This document shows, piece after piece, positions 1-64,000 of a stretch of 64,000 nucleotides of DNA (position 1 is its first letter; the number at the start of each line of letters is the position of its first letter). Position numbers and translations under genes: made by a program. The stretch is from a marine bacterium B5-7 (GTDB lineage: Bacteria > Pseudomonadota > Gammaproteobacteria > Arenicellales > CAJQKF01): NCBI GenBank assembly GCA_021604525.1, contig BQJD01000005.1:62001-126000 (forward strand), in the 5' to 3' direction. The notes beneath the pieces are model-generated. The model worked only from the letters and a program-made list of their open reading frames with translations, did no database searches and was not told the DNA's origin.

Positions 1-150
1 CATCCCCGACGCCACGGCCAGTTGCAACGCGCTGATACCCGACTCATTTCGCGAGTTCGCGCTGACACCTTGTTCCAGCAGACTCACTGCCGATGCAGGA
101 TCACCAGTATGAATTGCATTAAACAATTCGGCTTTGTGTTCACTACTCAA
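1..150 (-). CDS. Ankyrin-repeat protein, N-terminal part only
   Basis: The first 50 codons of a protein run off the left edge of the window. Helix-turn-helix ankyrin-like sequence is visible: an AELFNAIHTGDPASAVSLLEQG segment followed by the start of a second unit (GISALQLAVASG). The start is TTG at 150, because an in-frame stop lies two codons upstream. No strong ribosome binding site is seen. Ankyrin repeats usually bind other proteins, and nothing here points to the partner. The family call rests on one and a half repeats. Confidence 0.6.
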   Translation of the reverse strand, partial: MSSEHKAELFNAIHTGDPASAVSLLEQGVSANSRNESGISALQLAVASGM

Positions 151-345
151 GTCTTACACCAAATAATTTACCCAGCCACATAAACCGCATCACTTATTCT
201 GGATAATTCTTGAGACAGAGATTGTATGACATCCCTGCATACCGATGACACAACACTCACTAAACACCTATACTCAATACCGTTATCCAGCTATCCTGAT
301 TTTGCCATTCTAACTTGACCCTGATAGAACATTCTCCCAAGCCCC

Positions 346-1167
346 ATGCCTGAAGGCCCGGAAATCAAACGCGTCAGCAACGAGCTTGCGACCGTACTGT
401 GCGGGCAGGTCATCGAACGGGTCGAGTTTGGTCTTGAACGGCTAATCCCGGCTGCCGAGCACATCGAAGGCTACCGGGTTCTGGCCGTCGAGAGTCGCGG
501 CAAAGCGCTGCTGACACGGTTCAATAACGGATACAGCCTGTATTCCCATAATCAGCTATACGGTCGCTGGTATATCGTCAAGCGTGGTGAAATGTTGAAT
601 ACCCAACGATCCTTACGCGTTGCATTGCACACGAAAACCCATAGCGCCATTTTGTACAGTGCGTCGGATATCGAACTTCTAAGGGATGAAGATATAACGA
701 CGCATCCATTTTTGAGTCGAATCGGCCCGGATATTCTTGATGAACGCCTTGATTGGCGAACGATATCAAATCGCCTGATCGAGCCACGCTTTGCCGGACG
801 CTCCCTGGCAGGACTGTATCTCGACCAGCACTTTCTGGCAGGTGTCGGTAACTATCTGCGATCGGAAATCCTGTTTTTCTCACGACTTAATCCAGGTCGG
901 AAACCGGCTTCATTAACCGTTGCCGAGCGTGGACACCTGGCACGGACAACGCTCGACATCAGTTTACGTTCGTTCCGTACGGGTGGTATTACCAATCTGT
1001 CCACCCGGGTTAAATCACTTGAAAAATCCGGAATGACACGTAGTGAGTTCCGTTTCGCAGTGTTCTCGAGAGATGGAAAACCGTGCTACGACTGCGGCGA
1101 ATTAATTAAAAAGGATGTCGTGTCCTCACGCAGAATTTACTTCTGTCCATCGTGCCAGGGGTCGTAG
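346..1167 (+). CDS. nei: Endonuclease VIII (Nei), DNA glycosylase/AP lyase
   Basis: Excises oxidised pyrimidines from DNA and cleaves the abasic site in base excision repair. The 273-residue protein opens with MPEGPEI: Pro2 is the Schiff-base nucleophile and Glu3 the catalytic acid of the Fpg/Nei family. The YSHNQLYGRW and YSASDIE segments follow E. coli Nei rather than Fpg. The middle H2TH region contains LDQHFLAGVGNYLRSEIL. A four-cysteine zinc finger closes the chain (CYDC near residue 246, CPSC near 268). Length is close to E. coli Nei (263). The gene stands alone and faces the aminotransferase across a hairpin. Confidence 0.93.
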   Translation: MPEGPEIKRVSNELATVLCGQVIERVEFGLERLIPAAEHIEGYRVLAVESRGKALLTRFNNGYSLYSHNQLYGRWYIVKRGEMLNTQRSLRVALHTKTHSAILYSASDIELLRDEDITTHPFLSRIGPDILDERLDWRTISNRLIEPRFAGRSLAGLYLDQHFLAGVGNYLRSEILFFSRLNPGRKPASLTVAERGHLARTTLDISLRSFRTGGITNLSTRVKSLEKSGMTRSEFRFAVFSRDGKPCYDCGELIKKDVVSSRRIYFCPSCQGS

Positions 1168-1225
1168 CAATAACCTTCTATCCGAACGCAAAATCTGGCA
1201 ATCGCACGCATCTGACACAATCAAT

Positions 1226-1262
1226 CAGGCGGCTCCCGGCCAATGCTGACGGGCGCCGCCTG
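1226..1262. terminator. Hairpin between convergent nei and aminotransferase genes
   Basis: An 8-bp perfect outer stem (CAGGCGGC with GCCGCCTG) is extended inward, past one unpaired base on each side, by CCCG/CGGG around an 11-base loop. It lies between two convergent genes and could end transcription from both sides. There is no long T-run, so efficiency is uncertain. Confidence 0.65.
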
Positions 1263-1278
1263 TCAATGAATCCACCAC

Positions 1279-2649
1279 TCAGTCGAAGACTTCCTCAATG
1301 GCTTCCCCGGTCGCAGCGACAATGCGGTCGGCCTCTTTCCGAGTCAGACATAAAGGCGGTGCGAAACCAATGATGTCACCATGGGGCATGGCGCGACCGA
1401 TAACCCCGCGTTTGACCAACGCACCGGCAACCTTCGGGCCTACCTTGCCAATTGGTTCATACAGCTTGCGTGACGCCTTGTCCTCTACAAACTCAACTGC
1501 GCACAACATGCCATCGCCGCGCACGTCACCAACGTGTGCATGGTCGCTCACGGCATCATGCATGGCACGATTCAGATACGCACCAACATCCCTTGCGTTC
1601 TCCACCAGATTGAGTTCATCGATGACTTGCAGATTGGCTACCCCGGCGGCTGCGCCTATGGGATGTGCAGAATAGGTCCAACCATGACCGATTGCCCCGT
1701 ACTCATCGGCCCCCTGCTCAAGGACCGTCCAGACATCCTTTGAGATAATGGAACCCGACAACGGTGCGTACGCCGAAGTCAAACCCTTGGCAACAGTGAT
1801 GATGTCCGGTTCCATTCCGTAATGATCGCTGCCGAACATGCTTCCCATTCGTCCAAAACCGGTGACGACCTCATCGGCTATCAGCAAGATATCGTGCTTT
1901 TTCAGAATCGGAGTGATGGCCTGCCAGTAGCCTTCTGGCGGCGGCACCAGACCCCCGGTTCCGAGTAGCGGCTCGCCGATAAACGCAGCGATGGTGTCGG
2001 CGCCTTCACGTTCAATCAACTTCTCGAGCTCTGTTGCGCAAAATGCTGAAAAATCCTTCTCACTCATATCGCCTTCCTTGCGACGGAAGTAATACGGCGC
2101 CTCGGTATGCAAAACCTGCGATAACGGCAGATCAAACTGCTTGTGAAACAGTTCGAGTCCGGTAAGCGAGCCGGTCATCAAACCGGATCCATGATAGCCA
2201 CGCCATCTTGAGATTATTTTCTTCTTTTTAGGGCGACCGAGGACATTATTGTAATACCAGATAATCTTGACATTGGTCTCATTGGCATCAGAACCTGAAA
2301 GGCCAAAGTAGATCTTCGACATGTTGGCAGGCGCCCGCTCGAGCACCATGTGCGACAGCGTGATCGATGCCTCGGTACCGTGACCGACATAGGCATGATA
2401 ATAGGCAAGTTTTTGTGCCTGCTCGGCGATTGCATCGATGACCTTTTGACGGCCATAACCGACGTTGACGCAGTAAAGTCCGGCGAAGCCGTCAAGAAAC
2501 CGCTTGCCTTCGATATCGGTAATGTAAACACCCTCGCCTGTGCTGATAACGTGATTGGGAGCATTGCCACGTGCGAATTCGGAAAGGTGAGTCGAAGGAT
2601 GAAAAAAAGCTTCCTGATCCCAATTTTTAAGTTGCGAAACATTGCTCAT
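1279..2649 (-). CDS. Class III (omega) aminotransferase, PLP-dependent
   Basis: A 456-residue fold-type I aminotransferase of the family that moves amino groups from diamines, GABA-like or beta-amino compounds to pyruvate or 2-oxoglutarate. Visible marks are SGSDANET (phosphate binding, about residues 118-125), IADEVVTGFGR with the PLP-binding Asp259, and the Schiff-base Lys288 in VAKGLTSAYAPLSG. The sequence resembles the putrescine/taurine:pyruvate branch, but substrate cannot be fixed from sequence. It lies 133 bases downstream of an aldehyde dehydrogenase on the same strand. A transaminase followed by a semialdehyde dehydrogenase is the usual order of an omega-amino acid breakdown pathway. 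Here that partner appears frameshifted. Confidence 0.85.
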   Translation of the reverse strand: MSNVSQLKNWDQEAFFHPSTHLSEFARGNAPNHVISTGEGVYITDIEGKRFLDGFAGLYCVNVGYGRQKVIDAIAEQAQKLAYYHAYVGHGTEASITLSHMVLERAPANMSKIYFGLSGSDANETNVKIIWYYNNVLGRPKKKKIISRWRGYHGSGLMTGSLTGLELFHKQFDLPLSQVLHTEAPYYFRRKEGDMSEKDFSAFCATELEKLIEREGADTIAAFIGEPLLGTGGLVPPPEGYWQAITPILKKHDILLIADEVVTGFGRMGSMFGSDHYGMEPDIITVAKGLTSAYAPLSGSIISKDVWTVLEQGADEYGAIGHGWTYSAHPIGAAAGVANLQVIDELNLVENARDVGAYLNRAMHDAVSDHAHVGDVRGDGMLCAVEFVEDKASRKLYEPIGKVGPKVAGALVKRGVIGRAMPHGDIIGFAPPLCLTRKEADRIVAATGEAIEEVFD

Positions 2650-2782
2650 GAAAAACTCTCCTGGTTATAAGTTGGTTTGGTATAAATCTGATTTTGAGCA
2701 GGACGAATACGGCACCTGCCCGGCAACCACAGGCCCTGCTCGTCATGAATATGAGTTTTATAAAAATTACTGGTCGATGTCG

Positions 2783-4286
2783 CTACTCGCCGGTATCGAA
2801 ATCACGGCATACATATTTGACTTCGGTATAGGCCTCCATACCAAGACGAGCGCCTTCCCGACCCAGACCGGACTGCTTCATGCCGCCAAAGGGAATCGGC
2901 GCGCCGGTAACTTTGGTTCGATTGACCGCAACCATACCGTATTCCAGGGCGCGAGTGAGTCGGTAGATGCGTCGTGCATCCTCCGTATGCACATAACACA
3001 CCAATCCGTATTCGGTATCGTTAGCCCGAGACACCACCTCAGACTCACTGTCGAAGGGCACGATTGCCGCCACCGGACCGAAAGTTTCCTCGTGAAGTAT
3101 GCGCGCCTCGGCAGGCACATCGACAAGTACTGTCGGCTGGTAGAAAAGCGCGCCCGCCGGATGCTGCGCACCACCTGTCACAAGCCGTGCGCCAAGCGCT
3201 TTTGCGTCTTCAACCTGTTCGATCTGTTTGTCGATGGCGTGCGAGTTCATCAATGGACCGATATCGGGATCTTCAATGCCGGCTCCTACTGTCAAGCACT
3301 CGGTTTTCTCAACAAATCGCGTTACGAAGGTATCGTATACGTCACGTTCAACGAAAATACGATTGGCCGCCAGACAGTCTTGTCCTGATGTCGCGAATTT
3401 AGCCGATATCGCACAGTCGACTGCCCGTTCTAGGTTAGCATCGGCAAACACCAGAAACGGCGCAAGGCCACCGAGTTCGAGCACCAGCCGCTTAAGCGTA
3501 TCAGCACTTTGCCGATACAACATCCGGCCGACTTCCGTCGATCCGGTAAACGACAATGCACGAACCTCTGACATCTGCATCCATGGACCAACTATGTCCT
3601 CTGGGTCGCCGGTCAACACATTGAACACGCCACCGGGAACTCCAGCCCGATGAGCCAGTTCCGCCAGGGCAAGGGCCGAATAAGGGGTTTCACTCGATGG
3701 ATAAACCACTGTAGTACAGCCTGCGGCAAGGGCGGCAGCGGCCTTGCGGGTAATCATCGCCGAGGGAAAATTCCATGGCGTGATCAATCCTGCCACGCCC
3801 ACCGGTTCACGCCATACTTCTACCTCGGCCCCTTCAAGATGCGAGGTCACGCCTTCGATGTTCGGTCGTTTCGCCTCTTCGGCATAAAACTCCAGAAACG
3901 ACGCCGCATACTCGATTTCACCACGGGATTCGGACATCGGCTTACCCTGCTCAAGTGTCATTAGCACCGCCAGGTCATCGCGATTCTCGATCATCAGATC
4001 GAACCAGCGGCGCAGCACCCTGGATCGCTCCTGTGGTAATAGTCAGCGACCACACCTTGAACGCCGCGGCGGCCGATACGACCGCGTCACGGGACTGTCC
4101 TGCATCAAGGCGGGCAACCGAACCCAGCCGCGCTCCGTTGACCGGATTGGTCACCTCAATGGGACTGCCTGAACCTTCAAGCCAGGAACCATCGATATAG
4201 GCACATTGGCGAAACAGGGCGGTGTCGTTGAGGCAGTCGATACCGACATCATGCAATGTCGAGTCGATTGAAGCAGATTGTTTCAT
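2783..4286 (-). pseudogene. Succinate-semialdehyde-type aldehyde dehydrogenase (GabD-like), frameshifted
   Basis: Two reading frames together make a nearly complete NAD(P)-dependent aldehyde dehydrogenase of the GabD type. The first frame (start ATG at 4286, MKQSASID) gives the N-terminus up to AAAAFKVWSLTITT. The second continues with ERSRVLRRWFDLMIENRDDLA. E. coli GabD has six residues between the W and the ERxxxLRRW block, and so does this gene, but one extra base near 4031 breaks the frame. The catalytic Cys (SGQDC) and Glu (LELGG) are present. The usual cofactor-binding Lys of the KPS motif is Tyr (VVYPSSETP), and GGN is GGL, which suggests decay. A sequencing error would explain the shift but not the substitutions. 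It probably once worked with the downstream aminotransferase. Confidence 0.7.
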
Positions 4287-4472
4287 GGGTTTTCGGGGCA
4301 CAGCTTATGAGACATTAATCCCTTACTGTAGCGATCATGGCGCAGCAAGGTTGACCGAAGTACCCTTCCGAAAACGTCAATATTTCTTTTCTTCAGGTCG
4401 TTTTCCAGCGTTTTTTCTTCTTTGTATTATGTCGAGTCAGGAAAACCAAATCCGCGTGTCGAATGAGCCGGC

Positions 4473-4958
4473 TTATTCCAGATTGGCTTTTAGAATGGTA
4501 TCCGGCAATGCATTGGTTTCCTTGACACGTTTGGTAACAACGTAGCTGTAATAGCGTTTCAAGCCAATGTTGGCGTCCAGCATCCGGTCAACAAACAGCT
4601 GATACTCATCGATAGTGCCGGCACACACTTTCAAAATGAAGTCGATGCCGCCGCCTACCGCCCAGCATTCCAGCACTTCATCCATGGATTTGACGGCACG
4701 TTCAAAGATTTCAAAATCGCGTGCCTGATGACTGGCAAGTTCTGCCTGCATAAATACGATTGCCGATGTGCCGAGTACTTCGGTGGACAGAATTGCATTG
4801 TAGCCTTCGATCAGTCCAGCTTCTTCGAGTCGCTTGATACGCTCCCAGCAGGGAGTCGGCGACAGATTGACACGTGCCGCCAGCGCTGTCTTCGATATAC
4901 GGCCCTCGCGCTGTAATATGGAGAGAATTTGAATGTCGCGGTTGTCAAGTTTCAGCAT
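4473..4958 (-). CDS. Lrp/AsnC-family transcription regulator
   Basis: About 161 residues. An N-terminal winged helix-turn-helix (LDNRDIQILSILQREGRISKTALAARV, then recognition helix SPTPCWERIKRLEEAGLI) is followed by a RAM/ACT-like ligand-binding domain. Such proteins form octamers and respond to amino acids or related small molecules. The ATG at 4958 is chosen because MLKLDNRDIQIL is the usual Lrp N-terminus; the open frame continues upstream to 5138 without conserved sequence. It is divergent from the dioxygenase/HD pair and upstream of the dehydrogenase/aminotransferase genes on its own strand, so it may control either unit. Ligand unknown. Confidence 0.88.
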   Translation of the reverse strand: MLKLDNRDIQILSILQREGRISKTALAARVNLSPTPCWERIKRLEEAGLIEGYNAILSTEVLGTSAIVFMQAELASHQARDFEIFERAVKSMDEVLECWAVGGGIDFILKVCAGTIDEYQLFVDRMLDANIGLKRYYSYVVTKRVKETNALPDTILKANLE

Positions 4959-5181
4959 GAGTAGAATCATACCTGAAAGCCGTTTCCGAACGACAACCCT
5001 GGCCGAATTCAGGATGTGCTGCCTGCTAAAGGAACGAACGAAAAATACACGTATTGGTGCATCAAAAATTACGTCGAGGAAAGTTGACTCAGACGCTGGA
5101 AAAACCAATCCGTAAAACGCACAATAACCTTTTGACATTTCATCAAAGCATCATCACCTGCGCCACTTAAGCCCCTCCAAC

Positions 5182-6351
5182 ATGCAACCCAAGACACAAA
5201 CAAATCATACTGTCACAGTTATTGAAGACGGCGCAGCAATCGAGTTGCACACGTTGAACTCTGCAAGCGCTCGTTTCCATGGCGTCTGGCTTCGCGATAA
5301 TGCGCTCGATAGCGATACCCGTTCACCCGACAATGGCCAGCGTTTAATCGGGGCTGGCGATATCCCACGCGACATCCGGATCACCGAGGCAGCCATAGAG
5401 TACGACAGAGAATCTTCTGGTGCCAGCCTTGCCATCAGGTTCAATGGCGCGGATAAACGGTATCTGTTTCCTGTTGTATGGCTCGAGCAGCATCGCTACG
5501 ACTGCACAACTGCTCAGGCAAAAGTCTGGCTACCCGAACATATCGATCTATTTGATGAGAATCTGGACAGTGCAATTGCTGCAGAGCGTTTTGATAATGT
5601 TCAGCGAGATAGCACGACACTTGCCAGATGGCTAGGCCTTGTCCGACGACTCGGTTTTGCGAGACTCGGCAATTGCCCCATGGAAAACGGCGCCCTGACA
5701 AAGATTGTCGAGTTGTTCGGATATATTCGGGAAACCCAATACGGTCGCTGGTTTGAGGTTCGTACCGAAGTCAATCCCACCAATCTTGCCTACACCGGTC
5801 TTGGCCTGCAGGCACACACGGACAATCCTTACCGTGATCCAGTTCCGACATTGCAGATTTTGTTCTGCCTTGAAAATTCTGCCGACGGCGGCGAAACCGT
5901 TCTGGTCGATGGATTTAACATCGCACGGGTCCTGAATGACCAGCAGCCGGAATACTTCGAACTCCTGGCACACTACCTGGCACGATTCGAATATGCGGGA
6001 AGCGAGGGGGTCTATCTGGCGGCACGAAAACCAATCATCGAACTCACCGCCGACGGCGAGATAACGGCGATACGCTTCAATAATCGTTCACAGGCGCCGA
6101 TTACCGATGTCCCCTATGTCAAAATGCCCGATTACTATGAAGCGCTGCGTGCATTCTCTGATCTTCTCGATTCACCTGAATACCAGGTGCGATTGAAACT
6201 TGTACCTGGGGAATGCCTCGTATTCGACAACACCCGCGTTTTACACGGACGAACTGCTTATTCAGGATCGGGTTCGCGCTGGCTACAGGGATGTTATGCC
6301 GACCGTGACGGGCTGTACTCCAGGTTCGCAACATTGACCGCAAAACATTGA
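5182..6351 (+). CDS. 2-oxoglutarate/Fe(II) dioxygenase, TmpA-like (gamma-butyrobetaine hydroxylase family)
   Basis: A 389-residue two-domain enzyme. An N-terminal DUF971-like domain (WLRDNALDSDTRSPDNG near residue 36) precedes a TauD-type double-stranded beta-helix. Iron ligands are His212 and Asp214 (QAHTDN) and His355 (RVLHGR); the 2OG-binding Arg lies in GSRWLQGCY. The zinc-binding cysteines typical of gamma-butyrobetaine hydroxylases are replaced. The next gene, 18 bases downstream, is a PhnZ/TmpB-type diiron oxygenase. In the known TmpA/TmpB pathway the dioxygenase hydroxylates (2-trimethylammonioethyl)phosphonate at C1 and TmpB cleaves the product. The gene pair therefore favours a TmpA-like role over carnitine synthesis. 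Substrate is inferred, not proved. Confidence 0.75.
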   Translation: MQPKTQTNHTVTVIEDGAAIELHTLNSASARFHGVWLRDNALDSDTRSPDNGQRLIGAGDIPRDIRITEAAIEYDRESSGASLAIRFNGADKRYLFPVVWLEQHRYDCTTAQAKVWLPEHIDLFDENLDSAIAAERFDNVQRDSTTLARWLGLVRRLGFARLGNCPMENGALTKIVELFGYIRETQYGRWFEVRTEVNPTNLAYTGLGLQAHTDNPYRDPVPTLQILFCLENSADGGETVLVDGFNIARVLNDQQPEYFELLAHYLARFEYAGSEGVYLAARKPIIELTADGEITAIRFNNRSQAPITDVPYVKMPDYYEALRAFSDLLDSPEYQVRLKLVPGECLVFDNTRVLHGRTAYSGSGSRWLQGCYADRDGLYSRFATLTAKH

Positions 6352-6369
6352 TAAAAAGAGATATCGCTG

Positions 6370-6993
6370 ATGAACACCAGCAGCCATTCAACTCATTTGT
6401 CCGATATCCGCATTGATCGTGACAACATCGTCGACTTTCTCGACGACATCATTAATCGACGCGGTGCCGAAGCTTATCTGGGCGAGCCATTAACCATATC
6501 TGCACACATGTTGCAGTGCGCGCAACTGGCCGAGAATGAGGACGCCGGTGACGAGATGATTGTTGCCGCATTGCTTCACGATATTGGACACTTTACCAGC
6601 GAGTTTCCAGCCGACGCATACCTCGACGATATCGATAATTTGCACGAGGCTGCCGGTGCGCGCGTGGTGGAGCCGTTTTTCCCCAAGGTCGTTGTCGATT
6701 GTGTTCGCCACCACGTTGAAGCCAAGCGCTATCTATGTGCGACGGAGCCTGAGTACACTAACAGACTGTCACACGCCTCTGTGTTATCCCTCAATCTGCA
6801 AGGAGGGCCGATGGGCAAATCCGAGGTGGATACATTTGAATCGCAGCCGAATTTCGAGGCGATTGTGCGGGTTCGTCGTTGGGACGATGAGGCCAAAGTT
6901 TCGAGGCGCAAGACCCCTCCTTTCGAACACTACCTGCCGGTACTTCGCCGGGTAGTAAAAGCAGCAGTTGCACAAGCGTCGAACGCTGAATGA
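6370..6993 (+). CDS. HD-domain mixed-valent diiron oxygenase, TmpB/PhnZ-like
   Basis: A 207-residue HD-fold protein. The six metal ligands expected for PhnZ-type enzymes can be placed: His46, His70-Asp71 (LLHDIG), His92, His115 and Asp172. The motif Tyr36-x-x-Glu39 (AYLGEPL) corresponds to the Tyr24/Glu27 pair of PhnZ that gates the diiron site. The stretch DEMIVAALLHDIGHF also closely follows PhnZ. Known members use O2 to break the C-P bond of a 1-hydroxyphosphonate, giving phosphate plus glycine or glycine betaine. It follows the dioxygenase by 18 bases and ends at a strong hairpin, so the two form a compact operon. An ordinary HD phosphohydrolase is less likely given the Y-x-x-E motif. Confidence 0.8.
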   Translation: MNTSSHSTHLSDIRIDRDNIVDFLDDIINRRGAEAYLGEPLTISAHMLQCAQLAENEDAGDEMIVAALLHDIGHFTSEFPADAYLDDIDNLHEAAGARVVEPFFPKVVVDCVRHHVEAKRYLCATEPEYTNRLSHASVLSLNLQGGPMGKSEVDTFESQPNFEAIVRVRRWDDEAKVSRRKTPPFEHYLPVLRRVVKAAVAQASNAE

Positions 6994-7002
6994 TTTGGTG
7001 AA

Positions 7003-7034
7003 CCGGGCCCTCGTCTGTTGAGACAAGGACCCGG
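7003..7034. terminator. Hairpin terminator between convergent genes
   Basis: An interrupted stem (CCGGG, CCT and GTCT pairing with AGAC, AGG and CCCGG around a GTTG loop) starts ten bases after the HD-oxygenase stop codon and ends 19 bases before the end of the leftward outer-membrane gene. Position and symmetry suggest a terminator serving both. Confidence 0.7.
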
Positions 7035-7052
7035 ACACATTCGATACCCGTA

Positions 7053-7682
7053 CTAGAAGTGGAACGCGCCGCCGAGGTAGTAGCCATCGGAGTCTTCTGA
7101 ACCGCCACGATAGTCAAGATTGAATACCCGATAGCCGAGACGAAGGTTGAGGAATGGAAACGGCGTTAAGGAAACGCCCGCTTCGTACTCGCTACCGTCG
7201 ATATCCCGTCGTCCGCCAGCATTACTCATTGAAGGCATAAACGCCGCTTCGCCGTAAACAAAAAAGAGCCCCAGACCAACGCGTCCCTCTGCAAGCAAAC
7301 GGACGCCGTCTGTATCCTCACCGCCGAGAAACTCGGCGTTCTGCCAACCGAGGCCGATGGCAAGGAAGGTATTGTCAGTGGGCGATATCAACCGGCGTTT
7401 CAGATCGATCGAGAAATCAGAAGCGGTGCCGAAACCACGTCCCGGATCCGATTCAAAATACTGGCCGGCTACACCCCAGCCGTCAGCCCACCACAGTTCA
7501 CCATAAATTCCGGTACCGTCAGCGTCGATGTTGTTACCGCCGTCATCGATATCATGAGACCACCAGGTGACTCCGACTTCGCCGTCGAGAGGCCCAAGGG
7601 CGTTAGCGGTTGTTGTGAACAGAGAAAGACCAAGCAAAACCGGGACCAGGGTAGCCATTCCCAGGATGGATCTCGTTTTCAT
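7053..7682 (-). CDS. Small outer-membrane beta-barrel protein (YfaZ-like)
   Basis: 209 residues with a clear signal peptide (MKTRSILGMATLVPVLLGLSLF, cleavage near TTTANA-LG). The mature part shows alternating amphipathic strands, Asp/Gly-rich turns and a C-terminal Phe (GGAFHF), the signature recognised by the BAM machinery. The ATG at 7682 has an AAGGAC ribosome site nine bases upstream; an upstream start would place extra residues before the signal peptide. No ligand or transport function can be read. The YfaZ resemblance is only general. Confidence 0.7.
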   Translation of the reverse strand: MKTRSILGMATLVPVLLGLSLFTTTANALGPLDGEVGVTWWSHDIDDGGNNIDADGTGIYGELWWADGWGVAGQYFESDPGRGFGTASDFSIDLKRRLISPTDNTFLAIGLGWQNAEFLGGEDTDGVRLLAEGRVGLGLFFVYGEAAFMPSMSNAGGRRDIDGSEYEAGVSLTPFPFLNLRLGYRVFNLDYRGGSEDSDGYYLGGAFHF

Positions 7683-7911
7683 AGCAGTGTCCTTGAATTG
7701 TTGTGGGGGACCTGAGTCCCGGGCCAAGTCGATACGTCGAATGATCGACACATGGCCTATTATAGAAGAATTTGCATTCAGCGCATTAAGATTCCCTTAC
7801 CGGCTATACGTCTTTAAACTATACTCATTGCAATAAAACTCACGATTCACAGAGAAGTTGTCGCACCACCGACGAGTGATACCGCAAAGCCATTCACCAC
7901 GAGTTGACTCC

Positions 7912-9018
7912 ATGACCTCACTGAAAAGTGCCGTTCCGCCACTGCTACAAAGCCGAAAAAACCTGACCCACCGACGCGCACTCACTCTGACAGTACTCGC
8001 CCTGGTGATTCTTGCCTTGCAACCGCTCACTGCCAGCGCCAATAAGATTGGAGATTTTTTCCGGCAATTCGATCCGGAGGAATTTCATAATGATATGTCG
8101 CAGCGGGTATTAACCACCGCGAATAAAATTGACGGCCTGTTCGGTAACGATCGCATCGACGACGAGTCACAGCAGACACGTATTCGAACATATGTCGACA
8201 CTGAATGGGACAGTGAGACCGGCACCGATATCGGCATCAAGCTGCGCGCACATCTGGTGTTGCCGAATACCAAAGATCGCCTACGCATTGAGTTTAATGG
8301 TAGCGACGATGATGACACTCTCGACGACCCGAACGAAGAAGACCTCACTTCAGACAGCGAAAAGGAACGCACGGTTGGGCTGAACGTCACTGCAAATCGC
8401 GGTCGTCGTTCGCAAACCGATTTCGGACTCGGTCTGAGATACCGGGACTCATCGCTCGTGGTGTATGAAAAAGCCCGCCATCGAATATATTTATCCGGCG
8501 ACAAGTGGCTGCCGCGATTGACCAATGACTTGCGACACTATGGCGATACCGGATTCGAGTACAAGGCCCAGCTCGACTTCGATAGAGTCTTTACCGACTA
8601 CTGGTTTTTCCGACCACGTACCGAAATACGCTGGTACGAAAACCAGGAGACCGATGAAGACGATTTGAAATGCAACGACGGCTGGTGTTTTAACCAGTTC
8701 TTCTCTCTATATCAGCGATTCGACAATCCAGACTTCGCTATTGCCTATGACTGGTACAACTACTTTGTCACCGAGCCCGATACGCAACTTGACGAGTTAC
8801 AACTACGGGTTCGTTTCCGTCAGCGAGTCAAGTGGGATTGGCTGCATTTCGAAGTCCGGCCGCGTGTGCGCTTCCTCGAAGAAGAAGACTACGACGCACG
8901 TTACTCGGTATTGTTTCGTGTCGAGGGCATCTTCGGATACCAACCGGGTGCCGAGACTCAATTCAAGGAAGTCGAGCATCTGATACCAGAAGAAGATACA
9001 AACTCCAGTACCAACTGA
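7912..9018 (+). CDS. Exported acidic protein, probable outer-membrane barrel, function unknown
   Basis: About 368 residues from ATG 7912. A long signal peptide (a basic stretch RRALTLTVLALVILALQPLTASA) precedes a mature chain rich in Asp/Glu and in alternating strand patterns (for example RLRIEFNGSDDD and QLRVRFRQRVKWDW). I do not recognise a family. The charged turns and aromatic strands resemble an outer-membrane barrel, but the chain ends in a polar tail rather than Phe. An upstream TTG at 7858 is open but adds non-signal residues. It shares an upstream region with the divergent barrel gene at 7682. Confidence 0.6.
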   Translation: MTSLKSAVPPLLQSRKNLTHRRALTLTVLALVILALQPLTASANKIGDFFRQFDPEEFHNDMSQRVLTTANKIDGLFGNDRIDDESQQTRIRTYVDTEWDSETGTDIGIKLRAHLVLPNTKDRLRIEFNGSDDDDTLDDPNEEDLTSDSEKERTVGLNVTANRGRRSQTDFGLGLRYRDSSLVVYEKARHRIYLSGDKWLPRLTNDLRHYGDTGFEYKAQLDFDRVFTDYWFFRPRTEIRWYENQETDEDDLKCNDGWCFNQFFSLYQRFDNPDFAIAYDWYNYFVTEPDTQLDELQLRVRFRQRVKWDWLHFEVRPRVRFLEEEDYDARYSVLFRVEGIFGYQPGAETQFKEVEHLIPEEDTNSSTN

Positions 9019-9104
9019 TTTGCATGACCAACGGACAAGGCCTCGAGCGGTGACCTTGCAGCTTCTGCTACCACTTACCTGACAACGATGATTCAGGATA
9101 TTGA

Positions 9105-10472
9105 TCAAGTCGGATTAACCGGTGGATTAAGCGCAGCCAAGTGATTTACCCGTTTGTTTTGCAGTGTAAAACCTGTTGGTTGGCCAACGCCTTTGGTGCA
9201 TTTCAGGTAACACCGCCGTGCGTCGCTGACTATTTCTATTAAATTCCCGGATTCAAATTCACCGTCCGATATATTCAGGTTACGCAAAATCAAACGTCGC
9301 TCGTCACGATGCTGTAAACCGATATAGTGATCGAGAAACTGGTCCAGTTGCGGCGTCGAAGCCGGTAACAACCGATCAAGCCAGGCCATCAAGGCAGTTC
9401 TCGTCCTGGAGCGATCACCTGTCTTTGCGACAGCGACGAATTTTTTAAAGTAGACAACCTCCCGCTCTCGTCTTGCCCCACGCCAACGCTTCAGGCTTAA
9501 CAGCGATCTCTGAACACGAGAGCCAATCAGCAACCACAAAATGATCGTCAGGATGGTTACAACAACCAGCCAACTGATCACTGTACGTATCAAGTTAATA
9601 ATATGCCTTGGTCCACCTGTCTGGCTCTGTGATGCCGGAGGAGAAATAACCTTGATCTTGATCGGGTCAAGCACTTCTTTCTTTAACGACTTCGATTTTA
9701 GATCCCACCAGTTAAATTCGAAACCGGGTAGTACGTGGCTTCCGACCTCTTCTGCAACGAAAGTCAATGTTTCAACACGCACACCGCGTTCCAAAGTCCC
9801 GCGATTGATTATATCCTTGACTTGAGGTTCGCCTGTATAAATCGATATGCCGGGGATGTGATCAAATTCGAGTGGCGCAAATGCCATGCCTGATACTCCA
9901 GTCGCTTTGCGAGTAATTGTCCGCTTGATGGCATCACCCGTGTTGAGCGGCTTAGTCAGCTGATCCGCCACTGGTATGAGTTGATCGGAAACGGTGAACT
10001 CGTTCGAGACGATCAGGTTGGAGACATTTTCGGCACCCGGCGGCGTAACGACATCGATAGTCACTGGCGATGTGGATACGTTGACCTGCTGCGTTTTACT
10101 GTCAGCACCGAATACCTTCAATTCCACATCGATTGACAGGGCAGGAATTTCCAGTTTACCGGTACGCTGTGGATAGATGAGCCAGTTATAGCGCTGGCCG
10201 GAGTAACTTTCACCTTCAATCGTCTCAGTCAACCGCGAACTCTGTGTTGAAACCGGTAATACATAGGCACCAGAAAGATTTATCTCCGGAATTATTGGAA
10301 TACTGGCCCAGCCGTTCAGTCCTAGCACATCAACATGCAAACTCACTTGTTGCCCAATGAGCACCTCGCTCTCAGGTTCAGCACCCATACGTACGACTAC
10401 ATCGTCTGCGGCAGAAACATCAAGAGCAACGACCAATAAAGCGAGAATGGATACCTGTCGCAATAAAATCAT
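9105..10472 (-). CDS. batD: BatD-family membrane-anchored protein
   Basis: 455 residues, the last gene of the moxR/bat operon. A signal peptide (MILLRQVSILALLVVALDVSA) leads into beta-rich periplasmic domains of the BatD/oxygen-tolerance type. A single strong membrane helix follows near residue 310 (TVISWLVVVTILTIILWLLI), then a cytoplasmic tail of about 120 residues. BatD proteins act with BatA/BatB in envelope stress tolerance, possibly as a chaperone-like complex driven by MoxR; their exact job is unsettled. Its ATG overlaps the stop codon of the TPR gene (TAATG), implying translational coupling. Confidence 0.85.
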   Translation of the reverse strand: MILLRQVSILALLVVALDVSAADDVVVRMGAEPESEVLIGQQVSLHVDVLGLNGWASIPIIPEINLSGAYVLPVSTQSSRLTETIEGESYSGQRYNWLIYPQRTGKLEIPALSIDVELKVFGADSKTQQVNVSTSPVTIDVVTPPGAENVSNLIVSNEFTVSDQLIPVADQLTKPLNTGDAIKRTITRKATGVSGMAFAPLEFDHIPGISIYTGEPQVKDIINRGTLERGVRVETLTFVAEEVGSHVLPGFEFNWWDLKSKSLKKEVLDPIKIKVISPPASQSQTGGPRHIINLIRTVISWLVVVTILTIILWLLIGSRVQRSLLSLKRWRGARREREVVYFKKFVAVAKTGDRSRTRTALMAWLDRLLPASTPQLDQFLDHYIGLQHRDERRLILRNLNISDGEFESGNLIEIVSDARRCYLKCTKGVGQPTGFTLQNKRVNHLAALNPPVNPT

Positions 10473-11131
10473 TATTGAACAGCCTCGCTTTTTGTTGCGG
10501 CCTGATATGAAAATTTTACCCGTAGAAAATCAGCGGGGTGTGTTTGCACTTTTCGCAACCAAATACTACGAAGTTCAGCATCGCTCGGCGTTTGTCTCAA
10601 CTCGACTTCTTCAGCCCTTGAATTATTTTTACCCTGCTCGAAAACAATTTTATCTGCACCAAGCTGACCCTCGGTACCTTCACCACCCTCCCTTTTTATC
10701 CGCTCAGCCCGCTTTATGGCGAGATCGCGATTTACCCTGGCATCGTCGAATACCGCACGAACCTTCAGTGCATCATCATAAACTTTGACTGCATCATCAT
10801 ATTTTCCCATCATTACCAAGGCATTGCCGCGATTGAACAACGATTCCGCATCTTCATATCCGCTTAACACTGAAGCCGATTGCTTAAACTGACCTGCACG
10901 AAATAATGCAGCCGCCTGCCATCGGGCATCATGGAATCCGTTTGCTGCCTTATCGAAATTGTCATTCTTATAGGCTTTCATTGCATGCTGGTCGGCGGTA
11001 AAAAATAATCCACCCTGGCCACCGTTACCTGTCAACCAAAATGCCAGTACTGCACCTACGATCACCATGCTTAAAATAATTGCCGAAGCAATTACCTGAC
11101 GACGTGGGTCATGACCAAACATATCCATCAT
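10472..11131 (-). CDS. Membrane-anchored TPR protein of the bat operon (BatC-like)
   Basis: 219 residues: a short cytoplasmic N-terminus, one membrane helix (about residues 13-34, VIASAIILSMVIVGAVLAFWL), then TPR-like helices (DQHAMKAYKNDNFDKAANGF; ESLFNRGNALVMMGKYDDAVKVYDDAL) in the periplasm. In many bat operons the TPR is fused to BatB or is a separate BatC/BatE. Here it is separate, one base after batB and overlapping batD by one base. It probably scaffolds the BatA/BatB assembly. Confidence 0.75.
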   Translation of the reverse strand: MMDMFGHDPRRQVIASAIILSMVIVGAVLAFWLTGNGGQGGLFFTADQHAMKAYKNDNFDKAANGFHDARWQAAALFRAGQFKQSASVLSGYEDAESLFNRGNALVMMGKYDDAVKVYDDALKVRAVFDDARVNRDLAIKRAERIKREGGEGTEGQLGADKIVFEQGKNNSRAEEVELRQTPSDAELRSIWLRKVQTHPADFLRVKFSYQAATKSEAVQ

Positions 11132-11132
11132 C

Positions 11133-12056
11133 TCAATCCCAACTCACGCTAAAACCCGGGACCGCAAATACCAGCATTCCAAGGACGATCAGGGGTACCA
11201 GGAAGTAACCAAAATCCTGCCAACGCTCGCCGTCACCAGATACATCAGCCGTCGCGCTTAGGGCGCGCTGATTCAATTTCTTCACGTCACTATCGTCTAC
11301 ACTCAATCGTTCAACCGAAGCGTCAAGCGTTCGCGCAGCAGTTTCGATCCCGCTTTTCGCATAGACTTCATCATTGCCAGTAACTGCCAAAAACTGCGCA
11401 CTCAATGATTCGTTTGATTGAAGATGATCCTGTTGTGATGCGGCGACACTATCGGTAATGATTACAATGGATCCGCTCAAGTCCTGTTTCTCAAGTTGAC
11501 GGCGCGCAAGCTCAATGGCCTGATCCAGCACATCACCCTCAACCGGCATGATATCCGGCGATAACGCCGCTGCCATCTGTTCAACAATACGTCCATCACT
11601 CGTTGGCGGGACCACCAGGTGTGCACTGCCAGCATAAGCGATGAGCCCGGTTTGCGCGTCGGTACGCAAAGCAAGAAGATCGTGAATTTTTTGCTGCGAG
11701 CGCTCAAGACGCGTGGGACTGACGTCATCTCGCTGCATGCTTTTCGTGACCTTGATCAACACCATGACAGCGGCCTGCTGATCGGCAAACGGTGCGGGTT
11801 GCTGACGCCACGTCGGGCCCGACAATGCCAATACCATCACAATCGATAACACCAACATGGCATTGATTGGAGTAACGATACGACGATGATCAGGAGCAAC
11901 GATAAGTGCGCCAAGCAAATGGGGTGCAACAGATTCAGACAATGATTGCGCCGGATCCCTGTCACGATAATAAAACCATGCTATTCCAACAAACAGCGGT
12001 ATCGTCAGCAACCACAGTGGCCTTAGAAAATGAAATGCCGCGATCTGCTCAATCAT
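11133..12056 (-). CDS. batB: BatB-like von Willebrand A membrane protein with altered MIDAS
   Basis: 307 residues: membrane helices at the N-terminus (two) and C-terminus around a vWA domain. The ATG at 12056 (MIEQIAAFHFLRPLWLL) fits the family start and overlaps the end of batA by eight bases. The metal-ion-dependent adhesion site normally reads DxSxS. Here the position reads Lys102-V-Thr104-K-Ser106 (IKVTKSM), so the key Asp is lost. The later Thr (PPTSDGR) and Asp (IITDS) remain. The domain may bind partners without metal. The pairing with an intact BatA in one operon is clear. Confidence 0.8.
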   Translation of the reverse strand: MIEQIAAFHFLRPLWLLTIPLFVGIAWFYYRDRDPAQSLSESVAPHLLGALIVAPDHRRIVTPINAMLVLSIVMVLALSGPTWRQQPAPFADQQAAVMVLIKVTKSMQRDDVSPTRLERSQQKIHDLLALRTDAQTGLIAYAGSAHLVVPPTSDGRIVEQMAAALSPDIMPVEGDVLDQAIELARRQLEKQDLSGSIVIITDSVAASQQDHLQSNESLSAQFLAVTGNDEVYAKSGIETAARTLDASVERLSVDDSDVKKLNQRALSATADVSGDGERWQDFGYFLVPLIVLGMLVFAVPGFSVSWD

Positions 12057-13068
12057 TGATGACTTCCAGTGGAGAAGCTCGAGAGGATCGTGCATAACGA
12101 AGCCAAATAATAACGGCATAGACAAGTTGCAACAACAGCACCGACACCAGAGATATTGCCAATGGCCATTGAAATAATTCCAGTCTCGGCCGATGCGTTA
12201 CAGTCTCAACTACGCGTGTCTCCAGCTTATCAAGGGTTGAATACACGCCTTCGAGGGATTCCCCATCGGCGGCAAAGAAATATTCTCCATCGGTAATTTC
12301 GGCAACTTTCTTGAGTGTCTTCTCGTCCAGCACTTCTTCGCCAACGCTGGCTGGATCACCAATGGCAATCGTATGAATCACGATATCTCTGTCTGCAGCG
12401 ATACGAGCAGCCTCTTCGGGTGGAACCTGGCTCCCGGTATCGTTACCATCGGTGAGTGCAATCATGACCCGATGTTTAACATCGCTTTTCTCGAACATAT
12501 TGATTCCGAGACCTATCGCATCACCAAATGCCGTCTTGGGTCCGGCCATGCGTGGCGCTGTTTGATCGAGTAGCTGTCGAACAACTTCAAGATCAGTGGT
12601 AAACGGCGACTGTACGAACGCCGAGTTACCAAAGACCACAAGCCCGACACGATCACCTTCGCGACGAATCAAAAAATCATCGACGATTTCCTTGACTCCG
12701 GTCAGGCGCTTGACCATACGACCATCGGCAGTTTTGAAGTCATCGGCATCCATCGAACCCGACAAATCGACTACCAGCAAGAGATCCCGTGTCGGCGTTT
12801 CAACCGTGACGGGCGGTTGTAACCATTGTGGCCGGGCAAGCGACACCACTGCACCGCTCCAGGCAAGTATAAAAACCAGTAATTGAATGGTGGTACGCCG
12901 ACGCACGGCCGGACCACGCCGTGTGGATGTCTGGGTCACCTCGCTGAACTGGCGAAAGAACGGTAGTCGCATGGCAGGTCGCTGTTCCTGATAGGCTGGC
13001 ACAAGCCAGTGAACCAGCAGCGGCAAGGGCAAAATTATCAGCGCCCAAAGGTATTTAAATTCAAGCAC
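12049..13068 (-). CDS. batA: BatA-like von Willebrand A membrane protein
   Basis: 339 residues. Two N-terminal helices and one C-terminal helix flank a vWA domain with an intact MIDAS: Asp101-L-Ser103-G-Ser105, a Thr in GPKTAFGDA and Asp in ALTDGNDTG. Such proteins bind a divalent ion and partner proteins. The start is GTG at 13068, because it sits in the TAGTG overlap with the upstream DUF4381 gene and gives the typical FKYLWALIILPLPLLV opening; the longer open frame runs into that gene. Sits mid-operon with moxR, DUF58 and DUF4381 upstream. Confidence 0.85.
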   Translation of the reverse strand: MLEFKYLWALIILPLPLLVHWLVPAYQEQRPAMRLPFFRQFSEVTQTSTRRGPAVRRRTTIQLLVFILAWSGAVVSLARPQWLQPPVTVETPTRDLLLVVDLSGSMDADDFKTADGRMVKRLTGVKEIVDDFLIRREGDRVGLVVFGNSAFVQSPFTTDLEVVRQLLDQTAPRMAGPKTAFGDAIGLGINMFEKSDVKHRVMIALTDGNDTGSQVPPEEAARIAADRDIVIHTIAIGDPASVGEEVLDEKTLKKVAEITDGEYFFAADGESLEGVYSTLDKLETRVVETVTHRPRLELFQWPLAISLVSVLLLQLVYAVIIWLRYARSSRASPLEVIND

Positions 13069-13577
13069 TACTGTATCTGCTTTCGATGATTCATGATCCA
13101 GTGACGGCATGACAGCAATAGTTTCTGCCATTCGTCATCGGCTAATTCGGAAATAATGCCGGGTTGATAGGTTGCTCTTGTCAACCATCGACCGGTAGCG
13201 GAATCGAATGCACCATCCCCACCACTTGAATCCAGAAACTTCAACCACGGATCGCCTGCAAGTGAAGCGACCTGTTGACGTGGGTACACGCTAATGGCAA
13301 CCCGCTTAAGTAATTCTGCAAGCCGCAATACGTCCTTTGAATGGCATTCGTCAGTACTGGCTGATGACCGGATATCGTCAAGCACCTTGATGGCATCGCG
13401 GCGATAAGCGTTGCTCCGATAGTGCAGTACTGCAATGACTATCAACGTAATCAGCCAGACAAGCAGCAATGCCAGCAACAACCAACCGGCCGGTGCCGGT
13501 GCCGGTGGCCACAGCGTGATAGCTGTGGGCTCAATGATGTCGCGTAATAACGACAGGCTGGCAGTATCGTCCTTCAT
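13068..13577 (-). CDS. DUF4381 membrane protein
   Basis: 169 residues with one membrane helix near residues 28-50 (PAGWLLLALLLVWLITLIVIAVL) and a cytoplasmic helical part with the recurring RLAELLKRVAISVYPRQQVASLAGDPWLKFLD block of this family. DUF4381 proteins are found between the DUF58 gene and batA in gammaproteobacterial MoxR operons, exactly as here. It overlaps DUF58 by four bases (ATGA) and batA by one. Molecular function unknown; a bridge between DUF58 and the BatA/B membrane complex is a guess from position. Confidence 0.85.
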   Translation of the reverse strand: MKDDTASLSLLRDIIEPTAITLWPPAPAPAGWLLLALLLVWLITLIVIAVLHYRSNAYRRDAIKVLDDIRSSASTDECHSKDVLRLAELLKRVAISVYPRQQVASLAGDPWLKFLDSSGGDGAFDSATGRWLTRATYQPGIISELADDEWQKLLLSCRHWIMNHRKQIQ

Positions 13578-14545
13578 CTGGCTGGCTGTGATCCGAGCAA
13601 TCGTTGTACTTGTATTGCCACATCCTCGTCAGTACTGATGGGCAGGACTGAAATATCAAGCTCGGTGCGGTAACGAAATACATCTTCAATACGCCCACGA
13701 GTAAAATCGTTAACTTCCTTGCGTATCTTTTTCGATCCCATCTCAAGTTCCATCTGCAACTGGCCGTCAGTCACTCGCATATTACGACCTGGCGGTAAAT
13801 CGGTAGCGCTTGGGTCATGTATCAGGATACACAACACATCGTTATGTTCGGCAAAGCGGCGTAGTAATTGTCGGCTAACATCATTATTGCCGGCAAAATC
13901 ACTGATCACCGTCACCAGGTAGTCATGGCCTACCAGTTTGTTGGCTGCGTCCAGTGCACGATTCAACATCTCCGGATTTTCTGCTATCGCCGCATCCGCC
14001 TTGAGCTGCGCATTCATCGATACCACATGTTCCAGTATTCGCGTTACTGTTGATCGGCTTCGATGCGGTCGTACCATCTCGATGCGATCATCATTAAAGA
14101 TAATTGCACCAACACGATCACCTACATCGAGCACCCGCCAGGCACCAAGTGCCGCCGCGTGAGCGGCACTCACCGACTTCATATACAGTCGTGTTCCGAA
14201 GAACATGGATATACGTTGATCGATGATAAAAAGAACTGGTCGATCACGTTCTTCGGTAAAGACCCGGGTATGGGCTTCGCGCATACGTGCGGTAACCTTC
14301 CAGTCGATCATTCTCACATCATCACCTGGTCGATAGACGCGTATTTCTTCAAAATTCAGGCCTCGTCCACGCAATCGGGAGCCATGACGACCACTTAACA
14401 CACTATGGACTGGCTGGTGCGGAAGAAATGAGAAATTACGCGCCTTGTACTTGAGCGCGATGAGGTCTGCGAGTTCTACATGTACACGCGGATCGTGTTC
14501 CGAAGCATTGATGCGTGTGTCCGGAAATACGGGTGATTGTGCCAT
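13574..14545 (-). CDS. DUF58 protein, MoxR partner
   Basis: 323 residues with the family signature RVYRPGDDVRMIDWKVTARM (about residues 70-88) followed by a vWA-like fold (VLFIIDQRISM, VTVISDFAGN). DUF58 proteins are regular partners of MoxR AAA+ ATPases and lack membrane helices of their own in short forms like this one. The gene lies 16 bases after moxR and overlaps DUF4381. The vWA-like site reads DQRISM, so metal binding is uncertain. Confidence 0.88.
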   Translation of the reverse strand: MAQSPVFPDTRINASEHDPRVHVELADLIALKYKARNFSFLPHQPVHSVLSGRHGSRLRGRGLNFEEIRVYRPGDDVRMIDWKVTARMREAHTRVFTEERDRPVLFIIDQRISMFFGTRLYMKSVSAAHAAALGAWRVLDVGDRVGAIIFNDDRIEMVRPHRSRSTVTRILEHVVSMNAQLKADAAIAENPEMLNRALDAANKLVGHDYLVTVISDFAGNNDVSRQLLRRFAEHNDVLCILIHDPSATDLPPGRNMRVTDGQLQMELEMGSKKIRKEVNDFTRGRIEDVFRYRTELDISVLPISTDEDVAIQVQRLLGSQPAR

Positions 14546-14561
14546 GACGAATTTAAAAGAC

Positions 14562-15527
14562 TTATGCGACGGCGACCTGTTCGACTATTCGATCAATAAC
14601 ATTGTCCGCTGATACGCCTTCGGCACTGGCTTCGTAGGTAAGCATCAGACGATGGCGCAAACAGTTATGCACGAGCGCACGAACATCGTCGGGTGAAACA
14701 TAATCGTTACCATTCAACCACGCATGGGCACGTGCGGTTTGATCCAGCGCAAGTGAACCTCGCGGACTTGCACCGACCTGTATCCAGCGAGCCAGATCTT
14801 CATCATATTCTTGCGGTCTTCTTGTCGCAGCGACCAACGCTACGATATAGTTTTCTATTGCATTCGATACTTCTATCTTGTCAATCTCGACACGCGCATC
14901 GAAAATCGCCTGCTGGGGCAAGGGCTCCGGCGCTTGTTTCTTGTCAGTAGATTTTTCACGTCGCACCAATCGAATAATCTCACGCTCGGCGGCATCGTCG
15001 GTATAGGTTATGTTGATATGCATGAGAAAGCGGTCCATCTGCGCCTCCGGCAATGGATAAGTACCTTCCTGCTCAATCGGATTCTGTGTAGCCATAACCA
15101 TGAATAACGATGGCATTGGATGGGTGGTGCCGGCAATAGTGACCTGGCGTTCCTCCATGGCCTCGAGCAGGGCTGCCTGAACCTTTGCCGGCGCACGATT
15201 GATCTCATCCGCCAGTACCAGGTTGGCAAACACCGGTCCCGGCTGAAACTCAAACCGTTGTGTGGCAGATTCACCCAGATAAATCTCCGCGCCGGTAATA
15301 TCGGCAGGTAACAGATCGGGGGTAAACTGAATTCTTGAAAAGTCTGCTTCAAGATTTTTTGAAAGACTTTTGATCGCCCGGGTCTTGGCGAGTCCAGGTA
15401 GTCCTTCGACCAACAGATTGCCGTTAGCCAGCAAACCGATCAGCAGATTTTCGATAATATCTTCCTGGCCAATTATCGATTGCGACATGCGGGCTTTGAG
15501 TTCAAGAACTGTTTCAACAGGTGACAT
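14562..15527 (-). CDS. moxR: MoxR-family AAA+ ATPase
   Basis: 321 residues from ATG 15527 (MSPVETVLELKARMSQSIIGQEDII), first gene of the operon. Walker A is LVEGLPGLAKT, Walker B LVLADEINRAP, and the MoxR-typical sequences ATQNPIEQEGTYPLPEAQMDRF and GASPRGSLAL are present. MoxR ATPases act as chaperones that mature or activate vWA-containing partners, here DUF58, BatA and BatB. The open frame continues upstream to 15914, but that part has no conserved residues and overlaps the next gene's 3' end, so the shorter start is preferred. Confidence 0.9.
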   Translation of the reverse strand: MSPVETVLELKARMSQSIIGQEDIIENLLIGLLANGNLLVEGLPGLAKTRAIKSLSKNLEADFSRIQFTPDLLPADITGAEIYLGESATQRFEFQPGPVFANLVLADEINRAPAKVQAALLEAMEERQVTIAGTTHPMPSLFMVMATQNPIEQEGTYPLPEAQMDRFLMHINITYTDDAAEREIIRLVRREKSTDKKQAPEPLPQQAIFDARVEIDKIEVSNAIENYIVALVAATRRPQEYDEDLARWIQVGASPRGSLALDQTARAHAWLNGNDYVSPDDVRALVHNCLRHRLMLTYEASAEGVSADNVIDRIVEQVAVA

Positions 15528-15582
15528 GGTCCAACTGCCTTTCGTTACTAAGTCGTGCGATTTTCCTACGTTAACGCAGAAC

Positions 15583-16290
15583 TTACCAGTTGAAGGTATA
15601 TCCGAGACCCAGACCGCTTTGCACGATATCCCAGGTAAAGCCGTCATTTTCATAGTCGGTATCGAGATAACGATAGCCGGCAACAAGAGATGATCTATCG
15701 CTAATACGGTATTCAATACCCGTATAGACATGCCAGACGAGATCGGAATCACCGGCACCCACATCGCCGCGAACCGAGAAACCCCATCGATCATTAAGAT
15801 CCGATGACCAGCGCATTCCGACAAAACCATCAACCCAGTCTTCATCCGCGTTGAGCGCACCCACACCGGCAACCGAGAGCCGTGAATCGCTTTTTTGATA
15901 GCGAAGTCCGCCAAGGGCTTCGATCGATTCAGACAATCGATAGGTCAATCCTGCTTCGGCGATCGTCTGCTTGGTTTCACCATCCAACGTCGCGACCGGC
16001 AAGTTGACATCATCTGAGAGCTTCGCGTAGAACACATCGCCAAACCAGCCCCAGGTGCCATTATCAGCTTCCAAATGCGAGGCAAGACCGATATCCAGTA
16101 CTTCAAGCAAATCTCCGAAGCTGGCATCCACTTCAAATGGTCGACCCGCAAACCCTTCGGTCCCACTTAATCCCGTCGCCCACAGATACGGTGTGAATCG
16201 GTAATTCCAGTCGGCTGCACGAGCAGTTGATGAAGCCGCTAGCGCAAGCAAAACAACTATGGCAAAACGTGTCGATTTCATTTTGATCAC
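15583..16290 (-). CDS. Outer-membrane beta-barrel protein
   Basis: 235 residues (or 232 from MKSTRF). A signal peptide ends at TARA-AD. The mature protein is a run of about eight to ten amphipathic strands (WNYRFTPYLWATGLSG at the start, GLGLGYTFNW at the end) with acidic loops. It resembles the small barrels annotated as OmpW/porin-like or DUF-type outer-membrane proteins. Lies 22 bases downstream of the Omp85-like gene on the same strand and probably shares its transcript. Function unknown. Confidence 0.7.
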   Translation of the reverse strand: MIKMKSTRFAIVVLLALAASSTARAADWNYRFTPYLWATGLSGTEGFAGRPFEVDASFGDLLEVLDIGLASHLEADNGTWGWFGDVFYAKLSDDVNLPVATLDGETKQTIAEAGLTYRLSESIEALGGLRYQKSDSRLSVAGVGALNADEDWVDGFVGMRWSSDLNDRWGFSVRGDVGAGDSDLVWHVYTGIEYRISDRSSLVAGYRYLDTDYENDGFTWDIVQSGLGLGYTFNW

Positions 16291-16312
16291 CTTTGTTGAT
16301 TAACCTGTTAGA

Positions 16313-17662
16313 TCAGCGCGCAAATGGCTGCGCATACATCGCCCAGAGCGATGTGCCCTCCTCCCCATAGGCAAGGTCGAGTCGTACTACATTTCTGAAT
16401 GCCATCATTCTTATCCCTAACCCGACATCATACTTGAGGTCTTCGATAAACAAATCGGTATCGTATGAGGATCCAACACGACCCATTTCCAAAAAGCTGA
16501 CAAACTGAATCCAGTCAATCTCGAAGTAATCGAGTATTGGCAGATCCTTGAGCGGATTCCAGTCGGGAATAATCCGCAGCTCGGCAGAATAGTACACAGC
16601 CGCCTGGTCGCTGAACCGACCACTTGGATATGCTCGCATTCGGTCATAGCCACCCAGCGTCGAACCAAGATAAGCAGGTGGTCGATGATTCACAACCTGC
16701 GATGCGTCAGGATCGGTAGCCCAGGTGGGCGAATAACTGGTCCAGAAATTAAGCGCCAGCACGCGCTGCCGGATAGCATCGGAACTCCCGAAGTTGAAAT
16801 ATTTGGAAGAGTCGAGTTGAACGTTACTCCATGTGTTACTGCTATTGAACCAGCCGAAATCACGGGCCAGGATAATTTGCTGACGGCTACCTCGGGAAGG
16901 ATTGCGAGGGAAATCGGTGTTGTCGTAGTCGAGGTTCAGCTTAAGTCCGCTGGTCTTGTAGAACAATACATCGTTGTCCGGGTCGTTAACATCATCATCG
17001 ATATCGCGATAACGGTTAAACCAAGTCAACGATGCGTTGGTAGTGCCCGAGGTTAACGGATTCCAGTTATTTCCTGCTTCAGGCCCTGAAGTTAACAAGC
17101 CCCGGTTCAGGCGATAGACAGGCACCGGGTGTTGTCGTGCGCTGCCGATGGGCACGCGGTAATCGAAGGTCAGTTCAAAGCGAAAATCATTGGTGATTCC
17201 ACTGAGAAAATCATCAGGGTCTGAGTCGTTGGAGCCGGCACGCTGTTGCGCAGGATTGTGATCCATATCTGCGTAAACACGATCATCGGTAAAATGACCG
17301 GCGAAGAAGAATGCATCCAGAAACAAACGACCGGTTCCCGGAAAACGGTAATTCGTCAATGCACCGGATGCCAGAAACGAATCATTGGTTGTACCCATGA
17401 CAGTACCGATCAACCCCGCTTGACGCTGATCACCGATGCCGCTGAATCCACCACCTATGCCTATGGCAGTATCGTATGAATCAGTACTGAATACATACGG
17501 CAACCAGCCACTGCTTTTCTCATCCTCTGACATGTCTTCATCGAGCACAATTGACTGGGCTGACACAGACTGCGACAGTACAGTCAGCAGAAAAATCCAC
17601 CAACGGTCGACTTGCCGGATTCGGTTAGTGACTCTTGCATGAACCTCGCCTAAAACACACAT
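16313..17662 (-). CDS. Omp85-superfamily barrel without POTRA domains (BamA/TamA-like)
   Basis: 449 residues. After a signal peptide (WWIFLLTVLSQSVSA-QS) the chain goes almost directly into a barrel, with no room for POTRA repeats. Typical Omp85 barrel marks are the DFPRNPSRGSR turn and the LGGYDRMRAYPSGRFSD segment, which aligns with the conserved loop-6 (V/I)RGYR motif. Short surface-antigen members of this superfamily are common next to sulfatases and phosphatases; their cargo is unknown. The gene sits 24 bases after a HAD hydrolase gene and 22 before a second barrel, suggesting one transcript. Confidence 0.75.
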   Translation of the reverse strand: MCVLGEVHARVTNRIRQVDRWWIFLLTVLSQSVSAQSIVLDEDMSEDEKSSGWLPYVFSTDSYDTAIGIGGGFSGIGDQRQAGLIGTVMGTTNDSFLASGALTNYRFPGTGRLFLDAFFFAGHFTDDRVYADMDHNPAQQRAGSNDSDPDDFLSGITNDFRFELTFDYRVPIGSARQHPVPVYRLNRGLLTSGPEAGNNWNPLTSGTTNASLTWFNRYRDIDDDVNDPDNDVLFYKTSGLKLNLDYDNTDFPRNPSRGSRQQIILARDFGWFNSSNTWSNVQLDSSKYFNFGSSDAIRQRVLALNFWTSYSPTWATDPDASQVVNHRPPAYLGSTLGGYDRMRAYPSGRFSDQAAVYYSAELRIIPDWNPLKDLPILDYFEIDWIQFVSFLEMGRVGSSYDTDLFIEDLKYDVGLGIRMMAFRNVVRLDLAYGEEGTSLWAMYAQPFAR

Positions 17663-17686
17663 ACGGGTTACATGGGAAAGCTGAAC

Positions 17687-18655
17687 CTAAGGAAAGATAC
17701 GCAACCAGTCATTTTTCATGTCGACCACAGTCCAACCTCTCTCATTTGCCTCAGTTAACGCCTTGTCCAGTTTGCCAATATGCGATTCCCGATCATAAGC
17801 CCATTCACGTTCAGCATCAGTGTGGTGAACAATCAAACCAAAGCGTGCGCCATCACCGGAAGTCACCCAGCGAAGCATTTCATAATCGCCATCGGAATTA
17901 CCGAATGCGGCGATTGGCCGTCGACCGATAAACTTGTTTATGGCAACCGGCTTGCCTGCCTTGTCATCAATAAAATCAATTTCCGGCAATCGAACCAGCA
18001 CAGGCTTGTCATCAACTATCTTGAACTCGGTCTTGATGGTCGATCCCACAACCTGCTCGGGAGGGATACCATAGACAGTTTCTGAAAAAACCCGCATTAA
18101 TTCGACACCGCCACCAGACACAATGTACGTCTTGAATCCATTTGCGCGCAAATAGTCGAGTAACTCAAGCATCGGCTGATAAACCATACTGGTGAATGGC
18201 CGACCGGTTGTTGGATGTCGCGCAGTATCTATCCACTGCGTTACACTTGCCGCAAACTCGTCGGTTGTCATACCGCCATGCGTTGCCATGACTATTTCCA
18301 GTAACGCTTTTTCGCCATCTGCCAGTGCGGCCTTCAAATCATTCTCAATAATTCCTTTAAACGGCTGCTGTTGTTGCCACTCGGGATGATCAGGTGCCAT
18401 CGCCTTGACCCGGTCAATAGCAAACAGTAACTGAAAGTATGCCGGTTGCTCGGCCCACAAGTTGCCGTCGTTATCGAATACCGCGATGCGTTCGGGCTCG
18501 GCAACAAAGTCCGGGCCATTATTATTGGTTACCGACTCTACAAAGGCGACTATCGAATCCCGCGTTGCACCGTCAGCCCATGAAGGCAACACGGATTCCG
18601 CTACAACCGACAACGGCACGCAAAGGATAAGTAGTAAGAATATTTTTCGTTTCAT
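17687..18655 (-). CDS. Exported HAD-superfamily hydrolase
   Basis: 322 residues with a signal peptide (MKRKIFLLLILCVPLSVVA-ES). HAD motifs: nucleophile and acid/base Asp in AVFDNDGNLW (near residue 60), motif II Ser in YIVSGGG, a Lys in DKAGKPVAINKFIG, and the acidic motif IV in FGNSDGDYEM. The family mostly dephosphorylates small molecules; the substrate is not readable. Being periplasmic and next to a secreted sulfatase suggests scavenging of ester-linked phosphate or sulfate, an inference from context only. Confidence 0.8.
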   Translation of the reverse strand: MKRKIFLLLILCVPLSVVAESVLPSWADGATRDSIVAFVESVTNNNGPDFVAEPERIAVFDNDGNLWAEQPAYFQLLFAIDRVKAMAPDHPEWQQQQPFKGIIENDLKAALADGEKALLEIVMATHGGMTTDEFAASVTQWIDTARHPTTGRPFTSMVYQPMLELLDYLRANGFKTYIVSGGGVELMRVFSETVYGIPPEQVVGSTIKTEFKIVDDKPVLVRLPEIDFIDDKAGKPVAINKFIGRRPIAAFGNSDGDYEMLRWVTSGDGARFGLIVHHTDAEREWAYDRESHIGKLDKALTEANERGWTVVDMKNDWLRIFP

Positions 18656-18672
18656 TGTTTAACCCTCCCGGC

Positions 18673-18709
18673 AAAAAATAGCGCGCCCCGTTAACTTTAC
18701 AGGGCGCGC
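18673..18709 (-). terminator. Rho-independent terminator after the sulfatase gene
   Basis: Read on the minus strand: GCGCGCCC pairs with GGGCGCGC (one bulge-free 8-bp stem, 12-base loop) and is followed by TATTTTTT. It lies 25 bases beyond the sulfatase stop codon and just before the HAD gene, so the HAD-Omp85-barrel genes likely need a promoter of their own or read-through. Confidence 0.85.
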
Positions 18710-18733
18710 ATTAGATGTCAAACCTGCCGGTGC

Positions 18734-20296
18734 CTAATGCGAAGTAGGAGTCGACAGTTTTTCCATGACATTATCCAGACTAAAACTTCCTGGCTTCTGG
18801 CGTGGTGGATACTCGACGAATGTCTTAAGAAATTCCGCCACATAGTCCTGGGCTGGCAACAACAGGTAAGGTCTGTCAAGGAACCAGTCGTTATAGGTGT
18901 TGGATGTCACCATGCCGCGCTCGTATGGATCGCGTCGTAAGTTCACCAACAAGGGGATGCGCAATGGAATGAATGGTTCACGCCATGCCTGGAAAGTTGC
19001 CTCGGCACGCTGCTCAAGGAAAATTGCCTTCCAGTCGTTATACCGAAGCGCAGTCAGATCACCATCATCAGAGAAGTAAAATATCTCCTTGCGCGGACCA
19101 TGCTCTTCTTCACCGGTCAGATAGGGAAGAAAATTATAACCGTCAAGATGTACTTTATAGTCACGGCCGATTGCAGAATAGCCGTCCAGCAATTTTTCCT
19201 TGACGTTCGGTTCACCTGCGATAGCCAGAAATGTCGGCAACCAATCCATATGATGCATGATTTCGTTGGACCAGGTACCCGGCTTGATTTTCCCAGGCCA
19301 ACGGACCATCGACGGTACACGCCAGCCACCTTCCCAGTTGGTGTTTTTCTCACCACGGAACGGCGTCATTCCTGCATCCGGCCAACTGTTCATATGCGGG
19401 CCATTATCAGTTGAATAAAAAACCAGGGTGTTGTCGACGATACCGAGTTCATCGAGCTTGTCGAGAAACAGGCCGATGTGCATGTCGTGCTCAACCATGC
19501 CATCGGAATATTCATCCTGTCCTGATATCCCTCGTAACTCGTCCTTCACATGGGTGCGGAAATGCATACGTGTTCCGCTCCACCACACGAACCAGGGCGT
19601 ACCGGCAGCAGTTTGACGCTCGATGAAGTCCAACGCAGCAGCGGATGTTTCGTCATCGACAGTCTCCATGCGCTTTTTGGTCAACGGACCGGTATCCTCG
19701 ATAGTGCCGTCGGCACTGGATTTGACCACGCCCCGTGGACCGTATTTTTCACGAAACGCCGGATCCTTGGGGTAATCCTCGTTTTCCGGTTCCTCTTCGG
19801 CATTCAGGTGATACAAATTGCCAAAAAATTCATCGAAACCATGATTAGTGGGCAACATTTCGTCTTTATCGCCCAAATGGTTCTTACCAAATTGTCCTGT
19901 CGCATAACCCTGGTTCTTGAGCAAGCCGGCAATAGTCGGGTCTTCAATTTGCATGCCTTCGCTTGCGCCCGGCAGACCAACCTTGGATAGTCCGGTACGA
20001 AATACACTTTGCCCGGTGATGAAAGATGAACGGCCTGCAGTACAGGACTGTTCGCCATAGTAGTCAGTAAAAGCCACACCTTCTGCCGCGATGCGGTCGA
20101 TATTGGGGGTTTGATAGCCCATGAGACCATGGGTGTAATACGAGATGTTGGACTGCCCGATGTCGTCACCCCAGACTACCAGGATGTTGGGCTTACCTCC
20201 TTCCTGAGCCTGAACGACACTCGCCGCTGAAGCGAATACCAACAGCGACAATAATCCCGCCATCCTGCTGACTGTTTTTCTTAAGGGTATTTTCAT
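18734..20296 (-). CDS. Secreted type I sulfatase (arylsulfatase family)
   Basis: 520 residues with a signal peptide (cleavage near VVQA-QE). The formylglycine site is Cys85 in SCTAGRSSFITG, a variant of C-x-P/A-x-R. Metal-binding residues appear in VVWGDDIG (Asp44, Asp45) and STDNGPH. The overall order matches arylsulfatases that hydrolyse sulfate esters in the periplasm. Cys-type sulfatases need a formylglycine-generating enzyme; none is encoded in this window. A single-gene transcript is likely, because a strong terminator follows immediately. The C-terminal lipid- or sugar-specific subsite residues do not reveal the substrate. Confidence 0.88.
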   Translation of the reverse strand: MKIPLRKTVSRMAGLLSLLVFASAASVVQAQEGGKPNILVVWGDDIGQSNISYYTHGLMGYQTPNIDRIAAEGVAFTDYYGEQSCTAGRSSFITGQSVFRTGLSKVGLPGASEGMQIEDPTIAGLLKNQGYATGQFGKNHLGDKDEMLPTNHGFDEFFGNLYHLNAEEEPENEDYPKDPAFREKYGPRGVVKSSADGTIEDTGPLTKKRMETVDDETSAAALDFIERQTAAGTPWFVWWSGTRMHFRTHVKDELRGISGQDEYSDGMVEHDMHIGLFLDKLDELGIVDNTLVFYSTDNGPHMNSWPDAGMTPFRGEKNTNWEGGWRVPSMVRWPGKIKPGTWSNEIMHHMDWLPTFLAIAGEPNVKEKLLDGYSAIGRDYKVHLDGYNFLPYLTGEEEHGPRKEIFYFSDDGDLTALRYNDWKAIFLEQRAEATFQAWREPFIPLRIPLLVNLRRDPYERGMVTSNTYNDWFLDRPYLLLPAQDYVAEFLKTFVEYPPRQKPGSFSLDNVMEKLSTPTSH

Positions 20297-20397
20297 AACC
20301 GTTTCTCCTCTTTCATTGTTACCTCATTCATTCGCGTAGATAGCAATCTGTAACGATACGTCGCGAATAGCCGTCTCGCCTCACACATGATGATCGT

Positions 20398-20667
20398 TTA
20401 CTTCAAATTCTCTGATAATCCGAGACGCATCGATAAATACGTGGATGCGCCCACAACCTTCGATCCTCGTGACACCGAGTCACGAATGACTTGCAGTGCC
20501 GCCTCATCGATAAAACGGATACCACTCATATCGATAGTCAAACTCCTATCCAGAGATTCAATGGTCGATCGAAGCATCGATAATTCCGTGTCCGATAGCT
20601 TTCCACTTCCGTCTATTCTGATCAAAGTTCCTGTTTCATGGTTCATTTGTGAAATTCGGAGTGTCAT
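20398..20667 (-). CDS. STAS-domain protein (anti-sigma-factor-antagonist-like)
   Basis: 89 residues from ATG 20667 (MTLRISQMNHETGTLIRIDG). The pattern of a beta strand with RIDGSGKL, then LTIDMSGIRFIDEAALQVIRDSVSRGSKVVGASTYLSMRLGL, follows the STAS fold: a conserved SGI-x-FID-x-A helix start where phosphorylated Ser usually lies. No kinase or phosphatase gene is adjacent. It is divergent from the sigma-54 activator, so the two may be functionally linked. Could also be a stand-alone STAS of a lipid-transport type, but no such genes are near. Confidence 0.65.
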   Translation of the reverse strand: MTLRISQMNHETGTLIRIDGSGKLSDTELSMLRSTIESLDRSLTIDMSGIRFIDEAALQVIRDSVSRGSKVVGASTYLSMRLGLSENLK

Positions 20668-20793
20668 GTAGGGACTATCAAGCACATATCATGCCAATCA
20701 ACAAACGCAATGAAATCGATCCGGATAAGTTGAATGTTGCGCATCATGTTGAATTTACTTCGTGACAATGGACCGAGAGAGTGTGAAAGAGTT

Positions 20794-20844
20794 GTGAAAT
20801 ATCACATCATTGCCGCGATATTTCACGGAAATGCTATATTTCAC
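20794..20844. promoter_or_regulatory. GTGAAATATC inverted repeat with an extra half-site
   Basis: A perfect 10-bp inverted repeat (GTGAAATATC at 20794, GATATTTCAC at 20817, 13 bases apart) sits just before the start of the sigma-54 activator gene. A third ATATTTCAC lies at 20836. The arrangement looks like an operator, perhaps for autoregulation or for the divergent STAS gene. The binding protein is unknown. Confidence 0.45.
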
Positions 20845-22486
20845 GAATACTCAAACCTTGTTTACGCCCTTGAACAGCAAGACTTCAAATAATTCAGGCT
20901 CCCTTTCATCTGATGACGATTCGTTGGAAGATCTGTTAACGTCATTGTCGACTTCCTTCATCAACGTCAATGCTGAAGAACTTGACGATCTGATCATTAA
21001 CGTACTAAGACGAATCGTCATGTTGCTTGGTGTCGACCGAAGCACCATTGCCCAATTCGATAAAACAAACGGACTCATGCGCTTCAGCCATTCCTGGGCC
21101 GTGCCGGGAATAAAACCACTCCCACCCGCCATTGACGAAGAGAATTATCCCTACCTGGCTCGGACTATTAGAGCTGGCCAGAACCTGATTCTCGAATCAC
21201 TCGAAAATCTCCCTGACAATGCCTTGGTTGATCGAAGGTTCGCCCACGAAGTCGGCTTGAAGTCAGTTGCTATCGTGCCATTGATGGCTGGTGGAACCGG
21301 TCTCGGTTTTCTGTCCATCGGTGCATTGACGAAGCCCCGCAGATGGCCCGAAAAGCTGGTCAATAAATTGACACTGATTGGGGAAGTGTTTGCCAACGCA
21401 CTGCTACGTGCCCGCAGTGAATTCAGACTCAAGAACGACCTCGCCCGAAATCGGACGATGCGAAAAAAAATGCAGGCCGAGACCGCCATCTGGCGAGAGC
21501 AGGCATTGAATCAGACCGGCATGTCAGAGCTTGTCGGCGATAGCCCGGCGATCACGCGGCTACTGAAACAGGTCGAACAGGTTGCCAGAACCGACAGCAC
21601 GGTTTTATTGCTCGGAGAAACCGGCACGGGTAAAGATCTTATTGCACAGATGATTCACGAACACAGTCGCAGAAGTGCGCGTCCGCTGGTTCGTGTCAAT
21701 TGTGCGGCGTTACCCGAAAGTTTGATTGAAAGTGAATTGTTCGGTCACGAGAAAGGCGCATTCACAGGCGCAGTATCACGCAGATCAGGACGCTTCGAAG
21801 CTGCCAGCGAAGGAACTATCATTCTGGACGAGATTGGCGAACTACCCATCGAACTACAACCCAAGTTATTACATATTCTGCAAACGGGTGAGTTCAATCG
21901 ACTCGGTTCAACGACAACCCACAAAAGCAATGCTCGTGTAATCGCATCAACCAACCGCAATATCGACGCAATGGTCGCCTCTGGCAGCTTTCGGGAAGAT
22001 CTCTATTACCGCCTGGGGGTGTTTCCCATCATCTTGCCACCGCTACGTCAACGAAAATCGGACATACCGCTACTGGTCGCCTATTTTATAGAGAAACTCG
22101 GTCCCAAACTCGGTAAACCATCCATGACCATTTCTCCCGAACAGATCGAGATACTGGCGAACTACCACTGGCCTGGAAATATTCGTGAACTTGAAAACAT
22201 CATTGAGCGCTCAATGATCCTGTCGTCGGACAATCGACTGAGGATTGAATTGCTCACAACACCATCTCGAACCTCTGCATACCCACAGACTTCATCATCA
22301 ATTGCTGAATCGATAGCTGATTACGAACCCAGAACCCTTGAACAGGTCCAGCGTGATTATATCGAAGCCATATGCGTACGCTGCAACTGGAAAATAGCAG
22401 GACCGGATTCGGCATCGGAGATACTTGATATCAACCCGAGTACGCTGCGATCACGTATCAGCAAGCTCGGCATTAATCGGCCTTGA
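20831..22486 (+). CDS. Sigma-54-dependent activator with GAF sensor domain
   Basis: 551 residues from ATG 20831; a TTG at 20810 is also open, and the region lacks a clear ribosome site. Order: GAF domain (about residues 40-195), linker coiled helix, AAA+ domain with Walker A GETGTGKD, the sigma-54 contact loop GAFTGA, Walker B TIILDEIGEL and the arginine-finger region (FREDLYYRLGVFPI), then a Fis-type helix-turn-helix (ASEILDINPSTLRSRISKLGI). GAF domains here may sense a small molecule or redox state. No sigma-54 promoter was identified with confidence nearby, so targets are unknown. Confidence 0.9.
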   Translation: MLYFTNTQTLFTPLNSKTSNNSGSLSSDDDSLEDLLTSLSTSFINVNAEELDDLIINVLRRIVMLLGVDRSTIAQFDKTNGLMRFSHSWAVPGIKPLPPAIDEENYPYLARTIRAGQNLILESLENLPDNALVDRRFAHEVGLKSVAIVPLMAGGTGLGFLSIGALTKPRRWPEKLVNKLTLIGEVFANALLRARSEFRLKNDLARNRTMRKKMQAETAIWREQALNQTGMSELVGDSPAITRLLKQVEQVARTDSTVLLLGETGTGKDLIAQMIHEHSRRSARPLVRVNCAALPESLIESELFGHEKGAFTGAVSRRSGRFEAASEGTIILDEIGELPIELQPKLLHILQTGEFNRLGSTTTHKSNARVIASTNRNIDAMVASGSFREDLYYRLGVFPIILPPLRQRKSDIPLLVAYFIEKLGPKLGKPSMTISPEQIEILANYHWPGNIRELENIIERSMILSSDNRLRIELLTTPSRTSAYPQTSSSIAESIADYEPRTLEQVQRDYIEAICVRCNWKIAGPDSASEILDINPSTLRSRISKLGINRP

Positions 22487-22507
22487 GTTTCAAGCATCCA
22501 ACGGCCA

Positions 22508-23392
22508 TCAGGAAGCCGTCTTGTATCGGCGGCGATACAACAAGATCACTGGCCAGACAATAATCGACTGAACCACAAAAAAAACGGCACCGAATGCCAC
22601 ATAGTCGAGCGACCGGGACACCGTGGTACCTACCAAAATGACGATGGCGAGATTCCTGATCGAAAATTCCATCATCAATGCAAAGGAATCACCCTGTTCA
22701 AAAGATGCAAATTGTCCGATCAGCCACCCGGCCGACATCGCCAGTACGCTGAACAATAAGGCAACACCGACCAGCAAAAATCCATACTCAATCATGGCCT
22801 GCCATTGATCGAGTAACACGATAACAACCAGGAGCACCAGAGAACCCACTGCGATACGCCTGATTGCCTTGCGCCAGTATTGTACGAAGTGTTCGAAAAA
22901 ATGACGCACTGCCATACCGACAAGAACGGGAAATAACAACATCAGTAGCAGAATACGCCCAATGGCAATCGGGTCTATTACGAACGGTAGAGTCACTGAT
23001 GTCGTCGATGCCAGTGTGCTTGACGCGAATGCGAGTAGTACAGAGAGGATAAACGGCATCAGCACGACAGATAGCAGGGTGCTGATGCCGGTTAAGGAAA
23101 CTGAAAAGGCCGTGTTGGCACCCGCATAAGCAACATAGAAATTGGACAGAGCGCCACCTGGCGCGGTCGCAACCAGCGCCAGCCCAAATGCAAGATGCCA
23201 ATCGGTGACAACTGTTCCAATTAACAGCAGTGCGATCACCGGCAAAATAATTATCTGACTTGCGGTTCCTGTCACAAGCCCACCTGGCATCTGTACGGTT
23301 CGGGAAAAATCAGCAACCGTGAGTTCCAGCCCGACTGTCAACATGATAATCAGGGTTACTAGCGGTATCAGAATATCGGTGATTGCAGTCAT
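22508..23392 (-). CDS. Bile acid:sodium symporter (BASS/SBF) family transporter
   Basis: 294 residues, nine to ten membrane helices, with the BASS-typical GLVTGTASQIIILPVIALLL and ATAPGGALSNFYVAYAGANTAFSVSLTGISTLLSV segments that form the crossed sodium and substrate sites. Bacterial members carry organic anions such as bile acids, pantothenate or oxo acids; the substrate here is not readable. It converges on the sigma-54 activator with a 21-base gap and is separate from the TRAP operon to the right. Confidence 0.82.
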   Translation of the reverse strand: MTAITDILIPLVTLIIMLTVGLELTVADFSRTVQMPGGLVTGTASQIIILPVIALLLIGTVVTDWHLAFGLALVATAPGGALSNFYVAYAGANTAFSVSLTGISTLLSVVLMPFILSVLLAFASSTLASTTSVTLPFVIDPIAIGRILLLMLLFPVLVGMAVRHFFEHFVQYWRKAIRRIAVGSLVLLVVIVLLDQWQAMIEYGFLLVGVALLFSVLAMSAGWLIGQFASFEQGDSFALMMEFSIRNLAIVILVGTTVSRSLDYVAFGAVFFVVQSIIVWPVILLYRRRYKTAS

Positions 23393-23486
23393 CGAACTAG
23401 TATAGCGACATTAAGTATGATGGAAGAGACATTACCGCATTCCCGGTAATACCATTGTGTATCCCATCACACGATGTTTTTGTTGA

Positions 23487-24830
23487 TCAGCCTGCGGCGT
23501 TGGGAATCAGCAGAGATAACGACGGCCAGCCAATAATTGCAACCAGTACGAGAGCATCGAGTACGAGGAACCAGGCGACACCGCGAAAAACCTCCTCAAG
23601 CGTAACTGCTGGTGGTGAACAGGCCTTGATGACAAATACGTTCAGACCGATGGGTGGGGTAATCAAGCCGATCTCCAGCAACTTGATGACCACAACGCCA
23701 AACCATACAAGATCAAGACCATAGCCCTCCATCAAGGGGACGGTGAACGGCAAGGTGAGTACTAAAATACCAATGGAATCGAGAAACATGCCGATTACCA
23801 GATAAAAAACAACAAGTGCGGCAATAACCACCATGGGTTCGGCACCGGTTGCTTGAATCCAGTCCAGCGCCATGGGTGTAATTCGAGTCAACGATACAAA
23901 TGATACGAACAGTTTTGCACCGATAGCTATCACGAAAATCATGGCTGTTTGTCGAACCGTGATGTCGAGTGCATCCCACAGTCCCCTTATCGTCAGCGTA
24001 CCCCGTAATGCACCTATCACCATGGCCAGCGACAAGCTGATAGCGGCCGCTTCAGTGGGCGTGAAGACGCCAAGATAAATGCCACCGACTATTACGATCA
24101 ACAACAGCACGACCGGCCACAACTTGCCAATGGAATCGATGCGATCCTGTCTTGTGAATTGTTCCTCGGCGCGTGGTGCGTCAGTTGGTTTCAGGCGGGC
24201 CCACACCGAGATGGTGACAATAAATCCGAGAAGGGATAACAACCCCGGGATGATACCGGCCAGAAACAGGTTTTTTACCGATTGCTCAGTGAATATTGCA
24301 TAGATAACGAACAACAGGCTGGGGGGTATTAGCGAACCGAGTGTTCCACCGGCAGCGACCGACCCGGCGGCGAGACGTGCCGAGTATCCCTGACGCAACA
24401 TCTCGGGAACCGCGATTCTCCCCATCGCCGAAGCGCACGCTACGGACGATCCGGTAATGGCAGAAAATCCGCCGCAGCCAACGACTGACGCAATGGCAAG
24501 TCCCCCCGGCAAGCGGACAAGAAAAACGCGCAGCGCATCGAACAGGTCCGTCGTAATTCGTGCTTTGTAGCTGACATGACCGAGGCCAATAAAAAGCGGA
24601 ATCATGCTTAACGGAAAGCTGTGAACGAATCCATAAGTAGTGGAACCGATCAGGGAAAGGGTCGGCCGAATACCCCGCTCCGGTATAAACTCCATACCGG
24701 GTCGCCAGGAAAAAAACAGGAAGAGTCCAACACAAGCTGCCAGTCCGAGGCAATAGGCTATCGGCACGCGCAAAACAAGAAGTGTCAGCGCGGCGATGAA
24801 CACCCCGACAGCAAGGGTAAGCGGTTCCAT
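23487..24830 (-). CDS. TRAP transporter large permease (DctM-type)
   Basis: 447 residues with 12 or so helices and DctM hallmarks: SSVACASAMGRIAVPEML, GSVAAGGTLGSLIPPSLLFVIYAIFTEQS, GVFTPTEAAAISL and TPPIGLNVFVIKA. It moves the substrate handed over by the binding protein using the sodium gradient. Downstream of the small permease (43-base gap) and the binding protein at 25365-26429, completing a tripartite system. Confidence 0.92.
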   Translation of the reverse strand: MEPLTLAVGVFIAALTLLVLRVPIAYCLGLAACVGLFLFFSWRPGMEFIPERGIRPTLSLIGSTTYGFVHSFPLSMIPLFIGLGHVSYKARITTDLFDALRVFLVRLPGGLAIASVVGCGGFSAITGSSVACASAMGRIAVPEMLRQGYSARLAAGSVAAGGTLGSLIPPSLLFVIYAIFTEQSVKNLFLAGIIPGLLSLLGFIVTISVWARLKPTDAPRAEEQFTRQDRIDSIGKLWPVVLLLIVIVGGIYLGVFTPTEAAAISLSLAMVIGALRGTLTIRGLWDALDITVRQTAMIFVIAIGAKLFVSFVSLTRITPMALDWIQATGAEPMVVIAALVVFYLVIGMFLDSIGILVLTLPFTVPLMEGYGLDLVWFGVVVIKLLEIGLITPPIGLNVFVIKACSPPAVTLEEVFRGVAWFLVLDALVLVAIIGWPSLSLLIPNAAG

Positions 24831-24873
24831 GAATGTTCAGTCCAGGGCGTCGTAAATAGCTGCGGATAACGTA

Positions 24874-25377
24874 TCAGGCGTGATCGCGAATATCGACTAC
24901 GATCAGGATGACCAGTCGTATGACCACCACAATAACCGCGCACAAAGCAAACAGATGGCCGATCCAATGGGGAATATTGAGCTGTCCTTCGTAATACTCA
25001 CCGGTGCGCCATGAACCCGATAGTAATTGCCAGAATGCAGTCGCAAGAAAAGTAAAAAAGCAGATGCCAACCACGTGCCCAAGGATACTCAGGGCACGCT
25101 GGCCGGATCCCTTTAATTTATCGGTAAAGATGGTGACTGCAATATGCTCCCGAACCGCAGTGACCAGTGCGAGCGGTGCGAGAATCACCACCAGCATCAA
25201 TTCCGAGACGATCAGAATGTCATCCGCTACGACGTTACGCCATAACGCTCTTGAGACAACGCTTAACGTAACAGTTCCGCATAGCAGAATGAGTGCAACT
25301 CTCCCCAGCAACCCCATACCGCGCTCGAGGGCTGAGCCAGCCATCGGCGCGGTAGTTTCATTATCTATCGATTCCAA
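24874..25377 (-). CDS. TRAP transporter small permease (DctQ-type)
   Basis: 167 residues with four membrane helices; the helices around ALILLCGTVTLSVVSRALWRNVV and SELMLVVILAPLALVTAVREHIAVTIF carry the usual DctQ features. It binds the large subunit and is required for transport. The ATG at 25377 overlaps the binding-protein stop by 13 bases; a start at the internal Met (MAGSALERG) would remove the overlap. It belongs to the same operon as the flanking TRAP genes. Confidence 0.88.
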   Translation of the reverse strand: MESIDNETTAPMAGSALERGMGLLGRVALILLCGTVTLSVVSRALWRNVVADDILIVSELMLVVILAPLALVTAVREHIAVTIFTDKLKGSGQRALSILGHVVGICFFTFLATAFWQLLSGSWRTGEYYEGQLNIPHWIGHLFALCAVIVVVIRLVILIVVDIRDHA

Positions 25378-26429
25378 GGATAACCCTCGGCCTCGAATTC
25401 CTTTGTATACGTATCGATATGCGACAGATAGTAGTCAAGAAGTGCTTTACCATTGAGTCCGTCGGCTGTGGCCGCGTCTACCCATGCACTGACCTCGGCT
25501 GCGCCTGCATCGAGAATCTTTTGACGATCGGCTTCTGAGAACTGACTGACGGTAATGGATTTACCATCGATACCATTGATCATTTCCTGTTTATCTTTTT
25601 CCATACCGGTGATCATCACTTCGGCAAAATGATCGATAAAGTCGGAATTAACTGATGTAATCACCCCACGCTGGTCATCTGACAGTCCATCCCACACGCC
25701 CTTGTTCATGATGATTCCAAAAGCCATGTTCTGCCCCCAGTCAAGCTCTATCACATGACTGGCAACTTCATACTGCTTGTAAGCCTTCATCGAGTAGTAG
25801 TAGTTTTGATTGCATTCGATAAGGCCGCTGTCGAGAGCCTGGTATACATCACCCTGCCCCATTCTCTGTACGTCTGCACCGAGTGATTCAAGTGCTTTTC
25901 CGTACGGTCCAGAGGCGCGAATTTTAACCCCTTGAAGATCGGCAACACTCGTCTTTGGCGACTTGCAAATCAACTGAATCGGACCGGTCGTGTAGTTGGT
26001 CATATAGACAATACCGGCGTTAGTGAATTCCTTTTGCATCGACGGGTTATCATTGGAATAGGCGAACAGCGCGCGCATGCCAATCCACTCATCGGAATTC
26101 GCAACCGGCAAATCACCGATGTTATATCCCCGCAGTTCTTTTGGCGTAAAAAAGCCAATTACCGAGCCCGCATCGGCTACACCATCGGCGACTCCACTGA
26201 GCACCGCCTTGGTGCCGAGCAACGCCTTACCCCAGTGAAATTCAATCTCGATGTCCTGACTTGAGCGCTTGGCAATCTCATCCGCCCACCACTGTAGTGC
26301 TGCAGCACGTGCGCCACGATTGGGTCCGAACTCGGCGAACCGAATGACAGTACTGGCCATGGCATCGCCCGCTGTCATCATCAGTACGAGAGCAATTGCA
26401 ACGACGGGTTTTAGTATGCCTGGTTTCAT
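25365..26429 (-). CDS. TRAP transporter substrate-binding protein (DctP-type)
   Basis: 354 residues with a signal peptide (cleavage near AMA-ST). The mature protein follows the DctP family: ADEIAKRSSQDIEIEFHWGKALLG at the N-lobe, GVKIRASGPYGKALESLGADVQ with the conserved Arg that binds the ligand carboxylate, and YQALDSGLIECN. The ligand is therefore probably an organic acid, of unknown identity. The adjacent M29/NicX-like enzyme may act on what this system imports. Confidence 0.88.
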   Translation of the reverse strand: MKPGILKPVVAIALVLMMTAGDAMASTVIRFAEFGPNRGARAAALQWWADEIAKRSSQDIEIEFHWGKALLGTKAVLSGVADGVADAGSVIGFFTPKELRGYNIGDLPVANSDEWIGMRALFAYSNDNPSMQKEFTNAGIVYMTNYTTGPIQLICKSPKTSVADLQGVKIRASGPYGKALESLGADVQRMGQGDVYQALDSGLIECNQNYYYSMKAYKQYEVASHVIELDWGQNMAFGIIMNKGVWDGLSDDQRGVITSVNSDFIDHFAEVMITGMEKDKQEMINGIDGKSITVSQFSEADRQKILDAGAAEVSAWVDAATADGLNGKALLDYYLSHIDTYTKEFEAEGYPWNR

Positions 26430-26539
26430 TTTATGATCTCCTCTCGAATGGATTTATTGTATGGGTTTAAGGGGTTGTACGAATTATTGCCGTTCGCTTG
26501 ACGGTATACAGCGACATCGACACGAAGCTGCGGCGGCGA

Positions 26540-27712
26540 CTAGTTGGGCCAGTTCTCCAGCAAATCAACATCATCACCATAACATCTCGCCGCCTCGCGA
26601 ACGGCCGGATCATCAAGACTCGTTAGATAGCCATTATCTATCAACACGCTGTCACCAGCCGTAACGGTGCAATCGAATAAAACAAGATCCATGTGAATCG
26701 GCGGTTCCTCCCAGTCAGGCATCTTGCGACGAATATAGTCGCTGGGTTTATCGAGATCGATACCAAAATGCAAAACGCCCGGGGAGTTGGAACCAGCCGG
26801 ATAGATCTCGTATCGCGGCGCCTTGGGATTAAAGCCACAACCCAGTTCAATCAACGTTCCACCGACCAGCATGTCGGACAAAATAGCAGCATCGGCACCA
26901 TCACCGTTGACCTCTACAATGCGGTCGTCCTTGAATACGACCTCAACCGGATCTGCAAACGGTCGCTCGAAGCCGACCGCCCATTGTGGATACAGACGAC
27001 CATTAATTGGCACGATCACCCTATCGTCGTTCTTCACCATCGTCCGGTCGTACACATTCGGACCGTGGCATGGCAGGTAATGAACATAGCAACCGTCCTC
27101 GCGCGCGAACATGTCACCTTTCCAACGGGTAGTTTCAAGCAGGTTATCAACCATCTCCGCGTTGACGTTGATAGATAAATCCGTACCACGGGAGTCAGTG
27201 AAGTGCATATCGAAATCCGTATTGCGCGGATACTGCCGGGCGGTGCCACGAATGATCTCGCCGAGAAGATCGGGTGAAAATCGTGCTTGTGGTGTTTCGA
27301 GCAAATCAAGATTTCGAAAGTACGTGATTTTCACCCAACGCTGCCCTTTGTCGCGCCGCATACGAATGGCAAACGGATCAATGACCGAGCAGAACCATGT
27401 TGAGATAACAAAGGTCGCTTTTTCGAGATGGGGTTTGGCCCATTCCGGCATTTCAGAGATTTGCGTGGAGTGCGCCATCAACACTAAAGGCTCGGTTACG
27501 CCTCGGGCCTTGGCAAGGCCGATGATCGCAGAGATAACCCGTGGATCGAGTCCCTTGTCCGCTAAAAACAAAACGGTATCGTCTGGGCGGATCGCAAAGA
27601 CCCGACAGAATATGTCGTAGGCAGCGAAAAGATTCTCGATATGAGTGGTTTCAAGTGGCTCCCGGGTGGACAGAGCACGCCCTAGAAATTCGCCGTCGAG
27701 TCCGAACACCAT
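26540..27712 (-). CDS. M29/NicX-like metalloenzyme
   Basis: About 390 residues. The C-terminal half carries a metal-site pattern shared by M29 aminopeptidases and 2,5-dihydroxypyridine 5,6-dioxygenase (NicX): Glu289 in IELGCGFNP, His315 in VLHFGID, and His340-x-Asp342 in HMDLVLFDC (numbers from the ATG at 27712). In NicX a His and an HxD pair hold a non-heme iron that opens a pyridine ring; in M29 the same residues with extra Glu/Tyr hold two zincs. Which chemistry applies cannot be settled here. An AGGAGG site lies only three bases before ATG 27712, so the next codon (GTG 27709) is an alternative start. It probably heads the TRAP operon, 110 bases upstream of the binding protein. Confidence 0.65.
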   Translation of the reverse strand: MVFGLDGEFLGRALSTREPLETTHIENLFAAYDIFCRVFAIRPDDTVLFLADKGLDPRVISAIIGLAKARGVTEPLVLMAHSTQISEMPEWAKPHLEKATFVISTWFCSVIDPFAIRMRRDKGQRWVKITYFRNLDLLETPQARFSPDLLGEIIRGTARQYPRNTDFDMHFTDSRGTDLSINVNAEMVDNLLETTRWKGDMFAREDGCYVHYLPCHGPNVYDRTMVKNDDRVIVPINGRLYPQWAVGFERPFADPVEVVFKDDRIVEVNGDGADAAILSDMLVGGTLIELGCGFNPKAPRYEIYPAGSNSPGVLHFGIDLDKPSDYIRRKMPDWEEPPIHMDLVLFDCTVTAGDSVLIDNGYLTSLDDPAVREAARCYGDDVDLLENWPN

Positions 27713-27753
27713 CAACCTCCTGAGACCATGATTAAACTTCTTAGATTTCTAAT

Positions 27754-27782
27754 ATTCTTGCCCGAAGGCGTGCACAAGTCAA
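27754..27782 (-). promoter_or_regulatory. Sigma-70-type promoter for the M29/NicX-like gene and TRAP operon
   Basis: On the minus strand TTGACT (27782-27777) and AAGAAT (27759-27754) are separated by 17 bases. Start of transcription would fall about 35 bases before the AGGAGG ribosome site of the M29/NicX-like gene. The rest of the 257-base gap (27716-27972) shows nothing else I can name. Confidence 0.5.
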
Positions 27783-27972
27783 CGCCTTAAGGTGTCTATC
27801 AACGTGTATAAAACCCTTATTTTCATACAGGAAAAGGTCATCCAGACTTATCACAATCCAGATGCCTGATGTCCTGCAGATTGCCTGTTGGCCAGGTGAG
27901 AATGTCGACGCTTGAAAAGATCTCGAACGTTGTTTCTTTTATTTCAACGTCCGGTGCATCGGCTGCAGCAAA

Positions 27973-29538
27973 TCAATAGAGCTGTCCCGGCAGCCACGTG
28001 GCAATGCGGGGAAACAACCAGATCAGGAAAATGCCGATGGCCTGCAAAGCAATAAATGGAATGACGCCACGGTAAATTTGACCCGTGGTTATTTCCTTCG
28101 GCGCAGCACCACGCAGGTAAAAAAGCGAGAACCCGAAAGGTGGCGTGAGAAAGGATGTTTGCAGGTTAATCGCAATCAGCACTGCCAACCACATGGGGTC
28201 ATGACCCATGAGGATGAGAACCGGTGCGATGAGTGGCAGGACAATGACCGTGATCTCGACGAAATCCAGGAAAAACCCCAGAATAAAAATCAACAGCATG
28301 CAAAAAACCAGCGCGCCTATTGCGCCGCCCGGCATCGCCGTCAATATCGATTCAATACGTTCGCCACCGCCAAGACCCACAAACACCAGCGAGAATATAC
28401 TTGCCGTTAAAATCGTGGCAAAGATCATCGAGGTAATGGTCAAAGTGGAGTCAAGCGCCGGTTTGAGTCGGGCAGAATTGCCGAGCTTTTTTAACGAACG
28501 CAATACCGCAACCACACCAACAACAACAAGTACCGTATAAAAAATTGCCAGGACAATATCTGATGGATTCGTGTCGTCACGTTGCAGGCGAACCGGCAAT
28601 GTACCAGCAGCAATCGCCAACAATACGAAAGCTATGGCGCCGATAACAATCACCCTGGTGGACAAGCCAAGTCTTGCACCGGCCATCATGACCGCACCAA
28701 CCGCGCCTACCGATGCCGCTTCACTGGGTGTCGCCACACCGCCCAATATGGACCCCAGTACAGCGAAGATCAGTAATACCGGTGGCACCACTGCGCCGAG
28801 AATCTCACGGCGAGTCGGCTTGACCGTCAACTCACGCATCGGCGGTGCGATCGATGGCATCAAACGCGCACTGATCAACAGATAAACGATATAGATGGTT
28901 ACCAGCAACAATCCCGGCACAAATGCAGCGGCAAACATCTGGCCGACCGATATCGTATCGATTGAGAACTTGCCTTGTGAGAATTGCGCCTGCTGGTACG
29001 CATTCGACATGACATCGGCAAGGATAATCAACAAGGTAGACGGTGGAATAATCTGACCGAGTGTTCCTGACGTACAGACGACGCCACATGACAGACTCGG
29101 TGAGTAACCGTTGCGTAACATGGTGGGTAATGCAATCAAACCCATGGCCACAACGGTGGCGCCAACGATACCGGTGGAGGCAGCTAGAAGCGCGCCGACC
29201 AGCATGACGGAAACACCCAGGCCGCCACGTATGGAGCCAAACAACCGGCCCATGGTTTCAAGCAGATCTTCGGCAATCTGACTTTTCTCAAGCACCACGC
29301 CCATGAAGACGAACAGCGGAATGGCGATGAGTACGTCGTTTGTTATCAGACCAAACACACGCTGCGACAACGCGCCGAGTAACGACAGATCGAAGGCGCC
29401 GAACGCGTAGCCGAGGAATGCAAATACCGTGGCCACCCCGGCGAGTGTGAACGACACCGGATAACCCATCAGGATACCGCCGATGAGTGCGGCAAACATA
29501 GCGAGATCGAGCGGCAGGTGAGAGAGCTGAATGCTCAT
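27973..29538 (-). CDS. TRAP transporter large permease, long form (DctM-type)
   Basis: 521 residues, about 14 helices. DctM motifs include GALLAASTGIVGATVVAMGLIALPTMLRNGY, GTLGQIIPPSTLLIILADVM and GVATPSEAASVGAVGAVM. Between the two halves lies an extra stretch of about 80 residues with two more helices, which makes it longer than the usual ~430 and is common in permeases working with TakP-type binding proteins. Its start overlaps the small permease stop by one base. It is the last gene of the putative hut-TRAP transcript. Confidence 0.9.
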   Translation of the reverse strand: MSIQLSHLPLDLAMFAALIGGILMGYPVSFTLAGVATVFAFLGYAFGAFDLSLLGALSQRVFGLITNDVLIAIPLFVFMGVVLEKSQIAEDLLETMGRLFGSIRGGLGVSVMLVGALLAASTGIVGATVVAMGLIALPTMLRNGYSPSLSCGVVCTSGTLGQIIPPSTLLIILADVMSNAYQQAQFSQGKFSIDTISVGQMFAAAFVPGLLLVTIYIVYLLISARLMPSIAPPMRELTVKPTRREILGAVVPPVLLIFAVLGSILGGVATPSEAASVGAVGAVMMAGARLGLSTRVIVIGAIAFVLLAIAAGTLPVRLQRDDTNPSDIVLAIFYTVLVVVGVVAVLRSLKKLGNSARLKPALDSTLTITSMIFATILTASIFSLVFVGLGGGERIESILTAMPGGAIGALVFCMLLIFILGFFLDFVEITVIVLPLIAPVLILMGHDPMWLAVLIAINLQTSFLTPPFGFSLFYLRGAAPKEITTGQIYRGVIPFIALQAIGIFLIWLFPRIATWLPGQLY

Positions 29539-30050
29539 TAAATGATATCCCCTGTCTTGTTGCGAAGACGTGAGATGTCACGGACAAGATTGGACACGCC
29601 CTGAATGATCAACAGAATGCAGAATGCGGGAACAAGCGACTTGAGCAGAAACGAAGCCGGAATACCACCCACTGAAATCGGTCCTTCAAATATCGACCAG
29701 GAACGACGCACTGACGGCCATGAATACAACAGCAGCACGGTCATCGATGGCAATAAAAATATCAGATGACCGAAGATATCGATCATCGTGCGATGCTTTA
29801 ACGATGCACGCGCGTAGAAAATATCGACCCGAACATGACCGTCAACCAGCAGTGTATAACCTGCCCCCAGCATAAACAGGGCACCATGCAGATACAAAAC
29901 ACTTTCGTTCATGTACACAAAACTGATGCCATACACATAACGCAGCATCACCAGTACGAACTGCACCAGCACCATAATAAGTGCGAACCAGCGGACCACA
30001 CGGCCCACGGATCGATTGATTACATCCACCCGGTCGGAGAAGCTGTTCAA
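29538..30050 (-). CDS. TRAP transporter small permease (DctQ-type)
   Basis: 170 residues with four helices (WFALIMVLVQFVLVMLRYVYG at the start). The RYVYGISFVYMNESVLYLHGALFMLGAGYTL segment is typical of small permeases paired with TakP-type binding proteins. It lies 110 bases after the binding-protein gene, a gap that contains a strong hairpin, and directly overlaps the large permease. Confidence 0.88.
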   Translation of the reverse strand: MNSFSDRVDVINRSVGRVVRWFALIMVLVQFVLVMLRYVYGISFVYMNESVLYLHGALFMLGAGYTLLVDGHVRVDIFYARASLKHRTMIDIFGHLIFLLPSMTVLLLYSWPSVRRSWSIFEGPISVGGIPASFLLKSLVPAFCILLIIQGVSNLVRDISRLRNKTGDII

Positions 30051-30101
30051 CAGTTGTGCTCCTGATGCAATAAAAGTATTGAGTAATTATTCTTCAACAT
30101 G

Positions 30102-30135
30102 ATCGCCCGGACCGTCACATACCGATCCGGGCGAT
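30102..30135 (-). terminator. Intergenic hairpin between TRAP binding protein and permease genes
   Basis: A perfect 10-bp stem (ATCGCCCGGA/TCCGGGCGAT) around a 14-base loop follows the binding-protein stop. There is no T-run. Such hairpins often stabilise or partly terminate the transcript so that the periplasmic binding protein is made in excess over the permeases. Confidence 0.6.
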
Positions 30136-30160
30136 TGTTGAATCCAGGCCGGCCTGGGTA

Positions 30161-31249
30161 CTAATATTTATAGTCTAGCGCACGGGCATTCATCTGTCCG
30201 TTGTCGGCATAAACCATGTAACCGGCAACTGATTCACGGTAGATAAGGAAGCTCTCCACGATTCGACGAACCAGTTCATCTGAATCTTCACGAAGATCAT
30301 TCATCACCTCACCAGCAGCATTGCCCATGGCTATCATGACATCATCGGGCAATTTACGAACCATGACGCCTTGCTCATCAACCAGCTTTTTAAGCGCCAG
30401 CGCGTGCTTGGTGGTGTATTCGGTCCACACCGGATTGTAGAGACTTTCGCATGCATAACTGACAGCCTGTTTGAGATCGTCCGGCAAGGCGTTGTAGGCC
30501 TTCATGTTGACGCCGCATTCCTCAGCCGAAGACGGTTCACCGACACCCGGCCAGTAATAGTTCTTGGCGACCTGGTAAAAGCCAAGCGCGCTATCGGTCC
30601 ACGGGCCGATAAATTCACCCGCGTCGAGCGCACCCGACTGTAGCGCCTGGAACATGTCACGGCCACCCATGGCCTGAACCGCCATGCCGATCTTCGAACA
30701 CATCTCAGAGGCGAGTCCAGTTGTTCGGAAACGCAGACCTTTCAGATCATCGATGGAATTGATCTCGTTACGGAACCAGCCCTGCCATTGCGGGCCGGAA
30801 TTTCCGCACAGGAACGGTTTGAGATCAAAGCGCGCATACATCTCATCGTACAGCGCCTGACCGCCACCATGGGTCAACCAACCGACTTGTTCATCGGCAC
30901 GCAAACCAAACGGCTGCGAACCGAACAACAATATACCTTTGGATTTCGAACCCCAGTAGGCGGGAACCGCATGGTACAGCTCGGCAGTACCTTCCGATAC
31001 CGCATCGAACACACCGCGACCGGGAACCAGCTCGCCGGCAGCAAACAGCTTGACCTCGATGCGGCCGCCGGATAGTGCGGTGATTCGATCGGCCAGGTTC
31101 TGCGCGGCCACACCCGGTCCGGGCAGGTTCTTCGGCCAGGCGGTGACCATCTTCCACTGAATTTTGTTCTGGGCGATCGCGGGCGCGGCAATGGTAGCTG
31201 ACAGTGCAGTACCGGCAGCAGCGGATTTCAGAAATTTACGTCGTTGCAT
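30161..31249 (-). CDS. TRAP binding protein, TakP-type, with twin-arginine-like signal
   Basis: 362 residues. The N-terminus MQRRKFLKSAAAGTALSATIAAPAIAQ resembles a Tat signal (RRKFLK). The mature part follows TakP, the 2-oxo-acid binding protein of Rhodobacter: AAGELVPGRGVFDAVSEGTAELYH, WFRNEINSIDDLKGLRFRTTG with the carboxylate-binding Arg, AMGGRDMFQALQSGALDAGEFIGPWTD and VAKNYYWPG. In TakP-type proteins the ligand is held with a metal or Arg contact; small oxo or hydroxy acids are known ligands. Here the gene is 79 bases downstream of hutU, so an imidazole-containing acid such as urocanate is an attractive but untested ligand. Confidence 0.85.
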   Translation of the reverse strand: MQRRKFLKSAAAGTALSATIAAPAIAQNKIQWKMVTAWPKNLPGPGVAAQNLADRITALSGGRIEVKLFAAGELVPGRGVFDAVSEGTAELYHAVPAYWGSKSKGILLFGSQPFGLRADEQVGWLTHGGGQALYDEMYARFDLKPFLCGNSGPQWQGWFRNEINSIDDLKGLRFRTTGLASEMCSKIGMAVQAMGGRDMFQALQSGALDAGEFIGPWTDSALGFYQVAKNYYWPGVGEPSSAEECGVNMKAYNALPDDLKQAVSYACESLYNPVWTEYTTKHALALKKLVDEQGVMVRKLPDDVMIAMGNAAGEVMNDLREDSDELVRRIVESFLIYRESVAGYMVYADNGQMNARALDYKY

Positions 31250-31328
31250 GTGTGTCCTCCGATTTGAGTAACGTTAGGGTTGGTGAGCTCGATAACCAGT
31301 GGCTTGCCACTGCCGGCACGAAATATGT

Positions 31329-33002
31329 TTATAGCTCGATCGCGCCAAGGTTTAAATTATTTTTACGCGCCCAGTCCCTGGCATCCCGGTATCCCGCATC
31401 GGCATGACGCATTACGCCACAAGCCGGGTCATTCCACAGCACCCGGGCCAGACGCTTGTCTGCCGCTTCGCTGCCGTCGCAAACGATTACGACGCCGGCG
31501 TGTTGGGAATATCCCATCCCGACTCCGCCACCATGATGAATCGACACCCAGGTAGCACCGCTGGCGGTATTCAACAAGGCATTCAGCAGCGGCCAGTCGG
31601 AAACTGCATCGGAACCGTCCTGCATGGCCTCGGTTTCGCGATTGGGGCTGGCCACCGAGCCGGAATCGAGATGGTCACGACCAATCACCATCGGTGCCGA
31701 CAACTCGCCGCTGCGAACCATTTCGTTGAATGCCAGACCAAGCCGGTGTCGTTGACCAAGGCCAACCCAGCAAATACGCGACGGCAAACCCTGGAAGGCA
31801 ATGCGTTCGGCAGCCATGTCGAGCCAGTTATGTAAATGTGGGTCGTCGGGAATCAATTCCTTGATCTTTCGATCGGTCTTATAGATATCCTCAGGATCGC
31901 CTGACAGCGCTACCCAGCGAAAGGGGCCAATGCCACGACAAAATAGCGGACGAATATAGGCCGGCACGAATCCTGGAAAATCAAAGGCATTTTCCACACC
32001 CTGGTCTGCTGCCTGTTGACGAATGTTATTGCCGTAGTCGACCGTGGGAATGCCCTGCTCATGAAAGGAAAGCATGGCGCGAACATGTTCCGCCATGGAC
32101 TGCTTGGATTCGTGGGCAACACGCTGGGGATGGGCTTCTATCTCTTCGCGCCACTGTTCCATGCTCCAGCCGATAGGCAGGTAGCCATGAACGGGATCGT
32201 GCGCCGATGTCTGGTCGGTTACCAGATCCGGCTTCACGCCACGACGCACCAATTCCGGCAACACTTCACCACCGTTGCCTAGCAGACCCACCGATATTGC
32301 TTCACCTTTTTTAACTGCGTCATCGATCATGGCAAGTGCTTCGTCAAGATTGGTCGCCTTACGATCAAGATAGCGCGTGCGAAGTCGAAAATCGATACGG
32401 GTCTCATCGCACTCGACGCACAGTATGCTATATCCAGCCATGGTCGCGGCCAGCGGTTGCGCACCGCCCATGCCGCCAAGACCGGAAGTCAGTACCCACT
32501 TGCCACGAGTATTGCCATCGAAGTGCTGTCGACCGGCTTCGACGAATGTCTCATAGGTTCCTTGCACGATACCCTGACTACCGATGTATATCCACGACCC
32601 GGCGGTCATCTGGCCATACATCATGAGTCCCTTTCGATCGAGTTCATCGAAGTGTTCCCAATTCGCCCACGCCGGAACCAGATTGGAGTTGGCTATCAGA
32701 ACACGCGGCGCATCGACATGGGTCTGGAAAACACCAACCGGTTTACCGGATTGTACCAACAGGGTTTGATCCTCATGCAGATCTATAAGACATTCAAGTA
32801 TCCGGTCAAACGACTCGAAGTCGCGTGCCGCACGACCAATACCGCCATAGACGATCAGCTCTTCGGGTTTCTCGGCAACTTCCGGATCGAGATTATTCTG
32901 GATCATGCGATAGGCAGCTTCGCTCAGCCAGTTACGGCAGCTCAGCTCCGATCCACGAGGCGCGGTGATGATTCGACTACGGTCAATGCGAGTGCGTTGC
33001 AT
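31329..33002 (-). CDS. hutU: Urocanate hydratase
   Basis: Converts urocanate to 4-imidazolone-5-propionate, step two of histidine breakdown, using NAD+ as an electrophilic cofactor. About 557 residues, the normal length. Very strong family identity: [77 protein letters not shown], and the NAD-proximal [11 protein letters not shown] and GGGVGMGYS segments. The start at 33002 ([10 protein letters not shown]) has an AGGATA site nearby; the open frame reaches 33041. It is third after hutI and hutC on the minus strand and is followed by the TRAP genes. Confidence 0.96.
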
Positions 33003-33082
33003 GTTGATATCCTGGTAAGGGTTTAAGTAAATGGTCATCATCCAAGACGTTGATCAAATTCATTCATCAATACGGCCGGCGC

Positions 33083-33838
33083 TTACATCAAACGATAATC
33101 GTCTGTGGCATAGCGCGCGCCGAGTACATATCGGTTGCCCGGAAAGATCATCTTCGCAGTAGTAATGACTTCTTTGCCTTTGAACGTACGCCTTGAAAGT
33201 TGTAGACACGGTTCCGTACGCGCTATGTGAAGCGCCTTGGCAATTCCTGCGTCGGGGCAGATAGCCTGCACGACATGTTCCATTTCGTCCGGCTTGATCA
33301 GCGCCACCAGATAGCCGGTAGCCGTTTGTCGGGAAAAGTCGACATCGAGAAAATCGGGAACAAAACGCGGATTGATTATTCGATCCTCAAACTGGATTGG
33401 TACATCGTCCTGATAGTGCAGCGCCTTTAGATGGAAAACCGGTGTGTGTATAGCCAAACCCATGCGCTCGGCGATGGCCTGGGTGGCGCGAATTTCCTTT
33501 AATGCCAGAACATCGAGACTATGACGATGCCCTTTGGACGCAATCTCATCCGCAATATCGCGCAGTTGCACCAGGCTGGCATGAGGCCGGCGTTCGGCGA
33601 CAAAGGTGCCGACACCATGAACCCGCATCAATATATTGTCGCGAGTTAATTCTCGAAGCGCACGATGTATGGTCATTCGACTGACGCCGAGCATTTCAAC
33701 CAATTCGTTTTCCGAAGGAAGCCTTTCGCCGCTCGACCAGGTGCCGCTGCGCACTCGTTCGGCGATCTCGTTCTTGATCTGCTGATACAACGGCAGTTGT
33801 ACTCCGCGATCGAGGCGTGCGAGTCGGGGCTTGCTCAT
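33083..33838 (-). CDS. hutC: Histidine-utilisation repressor HutC (GntR/HutC family)
   Basis: 251 residues from ATG 33838, which overlaps the hutI stop as ATGA; the open frame further upstream lies inside hutI. An N-terminal winged helix ([65 protein letters not shown]) is followed by the UTRA ligand domain, which in HutC binds urocanate. Release from DNA by urocanate would turn the cluster on. A likely operator is in the divergent region at 35175-35193. Confidence 0.93.
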
Positions 33839-35124
33839 GGATGCCCGCTTCCAGGGACTGGCAAAAAGTCGTTGGTGAACCTGGCGGCGGACGATGAACG
33901 CCAGTGGCCACCAGTCATGACAGCAGCACAAGGGTTAAGACCGATATTCATTGACAGCTCGGCCGGCTCATCAACATTCCAGATGACAAGGTCGGCAATC
34001 CTGCCTGCTTGCAACGTGCCAATTTGATCAGCCAGTCCAAGGGCACGTGCAGCGTTTACGGTGACACCCGCAAGTGCTTCAGCAGGTGTCATTCGAAACA
34101 ATGTGCAGGCCATGTTCATTGTCAGCAATAAGGAAGTGAGCGGCGAGCTGCCGGGATTGCAATCACTGGCAACGGCAATCGGTACTTCGAATTTTCGCAG
34201 CGCATCCAAAGGCGGTAATTTGGTTTCACGCAGAAAATAGAATGCGCCCGGTAACAGCACTGCAACAGTACCGGCTTTGGCAAGTATGGGTACATCATCG
34301 GGATTCAGGTACTCGAGATGATCGGCGGATAACGCTCGATGACGGGCAGCCATTACTGCACCGCCCATATCGCTTAATTGTTCTGCATGACACTTGAGAG
34401 GTATGGAAAACTTCGCGGCAGCTTCAAACACCCGCTCTACCTGCGCGGCGGTAAAAGCGATGTTTTCGCAGAATGCATCCACTGCATCCACCAGCCCCAG
34501 ATCATGGGCTCTCGGCAACATTTCATTAATCACATGGTCGATGTAGTCATCAGGACGATTTGCATACTCTGGTGGCAGTGCATGGGCGCCAAGAAATGTC
34601 GTGCGAACACGGACACCGTATTCATCACCGAGTTGACGAGCTGCCTTAAGCATTTTGATTTCGTTGTCGCTATCAAGGCCGTATCCGGATTTAATCTCGA
34701 CCGTGGTAACGCCTTCACTGATGAGACGAGCTAGTCGTGGTGCCGACTGTTCAACCAGTGAATCAACGGATGCCTTACGGACAGCACTTACCGTACTCAT
34801 GATGCCACCACCACGTTTGGCAATGTCAGCATAGCTTGCGCCTTCGAGACGTTGTTCAAATTCACCGGCGCGGTTACCCGCATAGACCAGATGGGTGTGA
34901 CAATCGATCAATCCGGGAGTAATGAGGCGACCGCCACAATCAAATGTTTCAGTATCGCTGTAGAAGCCTTTCGACAAACCAATATTGTCAGGTGCCGTTT
35001 CCCGTGGACCGGCCCAGGCAATTCGATCATCCTCGACAATCACCATGGCGTCTTTCACCAGGGCGTATCCCGAATGATCGGTCATGCAGGCCAGTGTGAC
35101 GTTGGACAATATGGTATGCGGCAC
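33835..35124 (-). CDS. hutI: Imidazolonepropionase
   Basis: Hydrolyses imidazolonepropionate to N-formimidoyl-L-glutamate, step three. 429 residues of the amidohydrolase superfamily: [15 protein letters not shown] with the metal-binding HxH, an EIKSGYGLD segment, [20 protein letters not shown] and the [10 protein letters not shown] segment with the catalytic Asp. The C-terminal tail after the [13 protein letters not shown] segment is about 20 residues longer than usual and is encoded across the hutC start. It is the first gene of the leftward hut transcript. Confidence 0.95.
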
Positions 35125-35174
35125 GATGTCTGATTACTTGTTCAGGGTTTCGGGTAAATTTTACGGTATATTAT

Positions 35175-35193
35175 CTATACATGTCTATACAAG
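35175..35193. promoter_or_regulatory. Probable HutC operator in the hutI-hutF divergent region
   Basis: The 155-base divergent region contains CTATACATGTCTATACAAG, in which TGTCTATACA (35182-35191) resembles the TGTATATACA-like sites described for HutC, and a CTATACA unit is repeated ten bases apart. A TATATTAT -10-like stretch lies just left. One site could control both hutI-hutC-hutU-TRAP and hutF-hutH. Confidence 0.55.
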
Positions 35194-35279
35194 TTGATTA
35201 TCATACATTCGCCTGCCGCGGTTGGCAAAGCCCCCAAGGCACATTTTTTTAACGACCAGCTCATCGCCCCAATTGTTAA

Positions 35280-36662
35280 ATGAATCATACCTTTCAAGCT
35301 CCCAGTGCATTGCTCGAAGACGGCTGGCACGACGCGGTAACCATCGCGGTGAATAGCGACGGCTGGATAGAATCCGTAGACGTAGATAACGATTCTCCAG
35401 CCGATCACTTGCTGAACGGGCCGGTTATTCCAGGTATCCCCAACATTCATTCTCATGCGCATCAACGCGCCATGGCGGGGCTGGCAGAGAAAGCGTCCGG
35501 TAACCGCGACAGCTTCTGGAGCTGGCGAGAGGCGATGTATCGCACGGTGGAAACGCTTGACCCGGATAACCTGTACGATATCGCGCGGCAGCTTTACCTT
35601 GAGATGTTACGCGCAGGCTACACCAGCGTCGCCGAGTTCCAATACCTGCACCACGACATCAATGGGGCGGCTTACCAGCAACCGGCAGAGATGACATTGG
35701 CCTGCCTGCAGGCGGCGCGTGATGTGGGCATCGGTTTTACCGCACTGCCGGTGCTGTATGCCTATAGTGGTTTCGGCTCAAAGCCGGCAGAGTCGGCGCA
35801 ACGACGTTTCATCAATAACCATGACACGTATATGCGCATTGTTGGCGATATCCATAAGGCCTGCCGAAGCTCGGCTGATTTTGCCGACAACTGTAGCCTT
35901 GGCATTGCCCCGCACTCATTGCGAGCAGTCGACGAACAATTGTTGTCGGACACTCTCGCAAGCTGTGCGGACATCGCCCAGGTCGTGCATATACATATCG
36001 CCGAGCAGGTTCGCGAGGTCGAGGAGAGCATGGCATTTAGCAGTCAACGTCCGGTTGAATGGCTGTTGGACAAGTTCGATGTCAATGAGCGCTGGTGCCT
36101 TGTTCACGCCACCCATACCAATACGACTGAAATTGAAGCAATAGCTCGAAGCTCTGCAGTGGTCGGCTTGTGCCCGACAACGGAAGCCAATCTCGGTGAC
36201 GGCTTTTTCGATCTGCCGACATTCATGGCCAATAATGGTCGCTTTGCAATCGGTTCCGACAGCCAGATATCGATCAGTCCGGTTGAAGAATTACGCTGGC
36301 TTGAATACGGACAGCGTCTGGTCCACCAACTACGCAACGTCAGTGCCAGCGATGATTCCCCACATACTGGTCAGACGCTTTTGAATCATGCGCTCGTTGG
36401 TGGCCGACAGGCATCGGGACGCGACACCGGTGCCATTACTGTTGGTAAACGAGCCGACTTTATCGTTCTTGATAATAATCACCCGCGCCTTGCAGGACGA
36501 TCTGATTCAAACCTCATCGACAGCTTTATTTTTTCAGGTAATGACACGTTGGTGACAGACGTCTTCGTTGGCGGTCGACAGGTCATCAGCAATGGTCATC
36601 ACCATGAAGAAGCTGATATCACAAGCCGTTATCAACGCACTATCACGAATCTCGGACACTGA
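35280..36662 (+). CDS. hutF: Formimidoylglutamate deiminase
   Basis: Hydrolyses N-formimidoylglutamate to N-formylglutamate and ammonia, the five-step histidine route. 460 residues, amidohydrolase superfamily: PGIPNIHSHAHQRAMAGLAE with HxH, FQYLHHD, AVSLRAVD-like PHSLRAVDEQLL, HIHIAEQ, VHATHTN and the SDSQISISP segment with the catalytic Asp. This makes the organism use the formylglutamate branch rather than direct HutG-type formimidase. The matching N-formylglutamate amidohydrolase (HutG) is not in this window. Divergent from hutI, followed by hutH after 36 bases. Confidence 0.94.
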   Translation: MNHTFQAPSALLEDGWHDAVTIAVNSDGWIESVDVDNDSPADHLLNGPVIPGIPNIHSHAHQRAMAGLAEKASGNRDSFWSWREAMYRTVETLDPDNLYDIARQLYLEMLRAGYTSVAEFQYLHHDINGAAYQQPAEMTLACLQAARDVGIGFTALPVLYAYSGFGSKPAESAQRRFINNHDTYMRIVGDIHKACRSSADFADNCSLGIAPHSLRAVDEQLLSDTLASCADIAQVVHIHIAEQVREVEESMAFSSQRPVEWLLDKFDVNERWCLVHATHTNTTEIEAIARSSAVVGLCPTTEANLGDGFFDLPTFMANNGRFAIGSDSQISISPVEELRWLEYGQRLVHQLRNVSASDDSPHTGQTLLNHALVGGRQASGRDTGAITVGKRADFIVLDNNHPRLAGRSDSNLIDSFIFSGNDTLVTDVFVGGRQVISNGHHHEEADITSRYQRTITNLGH

Positions 36663-36698
36663 TCCCGGCCAATTAACGAATCCATTGAGCGCAATACC

Positions 36699-38246
36699 AT
36701 GAACCCTACTCTTATTCTTGAACCGGGCATCGTTTCCCTACACCAGCTCGAAAATATCTACCGCAGTCATTGCGCATTTGAAATCCATCCCTCGGCACGC
36801 CCGGGAGTGGAACAGGCAGCTCATCAGGTTGCTAAAGCAGCGCTTGGGGAGGTCGCGGTATACGGCGTTAATACCGGCTTCGGCAAACTCGCCAGCACCC
36901 GTATCGCACCGAATGAAACCGCAACGTTGCAACGCAATCTGATTCTGTCGCATTGTTGTGGAGTGGGCAAACCCTTACCGTTGCCAATAGTGCGGCTGGT
37001 GATTGCACTTAAGATTATCTCACTGGGACGCGGCGCCTCGGGCGTTCGTTGGGAGGTTATCGAATTGCTTCAACAAGCGGTGAGCAACAATATCCTGCCC
37101 GTCATGCCGGAGAAAGGTTCGGTTGGCGCATCAGGCGATCTGGCGCCCTTGGCACATCTCGCTGCCATGTTAATCGGCGAAGGCGAGGTATTTCACAATA
37201 ACCAGCGAACCAACGTTAAAGATGCGTTTTCTGCTGCCGGACTCAAAGTGATTGAACTGGGTCCAAAGGAAGGTCTTGGATTAATTAACGGTACCCAGGT
37301 TTCTACCGCCCTGGCCATGGCTGCACTGTTCGATGGTTGGCGACTGACAGTATCGTCGTTGGTCAGCGGTGCCATGGCGATAGATGCCATGATGGCTTCG
37401 ACCGCGCCGTTTCATCCACGCATCCATGAATTGCGCGGCCACCAGGGACAGATCGATGCGGCGGCTACGCTCAATGCGCTATTGGATGGCTCAGGCATTC
37501 GCGCATCACATCTGGATGGTGACCAACGTGTTCAGGATCCCTACTGTCTGCGTTGTCAGCCACAGGTAGTTGGTGCGTGTATCGACTTATGGCGACAGGC
37601 CGCCCGCACACTTCGCATCGAGGCCAATGCCGTCACCGATAACCCCCTGGTGATTGGCGAGGAAGCCATTATCTCCGGCGGTAATTTCCACGCTGAACCG
37701 ATCGCTTTCGTCGCCGACATATGCGCCCTGGCAATCGCCGAAACCGGCTCGATAAGCCAGCGCCGGATTGCCACGATGGTCGATCCCACACTCAATCACG
37801 GCCTGCCGCCATTTCTGACGCCTAATCCGGGATTGAATTCCGGCATGATGATCGCCGAGGTAACTACCGCTGCCCTGATGTCGGAAAACAAGCAACGTGC
37901 AACACCCTGTTCTGTGGATTCCACACCCACCAGTGCAAGTCAGGAAGATCATGTTTCCATGGCCTGTCACGGTGCCCGTCGGCTGCTCGATATGAATGAA
38001 AATCTGTCGACGATCGTCGGTGTTGAGGTGATGGCAGCCGCTCAGGGAATCGGCTTTCGCCAACCGCTTGCAACAAGCCCGAGTCTTGACAATGTGATTC
38101 ATGCATTTCGTCTTGAGGTAGCGTCACTCGAAAATGATCGTTATCTCGCCAACGACATCGCGGCATCAAGTGAATTCGTGTCCGGTGGGAAATTGCTTGC
38201 AGCCATTGACCCGACCATCCTGCCGGCGGTATCGGTTTACGAATAA
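36699..38246 (+). CDS. hutH: Histidine ammonia-lyase
   Basis: Removes ammonia from L-histidine to give urocanate, step one. 515 residues, the usual length. The Ala144-Ser145-Gly146 triad in [14 protein letters not shown] forms the MIO electrophile. Other family blocks: [39 protein letters not shown] and EDHVSMA. It is downstream of hutF on the same strand and probably co-transcribed. Confidence 0.97.
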
Positions 38247-38346
38247 TTTGTCTGTACCGAATCAAGCGATGGTATCGGCAAGTACGATATTGCAAACTAT
38301 AATAGACGACCAATTCATAGATGCACTGCGATACCAGGAGAGACAG

Positions 38347-38757
38347 TTGAAGCATTTCCAACCAACCCACATAAGAATGTTTTTTTCAACTCTCGCGGCA
38401 ATGTTAATCGCCCTGCATGCGGTGTTGGGTCATGCTGAATCCGGCACCTCCAACAAGTGGCGAATTGAGTTCAGCGAAGGCGCAAATTCACATGGCAAGA
38501 TCATATTCCACGTCAGTACCGATAATGGCGAATCCTTCGACATCTCGACATCCATCGATGATGGTGATTCCGAAAACCATATCGCCAGGAGGGTCCGGGA
38601 TTCGTTTCGAGATGCCCTGCCACATCATTATTACGACGTTGAGATAGACGACGGTGAAGACGTATTGATCAAGGAACAAAACGGCGCAGGTCCCTTTCGC
38701 CTGCGTCTTGTAGATTCAACCGTCAAGAGCGTACGCATCGATCTCGATCGCGAGTAG
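38347..38757 (+). CDS. Small secreted protein of unknown function
   Basis: 136 residues. A TTG start at 38347 is preferred because an AGGAG site lies six bases upstream; ATG 38377 is the alternative. A signal peptide (MFFSTLAAMLIALHAVLGHA-ES) is clear. The mature part is mostly polar beta-strand-like sequence with many Asp residues (STSIDDGDSENHIARRVRDSFRDALPHHYYDVEIDDGEDVLI) and no cysteines. I do not recognise a family. It is separated from hutH by 100 bases and followed by a 134-bp repeat. Confidence 0.6.
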   Translation: MKHFQPTHIRMFFSTLAAMLIALHAVLGHAESGTSNKWRIEFSEGANSHGKIIFHVSTDNGESFDISTSIDDGDSENHIARRVRDSFRDALPHHYYDVEIDDGEDVLIKEQNGAGPFRLRLVDSTVKSVRIDLDRE

Positions 38758-38811
38758 CAGATTTTCCTGATAACCATTGCCATGACCGGCCGGTTTCTGC
38801 AATTCGTCAGG

Positions 38812-38945
38812 ACCTGTCTCAAACTGGCTGCAACCAGCCGATACGGTGTTAAATGCTCACTCAAATGCTCATTTACCCATGTAAACTGCGTGTTTTTTCT
38901 TCCATTTGCCTTGTCCTGGCGACCTTCGCTCAGTTTGAGACAGGT
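38812..38945 (-). repeat. 134-bp palindromic repeat, copy A
   Basis: Perfect 15-bp terminal inverted repeats (ACCTGTCTCAAACTG at 38812, its complement ending at 38945). Read on the minus strand it shares the blocks GGACAAGGCAAA and CATTTAACACCGTAT with copies B (58018) and C (60977), in the same order, plus a small internal hairpin around TTTACATGGGTAAA. No coding potential. It fills most of the 296-base gap between the secreted protein and the membrane protein at 39054. Confidence 0.85.
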
Positions 38946-39053
38946 TCCAGTCATGCACCGACATAAACCTGCGTCGATAAAATCAAACACCTGACCCATA
39001 TACATACGTCGGTCACTTCAAGCACGAGGTGGGCCGGTTGGCTACTGCTTGCC

Positions 39054-40304
39054 ATGCTGATCCTGGCCGTGCTTCGCCCCTTGGGCTACGGCATGACAGT
39101 TTGGCTGTCTGCGGCAGCCGGTTGGGGTGCCGCGGTTTTACTGTGGCCGAAAATCACTGGTAAGCAACGTATTCAGGCGTTGGCAATACTCGCTGTCGGA
39201 ATACTTTTCGCACTGGCAGGCTTCACTCGCGGCGCACCCGTGTCACTACAACAGGCGTTCGGTCAAAATCAGATGATTCTCGCCATGCTGGCAGCAGTCA
39301 GTTTTCTGAAGCTTACCAACCGACCGACTCGTGAGGGTGACGCGATACCGACCGGACCTGGGGCGTTCATTCGAACCCTGGCCGGGGTCCACCTGTTTGG
39401 CGCGGCAATCAACATCACCGCCCTGGTTATCATTGCTGATCGACTCGCAGCTCAGGCCCCATTCAGGCATCTGCAGGCACTCAGTCTGAGTCGCGGTTTC
39501 TGCCTGTCGGTGATGTATTCACCTTTCATTGCCGGTATGGCGCTGGCACTGGCATTATCTCCAGGAGCACGACTCGACATAGTGGCGTTGGCCGGTATTC
39601 CCTATGCGGCAGTTGGCCTGATGTTAACAGCGTGGCACTTAAGTCTTGCGCACGGCGACGAAGTGGCCGTATTCAAGGGATATCCAATCCATCTTGAAAG
39701 CCTTTGGTTTCCAGCGCTGTTGGCCGTGCTTGTCGCCATCGTTCACGGTATGTACCCAAGACTTTCGATATTGCTTCTAATATCGTTCCTGGCACCTGTG
39801 ATGGTGGTTATCATTGTGATCCATGGGGACGGGAGAAGTGCAGGAGTTACGCGTTTGACGCGCCATGTCGAAACAATTCTGCCGCAAATGTCTGGCGAAC
39901 TCCTATTATTCCTCTCTGCCGGAATTCTTGCCGCCGGCTTGACCTCTCTGGCATCAAGCATGGGTAACCCGGTACCGTTCGATGAGTTCGATTGGCTGGC
40001 TGGATCGCTGACCCTGACTACCATTGTTGCCCTGAGCATAATCGGCATACACCCGATCATCTGTGTGTCATTTTTCGCACCATTAATCATCCCGCTTGAT
40101 CCACAGCCGGATCTGGTGGCGCTGGTGTTTGTCATGGGTTGGGCCATCGGCTGTACCGTTAGCCCATTCTCTGGTACTAATCTCACCATGCAGGGTCGCT
40201 ACGGCATCAGCAGTTGGTCGATAACCCTTGGCAACCTCGGCTACTGCGCACTCATGGTGGTAGTCGGCTGGGGCTTCATATACGGCTTCACGCGGTTTGT
40301 CTGA
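39054..40304 (+). CDS. Polytopic membrane protein, possible ion-transporter-type permease
   Basis: 416 residues, about 11-12 hydrophobic helices. Segments such as SSMGNPVPFDEFDWLAGSLTLTTIVALSIIGIHPIICVSFFAPLIIPL and GCTVSPFSGTNLTMQGRYGISSW suggest two inverted halves with helix-breaking SP/SG loops, as in ion-transporter superfamily carriers, but I cannot name a family. The frame stays open upstream to 38967 and already encodes hydrophobic residues before the only normal start codon (ATG 39054), so the first helix may be shortened or the start may be unusual. The upstream neighbour is repeat copy A. Confidence 0.65.
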   Translation: MLILAVLRPLGYGMTVWLSAAAGWGAAVLLWPKITGKQRIQALAILAVGILFALAGFTRGAPVSLQQAFGQNQMILAMLAAVSFLKLTNRPTREGDAIPTGPGAFIRTLAGVHLFGAAINITALVIIADRLAAQAPFRHLQALSLSRGFCLSVMYSPFIAGMALALALSPGARLDIVALAGIPYAAVGLMLTAWHLSLAHGDEVAVFKGYPIHLESLWFPALLAVLVAIVHGMYPRLSILLLISFLAPVMVVIIVIHGDGRSAGVTRLTRHVETILPQMSGELLLFLSAGILAAGLTSLASSMGNPVPFDEFDWLAGSLTLTTIVALSIIGIHPIICVSFFAPLIIPLDPQPDLVALVFVMGWAIGCTVSPFSGTNLTMQGRYGISSWSITLGNLGYCALMVVVGWGFIYGFTRFV

Positions 40305-40463
40305 TCAGACATGACGCAGACTCACACAATCCTGAATTTCCTGAATACCGGATATCTGCGCCTTATGCCAACGCTGTAATCGCGGCGTGATAAACTTGGC
40401 CGTTCCGGTGACCTGATTGTTACCTCGAACATTTTTTCATCACAACTTTGCATTCTTCACCAC

Positions 40464-41183
40464 ATGCCCATGACGAACGAGACGTCCGTCGGTAAAAGAC
40501 CCGAACACAAACCTCGGCCACTCATCGACCTTTTGGTGAGTATCGTGCTGCCTTCCGTCATTTTAATGAAACTCAGTGGCGACGAGTATCTTGGCGCTGC
40601 ACCAGCCCTGGTTGTGGCTTTGGCATTTCCGCTATCGTGGGGTTTATTTGAACTGGCGCGATACCGGAAGTTTAATTTTATCGCCTTGCTCGGCCTTGTC
40701 AGTGTGCTTCTGACGGGTGGTATCGGGCTGCTTAAAATCGATCCGAGCTGGCTGGCCATCAAGGAAGCGGCGATTCCAGGCATTATCGGGCTGGTAGTGC
40801 TTGGTTCGACATTCACCCAGTATCCACTGGTACGCACACTGCTGTTCAATCCGAATTTCCTCAATACCGAACAGATACATCAGCGACTGATTGCCAACAA
40901 CAATCTCGGGCGTTTCGAATTGAAACTGCTGAAGGCAAATTATCTTCTGGCAGGAACCTTCGTATTTTCTTCAGTCATGAACTATGTCATCGCCAAATGG
41001 ATCGTACAGAGCCCGGCGGGGAGCCAGGCATTTAACGAAGAACTTGGACGCATGACGCTGGTCAGCTATCCGATGATCGCCATTCCTTCGATGATAATGA
41101 TGATCGGTATATTCTGGTATTTATGGCGCACCATACATGGGTTGACAGGACTGGATCTCGAAGAGATCCTGGTGCAAAAATAA
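40464..41183 (+). CDS. VC0807-family membrane protein
   Basis: 239 residues with about six helices. The opening DLLVSIVLPSVILMKLSGDEYLGAAPALVVALAFPLSWGLFE and the TGGIGLLKIDPSWLAIKEAAIPGIIGLVVLGS block are typical of the VC0807-like family, whose function is unknown. The gene stands alone and converges on cytochrome c'. A 159-base gap before it holds nothing I can name. Confidence 0.75.
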   Translation: MPMTNETSVGKRPEHKPRPLIDLLVSIVLPSVILMKLSGDEYLGAAPALVVALAFPLSWGLFELARYRKFNFIALLGLVSVLLTGGIGLLKIDPSWLAIKEAAIPGIIGLVVLGSTFTQYPLVRTLLFNPNFLNTEQIHQRLIANNNLGRFELKLLKANYLLAGTFVFSSVMNYVIAKWIVQSPAGSQAFNEELGRMTLVSYPMIAIPSMIMMIGIFWYLWRTIHGLTGLDLEEILVQK

Positions 41184-41209
41184 CAATTCAGATTGTTGAA
41201 TCTACATTA

Positions 41210-41246
41210 ACCGTAGGCGGGACCGCACAAACAGCCCGCCCACGGT
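41210..41246. terminator. Hairpin between convergent genes
   Basis: ACCGT and GGCGGG on the left pair with CCCGCC and ACGGT on the right (one mismatch in the stem, 13-base loop). It lies between the VC0807-type gene and the cytochrome c' gene, which converge. T-runs are weak on both sides. Confidence 0.55.
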
Positions 41247-41280
41247 AAGCGAAACAGACTACTTAACCATTTTCCCTGGA

Positions 41281-41733
41281 TTATTCCTTACTGCGGTAAT
41301 CATCGTGGCATCCCTTGCACGCACCGCCGAGTTTCTTCAGGGCCGCACCCATATCGCCGTTGTTATCAAAGGCATTGCCGACACCCATCGCGGCATCCTG
41401 AAAGTTCTTCAGAGCCATTGCGAACCCATCCGGATCAGACCAAATTTCAGGTTTCGCTCTGGTTTCGCCAAAGTCTGAACCCTCAGGAAATATATCGCCT
41501 GCAATGGTGCTGATATCGACCAGGCCGCGAACGTGAACACCCATATGCGACGGATCGCCCGCCTTGTTTCCGGCGATAGCAAATAATGCGCCGGTATGGC
41601 CACCAATCACCCTCATTACGTTCTGTCGATACTTGATCACGTCTTCGGTTTCAGCCGCGTTGAGCACCTGTAACGGCAGCAATGCGAAAAGCGCGATAAT
41701 TGCACCGTGTCGGCGAAAATTTGTCATCATCAT
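41281..41733 (-). CDS. Cytochrome c' (class II c-type cytochrome)
   Basis: 150 residues: a signal peptide (cleavage near VLNA-AE) and a four-helix bundle with the single heme motif CKGCH near the C-terminus, followed by DDYR, as in cytochromes c'. Such periplasmic proteins bind NO or protect against it, or carry electrons. A GGAGA site precedes the first of three Met codons. The gene is monocistronic. Confidence 0.88.
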   Translation of the reverse strand: MMMTNFRRHGAIIALFALLPLQVLNAAETEDVIKYRQNVMRVIGGHTGALFAIAGNKAGDPSHMGVHVRGLVDISTIAGDIFPEGSDFGETRAKPEIWSDPDGFAMALKNFQDAAMGVGNAFDNNGDMGAALKKLGGACKGCHDDYRSKE

Positions 41734-41825
41734 GGATGTCTCCTTGTTTCACAGTTGTTTTATAAAACCCGCAACAATATAAACACCTCAGCGGCGAGAA
41801 TATTTCACGGTATTGCTAAATTTTA

Positions 41826-43928
41826 ATGAACTTATTGAAAGTCTGCCTCGCCATGACCTTTAGCCATCCGCTCTTCAAATATCTCATCCTGGCCGGAATA
41901 CTGGCCCTTTCGCTGTGGATTCGCGTTAACAATTTTGCAACCCATATCGAGTTCGAAGATCGCTATTTCGACGCGGGTCTGCCGCTGATAGTGAATGTCG
42001 ATGGCTACTATTTCCTCGACCTTGCCCGCGATCTACTTACCAACACTTATAGCACGTTCGATACAGAACGAGTGCTTCCGGATGGCACAGCCCGACCCTC
42101 GCCGCCGCCGTTGCTATCGGCTCTGACTGCAGCAATCAGTTGGTTAAGCGGCACCGAACTCGAATGGATCGCCGTCTTTGTGCCGGCGATTCTGGGTGCA
42201 CTGATCGTCATCCCGATGTTTGCATTAGGCTGGGCCTTCGGCGGCTCGCTGGTAGCCGCTATCGCCGCATTGGTTGCGGCATTGTCACCCCATTTCCTGG
42301 TACGCACCTCGCTGGGCTGGTTCGACACCGATTGCGGTGTGGTCGCACTTGCGCTGACCAACACCTGGCTTGTCGTGCGCTTTGCAGATGCAATAAATAA
42401 AGTATCTGACGATGACATTCGCCCGTGGTGGTGGCTCATCGCGACTATTCCGGTGACGATGGTGTTCGTCTGGTGGTGGGAGTTTGGATCGGCACCGGCA
42501 CTGGCATCGGCGTTACTGCCTTTGGCTGCAGCGCTTACCTTGCCCTCTCTGCATAAGAAATCCCGTGTCGTTATCCTGATACTTGGCATCACAACTGCGG
42601 CATTAGTCGAATGGCTTACACCGGGAACCCTGGCCAGTTTCTCGTCAAAACTTTTCTACCTTCTCGAGATCGATGATGATTCGTTTCCTTCTGCTGCAAT
42701 CAACGTTGCCGAACAGCGCAATCCGGATATAACCGAAATTGCGCTTCGATCCATGGCCGGCTGGCCGGGTTTCATTCTCGCACTAATCGGCCTGCTCATA
42801 CTGGTTGTACGTCAACCGCAACGGGCTATCCTGCTGGTATTTCCTTTATCAGTTGCCTTCCTTTCACTAGTTGCTGCGCGTTTCATGATCTTTGTCGGCC
42901 CTGTAGTTGGTCTCGGCATCGGCATGCTGGTGAAAACCATATACGATACCGTCACGGTGCCGAAGCTGAAATGGATTGTGACTGGCACGGTGATCGCAAT
43001 CGTACTAGCTCCGCTCCTGCTACATGCCTACCGCGACGATGCCATCTCTCCCTTGCGTCTGCCGTACCAGGTCGCAGCAATGAAAGAGTTGAATGAACTC
43101 TTACCAGGTGATGCAGCCATCTTCGCTGACTGGTCCCATGGTCATCCACTCAAGTATTTATCGCGTCGAGCAATATTTGCTGATGGCGCTCACCACTCCG
43201 GACGACGCGTGTATGGATTCAGCAATCCACTGGCCATGACCGATGCCCGTCAAGCTGCCAATGCGCTGCGCTTTTATTCAGTCTATGGACCCAAGGGATA
43301 TGACATGGCCCAAAGCCTGCTTGATGCCGACTGGAATACCACCATGAACTTTCTCGCCCGCGGATTCGCAGCAGGTCCCGACGCTGTAGCGGTATTTCCG
43401 GATACTACCGGCATCAACGATCAGGACATCCGCCGGCAATGGGTTGACCTGCTATTTCCGGTTGCGACCCGACCTATCTATATATATCTGGATTTCGACA
43501 AGATTCGTACACCCTGGTACACATTCGGTAGCTGGGATTTCACAAAACGCGAAGGCCAAAAGTTTGCCCACACTCCGATTTTGAATCTCAAGGTCATTGG
43601 TCACACGGTCTTCAACGACCGTGTCATGTTTAACCTCGACACGGGTGATGCGCAGTATCTGGGGCAACAAGTTCCCGTCCGGCGCATCATTGTCCTGAAC
43701 AAGAGTGGGCAACGATATGTGCGAAATATCAGTAAGCTAAAAGGCTGGAACCTCGAGATCGATCTCAATCGCGAAAGTGGTCTGTTGTTCAGTGATAACG
43801 TTGCCGATTCTGTGGGCAGACGATTGTATGCAGGCAATATGGATGTTCGTCCTTACTTCGAACCGGTGCTCGATAATCTCCCTTACGTCGGTGTTTGGCA
43901 GGTGTTACCCGATATGTTGCTGCACTGA
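41826..43928 (+). CDS. STT3/PglB-like oligosaccharyltransferase with altered WWDYG motif
   Basis: 700 residues: about 13 helices and a C-terminal periplasmic domain. STT3 features include Asp59 in the first loop (NVDGYYFLDLARD), DxD at 167-169 (GWFDTDCG), Glu296 in INVAEQRNPD, Arg352 in AARFMIFVG, and the segment PGDAAIFADWSHGHPLKYLS...FADGAHHSG, which aligns with the PglB WWDYG block and its DGG downstream. At 435-439 the motif reads DWSHG, so the sequon-binding Asp is Ser and the first Trp is Asp. The family transfers a lipid-linked glycan to Asn of N-x-S/T; the changed motif implies different acceptor recognition or a different reaction. No glycan-assembly genes are seen in the window. Confidence 0.8.
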   Translation: MNLLKVCLAMTFSHPLFKYLILAGILALSLWIRVNNFATHIEFEDRYFDAGLPLIVNVDGYYFLDLARDLLTNTYSTFDTERVLPDGTARPSPPPLLSALTAAISWLSGTELEWIAVFVPAILGALIVIPMFALGWAFGGSLVAAIAALVAALSPHFLVRTSLGWFDTDCGVVALALTNTWLVVRFADAINKVSDDDIRPWWWLIATIPVTMVFVWWWEFGSAPALASALLPLAAALTLPSLHKKSRVVILILGITTAALVEWLTPGTLASFSSKLFYLLEIDDDSFPSAAINVAEQRNPDITEIALRSMAGWPGFILALIGLLILVVRQPQRAILLVFPLSVAFLSLVAARFMIFVGPVVGLGIGMLVKTIYDTVTVPKLKWIVTGTVIAIVLAPLLLHAYRDDAISPLRLPYQVAAMKELNELLPGDAAIFADWSHGHPLKYLSRRAIFADGAHHSGRRVYGFSNPLAMTDARQAANALRFYSVYGPKGYDMAQSLLDADWNTTMNFLARGFAAGPDAVAVFPDTTGINDQDIRRQWVDLLFPVATRPIYIYLDFDKIRTPWYTFGSWDFTKREGQKFAHTPILNLKVIGHTVFNDRVMFNLDTGDAQYLGQQVPVRRIIVLNKSGQRYVRNISKLKGWNLEIDLNRESGLLFSDNVADSVGRRLYAGNMDVRPYFEPVLDNLPYVGVWQVLPDMLLH

Positions 43929-43930
43929 TT

Positions 43931-45322
43931 TCAACTACCCGTCTTCGGACGACCCAATACCACCGAGGATAAACCGTAGTAACGTGCAAAGCAGGTATTG
44001 GCGAAATGCTTTGGATTACGAGTGATGTCACGCGCAAATCGACGTCCGAGATTGACTTCGCCACCGCGTGTATTAACCCGCTTGCTAAAGTAAAGCGCAG
44101 AGATCGTCAAGTCACCTTCACCTCGTTCAAGTGCCTCGGCAATTCGCTGCTGGCGGGCCAGATCCTGATCGTGAATTTGCTGATATCCGATGAACACATT
44201 ACGCGCATCGAACACAAGAACAGTCAGTACCAGTGCGCAGGCGGTGATCAAGATGCGTCTCGTAAAAGTCGCAACACGCAGACCATCATAAGTAAACAGG
44301 TTGGACGGGAATAGCGCCATTGCTGCGACGATAAAAAAGAACTGGCTTGGAAATGCGACTCGCCCATTGAACACCATAACCGGCGCACCCAGCGTCGCGT
44401 AGGCGCACAGCACACCGGTGGCAATAAAAGCAGCGAAGATTACCAGCCGATCAATGATGTCAGCCGGTCGTGTCAATATGGCAATGACCAGAAAAACGAT
44501 GATCGTAATCAGAACAAGCGTGTCGAAGTGATACAACAAGTGAGTCGTAACGCCGAAAAGCTTGTTTAACATCGGCTCCTGACGGCCAACCACTTCGATT
44601 CGGGCATAGTTGCCAGGCGCAATAATGAGCACAGCCGTCCCGACCACCCAGGATAGATAGCCCGCTTTTGCCCATAACGGCCAACGACCGCCACGTATGA
44701 AATGGACCCCGATAAACAGTAGTGCACCGACCACTGCCACCGCAACCGAGATGTGTTCAAGCCACATACCGCCAAGGAAACACAGCAAGACGTAGCCGAT
44801 CATTTTGAATCGACCAATCGAACTGGAATTTAAATCAAGCGAACAACGAACCAGGGGCAACAGGCAAACACATGCTAACGCGACACCCCAAAGATACTGA
44901 ACCGAACCCGTCTTCCATAGTATCGCCTCACCGAACACCCGCGTGGCGAACCATAGTAAAGCACTAAATATGATCACCCATACGAGGTTACCCATGAGTG
45001 AACGGGCACCAAGCCGGACCAGTAAAAACCCGCCGAGTAACGTGTATATAACGCCGTTTAATATGGCAAGGATTACGACTCCACTACCGTTGCCCGAGAA
45101 AAACAGGTAGTTGGCAAACATCACCGGGTAACGGCCGGACCAGCGCATATATTGCTTGGCCGCTGCCTTAAATGCTCTCATCAGGCTGAAATCATGATAT
45201 GCCCGACATAAGTCGTCAGCGAAAAGTGGAATCAGATAATTGACGACACCGATGTATGCGGCAAAAATCGCCAGCAGAATCAGCGCCGGGACATATGCCC
45301 TTGAAGAAATATTTTTGTGCAT
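43931..45322 (-). CDS. GT-C-like multi-spanning membrane protein (DUF6056/GtrII-like)
   Basis: 463 residues with about ten helices and a long Asp-containing loop after helix one (PLFADDLCRAYHDFSL). ADD in the first periplasmic loop followed by GRYPVMFANYLFF is typical of DUF6056/GtrII-type proteins, which are related to GT-C glycosyltransferases that use polyprenyl-phosphate sugars. It ends two bases from the STT3-like gene and faces it, so the two are neighbours but not co-transcribed. The activity is unproven. Confidence 0.6.
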   Translation of the reverse strand: MHKNISSRAYVPALILLAIFAAYIGVVNYLIPLFADDLCRAYHDFSLMRAFKAAAKQYMRWSGRYPVMFANYLFFSGNGSGVVILAILNGVIYTLLGGFLLVRLGARSLMGNLVWVIIFSALLWFATRVFGEAILWKTGSVQYLWGVALACVCLLPLVRCSLDLNSSSIGRFKMIGYVLLCFLGGMWLEHISVAVAVVGALLFIGVHFIRGGRWPLWAKAGYLSWVVGTAVLIIAPGNYARIEVVGRQEPMLNKLFGVTTHLLYHFDTLVLITIIVFLVIAILTRPADIIDRLVIFAAFIATGVLCAYATLGAPVMVFNGRVAFPSQFFFIVAAMALFPSNLFTYDGLRVATFTRRILITACALVLTVLVFDARNVFIGYQQIHDQDLARQQRIAEALERGEGDLTISALYFSKRVNTRGGEVNLGRRFARDITRNPKHFANTCFARYYGLSSVVLGRPKTGS

Positions 45323-45485
45323 GGTTATCGTTATAGCGGATGTCCGATATCAGGCATTCGTGAATCTGTTTGATTCTAGCAATTCAATGTTGCCAGCGAA
45401 CTCGACTACAAACAACATAACATCGATAATCCCATTCAACCTGATTGAAACGGTATATACCCCTACTGGTAAGGACTCAAGCCTG

Positions 45486-46304
45486 ATGAATAATACTGAA
45501 TCTAAAACGACTGAGCCCAATGGTATTGTTTCCGAAAGAATGGATATTGGAGTCATCGGCACTGGTGAATTTGCAAGCTACCTCATCGATGGTTTCATGC
45601 GTGATAAAGCTGACACAAGCATTATTGTTTCACCACGGGGGCGCGAACATTCTGCGCAACTGGCGAAACGCTACGGTGTTCGTATTGCACGAGACAATGC
45701 CGAGGTGGTCGCCTGCGCTGATATGGTACTGATCGCAACCCGTCCGGCGCAGTTAATCGAGGCTATTGCAAATGTGCCATGGCGAGCCGGGCAGCTTGCA
45801 ATTTCTGTCGCAGCCGGCATCTCGCACAAGGAATTATCCGCTCAGGTTGCACCGGCGGATGCAGTTTTGTGCATGCCAACCAACAGCGCGATGATTGGCG
45901 CCAGTATCCTGCCGATGTACCCGGCCCATCATAAAGCCGGTCAATTACTCAAGGCATTGGGTGAACCGGTGGTTATGCCGAATGAATCTGCATTTGAGGC
46001 CAGCGCAGTACTTGGCGCCCATTACGGCTTCGTCCTGGCGCTGCTTTCAACTACCTGTGACTGGCTTACCCAACACGGCATCGCCACTAAAGAGGCACGA
46101 TTATTGAGCTCCCGCCTGTTTGAGTCGGTTGGAAAAATCAGTGCTCATCGAAGTGAGAAAGGCCTGCAAGAACTGGTCGGCGAACTTCGTCTTCCTGGAG
46201 GCATAACCGAATTCGGCCTGGTTGCCCTCGCTGAAAAACAAACATACGACAGTTTTAGCGAGGTTTTAACCGGTGTTCTTAACCGCCTGAACCAACGGTA
46301 CTGA
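45486..46304 (+). CDS. ProC-like NAD(P)-dependent reductase (pyrroline-5-carboxylate reductase family)
   Basis: 272 residues from ATG 45486 (AAGGA site about ten bases upstream) or 254 from ATG 45540. A Rossmann fold starts at MDIGVIGTGEFASYLIDGF, followed by ATRPAQL and SVAAGIS typical of the P5C reductase family. The C-terminal dimer domain carries GLQELVGELRLPGGITEFGLVAL, matching the PGGTT-like signature as PGGIT. A true ProC would reduce P5C to proline; the variations (CMPTNSAMIG in place of the usual MPNTPA) make a related imine or ketimine reductase possible. Confidence 0.72.
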   Translation: MNNTESKTTEPNGIVSERMDIGVIGTGEFASYLIDGFMRDKADTSIIVSPRGREHSAQLAKRYGVRIARDNAEVVACADMVLIATRPAQLIEAIANVPWRAGQLAISVAAGISHKELSAQVAPADAVLCMPTNSAMIGASILPMYPAHHKAGQLLKALGEPVVMPNESAFEASAVLGAHYGFVLALLSTTCDWLTQHGIATKEARLLSSRLFESVGKISAHRSEKGLQELVGELRLPGGITEFGLVALAEKQTYDSFSEVLTGVLNRLNQRY

Positions 46305-46313
46305 GATTCTGAC

Positions 46314-46380
46314 GCCTCTGCCGCCGGCACAACGTTGCTATTATCAAAAGAATACATAGAACGCTTCTGACGGCAGAGGC
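46314..46380. repeat. Inverted repeat GCCTCTGCCG, 47 bases apart
   Basis: GCCTCTGCCG at 46314 and its exact complement CGGCAGAGGC at 46371 lie between the convergent ProC-like and lipoprotein genes. The loop is too long for a simple terminator, and no T-run follows on either side. It may form a weak bidirectional hairpin. Confidence 0.4.
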
Positions 46381-46404
46381 TATTTGGTTAGAGGGACGTA
46401 TAAG

Positions 46405-46806
46405 CTAGTTGGTTAATTTTACGCCGCTACCATTCGCTTTTATGTATCCCCATGTCGTTAAACCGACACCGTTTTTATACGTCACATCGATAACAGCATC
46501 TGCACCGATTGTTCGCGCCTTATCCATCAACGCCGCATTGGCTTGTTCCCTGGTAGGGTTTTTGTGGAAAGCCGTTAACTTTTTTACAGTTACTTCAATG
46601 GGTCCGACTTCGGTATAAGTCCTGCCCGGCAGGGAATCTTCCGAGATTATCACCGTTGACTCAGGAGAAAATTCAGTTGTGGAATTTGAGGTCGCATCGA
46701 CTGTTGGCTCCGAATCCACGTTCGAACTGACCCGATAAGAAGCACAGCCGGTTGTCGTTACCAGGCTTGCAATAATCAGCAGTAAACCAACATTTTTAAT
46801 CTTCAT
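46405..46806 (-). CDS. Lipoprotein of unknown function
   Basis: 133 residues from ATG 46806 (AAGGA site ten bases upstream; a GTG at 46815 is the alternative). A type II signal peptide ends at the lipobox TTGC. After a Ser/Thr-rich linker, a short domain (PGRTYTEVGPIEVTV; QANAALMDKARTIGADAVIDVTYK) resembles the YbjQ/heavy-metal-binding-type fold that assigns such domains to multimeric beta barrels. The outer-membrane location is likely because Ala follows Cys. Function not known. Confidence 0.68.
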   Translation of the reverse strand: MKIKNVGLLLIIASLVTTTGCASYRVSSNVDSEPTVDATSNSTTEFSPESTVIISEDSLPGRTYTEVGPIEVTVKKLTAFHKNPTREQANAALMDKARTIGADAVIDVTYKNGVGLTTWGYIKANGSGVKLTN

Positions 46807-47043
46807 AAAATTCACATCCTTGAATGTATTAGCAGGTTATCAGTCAAAAACAATCAACCGCACTGCGCATTTCCGCGCGTCGCGGCGCGCGAACAATAAC
46901 AAAACAGTCACGTAAAAGACATACCGGTTCCTGACCGAAATTATTTGATAGTCATTTACACCAATTCGTCCATGACTCTCCATTAGCAGCCAGTCAATGT
47001 GAGTGCTGACTTGCCTTTATGGTTAACTCTTGAAAAAATCAAT

Positions 47044-47070
47044 TTGACTCAATTTGTTAAGGAATATTAT
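47044..47070 (+). promoter_or_regulatory. Probable sigma-70-type promoter of the two-gene unit at 47110
   Basis: TTGACT (47044-47049) and TATTAT (47065-47070) are 15 bases apart, slightly short. Transcription would begin near 47077, ahead of the GGAG site and ATG at 47110. The rest of the 300-base gap between the lipoprotein and this unit shows no other feature I can name. Confidence 0.4.
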
Positions 47071-47109
47071 TCATTTACGACAGGATGGATAAAAGGAGAT
47101 ACGCAAGAG

Positions 47110-47739
47110 ATGAATGATTACAGTGAGCAGCCTGTCCTGATCGAGACAACCAGTCTCAAATCATATTTTCACGATTCCATTTCCACCATCCTCGATAAAA
47201 ATGAGAGTGATGTCGGCGACGATACCCGCGCCTACCTCATCAACCTGCTTCAACATTTCAGCCGTTCTGATCGATTTTTCGAATGGTTTGAACAACGCAC
47301 CACATTGCGACCGCTGGCCTTGTTGTACGGCGAAGCGGTACAGGCTCGAAATGTTAGCGAAAGACGTGCCATGTTACGACGTCTCGGTGACGTGGCATTA
47401 TTTGTTGCCGGGATTTTTCGACCAAGCCTGGAGCGCAAGGTTGTTGGCGTCGATTACTACATCAATATGGGTGGCGGCGCTTATGATTCCCTGTCTGACA
47501 GTCTCGCCCACACCGGCAAAAGCTCGCTCAATTGGCAAACATTTAAGGAACTCGCCGGTAACTTTGAAACGATTGTTGACGTTCTTGACGAATTCGCAGA
47601 ATCATCAGGCCTGCGCGGTTATCCAACATCGACGGTGGGAACCATTCTTCGGGACAACAACATTGAGTTAAAAGAGAACCTCAAGGAGGCAGATAATTTT
47701 TCTGATGGCTGTCTGGCAAAACCAGCTACGCGTCATTGA
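47110..47739 (+). CDS. Unrecognised cytoplasmic protein, partner of the next gene
   Basis: 209 residues from ATG 47110, with a GGAG site about 12 bases upstream; a GTG at 46999 is open but adds unlikely residues. Mostly helical and charged, no signal peptide or membrane helix. Distinctive blocks are HFSRSDRFFEWFEQRTTLRPLALLYGEA, RRLGDVALFVAGIFRPSLERKVVGVDYYINMGGGAYDSL and FETIVDVLDEFAE. The GGGAY segment with the two Tyr residues may be a binding site. It overlaps the next gene by 35 bases. I do not recognise the family. Confidence 0.6.
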   Translation: MNDYSEQPVLIETTSLKSYFHDSISTILDKNESDVGDDTRAYLINLLQHFSRSDRFFEWFEQRTTLRPLALLYGEAVQARNVSERRAMLRRLGDVALFVAGIFRPSLERKVVGVDYYINMGGGAYDSLSDSLAHTGKSSLNWQTFKELAGNFETIVDVLDEFAESSGLRGYPTSTVGTILRDNNIELKENLKEADNFSDGCLAKPATRH

Positions 47740-48409
47740 CATGCCACTATCGACGATCCAGCATCAAATTCAATCACTTTATGATCTTCGCCTGAGTCAT
47801 CAGGTTGAGGATTTTCTGATTACAGATCGACACTTTCTGTCGAATATAGCCAGCGATGACAACCAGAGACAGACCCCTGAGAAACTGGTCTTCTGTGAGC
47901 AGGATGACGAGTTACTGGTGTCTTTATATCTGGCCGAAGAAGCATTGGATCAGCTTAGCTCAAATGACCCGTACGATCACCTGCACGGCGGCAATATTGA
48001 TATTTTTTGCACGGTACTGGAGGGAGTCAGCCATTTTGTCTACCTGATTTACAATGCGACTCACGACAGGCCCGTCAGCCGACTTGAACTCGAAGTACAG
48101 GCGGAAGTAGACAAGTATTTTTTGGTCAGCCGTTTGTGTGACAGCCAGGGAATGCGCATCGACCGTCGGCGGTTATCGGCCTGGCTGTTTGACTACTGTC
48201 GATTCGACCCGGCATTAAAACCGGATGAGCGAGCCCGCTACGAGTTCGCTAATCGAATCGCCAGAGCTTTTTGCAAGCGCGTTCGAAACACGCCGGATCT
48301 CGACCATCGTCCCGATTCAGTCGTTAGCGAACTACGTCGGTTTTACCGAATGCGGCATCATGAGAAGTTCGACAGCGCACTGGGCGATCGGCCCATGCGT
48401 GCGCCATAG
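47705..48409 (+). CDS. Unrecognised cytoplasmic protein, overlapping the previous gene
   Basis: 234 residues from ATG 47705 (AAGGAGG 15 bases upstream) or 222 from ATG 47741, which lies one base after the previous stop. All-helical prediction. Blocks: HLHGGNIDIFCTVLEGVSHFVYLIYNATHDRPVSRLELEVQAEVDKYF and SAWLFDYCRFDPALKPDERARYEFANRIARAFCKRV. The regular acidic/Tyr/Phe pattern could be a four-helix or HEPN-like bundle, but no catalytic motif stands out. The overlap suggests it is made in step with its partner. Confidence 0.6.
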   Translation: MAVWQNQLRVIDMPLSTIQHQIQSLYDLRLSHQVEDFLITDRHFLSNIASDDNQRQTPEKLVFCEQDDELLVSLYLAEEALDQLSSNDPYDHLHGGNIDIFCTVLEGVSHFVYLIYNATHDRPVSRLELEVQAEVDKYFLVSRLCDSQGMRIDRRRLSAWLFDYCRFDPALKPDERARYEFANRIARAFCKRVRNTPDLDHRPDSVVSELRRFYRMRHHEKFDSALGDRPMRAP

Positions 48410-48431
48410 TCTTCGGTGATAATCCCCGACA

Positions 48432-49028
48432 TCAACCAAACGTCATGATATGTCGGCAGCGTGGGTAATTCATGCATCCCCAGAATTCACCTTGACCGGG
48501 CTTTGAGCCGGCTTTCCTGCGCAAAACCATTTTTATACCGCAAGTCGGACAGGTCGGCGTGGTGTAGTCCGCGTCAGTGGCAACGTCTATCATCGCAGTA
48601 CGCATCTGCAGATCGAAAGTATTTACCCGCGAACACAATAATTCACCGTCCACCACGGCAATTCGGTGACGCTCTGCAAATCGAGCGGCACGGGTAGTAA
48701 ATCCGCAGACGGAAAAAACCATACCCTCGATGACGCGTCGCTTCTCCATCGTTTTGACGAATGCCGAGATGTAGCTTCCATCCACTGGTTCACCGGTAGC
48801 GACACAGCCCGACACACTGAACAATCTGGATGACCCACTGGATAATATATTGATGCCAACCGCATCGACGCGGGGAAACCGTTCCTCCATCACCTCGTGG
48901 CCGAGACATCGCAGGTATTCTGCACAGACAATCTCAAATCGGCGCCACTCCATGGCACGAAGCAACCCGTAGTTGAAACTAACCACTTCCGAGCGCGGAA
49001 TCACAGCGTGACATCCATTAAGGAACAA
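48432..49028 (-). CDS. Mrr-like restriction-endonuclease-fold protein with topoisomerase-type zinc finger, catalytic residues altered
   Basis: 198 residues. The N-terminal part follows the Mrr-like nuclease fold (MEWRRFEIVCAEYLRCLGHEVMEERF; FTTRAARFAERHRIAVVDGELLC). The C-terminus is a four-cysteine finger (CPTCGIKMVLRR...FWGCMNYPRCRHI) as in topoisomerase I tails and many gammaproteobacterial Mrr-like proteins. The expected GVDI Asp is Asn (VGINIL) and the QCK motif reads VSG (FSVSGC), so nuclease activity is doubtful. The TTG start at 49028 is uncertain; ATG 48953 before EWRRF is an option. Confidence 0.7.
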   Translation of the reverse strand: MFLNGCHAVIPRSEVVSFNYGLLRAMEWRRFEIVCAEYLRCLGHEVMEERFPRVDAVGINILSSGSSRLFSVSGCVATGEPVDGSYISAFVKTMEKRRVIEGMVFSVCGFTTRAARFAERHRIAVVDGELLCSRVNTFDLQMRTAMIDVATDADYTTPTCPTCGIKMVLRRKAGSKPGQGEFWGCMNYPRCRHIMTFG

Positions 49029-49250
49029 TGCCTTGCAATTCTGAGAGGAAAACTTTCGACTGCAGCTATATTAATCACAGCACCCCTTACGTGACTGTCA
49101 ATTTTTTGATTGCTACTTATTAGTCACCGCGGCTAGGATAACGCATGAACGCGTGACCTGCCATCACGGTCGTCACCCTCGGCGAACTCCTGGCACAACT
49201 GTGATAGTGGCTGCTAAAGCTGCCACTATCACATCCAAGCGGACTTTTAT

Positions 49251-50654
49251 ATGTCATCAACCAGTGTATTCGAATTATTCAAAATTGGTATCGGTCCATC
49301 AAGTTCCCATACGGTGGGTCCCATGGTCGCTGCGAAGCGATTCGCGACCCAGCTTCAATCAGCCGAATTGCTCGAATCTCTTGGCTATGTACGCTGTGAA
49401 CTGTTTGGTTCGCTTGGCGCCACCGGTCGTGGCCACGGCAGCGATAAGGCGGTTATCCTGGGTCTTATGGGCGAGGATCCGAAAACCACAGACACACGAC
49501 TGGCCGATGAACGCGTCGAGACCATTCTGCGGCAGGAGTCACTAAGTATTCTCGGCTTGAAGTCAGTACCGTTTCGTGATCGTGAACACTTGCAAATGCA
49601 CAAGCGACGCTCGCTGCCCTATCACCCTAACGGTATGCGTTTTACGGCCATGGCGGATGACGATACGGTGTTGCTTGAGCGTTACTACTATTCGGTGGGC
49701 GGCGGATTCGTCGTCAATGAAAAAGCCGTTGCAGGAGATGACCCACTCAAGGAGGACACGATCGAATTACCACATCCGTTCAACAGCGCCGTACAGCTTC
49801 TGGACATATGCGCAACACAAGGAATGGCCATCAGCGACGTGGTGATGGAAAACGAAAAGCGACGTTCATCGGACAAGGACATCAGGGGCGATCTGCTCGA
49901 GATATTTGAGGTTATGCGCCAATGCGTCGATAACGGTTCCACCACCGGTGGCTTGTTGCCGGGTGGACTGAAGGTCAAGCGACGCGCCCAGGAAGCACGA
50001 CGGCGACTGGAGGAAGCTTCCGGTCAAAAGTCGTCACCGCTTTCCATTATGGATTGGGTGAACATGTATGCGCTGGCCATCAACGAGGAGAATGCCGCAG
50101 GCGGCCGCGTGGTCACTGCACCCACTAACGGCGCGGCCGGAATCGTCCCGGCGGTATTGCTGTACTACTTCAACCATTGTGACAACGCCAATGAGGATGG
50201 TGTCGTTCGCTTCCTGCTTACAGCCGGCGCCATTGGCATGCTGTTCAAAATGAATGCCTCGATCTCAGGTGCCGAGGTAGGCTGTCAGGGTGAGGTGGGT
50301 TCCGCCTGCTCGATGGCAGCGGCAGGGTTGACCGAGGTCCTCGGGGGCACCCCGAACCAGGTTGAAAATGCTGCCGAGATTGGCATCGAGCATAACCTGG
50401 GGCTCACCTGCGACCCGATTGGCGGACTGGTGCAAATACCGTGTATTGAACGCAACGCAATGGCATCCATAAAAGCCATCAATGCGGCACATCTGGCGCT
50501 TGGCGGGGATGGCACCCATTATGTCTCGCTGGATAAGGCGATTAAAACCATGCGCGATACCGGTCGGGACATGAAAGTAAAGTACAAGGAAACATCACGC
50601 GGTGGACTTGCAGTCAATGTGGTCGATGTTCCCGTCAATATTGTTGAATGTTGA
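49251..50654 (+). CDS. sdaA: L-serine ammonia-lyase (iron-sulfur, single-chain)
   Basis: 467 residues: deaminates L-serine to pyruvate using a [4Fe-4S] cluster as Lewis acid. The N-terminal part has [21 protein letters not shown]; the C-terminal alpha domain has [38 protein letters not shown], and [19 protein letters not shown], which supply the cluster cysteines. Length and order match SdaA/SdaB. It is monocistronic and followed by a strong hairpin. Serine may arise from the surrounding amino acid pathways, but no direct link is seen. Confidence 0.95.
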
Positions 50655-50655
50655 T

Positions 50656-50700
50656 AAGCTTGATGCGGATTGTCAGTGAGGACGATTCCGCGTCAAGCTT
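50656..50700 (+). terminator. Hairpin after the serine dehydratase gene
   Basis: AAGCTTGA and GCGG on the left pair with CCGC and TCAAGCTT on the right, with one unpaired base in each arm and a long loop. It starts two bases after the stop codon, consistent with a terminator, although the following T-run is weak. Confidence 0.6.
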
Positions 50701-50774
50701 AGTGCAACTATCATAAGTGTCATCTTGAACCAGTATTGAAGTCAGAACGCTATTAAAGTAGTCCATCGAAATTC

Positions 50775-52145
50775 ATGAGATTCTGGCATGTTCTGCTGCT
50801 TGACAAAGTTCGCTCCAGTTACTGGTTTGCGACCAGTGCAGTTGTGCTCGGCGCAGTCATTCTTGTCATCCTGATTCAGTATATCGACGGGTTGATGGAT
50901 GTCAGTCAATTTTGGCTGTTGGGCTGGATGGACAACATCGGCCCAGATGGCGCACGTGCCGTACTTTCAACCATCGCCGGATCAACCATTACCGTGACCG
51001 GCGTTATTTTCTCCATCACAATCGTCGCATTGACCATGGCCTCCAGCCAGTTTGGGCCGCGATTGCTCAGCAGCTTCATGAAGTCGGGATACACACAGTG
51101 GGCGCTTGGTACCTTTATCGGCTGCTTTATCTACTGCCTGCTGGTACTTGTTCGAATCCCTGAAGCCAGTAGCGGTATACCTGTACCCTACCTGTCGGTG
51201 TTGATTGGTGTTGCCCTTGGTATTTTCAGCTTCATGGTATTGATTTACTACATTCACCACACCGCTACGATGATGCGCGCACCGGTGATCATCGAAACCG
51301 TCGGCAATGAAGCGATAGCCACGTTCCAGAGAGTCTTTCCTTGCAGTGATGACACAGGAAACCTGGATAGCGAACAATCTGCGGAATTTTCAGGCGATAC
51401 AACCAACTACAAAACATCTGTTGTGATACGGGCGGTGAACGGTGGTTACATCCAGACACTGGAAATCAAGACGCTTATCGAGATAGCGCAAGAATTCGAT
51501 GGTTTGATAGAGATGGATGTCCGGCCGGGTCAGCATCTTATCCCAAACCAGCAAATAGCATACGTATTTTGCGACCGAATAATCGACACTGACGAACTAT
51601 CTCAAGATGTACTCGGTACCCTGGTGTTGGGCGCGGAACGAACGTCTGCTCAGGACGCCGAGTTCGCACTCGACCAACTGGTGGAAATCGCTGTCCGTAG
51701 CCTTTCTCCCGGTATTAACGATCCATTCACGGCGATCCAATGTATTGATCGAATTGAAATCATTCTTGCCACTTTAAGCGAACGCACGCTTAACCACCCA
51801 ATTCAGTGTGATGATCTCGGTACACCGAGGGTTCTGCTTAAAATTCTTACCTATGAAGGCATAGTCAACACCGCCTTTAACGCCATACGCCAGAACAGTC
51901 TCAACCAGCCTCCGGTGCTTATCCGGCTAATTGATGTAATCGGCTCTCTTGTCGAACTTACTACCGATTACGACATGCGTGAGGCGCTGTTAAATCAGGC
52001 ATGGTTGATCTACGACTGCGCTGTTAACCGATTCGTCAGTGATTCTGATAGACAGGAATTCGAGCAACGCTGCGTCTACTTCGGGATCATATCCCCCGAT
52101 GAGGCATTGACCCCCCCGGAAAAGTTGACAGCCGACATAATTTGA
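50775..52145 (+). CDS. DUF2254 membrane protein
   Basis: 456 residues. Four N-terminal helices carry the family block STIAGSTITVTGVIFSITIVALTMASSQFGPRLLSSFM, followed by a large soluble C-terminal domain with RSLSPGINDPFTAIQCIDRI. DUF2254 proteins are widespread and uncharacterised; the fold suggests a channel or sensor. The gene begins 120 bases after serine dehydratase and ends 66 bases before the Crp-type regulator, so co-transcription with it is possible. Confidence 0.85.
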   Translation: MRFWHVLLLDKVRSSYWFATSAVVLGAVILVILIQYIDGLMDVSQFWLLGWMDNIGPDGARAVLSTIAGSTITVTGVIFSITIVALTMASSQFGPRLLSSFMKSGYTQWALGTFIGCFIYCLLVLVRIPEASSGIPVPYLSVLIGVALGIFSFMVLIYYIHHTATMMRAPVIIETVGNEAIATFQRVFPCSDDTGNLDSEQSAEFSGDTTNYKTSVVIRAVNGGYIQTLEIKTLIEIAQEFDGLIEMDVRPGQHLIPNQQIAYVFCDRIIDTDELSQDVLGTLVLGAERTSAQDAEFALDQLVEIAVRSLSPGINDPFTAIQCIDRIEIILATLSERTLNHPIQCDDLGTPRVLLKILTYEGIVNTAFNAIRQNSLNQPPVLIRLIDVIGSLVELTTDYDMREALLNQAWLIYDCAVNRFVSDSDRQEFEQRCVYFGIISPDEALTPPEKLTADII

Positions 52146-52211
52146 TGATGGCTGAAACCGACAATTTGATCATGATAGGTGGGGAATATCATCTTGCTAA
52201 AGGTTACAGTT

Positions 52212-52970
52212 ATGACTACTTGTCTGCATACTCGACTTGATTCTCTAAATTTTCTCGATGAGGACGATTTCGCACTCCTGGATCGACTACTTGAACGACG
52301 CGACAAGGCAACACCCGGTGAGCTGGTGGTTGTCGAGATGCAGAAGGTGACTCAAACGCGGCTCATCATTGATGGCTGGGCTTATCGATACCGAAGTCTG
52401 GCCAATGGCACGCGACAAATATTAAATTTCCTGATTCCTGGCGACATCATCAGCTTCTACGCGATGATGCTGCCTCTGTCGGACTGCGGTGTTGAGGCCA
52501 TGACACCCATGGAATTTGCACATTTCCCTGTCACAGATCTTGTCGAAACCTTGTCAGGTTCAGCACATCTTGTGTTGGCTCTGAGTTGGATTGCCGGTCA
52601 ATCAGAACGCATGCTTGACGAACAAATCACCCGAATCGGGCGTCGAAACTCCAAGTCACGACTGGCCCATATTCTGGTCGAGCTACATGTCAGATTACGC
52701 AACTCAGGATTTGATAAGGATCAGGCATGCTTGTTACCGCTTACTCAGGCTGTCCTGTCTGATGCGCTCGGCATGAGTGCGGTTCATGCCAATCGTTCAT
52801 TTCGTGCCTTGGTCAAGGATGGCCTCATCGCACGTGAAAAATCAGATATCCGCTTGATGGATGTGACTCAACTTTCACGCGTCGCGGATTTCGATCATGC
52901 CTACCTTGAACAAACGGAAGTTCCTGCGACCACACTGAACGCAATTGAACCTAAATTGGTTCCGACCTGA
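52212..52970 (+). CDS. Crp/Fnr-family transcription regulator
   Basis: 252 residues from ATG 52212 (AAAGG site eight bases upstream). The N-terminal cyclic-nucleotide-binding-type barrel (VTQTRLIIDGWAYRYRSLANGTRQILNFLIPGDIISFYAMML) lacks the conserved RET/cAMP contacts of CRP and the Fnr cysteines. The C-terminal winged helix (LPLTQAVLSDALGMSAVHANRSFRALVKDGLIAREKSDIRL) is intact. Such proteins often sense stress or redox by unknown ligands. Its position just upstream of three small helical proteins suggests it controls them; a 12-bp palindrome lies between. Confidence 0.85.
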   Translation: MTTCLHTRLDSLNFLDEDDFALLDRLLERRDKATPGELVVVEMQKVTQTRLIIDGWAYRYRSLANGTRQILNFLIPGDIISFYAMMLPLSDCGVEAMTPMEFAHFPVTDLVETLSGSAHLVLALSWIAGQSERMLDEQITRIGRRNSKSRLAHILVELHVRLRNSGFDKDQACLLPLTQAVLSDALGMSAVHANRSFRALVKDGLIAREKSDIRLMDVTQLSRVADFDHAYLEQTEVPATTLNAIEPKLVPT

Positions 52971-53084
52971 CAGTTCTGGTCACCGCAAGTCCAATAATTT
53001 GTCAGAGTTACCAAGAATTAATTTCAATCTAATACCTTTAAGTCAGCATTTTTTGACGTAAAGAATTCCACTCAGTTATCTTTT

Positions 53085-53096
53085 TAACAATTGTTA
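53085..53096. promoter_or_regulatory. 12-bp palindrome TAACAATTGTTA upstream of the small-protein operon
   Basis: A perfect palindrome about 64 bases before the start codon of the coiled-coil gene at 53160, within an AT-rich stretch. It is a candidate operator, possibly for the Crp/Fnr-type regulator encoded upstream, although it does not match the classical CRP or FNR consensus. Confidence 0.35.
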
Positions 53097-53159
53097 TAGC
53101 GTATTCTGTTTACGACGCGTAGCCTTATCTGCAAATCAATATCAGTGAGGTTCTAAATC

Positions 53160-53447
53160 ATGAGTTCAAAAGATGCCTATCAACAAAAACTCCAGGCACA
53201 GCTCGAAGAGTGGGACGCCAAGGTTGATCAACTTAAAGCAAAGGCCAAACAGGCAAGCGCTGATGCCCGTATTGAATACGAAGATCAACTTGGGGACTTG
53301 AGTGCCAGGCAACAAGCCGCTCGAGAAAAGCTGAATGAGCTGAAAGCCGCAAGCGATGATGCTTGGGAAGATATGCGTAGTGGAGTGGAAGCCGCCTGGA
53401 AACGCCTGGGCGATTCTGTTCAATCCGCCTATTCAAGATTTATGTAA
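53160..53447 (+). CDS. Small cytoplasmic coiled-coil protein
   Basis: 95 residues, almost entirely amphipathic helix with heptad-like spacing (YQQKLQAQLEEWDAKVDQLKAKAKQASADARIEYEDQLGDL) and a Trp-containing C-terminal helix DDAWEDMRSGVEAAWKRLGDSVQSAYSRF. No signal peptide, so cytoplasmic. The Trp-Glu-Asp segment recurs in the exported protein of the next gene. Resembles stress-related coiled-coil proteins of cyanobacteria and proteobacteria in general form only. Confidence 0.7.
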   Translation: MSSKDAYQQKLQAQLEEWDAKVDQLKAKAKQASADARIEYEDQLGDLSARQQAAREKLNELKAASDDAWEDMRSGVEAAWKRLGDSVQSAYSRFM

Positions 53448-53506
53448 GTTACCAGGTAATTTAAATATAACAACTTGAGCAACCACTCACGTGAAAGGAA
53501 AACTTA

Positions 53507-54010
53507 ATGAAGACGATAAATTTATATCTGAACCCCAGCTTTCGGTCAGCCGTTGCAACACTGTTGTTAGTTCCTGCTTTGACAATTGGTGGAATTGGCT
53601 TGTTACAGGCTGACGAGGGTACCCCAGCCGACAACCGTGATGCGGTAATGGAACAACTAAATACTATGGGCGAGGCGATGTCCGGATACAATGCCGACCA
53701 AAAGGACGAGGCGGTTGCCAACGCTGATGAGTCACTCAGTTCGTTTGATCGCGAATTCAGCGATCTGCAGGTGTGGACAGAAAAAAATTGGGAAAACCTG
53801 AAGGACTCGTCAAAAGAATCCCAACAGGCTGCCATGGAAAATCTACGTAAGGCTCGTACAAAAGTTGGTGAATGGACAGAATCTTTACGCAATAGCTCCA
53901 CGGAGACCTGGGAAGATGTAAAAGTCGGTTTCACTAAAGCCTCTGACGAACTAAAAGAGGCATACAACAAGACTATCGATGTAATCGATGATGAAGATCA
54001 CGATTCGTAA
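53507..54010 (+). CDS. Exported helical protein related to the preceding one
   Basis: 167 residues: a signal peptide (cleavage near LLQA-DE) and a mature chain of charged amphipathic helices. The segment TWEDVKVGFTKASDELKEAY matches AWEDMRSGVEAAWKRLGDSV of the upstream gene in the pattern W-E-D-(M/V)-basic-x-G, so the two probably descend from one domain. An AAGG site (GAAAGGAAAAC) lies upstream of the ATG. Probably periplasmic, function unknown. Confidence 0.7.
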   Translation: MKTINLYLNPSFRSAVATLLLVPALTIGGIGLLQADEGTPADNRDAVMEQLNTMGEAMSGYNADQKDEAVANADESLSSFDREFSDLQVWTEKNWENLKDSSKESQQAAMENLRKARTKVGEWTESLRNSSTETWEDVKVGFTKASDELKEAYNKTIDVIDDEDHDS

Positions 54011-54049
54011 CAACATTGAATCAACAGGTCCTATTCAAGGGAGACAACC

Positions 54050-54271
54050 GTGAAATACTCAACAATCCTATTCAGAACATTTCTGGCAGCATTATTCGCA
54101 CTCGGCCTGGCTGCATGCGAGCAGGAGGGCCCGGCAGAAAATGCTGGCGAGAAAATCGATGAAGCGACTGAAAACGTGAAGGATGCAGTCGAAGATGCAG
54201 TCAACAAGGTCGGTGACACCGTGGAAGATGTCGGCGATAAAATCGAAGAACAGACCGACAAGGTAAACTGA
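54050..54271 (+). CDS. Small lipoprotein with LEA-like amphipathic repeats
   Basis: 73 residues: a lipoprotein signal (lipobox LAAC, near residue 24) and a short acidic helix of repeated units such as KIDEATENVKDAVEDAVNKVGDTVEDVGDKIEE. These are similar to 11-mer repeats of LEA-like or apolipoprotein-type helices. It lies 39 bases after the exported protein and before a clear terminator, making a three-gene unit. The Glu residue at position +2 of the mature protein predicts the outer membrane as destination. Confidence 0.72.
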   Translation: MKYSTILFRTFLAALFALGLAACEQEGPAENAGEKIDEATENVKDAVEDAVNKVGDTVEDVGDKIEEQTDKVN

Positions 54272-54301
54272 ATTTAATTCTGTAACTTCAGGACACCCAA
54301 T

Positions 54302-54330
54302 CCCGCCGGCTTCAACCCGGCGGGGTTTTT
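54302..54330 (+). terminator. Rho-independent terminator of the small-protein operon
   Basis: CCCGCCGG and CCGGCGGG form an 8-bp stem with a short loop, followed by GTTTTTAT. It is 30 bases after the lipoprotein stop and just before the convergent DUF1513 gene. Confidence 0.88.
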
Positions 54331-54336
54331 ATAGTC

Positions 54337-55473
54337 TTATGCTCGTGGCACACAAGTGATGTGATTATCGAAATAGCCGTCGACAAGTGCGAACTGGTGT
54401 GATGATTTAACACGGCTTGGGAAATCAATACTTAAAAGCTTTCCCGTATCCGCCGATATCCACGCGGTTTTTCCTGACACATCGGAGCAAACCCCTGCAC
54501 TATCTCGGGCAACTTCTATGGATCCCTGAAATTGTCCGGTTTGCGACCATAACGTCACCACGCCTGCATGGGGTGCCGTGACGACAAACAAACCGGGATC
54601 CGACAACCAGGCAACCGAGGCAAGATATCGACGCATGAGTTTTTGAGCGGCGTCTGGAGCTATACCCAATTCTTGTGAGTCACCGTCACTAAATGCGACC
54701 AGTGGCTCAAGCATGTCGTCTTCGCCAGCGGAGTTCGCCGAGACGATCTGACCGGCAACGCAAACCCGATCAACATCGCTTACTGCAAGATGCCGTAAGC
54801 TTAACCGGCGACGGGACTCAGGCAACTCGAGACGGTTATTCACCACGCCGCTTGAAGGATCAAGCCAGGCAACATTGGGTCGCATCGAATCGATGTTAAG
54901 AGGCGTCCTGCCGAAGTCGGGATGGGTGCGAACACCTCCATTGGCGACAACCAACTCGTCACGATGGTGCAACATAACAACTTCGTGAGGTCCAATACCA
55001 CCACTATCCAGTTCTCCAAGTCGACGATAATCCGAATCTGCATCGTAGATTCCAATCACGCCGCGACCACGTTCGAAATCGTTCTCGCTGGTATATAGTC
55101 GTTTTACTTGTCTGTCGAACACACCATGGCCATAAAAATGCCTTCCGGTAATACTCGAAAGACGCTTGATGGTTTTCCCGGTTCGCACATCGACGACCAT
55201 TGCATACTGTCCCGGACGTCGAGCAAACACAACAAACTGATCGGTACCCTGCCTTATTGCAAACCCGTGTCCCCTACCCGGGAGCGCGTTTTCCCAGAAA
55301 ACATGTCCACCGGCATTCATACACGCCAGCGTGTAGCTCCCGTTCGTCAGGATCCGACATGAAAGGAATATATCGTTGTCCTGTTGGCCTTGTTTTTCAA
55401 ACGCGAATGTCTGCCACGGCACAATAAGGCCGGCCACAACCGACAGCATCGCATCACGTCTGCTAATCACCAT
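54337..55473 (-). CDS. DUF1513 protein of the imelysin iron operon
   Basis: 378 residues: a Tat-like or Sec signal (MVISRRDAMLSVVAGLIVPW) and a seven-bladed beta-propeller-like chain (GRGHGFAIRQGTDQFVVFARRPGQYAMVVD; GHGVFDRQVKRLYTSENDF; GGIGPHEVVMLHHRDELVVANGG). The GPHE and RPG blocks are typical of DUF1513, regularly the last gene in imelysin/DUF1111 clusters linked to iron uptake. It overlaps the second imelysin stop by 11 bases. Confidence 0.85.
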   Translation of the reverse strand: MVISRRDAMLSVVAGLIVPWQTFAFEKQGQQDNDIFLSCRILTNGSYTLACMNAGGHVFWENALPGRGHGFAIRQGTDQFVVFARRPGQYAMVVDVRTGKTIKRLSSITGRHFYGHGVFDRQVKRLYTSENDFERGRGVIGIYDADSDYRRLGELDSGGIGPHEVVMLHHRDELVVANGGVRTHPDFGRTPLNIDSMRPNVAWLDPSSGVVNNRLELPESRRRLSLRHLAVSDVDRVCVAGQIVSANSAGEDDMLEPLVAFSDGDSQELGIAPDAAQKLMRRYLASVAWLSDPGLFVVTAPHAGVVTLWSQTGQFQGSIEVARDSAGVCSDVSGKTAWISADTGKLLSIDFPSRVKSSHQFALVDGYFDNHITCVPRA

Positions 55474-56560
55474 CGAGACTCGTCAAACCAGGGTTTAAGT
55501 CAAGCGCTGCAGGGATCTGTTGAATAAAGAGTTGCACTAACTCATCGACAACTTCAATCACTGCGTTGATCCGCTCACGCTCAACCGGATCAATTAGCGC
55601 TGCGGTCGAGAATTCACCAATAGGAGCGAGCAATTCATCAGCCTGATTAAACTTCTCGTCAACACGTAACGCAAGTTCTTCCGACAGGAACGGTCGAAAG
55701 GAAACATCGTAGGCACTGTGGATCGCTTTAAGATTAATTCGTATATTATGTATTGTCCGTTGACTCCTCCATGACTCGGCACGTCGGAGTCGCGTGGATT
55801 CTGCTGTATCACTCAATGGTCGTTCGATTTTATATTCGACTATAGTCTGCAACTGAACGCGTAAATCGTGCAATATACGCGCGGACAATCCATCAGCACT
55901 GTCGAAAAATGCATTTCCCAACGATGCGGTTTCAATATAACCACGAAATGCGTCATCCGATTCGGTCCATTCAGTTCGAACCGCTTTAGCAATTGATGCA
56001 ACATTCTGCGCAATCGCGTTTATAACCTGGCACCTGAATCCGCTGTCATCATTCTCTGTTGCTACCGGCGTCGTTGTCGCCAGTCCGCCAGACTCGTCAA
56101 AAATCAGAATCTCAAGCGCGGACAAACCCTGCACAGCGACACTTCCCGTTTGAAATTCGGCACCAGATAAAGCCCCTGTATTTTTCTCTGAAAGGAGAAG
56201 ATCCAGGTGCCTTGAAACATTACCTCGGCGGTCGGGCCAGAGTTGTATCCGGAATCGTCGGAGTTCAAACGATATCGGTCCGATACTGATCATTTGCACC
56301 CACTGCCAGGCATCCATGGCCTCATAGTAGCTGTCTACCAAACCCTCTCGGGTGTTGTCATTCATGTTTTCACAAAACGCTTCAGCAGATCTGGCCAGAT
56401 GCGTCGCGGCATCATCAAAGGCTTCGTATGCTGGTACAGCAAATTGGTCGACAAATGTGATGTTGATTGCCTGGTATTTTCCAGAATCAGGTTGTGCAGC
56501 ACCGACGCCAGGTGAAAGACAACACAATATCGTTACAAACAGTTGGCGGATTATTTTCAT
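55463..56560 (-). CDS. Imelysin-family protein without HxxE site
   Basis: 365 residues with a signal peptide (cleavage near VGA-AQ). Helical imelysin-type domain: ATHLARSAEAFCENMN, DAWQWVQMISIGPI, RIQLWPDRRGNVSRHLD and GLSALEILIFDES. The HxxE pair expected in M75 peptidase-type imelysins is replaced (S-A-L-E), so a binding rather than peptidase role is likely. It is third in the four-gene operon, seven bases after the di-heme gene and overlapping DUF1513. Confidence 0.85.
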   Translation of the reverse strand: MKIIRQLFVTILCCLSPGVGAAQPDSGKYQAINITFVDQFAVPAYEAFDDAATHLARSAEAFCENMNDNTREGLVDSYYEAMDAWQWVQMISIGPISFELRRFRIQLWPDRRGNVSRHLDLLLSEKNTGALSGAEFQTGSVAVQGLSALEILIFDESGGLATTTPVATENDDSGFRCQVINAIAQNVASIAKAVRTEWTESDDAFRGYIETASLGNAFFDSADGLSARILHDLRVQLQTIVEYKIERPLSDTAESTRLRRAESWRSQRTIHNIRINLKAIHSAYDVSFRPFLSEELALRVDEKFNQADELLAPIGEFSTAALIDPVERERINAVIEVVDELVQLFIQQIPAALDLNPGLTSLDGD

Positions 56561-56567
56561 TCACGTA

Positions 56568-58010
56568 TTACAATGATTCAAGAAAGCTTATTAGTTGATG
56601 TCGTTCACGTTTGCCCATCGACCTGACACGGTCTGATGAGTATCGCGCTTCGCCATCGTGCCAAAGCACGGCCTCGATCAAGGTCCTGGCGCGACCATCG
56701 TGAAGATAATTAGCAATACCATCTTGACCGGATTCGCCAACACCCCATAAGGGAGCGGTACGCCATTCGCGCCCATTAGCGGTACCGTCGGGTCTTCCAT
56801 CTGCCAGACCCTCGCCCATATCGTGCAGTAACAAATCTGTATAGGGTCGAATCACGCGGGTTTTTTCAAACCCGTTATCCGATGGCAAGTGAATATGGTA
56901 TTGCTCACGATGGCAACGATTGCAGCGAGCTGCATTAAACAACTCTCTTCCCGCTGCAACATCCGCCGTATCATCGTCAGCAGTTACAGGCGCATCGATC
57001 GATGCAACAAATTGTGCGACCAATTCGACCATGTCCGCATTCACTTCGAGGTCATCATTGCTGGCATACCCAGCGGCATGGTCACGACATACTGTCTGCG
57101 TACTCATGCAGTCACCTGAAGGATCAGGATGTTTCGGTACACCCAGACCGAGATCTTTTGCAAATGCACTTTGTACCTGATCGTCGATGGTCGAAAACGT
57201 GGCCTTCAATCCGAACCGACCGAGTGCACTCGATGTGCCGATCGATGAGTTCGTGCGATTGGCCCTGCCGGATATGCCATCACCATCCCTGTCAAACGGA
57301 TCTTCAAATTTTTTGATATCCTCGGAAGAGATCGCCTCAATCAACCCAAGACCTTTAATCGCTGGCGCTACCCGCATTGATGTCTGGATATCTGGTCGCA
57401 TCGGGCCATAGCCATGTTCGCTCAGGTCAATGCGTGGACGGCGTAGATCGACTTCTTCTCCGTCATCAAAATCGACCATAACGTCTTCCCAGGTAACCTT
57501 CGGGCGAGCTTCGGCGAGTAGCCCCGTCACAGCGAATGTCTGTAGCTGCCATCCATAGGTTGGATCAGGTTTTAAACCGTAGTCGTCGGGGTCGGTGTCG
57601 GTGTCGTTATCATTCCGATTATTACCAGCCGGTACACTGATCTGCACAACGAATGAAGGCGATATATCCGTCGAATCAACCGGTGGCCTGCCGCGACCCG
57701 CTTTTACATGGCATGCCTGACATGATCGCGCGTTGTACAGTGGCCCGAGTCCGTCTGATGCGTGCGTCGAAGAAGGCGCGCTGACCCAGGTTTTCTCGAA
57801 CAACGCCTGACCTACTGCAATATCAAGCTGCCGGTCAGAATCAATAACGGACAGGTTTGCAACTGATGCAATATCGCCAGAAGACGGCAACGAGTCAGCC
57901 GATGCATTACTTATAGCCATTTTGTCGTGATCAATATACTGAAGGGATGCCATGAGTATTCCCGTGACCAGGAACCCTATCCACCGGCTACTCAACGATG
58001 CTATCAACAA
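56568..58010 (-). CDS. Di-heme cytochrome-type oxidoreductase (DUF1111)
   Basis: 480 residues: signal anchor, then heme motif CQACH (97-101) and a second CNRCH in the C-terminal half. The family, sometimes called thiol oxidoreductase-like, is regularly found between two imelysin genes. Conserved blocks are DGLGPLYNARSCQACHVKAG and KATFSTIDDQVQSAFAKDLG. Its start lies seven bases from repeat copy B, whose edge must carry the ribosome site. Probably periplasmic and part of iron acquisition or redox of iron. Confidence 0.88.
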   Translation of the reverse strand: MLIASLSSRWIGFLVTGILMASLQYIDHDKMAISNASADSLPSSGDIASVANLSVIDSDRQLDIAVGQALFEKTWVSAPSSTHASDGLGPLYNARSCQACHVKAGRGRPPVDSTDISPSFVVQISVPAGNNRNDNDTDTDPDDYGLKPDPTYGWQLQTFAVTGLLAEARPKVTWEDVMVDFDDGEEVDLRRPRIDLSEHGYGPMRPDIQTSMRVAPAIKGLGLIEAISSEDIKKFEDPFDRDGDGISGRANRTNSSIGTSSALGRFGLKATFSTIDDQVQSAFAKDLGLGVPKHPDPSGDCMSTQTVCRDHAAGYASNDDLEVNADMVELVAQFVASIDAPVTADDDTADVAAGRELFNAARCNRCHREQYHIHLPSDNGFEKTRVIRPYTDLLLHDMGEGLADGRPDGTANGREWRTAPLWGVGESGQDGIANYLHDGRARTLIEAVLWHDGEARYSSDRVRSMGKRERHQLISFLESL

Positions 58011-58017
58011 ATCAGGA

Positions 58018-58152
58018 ACCTATCTCAAACTGAGCGAAGGTCGCCAGGACAAGGCAAAAGGGAGATAAAACTCACGGCTTGCATGGGTAGATGAACATTT
58101 GGGCGAGCATTTAACACCGTATTATAAGAGTTACAGTCATTTTGAGATTGGT
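58018..58152 (+). repeat. 134-bp palindromic repeat, copy B, inside an operon
   Basis: 135 bases filling the gap between the first imelysin gene (ends 58154) and the di-heme gene (starts 58010). Ends ACCTATCTCAAACTG and CATTTTGAGATTGGT form imperfect terminal inverted repeats. It shares GGACAAGGCAAA and CATTTAACACCGTAT with copies A and C, and a weaker internal hairpin at GCATGGGTAG. Because the operon reads through it, the element is transcribed. Confidence 0.85.
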
Positions 58153-58153
58153 A

Positions 58154-59437
58154 TTAGTTTGATACCGCACCCGGATTGTCCAAAGAGTCTGAACCCTCGA
58201 ACTTGATCTCGCCAAGCTTCAACGTATTCACTACCCGTTCGAAGCCGCGTGTTTGATCGACAAGTGCATTCACCGCGGCTAGAACAGTCGCGTTTCCAAG
58301 TCGATTACCTGACGCAATCATCTGGTCATATGCAACGCCATCCTCCACCGCACTATCTACAATTCTCTGCATGCCCTCAACCGTGGCATCAATCAGACCA
58401 CGCAGGCTGGCATCGAGATCCGGGTCACGTTCTGCAACCAGTGCCGACAGGCTTGGCCCCTTCATTTCACTTCCGTCGGGACGAACATATGTGCCCGTAT
58501 AGACATTACGAACACCGAGCGAATCATAGTAATGAGACCAGTGGGTATTGTCGCTGAAGCAATCATGTTCCTCTTCCGGATCGTGCAGCATCAAGCCAAG
58601 CTTCATGCGTTCACCGGCGAGCTCACCATAGGACAAACTGCCAAGACCGGTAAGGATGGTGGCAATTCGTTCACCGGGAGTCGCATCGATCAATCTCTGC
58701 CTTGCAGCACCGCCTTCGTCCCATTGCTGCACCATCCATTCAAGGTCATTAATCAGCAATGTGGTTGCCGCTTTAAGGTAACTTGCGCGGCGATCACAAT
58801 TTCCATGGGTGCAATTTTCAAGATTGTAGTCTGTGGCAGGTCGTTCACCCGCGCCCGGACCCGTGCCGTGTAAATCCTGCCCCCAAAGTAAATACTCTAT
58901 CGCGTGATAACCCCTTGCGACATTAGTTTCAACACCATCGATTTCGTCAAGTGTATCCGACAGAAGTTCCACCGTTATGTTACTTGCATCGATTGGTTGA
59001 CCCGCCACATTCAGGTGCGGGTTGGCAATAATGTTAGCAACATAATATGGATTCTCGTCCGACGTATCTCCGTATGACGGCGCAACGTAATCGATAAGTC
59101 CTTCATCAAGCGGCCACGCATTCACCTTGCCTTCCCATTCATCGACAATGGGATTACCAAAGCGAAATGCCTCAGTCTGCTGGTAGGAAACCCGTGCGAC
59201 ACGCCATGCTTCCCGGGCATCATTGAGCGTGCTGTCATTTGGCTGATTAATCAACGCATCAATCCTGTTGTCGAGTTGTTGCGCCGATGCAAGCGAATCA
59301 CTGTAACCGGCATATGCCATGTCGATGTAGTGTTGAATAACCAACCCTTCATCGACCGCGCTGGCTGTGGTACAGAATCCAATTGCAGCGACACAGGAGA
59401 CACATAAGATCGGCCTTGTTAATAACCTCTTTTTCAC
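58154..59437 (-). CDS. Imelysin-family periplasmic protein (IrpA/EfeO-like, with HxxE)
   Basis: 427 residues from GTG 59437 with AAGGA nine bases upstream. A signal peptide (MKKRLLTRPILCVSCVAAIGFCTTASA) is followed by an imelysin domain. The HxxE pair is His178-x-x-Glu181 in GYHAIEYLLWGQ. Other blocks: WRVARVSYQQTEAFRFGNPIVD and GNRLGNATVLAAVNAL. These proteins are linked to iron uptake and often under Fur. It is the first gene of the operon and is preceded by a strong promoter with an overlapping Fur-like box. Confidence 0.88.
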   Translation of the reverse strand: MKKRLLTRPILCVSCVAAIGFCTTASAVDEGLVIQHYIDMAYAGYSDSLASAQQLDNRIDALINQPNDSTLNDAREAWRVARVSYQQTEAFRFGNPIVDEWEGKVNAWPLDEGLIDYVAPSYGDTSDENPYYVANIIANPHLNVAGQPIDASNITVELLSDTLDEIDGVETNVARGYHAIEYLLWGQDLHGTGPGAGERPATDYNLENCTHGNCDRRASYLKAATTLLINDLEWMVQQWDEGGAARQRLIDATPGERIATILTGLGSLSYGELAGERMKLGLMLHDPEEEHDCFSDNTHWSHYYDSLGVRNVYTGTYVRPDGSEMKGPSLSALVAERDPDLDASLRGLIDATVEGMQRIVDSAVEDGVAYDQMIASGNRLGNATVLAAVNALVDQTRGFERVVNTLKLGEIKFEGSDSLDNPGAVSN

Positions 59438-59462
59438 GGATTTTATTCCTTACTATAAATAC

Positions 59463-59501
59463 GAATAGTTCTTATTCTAGTTCGTATTCGTAAACTGTCA
59501 A
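59463..59501 (-). promoter_or_regulatory. Promoter with overlapping Fur-like box of the imelysin operon
   Basis: On the minus strand TTGACA (59501-59496) and TAGAAT (59479-59474) are 16 bases apart, close to sigma-70 consensus. A palindrome GAATAGTTCTTATTC (59463-59477) overlaps the -10, and wider arms ACGAATA/TATTCGT (59461 and 59485) flank it. This matches the usual layout of iron repression by Fur. The remaining stretch up to asd (59502-59757) shows nothing else I can identify. Confidence 0.65.
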
Positions 59502-59757
59502 GACTTCTGTAAAGATATTTATAACGTATAGCGTCTCGCTTTGGGATTTGATTTTTGAAACTCGAAACACCCCTTTTACAGCGGACTCAAATATTACGAT
59601 GAAAGAGATTTTTACTCGTCAGCCGGTGGAATCTATTTACGTTTCATTTCTGAACACCCATTTTCATCACCGCTTGACTGTACGAAATCTACCAACGTAT
59701 TGGGTTCACTGCGTTGTATAATTCCGCGATCACAACCTCTTTAACCTGTTGAATATT

Positions 59758-60879
59758 ATGACTCTCGATCGAGTAGGTTTCGTCGGCTGGCGTGGCATGG
59801 TCGGCTCTGTGCTCATGCAGCGTATGTTGGCTGAAGATGATTTTGCCAAAATTCAGGAGCCGCGATTTTTCACGACATCTCAGACAGGGCGCCCTGGTCC
59901 TGATATCGGCCGTGAGCTTCCCCCGCTGGCCGATGCAAATGACATCGATGCGTTGGCAAAGATGGATGTCATCGTCACCTGTCAAGGCGGCGACTACACC
60001 GCGCCTGTACATGCGGCATTAAGGAAAAACGGCTGGAAAGGCTACTGGATCGATGCGGCATCGACCCTGCGTATGGCCGATGACGCGGTGATTATCCTCG
60101 ACCCTGTTAATCAGCCGGTAATCGAGGCCGGACTTGGCGCCGGAAAACGTGATTTTATTGGCGGTAACTGTACGGTGAGCCTGATGCTGATGGCACTGGC
60201 GGGTCTGTTCGAGGCTGGCAAGATCGATTGGATCACCGCCATGACCTACCAGGCGATTTCCGGCGGCGGTGCACGACAAATGCGCGAACTGCTCAAGCAG
60301 ATGGGTGTTCTCTATCAGTCTGTTTCAGATTTGATGGTTGATGAGCAAAGCTCCATTCTCGATATCGATGAACTCGCCACAATCGCCATGCGGGCCGATA
60401 GCCTGCCGCTGACCGAGATCGGCAAACCGCTTGCCGGCAGCCTCATGCCCTGGATCGACAAGGACCTCGGTGGAGGCGTGTCTCGTGAGGAATGGAAGGG
60501 TGGTGCGGAAACCAACAAGATACTTGGCGCCACTGATCGGCCGATTCCAATAGAAAGTGTGTGCGTCAGAGTTGGAACAATGCGATGTCACTCCCAGGCA
60601 TTCACCATCAAGCTGACGGACGATCTGCCAATTGATGAAATAGAAGATATCCTTGGGTCACACAATGACTGGGTCCATGTCGTGCCAAACGATCGGGAGT
60701 CATCACTGACCGAATTGACGCCAGCAAAGGTCACGGGAACCATGTCGATACCGGTTGGCCGACTCAGAAAGCTCGGGCTTGGACCGGGGTATCTATCCGC
60801 CTTTACCGTCGGCGATCAACTCTTGTGGGGCGCTGCCGAACCCTTACGTCGTATGCTCAGAATTCTTTCTGAACACTGA
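59758..60879 (+). CDS. asd: Aspartate-semialdehyde dehydrogenase
   Basis: Reduces aspartyl-4-phosphate to aspartate semialdehyde, feeding lysine, diaminopimelate, threonine and methionine. About 373 residues from ATG 59758 (a TTG three codons upstream is also open). The N-terminal Rossmann motif [18 protein letters not shown] and the catalytic Cys138 ([10 protein letters not shown]) mark the proteobacterial long form. [14 protein letters not shown] and [16 protein letters not shown] follow the family. Monocistronic with its own terminator. Confidence 0.95.
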
Positions 60880-60885
60880 AAAAAC

Positions 60886-60920
60886 ACCCGCCTGACCTCC
60901 TCATCGGGCGGGTTTGTTTC
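60886..60920 (+). terminator. Rho-independent terminator of asd
   Basis: ACCCGCC pairs with GGCGGGT around a 14-base loop and is followed by TTGTTTCT. It lies six bases after the stop codon. The remainder of the 324-base gap to the next gene holds repeat copy C. Confidence 0.85.
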
Positions 60921-60976
60921 TCTGTTTTCCCACTGATTTCATTTTTGATCTGCCATATAAAATCGTAACATTTAAA

Positions 60977-61110
60977 ACCTGACTCAAAATGAGCCAAGTC
61001 CGCAAGGACAAGGCAAATTAGAGAGAAAACTCGCCATTTACAGGTGTAAATGAGCATTTGAGCGACCATTTAACACCGTATTGGTGGCTTGCAGCCATTT
61101 TGAGACCGAT
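60977..61110 (+). repeat. 134-bp palindromic repeat, copy C
   Basis: Ends ACCTGACTCAAAATG and CATTTTGAGACCGAT share a 9-bp inverted CTCAAAATG core. Internal blocks GGACAAGGCAAA and CATTTAACACCGTAT match copies A and B. The internal hairpin is clearest here: CATTTAC and GTAAATG around AGGT. It sits between the asd terminator and the di-heme peroxidase-like gene, whose upstream region it occupies. Confidence 0.85.
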
Positions 61111-61203
61111 TCTAGTCAGTCAGGGCTCTTGTTAGTATCGGTTTCGCACAATAAAATACCAATGCGAATCATACTCATTAAGAACAATAAAATTCATCAC
61201 GGA

Positions 61204-62436
61204 ATGCCTGACACATTGCGATCTATTATAAAAATTTCTTTGATAACGTTGTTTATCTGCGGCAAACCGACCATCCTGAATTTTTCGATGGCCGCCTTTG
61301 CCGCTTCAGCTACCGATATCCAGAATAATAGCGACAGCACCACGGTAAATGCGCCGGAAACGATCGAGATGCAGCTTGAACAACTTGGTCAACAGCTTTT
61401 TTTCGATACCAGGTTTTCACTCAACAAAACTCAATCATGCGCCACTTGTCACGATCCATCCATGGGGTTTTCGGACCACCGGGGGTCTCCAGAACCCAGC
61501 GATACCTCGTTGGGTGATGATGGCCAATCGTTCGGCACTCGCAATACCCCGACTGCAAGTTACGCCCGCTTCAGCCCTCCCTTTCATCTAACAAAAGACG
61601 GTAAATACGTCGGTGGGCAGTTTCTCGACGGTCGCTCGGCGACACTCGCGGATCAGGCCATTAAGCCACCCTTTAACCCGCTGGAAATGAATCTGCCGGA
61701 CAACCGTGAAATGTTTAACCGGATTCGTGAAAACCCGTCTTACATCGACGCATTCGAAACACTGTTCAATAAAGATGTGCTTGAAGATCCCGATGCCGCT
61801 GTTAAAGCCTTCGGTCAAGCCATCGCGTCGTTTGAGGAGACCGACTATTTTTCCCCCTTCGATTCAAAGTACGACCGTTATCTGAAAGGCGAATACCAAT
61901 TAAGCGAGCAAGAAGATCTCGGCATGACATTATTCTTCTCGGATCAATTCACAAACTGCGCGACGTGTCATCAGCTACAACCCATTCCAGGGAGTACAAA
62001 CGAGACATTCAGTAACTACGAATTTCATAATATTGGCACTCCCGCCAATTCCAGGCTCGCTGTAAAATTCGAAGGACAATCCATGGAAGCCGATGTTGGC
62101 TTGTTGTCGCGACCGGATATTATTGATGAAAACCAGGCGGGAAAATTCAAGGTTCCGACGTTAAGGAACGTCGCGGTCACCGGTCCTTATATGCACAATG
62201 GTGTGTTCAAGGATTTACGCACCGTCATATTGTTCTACAACAAATATAATTCAAGGAACAAACAGCGTCAGATTAACCCTGAAACAGGACAACATTGGGC
62301 GAACCCGGAATTAAACAGCAATCTGTCACGCAAGGAACTCGAATCTGGCCCGGCCCTTGACGACAAGCGTATCGATGCCCTGGTAGCCTTCCTGAAAACA
62401 CTCACCGACAAACGATTTGAACACTTAGTGCAATAA
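61204..62436 (+). CDS. Di-heme cytochrome c peroxidase/MauG-family protein
   Basis: 410 residues from ATG 61204; ATG 61162 is also open and neither has a strong ribosome site. A hydrophobic signal segment (SLITLFICGKPTILNFSMAAFA) precedes two heme motifs, CATCH 79-83 and CATCH 252-256. Blocks LGQQLFFDTRFSLNKTQSCATCHDPSMGFSD and FKVPTLRNVAVTGPYMHNGVFKDLRTVILFYN are typical of the MauG/CCP superfamily. Whether it removes peroxide or modifies a protein partner is not readable. Near the imelysin operon but on the opposite strand, with asd between. Confidence 0.85.
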   Translation: MPDTLRSIIKISLITLFICGKPTILNFSMAAFAASATDIQNNSDSTTVNAPETIEMQLEQLGQQLFFDTRFSLNKTQSCATCHDPSMGFSDHRGSPEPSDTSLGDDGQSFGTRNTPTASYARFSPPFHLTKDGKYVGGQFLDGRSATLADQAIKPPFNPLEMNLPDNREMFNRIRENPSYIDAFETLFNKDVLEDPDAAVKAFGQAIASFEETDYFSPFDSKYDRYLKGEYQLSEQEDLGMTLFFSDQFTNCATCHQLQPIPGSTNETFSNYEFHNIGTPANSRLAVKFEGQSMEADVGLLSRPDIIDENQAGKFKVPTLRNVAVTGPYMHNGVFKDLRTVILFYNKYNSRNKQRQINPETGQHWANPELNSNLSRKELESGPALDDKRIDALVAFLKTLTDKRFEHLVQ

Positions 62437-62587
62437 TGGGCCATGTCTGTTTAATTCGGGACTTATGAGCGGCCAATGCAACTACTCTCAACTGATTCAT
62501 CGACCGCAAAATATTGCATAAATACCTGATTTAACTGCCCGACCATACCATCCAGGGATACTCTCAACCCGACCTTTGAAGTTAATT

Positions 62588-62604
62588 CTTAATGTAGTTT
62601 TAAG
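62588..62604. promoter_or_regulatory. PmrA/QseB-type box
   Basis: CTTAAT-GTAGT-TTTAAG matches the known (C/T)TTAA(T/G)-N5-(C/T)TTAA(T/G) pattern for PmrA-like response regulators. It lies about 100 bases before the secreted protein gene and upstream of the response regulator, suggesting autoregulation of this unit. The rest of the 266-base gap (62437-62702) shows nothing more that I can name. Confidence 0.55.
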
Positions 62605-62702
62605 GTGCTTGGTGTATCGTTACACGATTAAAAGGCTGTTTTTTGGTTATATTTTCGGATCGGCCGGCCCGGGTAACAGAAGTAACTAGTCTTAGGTGAT
62701 CG

Positions 62703-63296
62703 ATGAAACCAACCCACACTGCTGCTTGGCTACTTGTTACAGGCCTGATTGCCTCAAGCATTGTGGTGGCAGATTCATTTGATGGAACAAGTTTTGCCAT
62801 AACTGCGAACGGCGCACCCGTTATCGAACGTTATACTGATAACGCTGGCCGCGTTCGTTACCAACTCGATGCCGACGCAGCTCTCGGCATGAGTCTCGGT
62901 CTGTTGCCGGTTTCAACGGACAGGATCAATAATCACCATCTCAACTCTCGCTGGCTACCGGTATTTGATCTCTATTCGAACGATAACGCCAGCCAGATCA
63001 GCCCCTATCGCTTGCCGGAACAATCCGAGCGGCGGGTCGCTGGCGCTCGATGGTTCTGGACCGTCGGCACCGATACCAATCTTGCCTTAACCGACGAATT
63101 CGATATTCAGCGTGACCTGACCCGACACTTCTCGTTACAGTCCAAGGCCGGTTTCCTGATACCGCTGGGGCAACGCTGGTTGCTCGGTGGCGCGCTCACA
63201 CTCGATCGCACTCTTGATCGTAGCAACGTGCCCGGATTCGGCGATCCTTCCGGCACCTCAGTCGGCGCCTTTCTCGGCGTCGAGTTCACCTACTAA
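62703..63296 (+). CDS. Secreted or outer-membrane protein linked to the two-component system
   Basis: 197 residues: a signal peptide (cleavage near VVA-DS) and a beta-rich mature chain ending in an aromatic (GVEFTY), with strands such as FSLQSKAGFLIPLGQRWLLGGALTLDRTLD. I recognise no family; a small barrel is plausible. It is 20 bases upstream of the response regulator and is thus probably the first gene of the transcript. Confidence 0.6.
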   Translation: MKPTHTAAWLLVTGLIASSIVVADSFDGTSFAITANGAPVIERYTDNAGRVRYQLDADAALGMSLGLLPVSTDRINNHHLNSRWLPVFDLYSNDNASQISPYRLPEQSERRVAGARWFWTVGTDTNLALTDEFDIQRDLTRHFSLQSKAGFLIPLGQRWLLGGALTLDRTLDRSNVPGFGDPSGTSVGAFLGVEFTY

Positions 63297-63316
63297 GTTT
63301 ACGACGGAATTCGCCC

Positions 63317-63973
63317 GTGCGAGTACTGCTGGTTGAAGACGACAACCTGCTGGGTGATGGCCTTTGCACAGGACTTAGCCAGCATGGCTTTACTGTCGAT
63401 TGGTTGCGTCATGGGCAGGCTGCATTGCACGCACTCAAGTTTGAATCATTCGATGCGGTCATATTTGACCTCGGCCTGCCCGACGGCGATGGAACGCAGG
63501 TGATTAAATCCTACCGCGACCTTGGCGGCAGGGTACCGATTCTCGTTTTGACCGCCCGTGGAGATATCAGTAATAAACTGGCGTTACTCGATGGGGGCGC
63601 CGATGACTATCTGGTCAAGCCCGCCGACACCCGTGAACTGGCGGCGCGACTTCGGGTATTGCTCAGACGCGAAGAGGGTCGGCGGGTACCGGTACTGCGT
63701 TTTGAAGATATCGAAGTCGATCCAACCAGTTATCGCGTCAGTGTCAAAGACCAGCCGGTTGAGCTGACACACAGCGAATTCAAACTGCTTCATGCACTCA
63801 TTCGCAACCCGGGCATGGTGCTGTCACGCGAGCGGCTCGAGGAGGTGTTATACGGCTGGAATGCTGACGTGGACAGCAACGCCATACAGGTTCATCTGCA
63901 TAATGTACGGCGCAAGATTGGTCCCGATGTGATACGCACCATTCGTGGTGTTGGCTACGCCATCGGTCGTTAA
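63317..63973 (+). CDS. OmpR-family response regulator (QseB/PmrA-type)
   Basis: 218 residues: receiver domain with the acidic pair EDD (8-10), phospho-acceptor Asp in VIFDLGLPDGDG (near residue 51), conserved Thr in VLTARGD and Lys in VKPAD, then an OmpR-type winged helix (LTHSEFKLLHALIRNPGMVLSRERLEEVLYGWNADVDSNAIQVHLHNVRRKIG). Closest to QseB/PmrA by pattern. It is followed after seven bases by a sensor kinase start. The 6-5-6 box at 62588 is a natural target. Confidence 0.92.
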   Translation: MRVLLVEDDNLLGDGLCTGLSQHGFTVDWLRHGQAALHALKFESFDAVIFDLGLPDGDGTQVIKSYRDLGGRVPILVLTARGDISNKLALLDGGADDYLVKPADTRELAARLRVLLRREEGRRVPVLRFEDIEVDPTSYRVSVKDQPVELTHSEFKLLHALIRNPGMVLSRERLEEVLYGWNADVDSNAIQVHLHNVRRKIGPDVIRTIRGVGYAIGR

Positions 63974-63980
63974 TCTGACC

Positions 63981-64000
63981 ATGAAAAACTCCATACGCCG
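63981..64000 (+). CDS. Sensor histidine kinase, first codons only (inferred)
   Basis: Only ATG and about six further codons (MKNSIR) are visible before the window ends. The call rests on the position seven bases after an OmpR-type response regulator gene, where the partner kinase is normally encoded; the basic start fits a membrane protein. Confidence 0.5.

What the first reader, a model, noticed from the sequence alone, without database searches (positions are those of the whole stretch)
41826..43928. STT3/PglB-like oligosaccharyltransferase with DWSHG instead of WWDYG
All other STT3 features are in place (Asp59, DxD at 167-169, Glu296, Arg352, DGAHHSG), but the sequon-binding motif at 435-439 has Asp for the first Trp and Ser for the Asp that holds the +2 Ser/Thr. 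Members of this family outside archaea, Campylobacterota and some Desulfo-type bacteria are little studied. The change predicts a different acceptor sequon, another acceptor residue, or a different transfer reaction.
Basis: partly seen in the sequence, partly recalled or inferred. Interest (0 to 1): 0.65.

Follow-up and report, generated by a model that had tools for sequence, protein, structure and literature searches.

The report
Protein glycosylation enzyme with altered target-reading site
A gammaproteobacterium carries an intact relative of the enzyme that attaches sugar chains to asparagine in proteins, but the part that reads the target sequence, described as strictly conserved in these enzymes, is rebuilt, and the same part has been lost several separate times in related bacterial enzymes.

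Summary
The 700-aa ORF at 41826-43928 is a full-length STT3/PglB-family protein. Its D59, D167/D169, E296 and R352 align with PglB's catalytic residues, and DWSHG (435-439) aligns with WWDYG. No WWDYG occurs elsewhere in it. The AlphaFold model matches PglB best (Z 38.4), well above PMT (22) and ArnT (19).

DWSHG is real: a relative in another genome of the family (41% identical) has it too. In 54 bacterial and reference rows the catalytic residues hardly change, but the first Trp is lost several times (D, S, L, F, P, N, M). One origin for all losses is rejected (AU p about 2e-40). The Asp of WWD is also lost in three groups. The opposite pocket wall (MI motif) has an exact two-residue deletion in the window protein and five relatives, and in no canonical row. 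So the +2 Ser/Thr pocket is remodelled while the catalytic residues stay.

An AglJ-like polyprenyl-phosphate-sugar synthase gene adjoins 18 of 39 family loci; the window genome has one on another contig. A monophosphate-linked donor is therefore likely.

Best reading: a probably active oligosaccharyltransferase whose acceptor no longer needs +2 Ser/Thr. Acceptor, donor and activity are inferred. New variant of a known kind.

The parts
41826..43928 (+). STT3/PglB-family oligosaccharyltransferase-like protein, 700 aa (possible alternative start at 41853)
   Evidence: Pfam PF02516 57.9 bits and PF21436 28.8 bits; PDB phmmer to PglB 6e-18; AF2 model against PglB Z 38.4 over 622 residues
42000..42002 (+). 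D59, equivalent of PglB D56 (EL1, metal and acceptor)
   Evidence: invariant in all aligned rows
42324..42332 (+). DTD, residues 167-169 (EL2 DxD)
   Evidence: first Asp invariant; second is Asp or, in two distant rows, His
42711..42713 (+). E296 in NVAE (TIxE motif of EL5)
   Evidence: invariant in all rows; role of TIxE from PMC8342417
42879..42881 (+). R352, aligned to the conserved PglB arginine of RFxI
   Evidence: invariant in all rows
43128..43142 (+). DWSHG (435-439) in place of WWDYG; helix starts at W436, so D435 is at the helix N-cap
   Evidence: alignment to PglB; DSSP on the model, helix 436-446; shared with L003/L014
43182..43202 (+). DGAHHSG (453-459), equivalent of the DGGK/DGG loop
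43476..43535 (+). Opposite wall of the +2 pocket (MI-motif helix), IYIYLDFDKIRTPWYTFGSW, two residues shorter than in canonical relatives
   Evidence: spacing 20 against 22; alignment
43931..45322 (-). DUF6056 membrane protein, convergent neighbour; role in the system not shown
   Evidence: PF19528 210 bits; no counterpart next to the gene in L014

Best explanation
The gene encodes a single-subunit, PglB-like enzyme that faces the periplasm and is probably active. Shown: family, fold, tested catalytic residues conserved, WWD motif altered, and the opposite wall of the +2 pocket shortened in the same protein. Inferred: it transfers a lipid-linked glycan to a protein acceptor with the usual OST chemistry (D59, DxD, E296, R352), but it no longer selects the hydroxyl of Ser/Thr at +2. 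The acceptor rule would then be set by other contacts, such as main-chain pairing with the TIxE-type loop. The former Trp position sits at a helix N-cap and has drifted towards N-cap residues (Asp, Ser, Asn). Also inferred: the donor is probably a polyprenyl-monophosphate-linked sugar or glycan made by an AglJ-like GT2, as for AglB of Haloferax, not the undecaprenyl-pyrophosphate donor of Campylobacter.
For: Full-length PglB-type sequence and fold. Catalytic residues conserved in 54 rows while W1 and D3 vary. W1 loss is recurrent: 6 changes on the tree, one origin rejected with p about 2e-40. The second wall of the +2 pocket has an exact 2-aa deletion in 6 rows, all W1-lost, and in no canonical row. 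WWD and MI form the Ser/Thr pocket in PglB, and WWDYG substitutions inactivate C. jejuni PglB on N-X-S/T (PMC3527161, PMC8342417, PMC7226087). In the six such genomes searched (G000, G856, G857, G858, G860, G861) the variant enzyme is the only family member found. An AglJ-like GT2 is adjacent on the same strand in 18 of 39 loci. The window genome holds a strong homologue of it (377.9 bits) in a gene set with DUF354 and an Asn-synthase-type amidotransferase.
Against: No acceptor, donor or activity was observed. In the window and in L014 the GT2 is not adjacent, and L014's genome has no strong homologue (best 91.9 bits in G003). GT2 scores to the AglJ model (about 126-131 bits) are below its cut-off of 325, so the sugar is not known. 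The same GT2 neighbours WWD-canonical relatives equally often (12 of 26 against 6 of 13), so it does not explain the motif change. The link between W1 loss and the deletion may rest on one or two events: the six rows could be one clade (p 0.12), and the independent-pairs test has no power.
Confidence: 0.48

Rival explanations
1. The sequon is still N-X-S/T. The pocket is rearranged: the Asp moved from position 3 to position 1 (WWD to DWS) and still binds the +2 hydroxyl.
For: Window, L003 and L008 all carry Asp at position 1 and lack it at position 3. The second Trp is kept in nearly all rows, so part of the pocket survives.
Against: The model puts D435 at a helix N-cap. Other W1-lost lineages have S/T at position 3 with S or P at position 1, so no Asp at all (SWT, SWS, PWS). 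The MI wall is also two residues shorter.
Confidence: 0.2
2. It is no longer a protein N-glycosyltransferase. It takes the place of the periplasmic GT-C enzyme of a GtrA/GtrB-like three-component system and moves one sugar from polyprenyl phosphate to a glycan, a lipid or another residue.
For: Several relatives sit beside a GT2 gene, and in the SWxxG lineage the GT2 is fused to a GtrA/DPMS membrane domain. One relative (L098) has a GtrA domain at its own C-terminus. Loss of +2 reading removes the need for a peptide.
Against: The window genome has no GtrA match. The TIxE-type Glu and the whole PglB-type C-terminal domain are kept. PMT and ArnT are much poorer structural matches.
Confidence: 0.2
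3. It is a decaying or side-reaction enzyme that only hydrolyses the lipid-linked donor and releases free glycan.
For: OSTs can hydrolyse their donor (noted for AglB in PMC8342417). Acceptor-site residues are those lost. dN/dS for the pair L011/L012 is uninformative (0.34 on 10 differences).
Against: Full-length ORFs and conserved catalytic residues across deep divergence, and changes in both pocket walls, are unlike decay.
Confidence: 0.1

Closest known systems
PglB of Campylobacter (bacterial single-subunit OST; PDB 3RCE, 5OGL, 6GXC)
   Same: Full-length fold (Z 38.4, 622 residues aligned), D56, D154/D156, E319 and the conserved Arg equivalents, DGG loop, C-terminal globular domain
   Different: 19% identity over the structural alignment; DWSHG for WWDYG; shorter MI helix; scores 104.7 bits against the NCBIfam PglB cut-off of 1300; not in a pgl cluster
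Desulfobacterota PglB-like OSTs (WWDHG type, found here)
   Same: Same family; share a branch with the window protein (bootstrap 71, SH-aLRT 96), full-length alignment
   Different: Keep WWD and the longer MI helix; many sit next to an AglJ-like GT2
AglB of Archaeoglobus and Haloferax
   Same: STT3 family; AglB uses a monophosphate-type lipid donor, first sugar set by AglJ in Haloferax (PMC8342417, PMC3871713), and an AglJ-like gene exists in the window genome
   Different: Weaker structural match (Z about 30.8); WWDYG kept; larger C-terminal part
Three-component (GtrA/GtrB/GT-C) glycosylation systems
   Same: Polyprenyl-phosphate-sugar synthase beside a GT-C enzyme, with a GtrA-type domain in some relatives
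   Different: No GtrA match in the window genome; the GT-C here is a full PglB-type protein

Membership tests
STT3/PglB/AglB family (PF02516 + PF21436) | Profile match above the curated cut-off | tested here: met
   57.9 against 24.5 and 28.8 against 23 bits
STT3/PglB/AglB family (PF02516 + PF21436) | Full-length GT-C plus PglB-type globular domain | tested here: met
   AF2 pLDDT 85; PglB Z 38.4 over residues 12-694
STT3/PglB/AglB family (PF02516 + PF21436) | Catalytic D (EL1), DxD (EL2), TIxE Glu (EL5), conserved Arg | tested here: met
   D59, D167/D169, E296, R352
N-X-S/T oligosaccharyltransferase | WWDYG motif, described as strictly conserved | tested here: not met
   DWSHG at 435-439
N-X-S/T oligosaccharyltransferase | MI(V) motif opposite WWD | tested here: not met
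   K-I-R-T-P with a 2-aa deletion
N-X-S/T oligosaccharyltransferase | Transfer of a glycan to Asn | not testable with these tools
   needs glycoproteomics or an enzyme assay
PglB equivalog (NF050801) | Score above the curated cut-off | tested here: not met
   104.7 against 1300 bits
GtrA/GtrB three-component system | GtrA protein in the genome | tested here: not met
   no PF04138 match in G000; the assembly may be incomplete
AglJ-type donor synthase partner | AglJ-like GT2 in the genome | tested here: met
   G000:C4:199613-200446, 377.9 bits to alignment A3; best NCBIfam model AglJ, 126 bits, below its cut-off of 325

The most novel reading that the evidence does not exclude
A bacterial STT3-family enzyme uses a polyprenyl-monophosphate donor and has given up sequon reading altogether: it glycosylates a residue or molecule outside the N-X-S/T rule, a change that arose several times in bacteria.
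Probability: 0.3. Interest if true: 0.82.

Novelty: new variant of a known kind. Interest (0 to 1): 0.6.

Why it matters
WWDYG is described in the OST papers read here as strictly conserved and as the reason for the N-X-S/T rule. A set of full-length bacterial enzymes that keep the tested catalytic residues but have repeatedly changed the +2 pocket (both walls of it in the window's type) makes the rule's limits testable. Such an enzyme could also widen the set of sites usable for glycoengineering.

Tried and rejected
A direct search of genome contigs with the single protein found nothing; an alignment query was needed. The idea that DWSHG marks one large clade was rejected: first-Trp loss is polyphyletic. 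The idea that the GT2 neighbour goes with motif loss was rejected: 6 of 13 against 12 of 26. The idea that the window's own neighbours (cytochrome c', DUF6056, ProC-like) form a glycan cluster was dropped: L014 has a ProC-like gene nearby but no counterpart of the cytochrome or DUF6056. dN/dS on the only close pair was uninformative. The AU test for the Asp-lost rows alone was not finished. A literature search for variant WWDYG motifs found nothing in the open library, which does not show that none is published.

Full report
OBSERVATION. The ORF at 41826-43928 (+) is open and 700 aa long. Pfam gives STT3 (57.9 bits) and STT3-PglB_core (28.8 bits), both above cut-off. phmmer against the PDB finds C. 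lari PglB at 6e-18, with ADWSHGHP aligned to AWWDYGYP. The genome has no other STT3 match.

FOLD. AlphaFold2 on an alignment of 13 family members gave mean pLDDT 85 and pTM 0.85. Against solved structures the best matches are PglB (Z 38.4, 622 residues), then AglB and eukaryotic STT3 (about 25-31), then PMT (22), ArnT (19) and DPY19 (18). Foldseek agrees. So it is a PglB-type protein, not a general GT-C enzyme.

RELATIVES. In the same order, one genome of the same family has a 41% identical protein, also with DWSHG. Searches of the class, the phylum and Desulfobacterota, plus GTDB contigs, gave 54 usable rows. D59, D167, E296 and R352 never change; the second Asp of DxD is His only in two distant rows. 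Most Desulfobacterota rows read WWDHG or WWDYG. The first Trp is replaced by D (window, L003, L008), S (L010, L011, L018, L021), P (L023), L (L030, L031) or F (L017), and in further loci by N (L039/L098) and M (L121). The Asp at position 3 is replaced by S, T or G in window, L003, L008, L010, L021 and L023. The second Trp is kept in all but two rows (L017, L078).

TREE. In the careful IQ-TREE run the window protein and L003 form a branch with 100/100 support, inside a branch of Desulfobacterota and Pseudomonadota proteins (bootstrap 71, SH-aLRT 96), with PglB outside. W1 loss needs 6 changes and D3 loss 3. Holding all 11 W1-lost rows together is rejected (p about 2e-40). The motif therefore decayed several times.

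THE OTHER WALL OF THE POCKET. In PglB the MI motif faces WWD and contacts the +2 Thr (PMC3527161, PMC7226087). The stretch from VYL to GTW has one fixed length in nearly all rows, 22 residues. It has exactly 20 in window, L003, L010, L011, L021 and L023, all of them W1-lost. (The 20 printed for L031 and the 17 for L072 and L074 are artefacts of the pattern; their aligned spacing is 22.) L098 (NWDLG) appears one residue short. These six rows may be one clade (AU p 0.12), so this may be one event or two, and I do not claim a statistical association. It does show that both walls of the +2 pocket are altered in the window protein. In the model the helix starts at W436, so residue 435 is the N-cap. 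Asp, Ser and Asn, the commonest replacements, are good N-cap residues (general knowledge), which fits release from the need to hold a Trp there.

DONOR SIDE. In 18 of 39 family loci a GT2 gene lies directly beside the OST gene on the same strand. With about 12 such GT2 genes per genome, the chance expectation is under 1% per locus (the count of 12 is, and 3,500 genes per genome was assumed; related loci are not independent). Its best NCBIfam model in most cases is AglJ, below the cut-off. PDB hits include Und-P-Ara4FN transferase and dolichol-P-mannose synthase. In the SWxxG lineage it is fused to a GtrA/DPMS membrane domain. AglJ starts glycan assembly on dolichol monophosphate in Haloferax (PMC3871713), and AfAglB uses a monophosphate donor (PMC8342417). 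The window genome has a strong homologue (377.9 bits) on contig 4, followed by a DUF354 protein and an Asn-synthase-type amidotransferase. It has no GtrA match. The GT2 is equally common beside canonical relatives, so it is a trait of the family, not of the variant.

MECHANISM. The simplest account: glycan transfer with normal OST chemistry, polyprenyl-phosphate donor, and a peptide acceptor held mainly by the TIxE-type loop, with no demand for Ser/Thr at +2. The first half (family, fold, residues, altered pocket) is shown. Activity, acceptor and donor are inferred. The rivals are an Asp relocated to do the same job, a non-protein acceptor, and a donor hydrolase.

VERDICT. A confirmed observation, a new variant of a known kind. 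Its weight comes from the repeated loss of a motif described as strictly conserved, not from DWSHG alone.

Noticed in passing
L100, L101, L102, L104, L106, L108-L110, L112-L115 (beside the STT3 gene): An AglJ-like polyprenyl-phosphate-sugar synthase gene sits next to PglB-like OST genes in many Desulfobacterota, suggesting monophosphate-linked donors for a whole bacterial OST family.
   Followed up: partly
L098:5002-8489 (-): An OST of the same order (NWDLG) is split into two ORFs overlapping by 4 bases, with a GtrA domain at the C-terminus of the second ORF and a GT2 gene downstream; frameshift, split gene or assembly error not resolved.
   Followed up: no
L019:7774-12214 (+): Desulforhopalus singaporensis has two STT3-family genes in tandem, with different motifs (WWDIG and WWDEG).
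   Followed up: no
L017:12131-14245 (+): A PMT_2-type membrane protein lies between the OST (FCDNG) and its GT2.
   Followed up: no
window 43931-45322 (-): A DUF6056 membrane protein ends 2 bases from the end of the STT3 gene, convergent to it; possible GT-C-like protein of unknown role.
   Followed up: partly
window 41281-41733 (-): A cytochrome c' gene (PF01322, 86 bits) is divergent from the STT3 gene.
   Followed up: no
window 39054-40304 (+): A 416-aa hydrophobic, probably membrane-spanning protein with no Pfam match.
   Followed up: no
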